10,624 nucleotides of DNA from Thermoplasmata archaeon. GTDB lineage: Archaea > Thermoplasmatota > Thermoplasmata > GCA-020350865. Every line of letters starts with the position of its first letter. Within the stretch, counting starts at the first letter, position 1. The stretch spans positions 3,264,706-3,275,329 of the forward strand of contig CP070672.1 in the NCBI GenBank assembly GCA_020351895.1, in the 5' to 3' direction. Positions 1 to 10,624 of the stretch are shown here, one piece after another. Both the position numbers and the translations under genes were made by a program. The notes below the pieces were generated by a model, which was not told the origin of the DNA, made no database searches, and was given only the letters and a program-made list of their open reading frames with translations.

Positions 1-1
1 C

Positions 2-583
2 CAAGAATTGAATTGCGAGATTCTATCCGTAAAAACAAGCGAAGAGGCCCTTGATGAATTGGACAAACATGAGTTCGACCTTACACTGGCAAATTACAAT
101 CTTCCAAAAATGATCGGACCAGAGCTTCTTATGAGGATCAATGAGGACCATCCAGATATTCTAAGGATGGTGTTTGTAAGTGAAAAAGATCTTGAAAATG
201 CAAAAATAGCCTATCGAAATGCCGAGATAACCAACTATGTGATCAATCCCCTGAATCCTGTTGAAGCCATGATCTTAATTGAGGCAGCATTAAAAAGAAA
301 AACCGAACGGGAAAATCAAGAGAAAATCGAATTTCAGAATGTAACGGATGCAATAAAATCGATTCGCCAGTTTCAAAAGGAACTCGAAAAAATTGATCCA
401 GAAAGCATCATCAATAAAAAGCCGAAATTGATGTGGGAATTCAAATCACCTCGGGAATTCAACAAATTCTCCTTTGAGATTAAGAAGATGGATAACTGCG
501 ATATAGAAGATATTTATATATTCGAGAACAAATACATACTGACCGTGGAAGTGATTCCAACATCGCTTAAGCGTGTTAGGTGA
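2..583 (+). CDS. Pseudo-receiver (REC-like) domain protein, 5' end missing
   Basis: The frame is open to the left edge, so the N-terminus (beta1 and the acidic pair of a receiver domain) lies outside the window; the TTG at 8 is only an internal codon. Visible are helix 1/beta2 (SEEALDELDKHEFDLTLANYNLP), a Ser at the usual Thr/Ser switch position (VFVSEKD), and the beta5 region YVINPL followed by helix 5. In ordinary receivers the FDLxxxD(Y)xxP motif carries the phosphorylated Asp; here it is Asn (codon 92-94). The conserved Lys before Pro in beta5 is also Asn (245-247). The protein therefore cannot be phosphorylated in the usual way and is probably a phosphorylation-independent signalling or docking module. 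After about residue 95 comes a charged, probably coiled-coil stretch, then a C-terminal segment of roughly 80 residues that I do not recognise. No DNA-binding domain is visible. Confidence 0.75.
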   Translation, partial: QELNCEILSVKTSEEALDELDKHEFDLTLANYNLPKMIGPELLMRINEDHPDILRMVFVSEKDLENAKIAYRNAEITNYVINPLNPVEAMILIEAALKRKTERENQEKIEFQNVTDAIKSIRQFQKELEKIDPESIINKKPKLMWEFKSPREFNKFSFEIKKMDNCDIEDIYIFENKYILTVEVIPTSLKRVR

Positions 584-654
584 TAATAATACGGTAGCAA
601 ATTGGAGTGACAGTACTGGTGTATTGAAATATTTGAATATCATGTGATTGCAGC

Positions 655-667
655 AAAAAGGGGGGAT
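655..667 (+). promoter_or_regulatory. Shine-Dalgarno site of the PAC2 gene
   Basis: A run AAAAAGGGGGGAT ends 5 nt before the ATG at 673 and fixes that start. An AT-rich stretch around 626-640 (GAAATATTTGAATATC) could hold the TATA box for this gene, but it is weak. Confidence 0.5.
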
Positions 668-672
668 ATAAA

Positions 673-1422
673 ATGGTTGAAATTGAGATAAGAAAGTTCA
701 AGGAAGTGAACCTTGCAGGTGGAACGATCTTGGAGGGATTTCCGGGCATTGGTATTGTGGGACCAATAGCTGGAACCTATCTTATAGACTATCTTAAAAT
801 GGACCAAATATGCGCCCTGGATTCTGAGGATTTTCCACCAACCTCCATGGTGTATGCCAACAAGCCCAAATTCCCAGCGAGAATATATGCAAGCAGTGAT
901 CATAAAATTGCTCTCTTTTTATCTGAATTCACACCCTCTTTGGAATTACATAGACCTATTGCTAAAAAACTATTGGAATGGGCGAAAGAGCAACAATGTA
1001 AGAGGTTTATCTGCATGGAAGGTCTGCCTTCAGAGGTGGACATCGAACCGGGAGGAGATGGAATAAGGGAGATAGATGTTTTCGGGGTAGGGAGCACTGA
1101 TAATGCCCGCGACGAGCTAAAAAAGGCTGATATAAAGAAACTCGAGACAGGAATAATATACGGCGTATCGGGAATTCTTCTAAACGAGGGGCGTTGGGAG
1201 AATTTCGATGTCATAACTCTTCTTGCCGAAGCATACATTGATGTCCCCGACGCCCTTGCGGCCACAAGGGTCCTTGAAGCCCTAAACAAGCTTATGCCCA
1301 ACATCAAGATAGACACCAAACCATTGCTTGAGCAGTCTAAGAAGTTCGAGGAGCATCTAAAGGGTTTGAGAAAACAGGCGGAACTTCCAGTTAAGGAACC
1401 CTATAAGGCGATGTATGGTTGA
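673..1422 (+). CDS. PAC2-family proteasome assembly chaperone-like protein
   Basis: 249 residues, the normal length for archaeal PAC2 (COG2047/COG1938-type) proteins. The family signature is near the N-terminus: ILEGFPGIGIVGPIAGTYLI (about residues 19-38), followed by the conserved DSEDFPPTSMVY region. Other typical segments are FICMEGLP (about 115-122), YGVSGILLNEGRW (about 163-175) and the LLAEAYIDVPDALAATRVLEALNKL segment before a charged C-terminal helix. Archaeal relatives (PbaA, PbaB) bind the 20S proteasome alpha ring through a C-terminal HbYX motif. This protein ends Met-Tyr-Gly, which fits hydrophobic-Tyr-any exactly, so docking on the proteasome is plausible. The strong Shine-Dalgarno sequence supports the ATG at 673. 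The gene appears to stand alone, 89 nt after the pseudo-receiver gene and convergent with the MscS gene. Confidence 0.88.
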   Translation: MVEIEIRKFKEVNLAGGTILEGFPGIGIVGPIAGTYLIDYLKMDQICALDSEDFPPTSMVYANKPKFPARIYASSDHKIALFLSEFTPSLELHRPIAKKLLEWAKEQQCKRFICMEGLPSEVDIEPGGDGIREIDVFGVGSTDNARDELKKADIKKLETGIIYGVSGILLNEGRWENFDVITLLAEAYIDVPDALAATRVLEALNKLMPNIKIDTKPLLEQSKKFEEHLKGLRKQAELPVKEPYKAMYG

Positions 1423-1478
1423 TCTAATTTACTGAGTTAGATTTTAAAGGGCGATTTCTCGATAAAATTTATATACCC

Positions 1479-1502
1479 TTTTTCAATTTTTATGGAAAAA
1501 AC
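1479..1502. terminator. T-rich termination signals in the convergent gap
   Basis: The 84-bp gap between the convergent PAC2 and MscS genes has two T5 runs on the plus strand (1479-1483 and 1487-1491) and a T6 run on the minus strand (complement of 1496-1501). Archaeal transcription commonly ends at such oligo-T tracts. No convincing hairpin was seen. Confidence 0.45.
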
Positions 1503-1506
1503 TTTC

Positions 1507-2352
1507 CTATCTCCCCTTGGATTTCGATGGTTTCGAGCCCTCAATGATCTTACTTTCTAGTTCGTTTTTAAACCAAACCTCCCGCTGCGGGAAAGGAACA
1601 AAGATGTCATTCTCCTCAAGGTTGGTTTTTATCTTCCACAATAGTTCCCTTCGAACCGGATACCATTCTGGTGAGGGAACCCAGAACCTGACCATGATAT
1701 CAACTGAGCTGTTTCCCAGCTCTTTTACATAGACAGTGGGTTCAGGATTTTTCAGGGTGATTGGGTAGTTATCAATAATATCCTTGATGATTGCCACGGC
1801 CTTGTCAGCATCGTCTCTATATCTAATGCCAACAACATATTCCAGTCTTCTAGCTGGATGAGCCACCAGGTTGGATATATTGGTTGTGAAAACCTTTTCA
1901 TTGGGTATTCTGACGAAGATACCGTCATAGGTTCTGATTATGGTGGACATAATTTTCACATCCTCCACGTATCCCATTTTCCCCTCCACCTCAACCTGAT
2001 CACCCACCTTCATGGGCTTTTCTATTACCAGAAAAATTCCGGCTACCAGGTTCCCTATCACGCTCTGGCTGGCTAGGCCAATGACAAGACCAAGAAAGCC
2101 TGCTACAACCAGAAGACCTGAAGGATCCACTCCAAGGATGGGGAGTATCAAAATAAGTGCAAAGATGATAATGATCAAGTATGTGATTCTAATGATACTT
2201 CTTTGATGCTCCTTTTTCACCTTGTCTTTTAGTGATCTTCTTAAATTGAGGGCAAATGCCTTTCCAATTATCATGGCCGCTAAAAGTATAAGAAACACTA
2301 AAAACAGGTCAAGGAGGGTCAAATCCCCGAAAACCACGAAATCCCAGTTCAT
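1507..2352 (-). CDS. Small-conductance mechanosensitive channel (MscS family)
   Basis: 281 residues from the ATG at 2352, close to the 286-residue E. coli MscS. It forms a membrane channel that opens under tension to release solutes on hypo-osmotic shock. Three hydrophobic segments are visible: about 10-35, 54-76, and the pore-lining TM3 at about 80-111 with the small-residue pattern AGFLGLVIGLASQSVIGNLV. The beta domain follows (KPMKVGDQVEVEGKMGYVEDV), then the conserved IRIPNEKV-type segment (VRIPNEKVFTTNISN) and the alpha/beta C-terminal cytosolic domain. The tail is Lys/Ser-rich. The start at 2352 is preferred over the GTG at 2361 because it overlaps the upstream stop as ATGA and has GGAG 8 nt upstream. 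It is translated after, and probably with, the DUF432-like gene. Confidence 0.93.
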   Translation of the reverse strand: MNWDFVVFGDLTLLDLFLVFLILLAAMIIGKAFALNLRRSLKDKVKKEHQRSIIRITYLIIIIFALILILPILGVDPSGLLVVAGFLGLVIGLASQSVIGNLVAGIFLVIEKPMKVGDQVEVEGKMGYVEDVKIMSTIIRTYDGIFVRIPNEKVFTTNISNLVAHPARRLEYVVGIRYRDDADKAVAIIKDIIDNYPITLKNPEPTVYVKELGNSSVDIMVRFWVPSPEWYPVRRELLWKIKTNLEENDIFVPFPQREVWFKNELESKIIEGSKPSKSKGR

Positions 2353-3056
2353 AGACCCCACTCCATGATGAATTTTGTAGAGACAACAGGAATCTTCCTA
2401 GCCGTGTAAAGCTCGAGGGATTTACTCATTCCCTTATAAATTGGAGAGTCGAAGAATTCTGTCTCACCGATTCCTCCCGTATATATCTTCATTGTGGCCC
2501 TCATTGACACTGTTTTGTTTCCATAATAAATCTTCATCCCATAGGCATTGAAAACAGGCTGGGTTATCTCATGCCATCTTCCAGTCGTATTATTGATTGT
2601 AAGCTCTATAACACCTTCTTTGTGGGGATTTATAGAGGGCACTGAGTCATATACCTCACTTTCCCAGAACTTACAGATAATCCCCCCTCTTACCTCCCCA
2701 TAAAGTGTGAACTTCTGCTTAACCAGGGTCAGGATATCTAGTACCTTAAATTCCTCCAGTCCGGATATGAATATTCCTATTTCTATGGGGAATTTCAGGT
2801 AGATTATTCTCTTTACCTTAGGTTCGATTACAATGGGATTTTCAGGCTTAATAAGAAGGTATGGTGTTAATTCCCTGGGTTTGTGAAGGGGCTCAATGGG
2901 GTTTACATGGATTTTATTACTTTTTGTGAGAAGGATTTTTTCAATCGTTTCTCCACTGAACTCCCTTTTATAGATGAGATTGTCTCCCTTTTTTTCCACG
3001 GTAATTAAAATATCTTCATTTTCTATCTTTGAGGGGACAGCATGAAACCCAAACAT
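2349..3056 (-). CDS. DUF432-like archaeal protein of unknown function
   Basis: 235 residues, beginning MFG and rich in beta strands, with segments such as KRIIYLKFPIEIGIFI, KFTLYGEVRGGIICKFWESEVY, GVIELTINNTTGRWHEI and AYGMKIYYGNKTVSMRATMKI. The overall pattern (MFG start, LYG..GGIICK, ELTINN, YYGN, C-terminal MEWGL) resembles the archaeal DUF432 family, assigned from memory of the family's appearance. No signal peptide, membrane segment or catalytic motif is evident. Its stop codon overlaps the start of the MscS gene (ATGA, 2349-2352), so the two are translationally coupled and a role related to the channel or to osmotic or membrane stress is a reasonable inference. The start has no Shine-Dalgarno sequence and a TATA box 20-30 nt upstream, consistent with a leaderless mRNA. 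Confidence 0.65.
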   Translation of the reverse strand: MFGFHAVPSKIENEDILITVEKKGDNLIYKREFSGETIEKILLTKSNKIHVNPIEPLHKPRELTPYLLIKPENPIVIEPKVKRIIYLKFPIEIGIFISGLEEFKVLDILTLVKQKFTLYGEVRGGIICKFWESEVYDSVPSINPHKEGVIELTINNTTGRWHEITQPVFNAYGMKIYYGNKTVSMRATMKIYTGGIGETEFFDSPIYKGMSKSLELYTARKIPVVSTKFIMEWGL

Positions 3057-3071
3057 GAGATTTTATCGTGA

Positions 3072-3083
3072 TAAATATATTTA
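3072..3083. promoter_or_regulatory. Palindromic TATA element shared by divergent genes
   Basis: TAAATATATTTA is a perfect 12-bp palindrome within the 65-bp region between the minus-strand DUF432-like gene and the plus-strand JAMM gene. Read on the minus strand, an overlapping box TTTAAATA (3086-3079) is centred about 26 nt before the ATG at 3056, the spacing for leaderless transcription. Read on the plus strand it would start transcripts near 3104, just ahead of the GGAG at 3108-3111. Confidence 0.55.
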
Positions 3084-3121
3084 AAAGTTTTGAGTGTTAA
3101 CTTGTTTGGAGTAAATATTAA

Positions 3122-3772
3122 ATGTTGGGAATATATGCACCCCTCTACATGAAGGAAGAAATCAACTATGTTATGATAGATCCCGAATGCTTCTATGGTA
3201 TAGTGCTTTCAACAATCGAGGTCTTTAACAAGGAAACAACGGGTTTCCTAATGGGCAATTACAGAAAAAGGATAATAAAAGGTAAAAAGAGAAATATTGT
3301 AGCCTGTGAATTTGCCTATCCTTTGCAGACGGCCTATAGAAGTCCCACTTCCGTGGTGAGAGGAAATGTGAGTGCATTTGAGAGGGTAAGGGCAACGATA
3401 CCATCCATGAACCTATATCTATTGGGAGAATATCATAGTCATCCATCAACTAATGCCATCTTGACAAAAGAGGATATGGATTATATAAAGGACAGACTCG
3501 AGCAGATCTATGGCAAAAAGGAGAATCTAATCAAGAATTATTGGCTGGAATTGGTGATATCGGTTAATAGAAAGAAGTATAAAAAACCCCACAAACTCGG
3601 TTGGTCTTGGCAGGATTACCCCCAAAAAGCAAAATGCAATGTAAAGATCAATCCCTATCTGGGTTACGACCTGACTTTTGGTGGATATTGGGTTTATGTC
3701 GATAATGGTAAAATGAGGAAGATAGAAACCACAATATATATTCCCTGGGTGAGAGATTACTGGTCGGGGTAA
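3122..3772 (+). CDS. JAMM/MPN+ metalloprotease-like protein
   Basis: 216 residues. A full JAMM zinc-protease signature is present: Glu38 in KETTGFLMGNY, then His105-Ser-His107 in GEYHSHPS, and Asp118 after the spacing HxH-x7-T-x2-D (Thr115 in place of the usual Ser). The set Glu/His/His/Asp is complete, so the domain should bind zinc and be active. Archaeal JAMM proteins remove ubiquitin-like SAMP modifiers or act as related isopeptidases; the substrate here is unknown. The protein is longer than minimal JAMM domains: after about residue 140 it has a basic stretch (NRKKYKKPHKLGWSW) and a Tyr/Trp-rich C-terminus that I do not recognise. GGAG at 3108-3111, 10 nt before the ATG, supports this start over Met10. 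The gene is divergent from the DUF432/MscS pair and followed by a T8 run. Confidence 0.85.
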   Translation: MLGIYAPLYMKEEINYVMIDPECFYGIVLSTIEVFNKETTGFLMGNYRKRIIKGKKRNIVACEFAYPLQTAYRSPTSVVRGNVSAFERVRATIPSMNLYLLGEYHSHPSTNAILTKEDMDYIKDRLEQIYGKKENLIKNYWLELVISVNRKKYKKPHKLGWSWQDYPQKAKCNVKINPYLGYDLTFGGYWVYVDNGKMRKIETTIYIPWVRDYWSG

Positions 3773-3805
3773 TCTGTATTCAAATGTTTTATATGATGAA
3801 ATCTT

Positions 3806-3824
3806 AATTTGTTTTGTTTTTTTT
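3806..3824 (+). terminator. Oligo-T terminator after the JAMM gene
   Basis: About 35 nt after the stop codon, an almost pure T stretch interrupted by single Gs ends in eight consecutive Ts (3817-3824), the typical form of an archaeal transcription terminator. Between here and 3898 I see only AT-rich sequence with further T-runs and no supported gene. Confidence 0.55.
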
Positions 3825-3897
3825 CCGTGAATAAATTAATAAGTTAGAATTTTTTAGTGATTTCGATGAATAATCTTATCTTTTTTAAAGGAGTTAG

Positions 3898-3914
3898 CGA
3901 AAAGCTTAAATAGA
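3898..3914 (+). promoter_or_regulatory. Strong BRE/TATA promoter of the microprotein unit
   Basis: CGAAAAAGCTTAAATAG combines an A-rich BRE with a TATA box (CTTAAATA, 3906-3913), one of the best archaeal promoter matches in the window. Transcription would begin near 3936, leaving a leader of about 90 nt before the small open frame at 4025. Confidence 0.6.
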
Positions 3915-3975
3915 TATTTTAATATGAGGGGGTTGTTACCTTCATTCATGAAGACACCAAAATAAGACAAGTTCA

Positions 3976-4001
3976 GATTGTCATAGAAACTATGAACAAT
4001 C
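3976..4001 (+). promoter_or_regulatory. Leader hairpin next to the Shine-Dalgarno site
   Basis: GATTGTCATAG (3976-3986) pairs with CTATGA-A-CAATC (3990-4001): 11 base pairs, one bulged A, and an AAA triloop. It lies 8 nt upstream of the AAGGAGGT ribosome binding site at 4010-4017. A smaller hairpin, CTTCA-TTCA-TGAAG, precedes it at 3941-3954. Placement suggests a translational control element or an mRNA-stability structure; no known riboswitch class was recognised. Confidence 0.4.
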
Positions 4002-4024
4002 ATGAGTCCAAGGAGGTATAAACC

Positions 4025-4096
4025 ATGGACACAAGAAAAAGAAAAAAGGGGAAGAAGAAGAAGGAAGAGAAGAAGGAAGAGAAAGAGTTTGAATAA
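4025..4096 (+). CDS. 23-residue Lys/Glu-rich putative microprotein
   Basis: An open frame of 23 codons begins at ATG 4025 and ends with TAA at 4094-4096. The peptide starts MDTRKRKKGKKKK, then has alternating Glu-Glu and Lys-Lys pairs and ends EFE. It contains 10 Lys, 2 Arg, 6 Glu and 1 Asp, giving a net charge near +5. The first half could bind nucleic acid; the second half would form a charged helix. The case for translation is the textbook ribosome binding site AAGGAGGT (4010-4017) 7 nt before the ATG, a strong promoter upstream and a hairpin/T-run terminator 30 nt downstream. Against it, the composition follows from a purely purine DNA tract, which could have a structural role without coding. 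I do not recognise a family. Confidence 0.5.
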   Translation: MDTRKRKKGKKKKEEKKEEKEFE

Positions 4097-4126
4097 TTTA
4101 AGAGTAGGCATCCCAACCAAAAAATT

Positions 4127-4176
4127 GGTGTTATTGACATTCAATTTTGATGTCGATAACACCTATTTCATTTTTT
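4127..4176 (+). terminator. Hairpin plus T-run terminator
   Basis: GGTGTTATTGACAT (4127-4140) pairs with ATGTCGATAACACC (4150-4163) over 14 positions (one G-U pair in RNA) around a 9-nt loop, followed by T6 at 4171-4176. The form is that of a bacterial intrinsic terminator, closing the small unit and separating it from the Lrp operon. An overlapping alternative hairpin, ACCAA-AAAA-TTGGT (4115-4129), would compete with the base of the stem. As DNA the inverted repeat could instead be an operator for the adjacent Lrp gene. Confidence 0.6.
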
Positions 4177-4184
4177 AATGATTA

Positions 4185-4192
4185 TTTTTATA
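4185..4192 (+). promoter_or_regulatory. TATA box of the Lrp-led operon
   Basis: TTTTTATA, within a longer TTTTTATAATATATGG, is centred about 22 nt before the ATG at 4211. This distance favours a leaderless or nearly leaderless transcript and agrees with the lack of a properly spaced ribosome binding site. Confidence 0.45.
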
Positions 4193-4210
4193 ATATATGG
4201 ATGTGAAAGG

Positions 4211-4669
4211 ATGGCAAGGAAGGCAAAACTTGATAAAATAGATAGAAAGATTATTGAACTTTTAAAAGAAAACAGCAGAATGACCATATCAGATATTACT
4301 CGTGAGATAAAGGACCTCACCGAATCTACCATAAGATATAGATTAGAAAATTTGGATCAAGAAGGATATATAAAAAACTATACTGTTGTCCTAGATTCAA
4401 AGAAGTTTGAAAAAAATATTTCTGTAATATTTAATTTAAAAGTCCTTCCTGAGCACATCGATAAAGCAATAGAATACCTGAGAGAACTTGGGACCTTATC
4501 TAGCGTGTACCTTACCACCGGAACCTACCCCATTGTTGTCATAGGCTATTTCAAAAATCAAAAAGAGATAACAGAGTTCATCACTAAAAAATTAAAAAAT
4601 GTTCCATTAGTAGACTATGATGTGGCCCAGATACTAAAAAAGGAAAGGGAAACACATTATTGGGCCTAA
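4211..4669 (+). CDS. Lrp/AsnC-family transcription regulator
   Basis: 152 residues from ATG 4211, the normal family length. An N-terminal winged helix-turn-helix is clear (LDKIDRKIIELLKENSRMTISDITREI, then the recognition helix ESTIRYRLENLDQEGYIKNYT). It is followed by the ligand-binding/oligomerisation RAM domain (about 60-145: VIFNLKVLPEHIDKAIEYLREL, VYLTTGTYPIVVIGYF). Such proteins usually form octamers or dimers that sense amino acids. An upstream in-frame ATG at 4178 would add a hydrophobic, atypical N-terminus and lies before the TATA box, so 4211 is chosen. It sits 46 nt before the DHS-like gene in the same direction. Control of this amine-related operon, with an amino acid such as arginine as a possible effector, is inferred from position only. 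Confidence 0.92.
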   Translation: MARKAKLDKIDRKIIELLKENSRMTISDITREIKDLTESTIRYRLENLDQEGYIKNYTVVLDSKKFEKNISVIFNLKVLPEHIDKAIEYLRELGTLSSVYLTTGTYPIVVIGYFKNQKEITEFITKKLKNVPLVDYDVAQILKKERETHYWA

Positions 4670-4674
4670 GGAGG

Positions 4675-4707
4675 ATATTTATATTCAATATTTTTAAAAA
4701 GGTGGGG
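4675..4707 (+). promoter_or_regulatory. Possible internal promoter/operator before the DHS-like gene
   Basis: The Lrp-DHS gap holds a TATA-like ATATTTATATTC (4675-4686), an interrupted palindrome ATATT-C-AATAT (4681-4691) that could be an Lrp-type operator, and GGTGGGG (4701-4707) as the ribosome binding site for ATG 4716. An AAGGAGG at 4668-4674, across the Lrp stop codon, is not followed by any usable start at normal spacing. Confidence 0.3.
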
Positions 4708-4715
4708 TGCAAAAT

Positions 4716-5747
4716 ATGAAAAAAGAAGATTTTTTAAAAGAAGAAATAGAACATATAAATATTGAGAACTTTGATTCTACACAAATTATTGAAACTTTTA
4801 GAAAAATGTCTTTTCAGGCGAGAAATCTGGCAAATGCGGCGTCAATTTATGATACAATGCTTGTTGACAATGATTGCTCAATAATCCTTTGTTTGGCAGG
4901 ATCATTATTTAGCGCTGGATTAAAGGTTGTAGTTCGGGATTTAGTAAGGCATAATATGGTTGATGCAATCGTATCAACCGGTGCAATTATGGTGGATCAA
5001 GATTTCTTTGAAGCTTTGGGTTATAAACACTATAAAGGTTCCCCATACATAGATGATGAAATGCTCAGAAGAATGATGATAGACAGAATTTATGATACCT
5101 ATATCGACGAAGAGCAACTCAGAATATGTGATATGACAGTTGCTGAGATTGCAGATTCTCTTCTTCCAAAACCTTATTCTTCACAAGAATTCCTTTGGGA
5201 GATGGGACGTTACCTTCACGAGAATAAAAAAGATAATGACTCAGTTGTATTGGAATGCTTTAAAAGGGATGTACCTATATTCGTGCCGGCATTTTCGGAT
5301 TGCTCAGCGGGTTTTGGATTGTTGTTACACCAGCGTAAACGCGGTAATAAACCAAAGGTTACCATTGATAGTGTAAAGGATTTTTTTGACTTAACAAGAA
5401 TAAAAACCCTCTCCAAAGAAACTGGATTGGTCATGATTGGGGGTGGTGTTCCAAAAAATTTCGCTCAGGACATCATAGTTGCTGCTGATATATTAGGGGC
5501 TAATGTAAGTATGCATAAATATGCAATACAGATAACAGTAGCGGACGAGAGAGATGGAGGACTTTCCGGCTCAACCTTAAAGGAAGCTCATTCATGGGGC
5601 AAGGTAAACAATGTGAATGAACAGATGGTATTTTCTGAGGCGACCATAGCCTTTCCGCTCATTGCAAGTTATGTGTTTCATAAGGGTAATTGGAATAAAA
5701 GGAAACCTAAAGCCTTCATAAAAAAGTTGTGGGAGATAAAAAAATGA
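4716..5747 (+). CDS. Deoxyhypusine synthase-like NAD-dependent aminobutyltransferase
   Basis: 343 residues from ATG 4716 (GGTGGGG lies upstream; the in-frame GTG at 4707 overlaps that site and is not used). The DHS fold is evident: [19 protein letters not shown] near the N-terminus, [40 protein letters not shown] (242-248) and [14 protein letters not shown] with the imine-forming Lys296 (human DHS Lys329), then [15 protein letters not shown] cleaves spermidine with NAD and transfers the aminobutyl group. Canonical archaeal DHS, which modifies aIF5A, has a TTAGGIEED-type motif; this protein has [10 protein letters not shown], like the DHS-like branch that includes homospermidine-synthase-type enzymes. 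The acceptor may therefore be a small amine and not aIF5A. Its stop overlaps the arginine decarboxylase start by ATGA, supporting a joint pathway. Assignment to the superfamily is secure; the exact reaction is open. Confidence 0.9.
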
Positions 5748-6286
5748 TTCCCACAAAAGTATTTTTTACAAAAGGTATCGGTGTTCATAAAGATAAACTG
5801 GCATCATTTGAACAGGCTCTGAGAAAAGCCGGTATTGAGAAATACAATTTGGTCAATGTATCAAGTATATTCCCTCCCGGGTGCAAAATAATTACCAAAG
5901 AAAAAGGATTAGAGTTGTTAAAACCAGGACAAATAACATATGTTGTTCTCGCCAGAAACTCCACCAATGAACCAAACAGATTAGTGTCAGCCGCTATAGG
6001 ATTAGCTAAACCTGCTGACAAGAAAGATTATGGATACCTTTCTGAGCATCATGCATTTGGTGAAACCGCAAGAAAAACTGGAGATTATACCGAAGATCTT
6101 GCAGCCACAATGCTAGCCACTACACTCGGCATAGAATTTAATATCGAAACTGCGTGGGATGAAAGAAAACAATTGTACCGAACCTCAGGGAAGATAATCA
6201 ATACAATGAACATCTGTCAATCGGCGAAGGGTAAAAAGGAAGGAGTCTGGACCACAGTCGTTGCCGCTGCAGTATTCATAATATAA
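5744..6286 (+). CDS. pdaD: Pyruvoyl-dependent arginine decarboxylase
   Basis: 180 residues from ATG 5744, similar to the 165-residue Methanocaldococcus jannaschii enzyme. It converts arginine to agmatine, the first step of archaeal polyamine synthesis. The proenzyme cleaves itself between two serines to make a pyruvoyl cofactor; the site is Ser40-Ser41 in [14 protein letters not shown], with Asn35 six residues before Ser41 as in the family. The SEHHAFGE segment (100-107) probably supplies the catalytic Glu (Glu101). Other family blocks are [27 protein letters not shown] and [17 protein letters not shown] [15 protein letters not shown] at the C-terminus. The ATG overlaps the upstream stop as ATGA and has GGGAGAT 7 nt before it; a GTG at 5729 in the same frame is less likely. 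Translation is probably coupled to the DHS-like gene. Confidence 0.94.
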
Positions 6287-6325
6287 CATATTATTCTCAC
6301 CAAGAACTTATGGGGATATAATCAT

Positions 6326-8488
6326 ATGAAAGTGGCCATAATTTACAATAAGGACATGTCCGGAGTAATCAATCGCTTCGGCTTACAAAACAAAGAAATA
6401 TACAATCCCAAGACAGTTAAATTGATTGCAGAGGCCCTTGAGAATGGAGGACACAACGTGCGCATTATTGATGGGAACATGCACGTCATCGAGACCTTAC
6501 AGGAGTTCATGCCCAGGGTGATGGAATGTGAGCGGCTGGGCATGGTATTCAACATGGCATATGGAATTCAGGGCGAAAGTAGATATACACACCTACCAGC
6601 TTTGCTTGAGATGCTGGGAATACCATATGTAGGCTCCAATCCCGAGGGCCATGCACTGGCTCTTGATAAGGTAATTGCCAAGATCATAATGCAGCAAAAC
6701 AAAATACCAACTCCAAAGTTCTGGGTGTTTTCCACAGGGGATGAGGATATGAGCACTTTGGAGTACCCCGTCGTGGTCAAACCGAAAATGGAAGCGGTCT
6801 CATATGGCTTGGAAATCGTAAATAGCGAGGCGGAGCTGCGTAAAGCCGTAAAATATACAATCAAGGAGTTTCAGCAACAAGCACTGGTTGAGCAGTTCAT
6901 CCGGGGCAGAGAATTCATTGTTGGCATACTGGGCAACATCGATCCCGAGGCTTTTCCCGTCTTGGAAATCGACCTGGGGGGAGATTCTGATGCCATTCAA
7001 AGCGCCATGGACAAACTAAAAGAACCTCGAGAAAAAATCTGCCCAGCAAATATTTCTCAAAAACTTTCTGATGAAATGGTTAGACTCAGCAAGGAAGCCT
7101 TTAAGGTTCTTCATCTAAGGGATTTTGCCCGCGTGGATATTCGAATTGACGAGAATGAAAACATATTCATACTTGAGATAAATTCAATGGCCAGTCTCGG
7201 AAAGACGGGGTCCTATGTCCATGCAGCAGGCGTGGCCGGATACAGCTATGGTCGCCTTATAAATAAGATCCTAGATGTAGCGACTGTTAGATACTTTTCT
7301 GAAGATATCCCAATTATCTCTGATAATGAGGTTCCTAACAAGAAGAAACTCCCTGAGTCTGTTCGTGTTCGAACTTTTTTAAGGAGCAAACAAGAAAATA
7401 TCGAAAAACTGCTGGCCAAGATGGTCAACACAAACACATACGTACGAAATGTTGAGCGTGTAAATGAGCTTGGCCAGTTCATCTCGAAGCAGCTGAAACC
7501 CCTGGGATTTGAGCATCGTTCCATTCCACAAGCAGAGGTAGGTAATATACTCCTTTTTAGCAACACTGGCGACGAAAAGTTCGATTTTCTGTTTCTCACA
7601 CATCTGGATAATTCAGTTCCGTTTAAAAGGCATGTTTATTACAGCCAAAAAGGGCATAAGCTCTTTGGGACAGGAATATGGGATAGCAAGGGTGGTATAG
7701 CTGTTTTGATATCTGCCTTTCGCGCTTTGCGATTTATGCGGGTTCTGCGTAAAATGAAAATTGGAATATTGTTAGTTACCGATGAAAATCTTCAGGGTAG
7801 GATAAGCGGTGACACTATTTTTGAGATTTCCAGTAAGGCGAAGACCATAATAGGTATAAACGGGGCTTCCACAGAAAGTTCTGTTATTACATCCCGCTCG
7901 GGTGCGGCTGTGTACAACTGCCAGATGAATCTGATCAATGCAAAAGATGCTATAGACGTTGCAAAGGCCAACTCGAAATTCACACGGCTTCTTACAAAAC
8001 TTGCCAAACTTTCAAATGAAGAGGATGGAGTCATCGTAAGTCCCAGGGAGGTGAAGATCAACTCAAACATATCAAATTTATTTTCCCATGGAGAAGCGGT
8101 TTTAAGCGTAAGATTCAATAAACCTGAGCAGGCTGAGATTTATGATGATAAAATCCATCACCTCGTAAAAAAGGTAAGAAGCGATAAATTCCAGATGCAA
8201 ATCAGTGGAGCGATTCGGAGGAATCCCATGGTTAAAAATGAAAAGATCGAAAAGATTTATCAGAAGGTGAAAAAAATAGCCGATCAAATCGATGTACGTA
8301 TTCTTGAAGAACACAGGTGGAGTTCGTCCAATATCTGTTTTGTAGATCCCAAAAAACCTAAAATCGATGGTCTTGGCCCAGTAGGCGATGTCTCAAATGA
8401 AAACGAGGAATATATATTGCAGCACAGTTTGATTGAAAGAGCTACTTTGCTTGCACTCCTTTTAATGGAAATACATAAAGGAAGGTAG
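6326..8488 (+). CDS. ATP-grasp (Ddl-like) ligase fused to an M20 peptidase-like domain
   Basis: 720 residues with GGGGAT 8 nt before the ATG. Residues about 1-325 are a D-Ala-D-Ala-ligase-type ATP-grasp: FNMAYGIQGESR, PALLEMLGIPYVGS, YPVVVKPK with ATP-contacting Lys152, LVEQFIRGREFIVGI, and the Mg ligands Asp271, Glu284 and Asn286 (ARVDIRID, LEINSMASL). This half should join a carboxylate to an amine using ATP. Residues about 360-720 have an M20 metallopeptidase/deacylase fold: HLD (426-428), GTGIWDSKGG (Asp453), TDEN (486-489 region) and a C-terminal DGLGPVGD block. Compared with carboxypeptidase G2, three metal ligands are Asn (488, 512, 691), and the lid-domain His is not seen, so peptidase activity is doubtful. 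It sits 39 nt after the decarboxylase gene and 3 nt before the GGT-like gene. The substrate is unknown; an amine made by the upstream enzymes is a reasonable guess. Confidence 0.87.
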   Translation: MKVAIIYNKDMSGVINRFGLQNKEIYNPKTVKLIAEALENGGHNVRIIDGNMHVIETLQEFMPRVMECERLGMVFNMAYGIQGESRYTHLPALLEMLGIPYVGSNPEGHALALDKVIAKIIMQQNKIPTPKFWVFSTGDEDMSTLEYPVVVKPKMEAVSYGLEIVNSEAELRKAVKYTIKEFQQQALVEQFIRGREFIVGILGNIDPEAFPVLEIDLGGDSDAIQSAMDKLKEPREKICPANISQKLSDEMVRLSKEAFKVLHLRDFARVDIRIDENENIFILEINSMASLGKTGSYVHAAGVAGYSYGRLINKILDVATVRYFSEDIPIISDNEVPNKKKLPESVRVRTFLRSKQENIEKLLAKMVNTNTYVRNVERVNELGQFISKQLKPLGFEHRSIPQAEVGNILLFSNTGDEKFDFLFLTHLDNSVPFKRHVYYSQKGHKLFGTGIWDSKGGIAVLISAFRALRFMRVLRKMKIGILLVTDENLQGRISGDTIFEISSKAKTIIGINGASTESSVITSRSGAAVYNCQMNLINAKDAIDVAKANSKFTRLLTKLAKLSNEEDGVIVSPREVKINSNISNLFSHGEAVLSVRFNKPEQAEIYDDKIHHLVKKVRSDKFQMQISGAIRRNPMVKNEKIEKIYQKVKKIADQIDVRILEEHRWSSSNICFVDPKKPKIDGLGPVGDVSNENEEYILQHSLIERATLLALLLMEIHKGR

Positions 8489-8491
8489 TAA

Positions 8492-10120
8492 ATGGATTTT
8501 AAACGAATTGAATCGAATTTTAAACCGACAAAGGATGGAAAGTGTGCAAAGGCCACAAACGGCCTAATATCCACTGCATTTCCAGATGCGACAAATGTCG
8601 GGATTGAAATTTTAAAGAAAGGTGGTAATGCTGTAGATGCCGCTTGTGCTTCCGCTTTGACATTAGGCGTTTGCGAGCCCCAGGCCAGTGGCCTTGGCGG
8701 TCAAACCATGATGCTTATATACACCGGTAAAAAAGTGAAAGCAATAGACGGATCCTCAAGGGCACCTTCTTTGGCACATTCAAAGGCCATATACAAAGGA
8801 GACCGTGCAATTGGTTATCGAGCTACAACCGTCCCGAGTACACCGGCCACTCTATGGTATGTACACAACCGTTACGGTCGGCTTGGGTGGACAGATATAT
8901 TAGATCCTGCCATAAATATCGCTGAAAAAGGATATCGAATAACTAAATTACAGAACCAACTTCAAAAGCGGGAGTTAAAGGATTTCAAAAAAGTGGAGTC
9001 AAGATCCGGTGCCAAGTACTTTCTAAAAAAGGGTAATCCATATAAGGTGGGCGATATTTTCAAACAACCCGAACTCGCCTCTCTTTTAAGACGACTCGCA
9101 GAAAGAGGAATAAATGAATTCTATCAGGGAAAAGTTGCAAAACAAATCGATGCAGACATGCGCGAGAATGGAGGCTTACTTCGATATGATGACCTTTCCC
9201 TTATTCCGTGGCCCATTGAGCGCAGACCCCTTAAACGCAAGTTCAGAGGAATGACAGTCTATACCATGCCTCCACCAGGAGCTGGTAGAACTCTTCTTTT
9301 CACCTTACTCATGCTAGATGCACTCCCCCCAAAAATATTCATTAAGGATAAGAATAAACAATATTATCTTTTGACTGAGGTTTTCAGGAAGGCGTTTTTG
9401 GAGCGGGAAGATAGACCCTTTGATCCGAACTTCTATCCACAGTTGACCGAGAAACAGATGCTAAATAAGAAGTATGCTAAGAAATGTATATTGGAAATTC
9501 TTAAAAAAGTAGATCGAACTCTCCTTCCAACTATAATCACAGATGATGAGCTAAGGGGGGAAACAACACATCTTTCTGTAATCGATAGCGAAGGTATGGC
9601 AGTGAGCTTGACCCAATCCATCGAGAAAGTTTATGGTAGTAAAGCTGCAGCGGAAGGTCTGGGATTTCTTTACAACAATTATTTAATAGATTTCGAATAC
9701 AAAATGATCTCACATCCATTTTACCTAAGACCAAATGCCGTTCCATGGGCTACTGTTGCACCCTCAATGATTTTTAATGAGGAAAATCTATGGATGGTTG
9801 TGGGTAGCCCAGGTAGCGAACGAATATTCTCAACAATTGCACAATTCTTGATTAATATAATCGATAAAAATATGTCAATGGATAAAGCCATGCAAGCGCC
9901 GCGTTTGCATTGTTCTCTCGGCGGTAGGGTTAGTCTTGAAGCAAAGCGTTTTCCTGATTCTCTTGTTGGTTATCTAAGGGAAAAAGGATATAGGATAGAT
10001 AGAAGGGAGCCATATGCATTCTATTTAGGTGCAATTCATGCTGTAATAAACAAACATGATAATTCTGGTTTTCATGGAGTTGCCGAAGTAAGAAGGGATG
10101 GTACTGCCGGGGGATTCTGA
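8492..10120 (+). CDS. Gamma-glutamyltranspeptidase-superfamily Ntn hydrolase
   Basis: 542 residues, the usual length. No signal peptide is present, so it is probably cytoplasmic, unlike periplasmic bacterial GGT. The N-terminal block (LISTAFPDATNVGIEILKKGGNAVDAACA, ASGLGGQTMMLIY) and large-subunit core are typical. Self-cleavage should occur before Thr358 in GETTHLSVID, giving a light chain of 185 residues that contains YNNYLIDF, VGSPGS (437-442) and a KAMQAPRLH helix. Relative to E. coli GGT, the Arg that holds the gamma-glutamyl carboxylate (DFRE) aligns with Ser88 (DGSSRAP, though Arg90 is near), the Ser pair 462-463 aligns with Ala420-Thr421, and the second Gly of GSPGG is Ser442. Donor specificity is thus probably not plain glutathione; an amide formed by the adjacent ligase is a candidate. 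The start, 3 nt after the ligase stop with AAAGGAAGGT upstream, is clear. Confidence 0.9.
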   Translation: MDFKRIESNFKPTKDGKCAKATNGLISTAFPDATNVGIEILKKGGNAVDAACASALTLGVCEPQASGLGGQTMMLIYTGKKVKAIDGSSRAPSLAHSKAIYKGDRAIGYRATTVPSTPATLWYVHNRYGRLGWTDILDPAINIAEKGYRITKLQNQLQKRELKDFKKVESRSGAKYFLKKGNPYKVGDIFKQPELASLLRRLAERGINEFYQGKVAKQIDADMRENGGLLRYDDLSLIPWPIERRPLKRKFRGMTVYTMPPPGAGRTLLFTLLMLDALPPKIFIKDKNKQYYLLTEVFRKAFLEREDRPFDPNFYPQLTEKQMLNKKYAKKCILEILKKVDRTLLPTIITDDELRGETTHLSVIDSEGMAVSLTQSIEKVYGSKAAAEGLGFLYNNYLIDFEYKMISHPFYLRPNAVPWATVAPSMIFNEENLWMVVGSPGSERIFSTIAQFLINIIDKNMSMDKAMQAPRLHCSLGGRVSLEAKRFPDSLVGYLREKGYRIDRREPYAFYLGAIHAVINKHDNSGFHGVAEVRRDGTAGGF

Positions 10121-10325
10121 CGAGCTCTTATTCAACAATAGCTCTAATATAACGCGGTTTAACAATAAAAGAAGAACTTTGGGCGCAAGATTTCTTTTTC
10201 GATAACGATAGGTATAAAGTTAAAGATTGAATTATTGGAGAGCGATAAAATGGGGCTGTGTGCCTGATATCGGTAACATACATGAATTAATATTGTGCAG
10301 TTTTATGTTATATTGCAGTGATTTT
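10121..10325 (+). other. 205-bp intergenic region between GGT-like and GNAT genes
   Basis: It contains a weak inverted repeat GAGCT/AGCTC (around 10122-10142), a T-rich stretch (10190-10199) as a possible end of the operon, and a TATA-like GGTATAAAG (10211-10219). There is also a five-codon open frame at 10250-10267 with GGAG at 10237-10240. TTTTATGTTATATT (10301-10314) may be the TATA box of the acetyltransferase gene. None is strong. No tRNA or other RNA gene was seen. Confidence 0.35.
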
Positions 10326-10624
10326 ATGAGCGAGATAAAAATCGTACCACTACAATCCAATGAGCTTGATGAAGCTGCAGAATTATTGAGTAAGGCTTTC
10401 ATTAACACACCCTTTACCGGAAAAATCATGGGTGGGCACACCGAAAAGCACCGCAAACAACTTCAGATGGGTTTTAAGATGATGTTGGGGAAGAAACCTG
10501 GTACAGTGGTTGTAGCAAAGGAGAATGGAAATATGGTTGGCGTTATGCGAATGGTGAAGTGGCCTGATTGCCAGAATTCCATTCCAAAAGGTGTCGAGAC
10601 AATTCCTCTTCTTCTTTTTGCCAG
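10326..10624 (+). CDS. GNAT-family N-acetyltransferase, 3' end missing
   Basis: The frame is open from ATG 10326 to the window edge (99 complete codons). The sequence MSEIKIVPLQSNELDEAAELLSKAF is the usual GNAT beta1-helix1 start, and GTVVVAKENGNMVGVMRMVKW (about 60-80) matches the beta2-beta3-beta4 region. The acetyl-CoA-binding R/QxxGxG/A motif would lie beyond the edge, so the call rests on the N-terminal half only. No ribosome binding site precedes the ATG; the AT-rich box about 20 nt upstream fits a leaderless transcript. An in-frame ATG at 10305 would add seven residues. Many GNAT enzymes acetylate amines, including polyamines, so a link to the preceding operon is possible, but the 205-nt gap argues for a separate transcript. 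Confidence 0.65.
   Translation, partial: MSEIKIVPLQSNELDEAAELLSKAFINTPFTGKIMGGHTEKHRKQLQMGFKMMLGKKPGTVVVAKENGNMVGVMRMVKWPDCQNSIPKGVETIPLLLFA

Follow-up and report, generated by a model that had tools for sequence, protein, structure and literature searches.

Pairs of an ATP-dependent ligase and an amide-cleaving enzyme are known in principle, as are all of the protein folds described below. In glutathionylspermidine synthetase/amidase (GspS), an ATP-dependent amide ligase is coupled to an amidase and acts on a polyamine conjugate, and ATP-grasp ligases with a hydrolase partner occur in the NAGGN osmolyte system and in other ATP-grasp amidoligase neighbourhoods. For polyamine synthesis itself, the closest described enzyme is the caldomycin synthase CdmS of Thermus thermophilus (TTHA1570). 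CdmS is reported to join two agmatines, to use neither spermidine nor putrescine, and to carry Phe204 and Leu286 in place of Asp243 and Asp316 of human DHS, two named active-site differences (PMC10981699). Against these systems we set a run of five genes in a 10,624-nucleotide stretch of DNA from a Thermoplasmata archaeon (hereafter, the window). The run is composed of two functional modules, one with known chemistry (second and third genes) and one that is the new part (fourth and fifth genes).

The ORF list places five same-strand (+) ORFs across positions 4178-10120 of the window and, together with the Pfam and NCBIfam scans, confirms that the genes are real, closely spaced and of the families that an earlier note on this DNA had given. 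The run opens with an Lrp/AsnC-type regulator (4178..4669, +; PF13412, E 3.4e-10; PF01037 barely above cut-off), which scored under every equivalog cut-off in the NCBIfam scan and has an internal Met at 4211 as an alternative start, the one chosen in the earlier note. The DHS-like, caldomycin synthase-type gene follows (4707..5747, +); a start at the Met at 4716 leaves a 46-nt gap and agrees with an identical 343-aa database copy (P0121). A pyruvoyl-dependent arginine decarboxylase gene comes third (5729..6286, +) and has a possible start at a Met at 5744, which gives a -4 overlap with the DHS-like gene. After a gap of 39 nt, the fourth gene (6326..8488, +), here called LIG, encodes a Ddl-type ATP-grasp domain (PF07478, 1.5e-32) joined to a degenerate M20/carboxypeptidase-G2-like domain (PF01546, 5.3e-8). 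Only 3 nt separate LIG from the last gene (8492..10120, +), which encodes a GGT-fold Ntn hydrolase with Thr358 as the nucleophile and an altered gamma-glutamyl site (PF01019, 1.1e-119). On the other strand, 1.1 kb upstream of the run, an MscS-type mechanosensitive channel gene (1507..2361, -; PF00924, 3.1e-21) overlaps a gene for a DUF432 protein (2349..3056, -; PF04254, 1.2e-39). Between this pair and the run, positions 3122-3772 weakly match a JAB/MPN-like family (PF14464, 20.3 bits, cut-off 25). An incomplete ORF that comes after the GGT-fold gene (10227-10624) seems, on visual inspection, to encode a GNAT acetyltransferase and not the FGase-like protein that is usual at this place. An Rfam scan of the window (E up to 0.1) returned zero matches and thus no riboswitch lead.

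The first module would work as its homologues do. Its decarboxylase scores above the family cut-off (PF01862, 4.7e-63; NF009064, 213.5 bits, cut-off 207) and has a Ser-Ser pair, aligned with 2qqd, which we take to be the processing site; both features uphold the earlier proposal that agmatine is made from arginine. The DHS-like protein exceeds the NCBIfam cut-off for caldomycin synthase (NF002699, 569.9 bits, cut-off 500) and misses those for canonical DHS (330.3 vs 434 and 240.3 vs 304.25 bits, the rest lower). Alignments show the catalytic lysine of the SWGK motif and, as in CdmS, Phe and Leu where human DHS has Asp243 and Asp316; the CdmS-type protein of another LIG locus, L027, has Cys at the CdmS Leu position. 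The nearest relative of the window protein (81%) is also from a Thermoplasmata archaeon. We dropped the idea that Met307 marks a lost catalytic lysine, as the lysine sits in the intact SWGK motif; of 120 homologues, 119 have Met at the Met307 position and one has Ile. Judged by these residues and scores, the window enzyme belongs to the agmatine-coupling and not the spermidine-using type, and the aminobutyl transfer from spermidine suggested in the earlier note gives way to a predicted coupling of two agmatines. By analogy with the homologues, the route of this module would run from arginine through agmatine to caldomycin. The window lacks a gene for the ureohydrolase needed to convert caldomycin to homospermidine.

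The second module begins with LIG, whose ATP-grasp domain spans approximately residues 1-320 and whose M20/carboxypeptidase-G2-like domain spans approximately residues 345-720. Several database copies of LIG are labelled D-alanine-D-alanine ligase (Ddl), an enzyme that archaea without peptidoglycan should not need. Among the NCBIfam matches listed, the best Ddl score of LIG is 166.8 bits, below the cut-off of 243. The ATP-grasp residues K115, K152, R269, D271, E284 and N286 are intact in 52/52 aligned LIG proteins; all 52 have Gly at the Ddl acceptor Ser position, which we take to bind the acceptor carboxylate. An AlphaFold2 model of LIG (mean pLDDT 85.8) matched 1cg2 (TMt 0.79) and 8evx (TMt 0.83) in Foldseek. 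We checked the aligned proteins at carboxypeptidase G2 (CPG2) positions E175, E176, D141, H112, D114 and E200, which we assume to be catalytic and metal positions of the M20 fold. Glu occupies the E176 position in 0/52 and the E175 position in 9/52, Asp the D141 position in 9/52, His the H112 position in 38/52 and Asp the D114 position in 52/52, and no conserved Glu is found around E200. The M20 half is thus degenerate, with these catalytic and metal residues not conserved. LIG relatives are numerous (1145 of 7993 candidates scored E<=0.001) and are encoded in at least 526 genome stretches, including those of ANME-related archaea, Nitrospina and marine ammonia oxidisers. In a tree of 77 rows, nine archaeal rows form a set that includes the window protein (support 99). 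The locus counts that follow refer to the best 80 of these at least 526 genome matches, many of them on short contigs, where a missing neighbour does not always carry information.

A GGT-fold gene directly follows LIG on the same strand in 43 of the 78 loci that have a following gene (best 80 of at least 526), with gaps of -79 to 9 nt, mostly -4. In 32 of these 43 loci the next gene is N-formylglutamate-amidohydrolase-like (FGase, PF05013), the third gene of many cassettes and one that is missing directly after the GGT-fold gene in the window. There is a GGT-fold gene no more than 6 kb from LIG in 25/42 loci, and none in 40 control windows of similar size, which were placed at round numbers along seven LIG genomes. 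This comparison favours the LIG loci because the neighbour queries were drawn from them (any match between a query and the locus it came from was left out). Both sets of counts reject a chance adjacency of the two genes. The hydrolase is not always of this fold: within 6 kb of LIG, 52/80 loci have a GGT-fold gene, 16/80 a class-I GATase gene, none has both and 12 have neither (best 80 of at least 526). Mapping the GATase label on the LIG tree (77 rows) takes 6 changes, of which at least 4 are forced by supported branches. LIG has therefore exchanged its GGT-fold and GATase partners repeatedly, suggesting an equivalent step and one role for two unrelated amide-cleaving enzymes.

The active sites of both partners narrow what that step may be. 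All 53 GGT-fold proteins from LIG loci, that of the window included, keep the Thr nucleophile, and 52 of them, again with that of the window, carry Ser, Glu and Tyr where the E. coli enzyme has R114, N411 and Q430, residues that presumably hold the gamma-glutamyl moiety by its head group. A gamma-glutamyl group is accordingly improbable as the natural acyl group, contrary to the earlier suggestion that this is the group removed. The window protein scarcely exceeds the TIGR00066 cut-off (359.7 vs 357.85). A positive side chain lost and a negative one gained would suit an amine-bearing substrate. The GATase partners have a Cys-His-Glu triad in 17/17 proteins and are nearest to GMP synthase subunit A, at 104.7 bits and below the cut-off of 198. 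Such a partner could free ammonia from glutamine for LIG to turn a carboxylate into a carboxamide, as could the GGT-fold enzyme, and an ammonia-using LIG would also be consistent with the Gly at the presumed acceptor-carboxylate position of Ddl. However, the residue after CLGH, usually Gln, is Glu in 16/17 of these proteins, and the GGT-fold partner lacks the residues that would bind glutamine, so that we regard an ammonia-using amide synthetase as decidedly unlikely.

How closely the ligase and its hydrolase are tied to polyamine genes varies with lineage. A caldomycin synthase above cut-off is present in 1/50 LIG genomes, that of the Phycisphaerales member G022, where the CdmS-type gene of locus L027 ends 3.4 kb before LIG with four genes in between. 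Among 199 Planctomycetota, 14 have a CdmS above cut-off, 6 have a LIG match (E<=1e-120; five of the six are partial, ~400-480 positions) and G022 alone has both, leading us to reject a general CdmS-LIG association. The pyruvoyl decarboxylase is found in 13/50 LIG genomes and near LIG in G022 only. The arrangement of genes in the window itself was seen in no other genome examined. This and the Planctomycetota counts would be expected had the two modules come together in this genome by chance or through a shared promoter only; yet the 3.4-kb spacing in G022 and the proximity of another polyamine operon to LIG in Bacteroidota make such a coincidence very improbable in our estimation.

That operon is of a different kind, with genes for a PLP decarboxylase, an agmatinase and a DHS-family protein. 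Its decarboxylase is nearest to biosynthetic arginine decarboxylase (below cut-off), its agmatinase scores above cut-off and its DHS-family protein scores below all cut-offs; the polyamine operons adjacent to LIG in other phyla thus use a decarboxylase type unrelated to the pyruvoyl enzyme. Among 56 Marinifilaceae genomes, LIG is present in 8 and the DHS-like gene in 22, and all 8 LIG-bearing genomes have the polyamine operon near LIG, at a distance of 1.2-8.4 kb and in one of two arrangements (Fisher 2.3e-4 for the co-occurrence of LIG and the DHS-like gene, the genomes being related). The operon lies 0.7 kb from LIG in L040 (Bacteroidales). Marinilabiliaceae have LIG in 12/60 genomes and the DHS-like gene in 1/60, hence in 1/12 of those with LIG; the sole carrier is L026, where it is 9.1 kb from LIG, and nine further stretches from 8 LIG-bearing genomes of this family contained no polyamine operon. 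LIG itself is present in 1/247 evenly drawn Bacteroidota. A DHS-family match was found in 29/50 LIG genomes, and in 5 of these 29 such a match is no more than 10 kb from LIG, where 0.29 would be expected; four of these 5 genomes belong to the Bacteroidota and do not count as independent cases. Among the matches of the remaining 24 genomes there are presumably true hypusine enzymes, for which linkage to LIG is not required. Taken one by one, the PLP decarboxylase, agmatinase and DHS-like genes are not significantly enriched near LIG (2/42 loci vs 0/40 controls). L015 has a decarboxylase near LIG in a genome (G012) without a DHS-family match, and the ANME, Nitrospina, Nitrosomonas and Nitrosopumilus loci examined have no decarboxylase or DHS-family gene within their 6-kb neighbourhoods.

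The polyamine link of LIG is, in sum, recurrent but lineage-limited, and the ligase-hydrolase module reaches much wider than polyamine metabolism. The part of the earlier note that read the run as a polyamine operon survives in the recurrence of LIG beside decarboxylase and DHS-family genes (8/8 LIG-bearing Marinifilaceae, L040 and L027) and fails as a general rule, given the single CdmS among 50 LIG genomes and the ANME, Nitrospina, Nitrosomonas and Nitrosopumilus loci. Similarly, LIG and its GGT-fold partner occur without the DHS-like/decarboxylase pair in most lineages and with it in several. The pathway originally envisaged, in which a dedicated operon would serve to attach a gamma-glutamyl or peptidyl group to agmatine or a polyamine and to take it off again, draws on the adjacency in the window and on this same recurrence. 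It sits poorly with the many LIG-GGT loci that have no decarboxylase or DHS-family gene and with the changed gamma-glutamyl positions in 52/53 hydrolases, and we consider it to have a distinctly small chance of being right.

Genes for ion transport are more frequent neighbours. Of the 42 full-flank loci, 24 have an MscS, MscS-like, CorA, MgtE or CNNM gene no further than 6 kb from LIG, against 1/40 of the same control windows with such a gene; the queries were again drawn from the LIG loci, but the gap between the two counts is wide. The MscS cluster alone is within this distance in 17/80 loci (best 80 of at least 526). In three Methanosarcinales/ANME-2 loci (L003, L004 and L011), LIG, GGT-fold and FGase genes are followed by DUF432 and MscS genes, the pair that is also present in the window. 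The 80 loci include 15 named isolates (e.g., Propionigenium maris, Marinifilum, Thermohalobacter and Nitrosomonas marina), all of which we understand to be marine or saline. The common channel and Mg-transport neighbours, the presumed habitats of these isolates and the rarity of polyamine neighbours in most LIG genomes would all be in keeping with a LIG and hydrolase that make and recycle an amide-type compatible solute other than a polyamine, with polyamine genes as mere neighbours in a salt- or stress-response island. We consider this explanation possible though rather unlikely, as a polyamine operon adjoins LIG in all 8 LIG-bearing Marinifilaceae, in two arrangements, and polyamine genes also do so in L040, L027 and the window.

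Other genes were seen around LIG. The Marinilabiliaceae genome G503 has two LIG copies (L161 and L163), each beside an MscS gene. A GNAT-nitrilase fusion (PF00583 and PF00795) is encoded in L015 (6996-8519), L016 (5349-6866), L024 (17832-19367) and L026 (17369-18943, directly upstream of the polyamine operon), with shorter pieces in L068 and L076; it is found near LIG in Bacteroidota, with clustered pieces in thaumarchaeal loci too, and its nitrilase part is closest to N-carbamoylputrescine amidase, far below cut-off. Its enrichment near LIG is not significant (2/42 vs 1/40 controls). A protein adjoining the MscS genes of L026 (14260-17238) had no Pfam or NCBIfam match and has clustered relatives near LIG in L016 and L024 (965-992 aa in this group). 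Finally, the LIG flanks of L036, L045, L056, L058, L059, L065 and L051 contain other predicted amidoligase systems, with RimK-like ATP-grasp genes, PF05618 protease and AstE-like genes, and circularly permuted ATP-grasp genes.

We tentatively propose, at somewhat less than an even chance, that the run comprises two modules and that LIG and its partner reversibly make and cleave an amide of a small, probably amine-bearing solute that serves osmotic balance or that of (divalent) cations. In the first module, arginine would be decarboxylated to agmatine and two agmatines joined to give caldomycin, a homospermidine precursor. For the second, we infer the substrates, the directions of the reactions and the physiological role as follows. 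LIG would join a carboxylate to an amine or to ammonia as an amide at the expense of ATP, and its M20 half, being degenerate, would have a part in binding or dimerisation and not in hydrolysis. The GGT-fold hydrolase, or a class-I GATase-type enzyme elsewhere, would break the amide, whose acyl part would be without the amino-acid head group that a true GGT recognises. Together, ligation and hydrolysis could determine how much of the solute is present. In some lineages this solute may be, or may be supplied by, an agmatine- or homospermidine-type product of polyamine synthesis, the polyamine being perhaps a substrate or a co-regulated product. A bolder and rather improbable version would have LIG and its hydrolase mask the charge of agmatine-derived polyamines or a similar cationic solute reversibly, the amine being capped as an amide and uncapped, alongside mechanosensitive and Mg transport when salinity changes, in archaea and many bacterial phyla.

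The earlier impression that the ligase/hydrolase pair is uncharacterised appears to hold, as the literature listings searched contained no description of the gene set, nor of the LIG architecture with exchangeable partners. LIG has a partner that is both conserved and exchangeable, and its relatives are many in groups of environmental importance. Identification of the LIG product would set right a misannotation and might bring to light an osmolyte or polyamine-conjugate pathway that is so far missing, and in the window the predicted caldomycin route beside LIG provides a concrete list of candidate substrates.

Among the described systems, GspS shares with the LIG/hydrolase pair the idea of a ligase with an amidase; its synthetase and CHAP amidase domains are absent from the ten window proteins (Pfam, E 1e-3). 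The same ten proteins include no Puu-type glutamate-putrescine ligase of the glutamine synthetase fold, the ligase here being an ATP-grasp enzyme. The NAGGN system is alike in pairing a ligase with a hydrolase and in a possible osmotic role but differs from LIG in architecture, and its trio of models is not among the NCBIfam matches listed for LIG (25 of 63). The window DHS-like enzyme has the family score, catalytic lysine and Phe/Leu positions of Thermus CdmS (PMC10981699), whereas it is archaeal, is encoded beside a pyruvoyl decarboxylase and LIG, and has no ureohydrolase gene with it in the window. LIG has the ATP-grasp fold and ATP-site residues of Ddl but scores below the Ddl cut-offs, has Gly at the acceptor Ser position and is fused to an M20-like half. 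This C-terminal half is predicted by the model to share the fold of carboxypeptidase G2 and M20 peptidases (1cg2, TMt 0.79), whereas their catalytic and metal residues are not conserved in it. Lastly, the GGT-fold protein of the window has the fold, Thr nucleophile and TIGR00066 score of a gamma-glutamyltranspeptidase but belongs to a set in which three gamma-glutamyl-binding positions are changed in 52/53 members.
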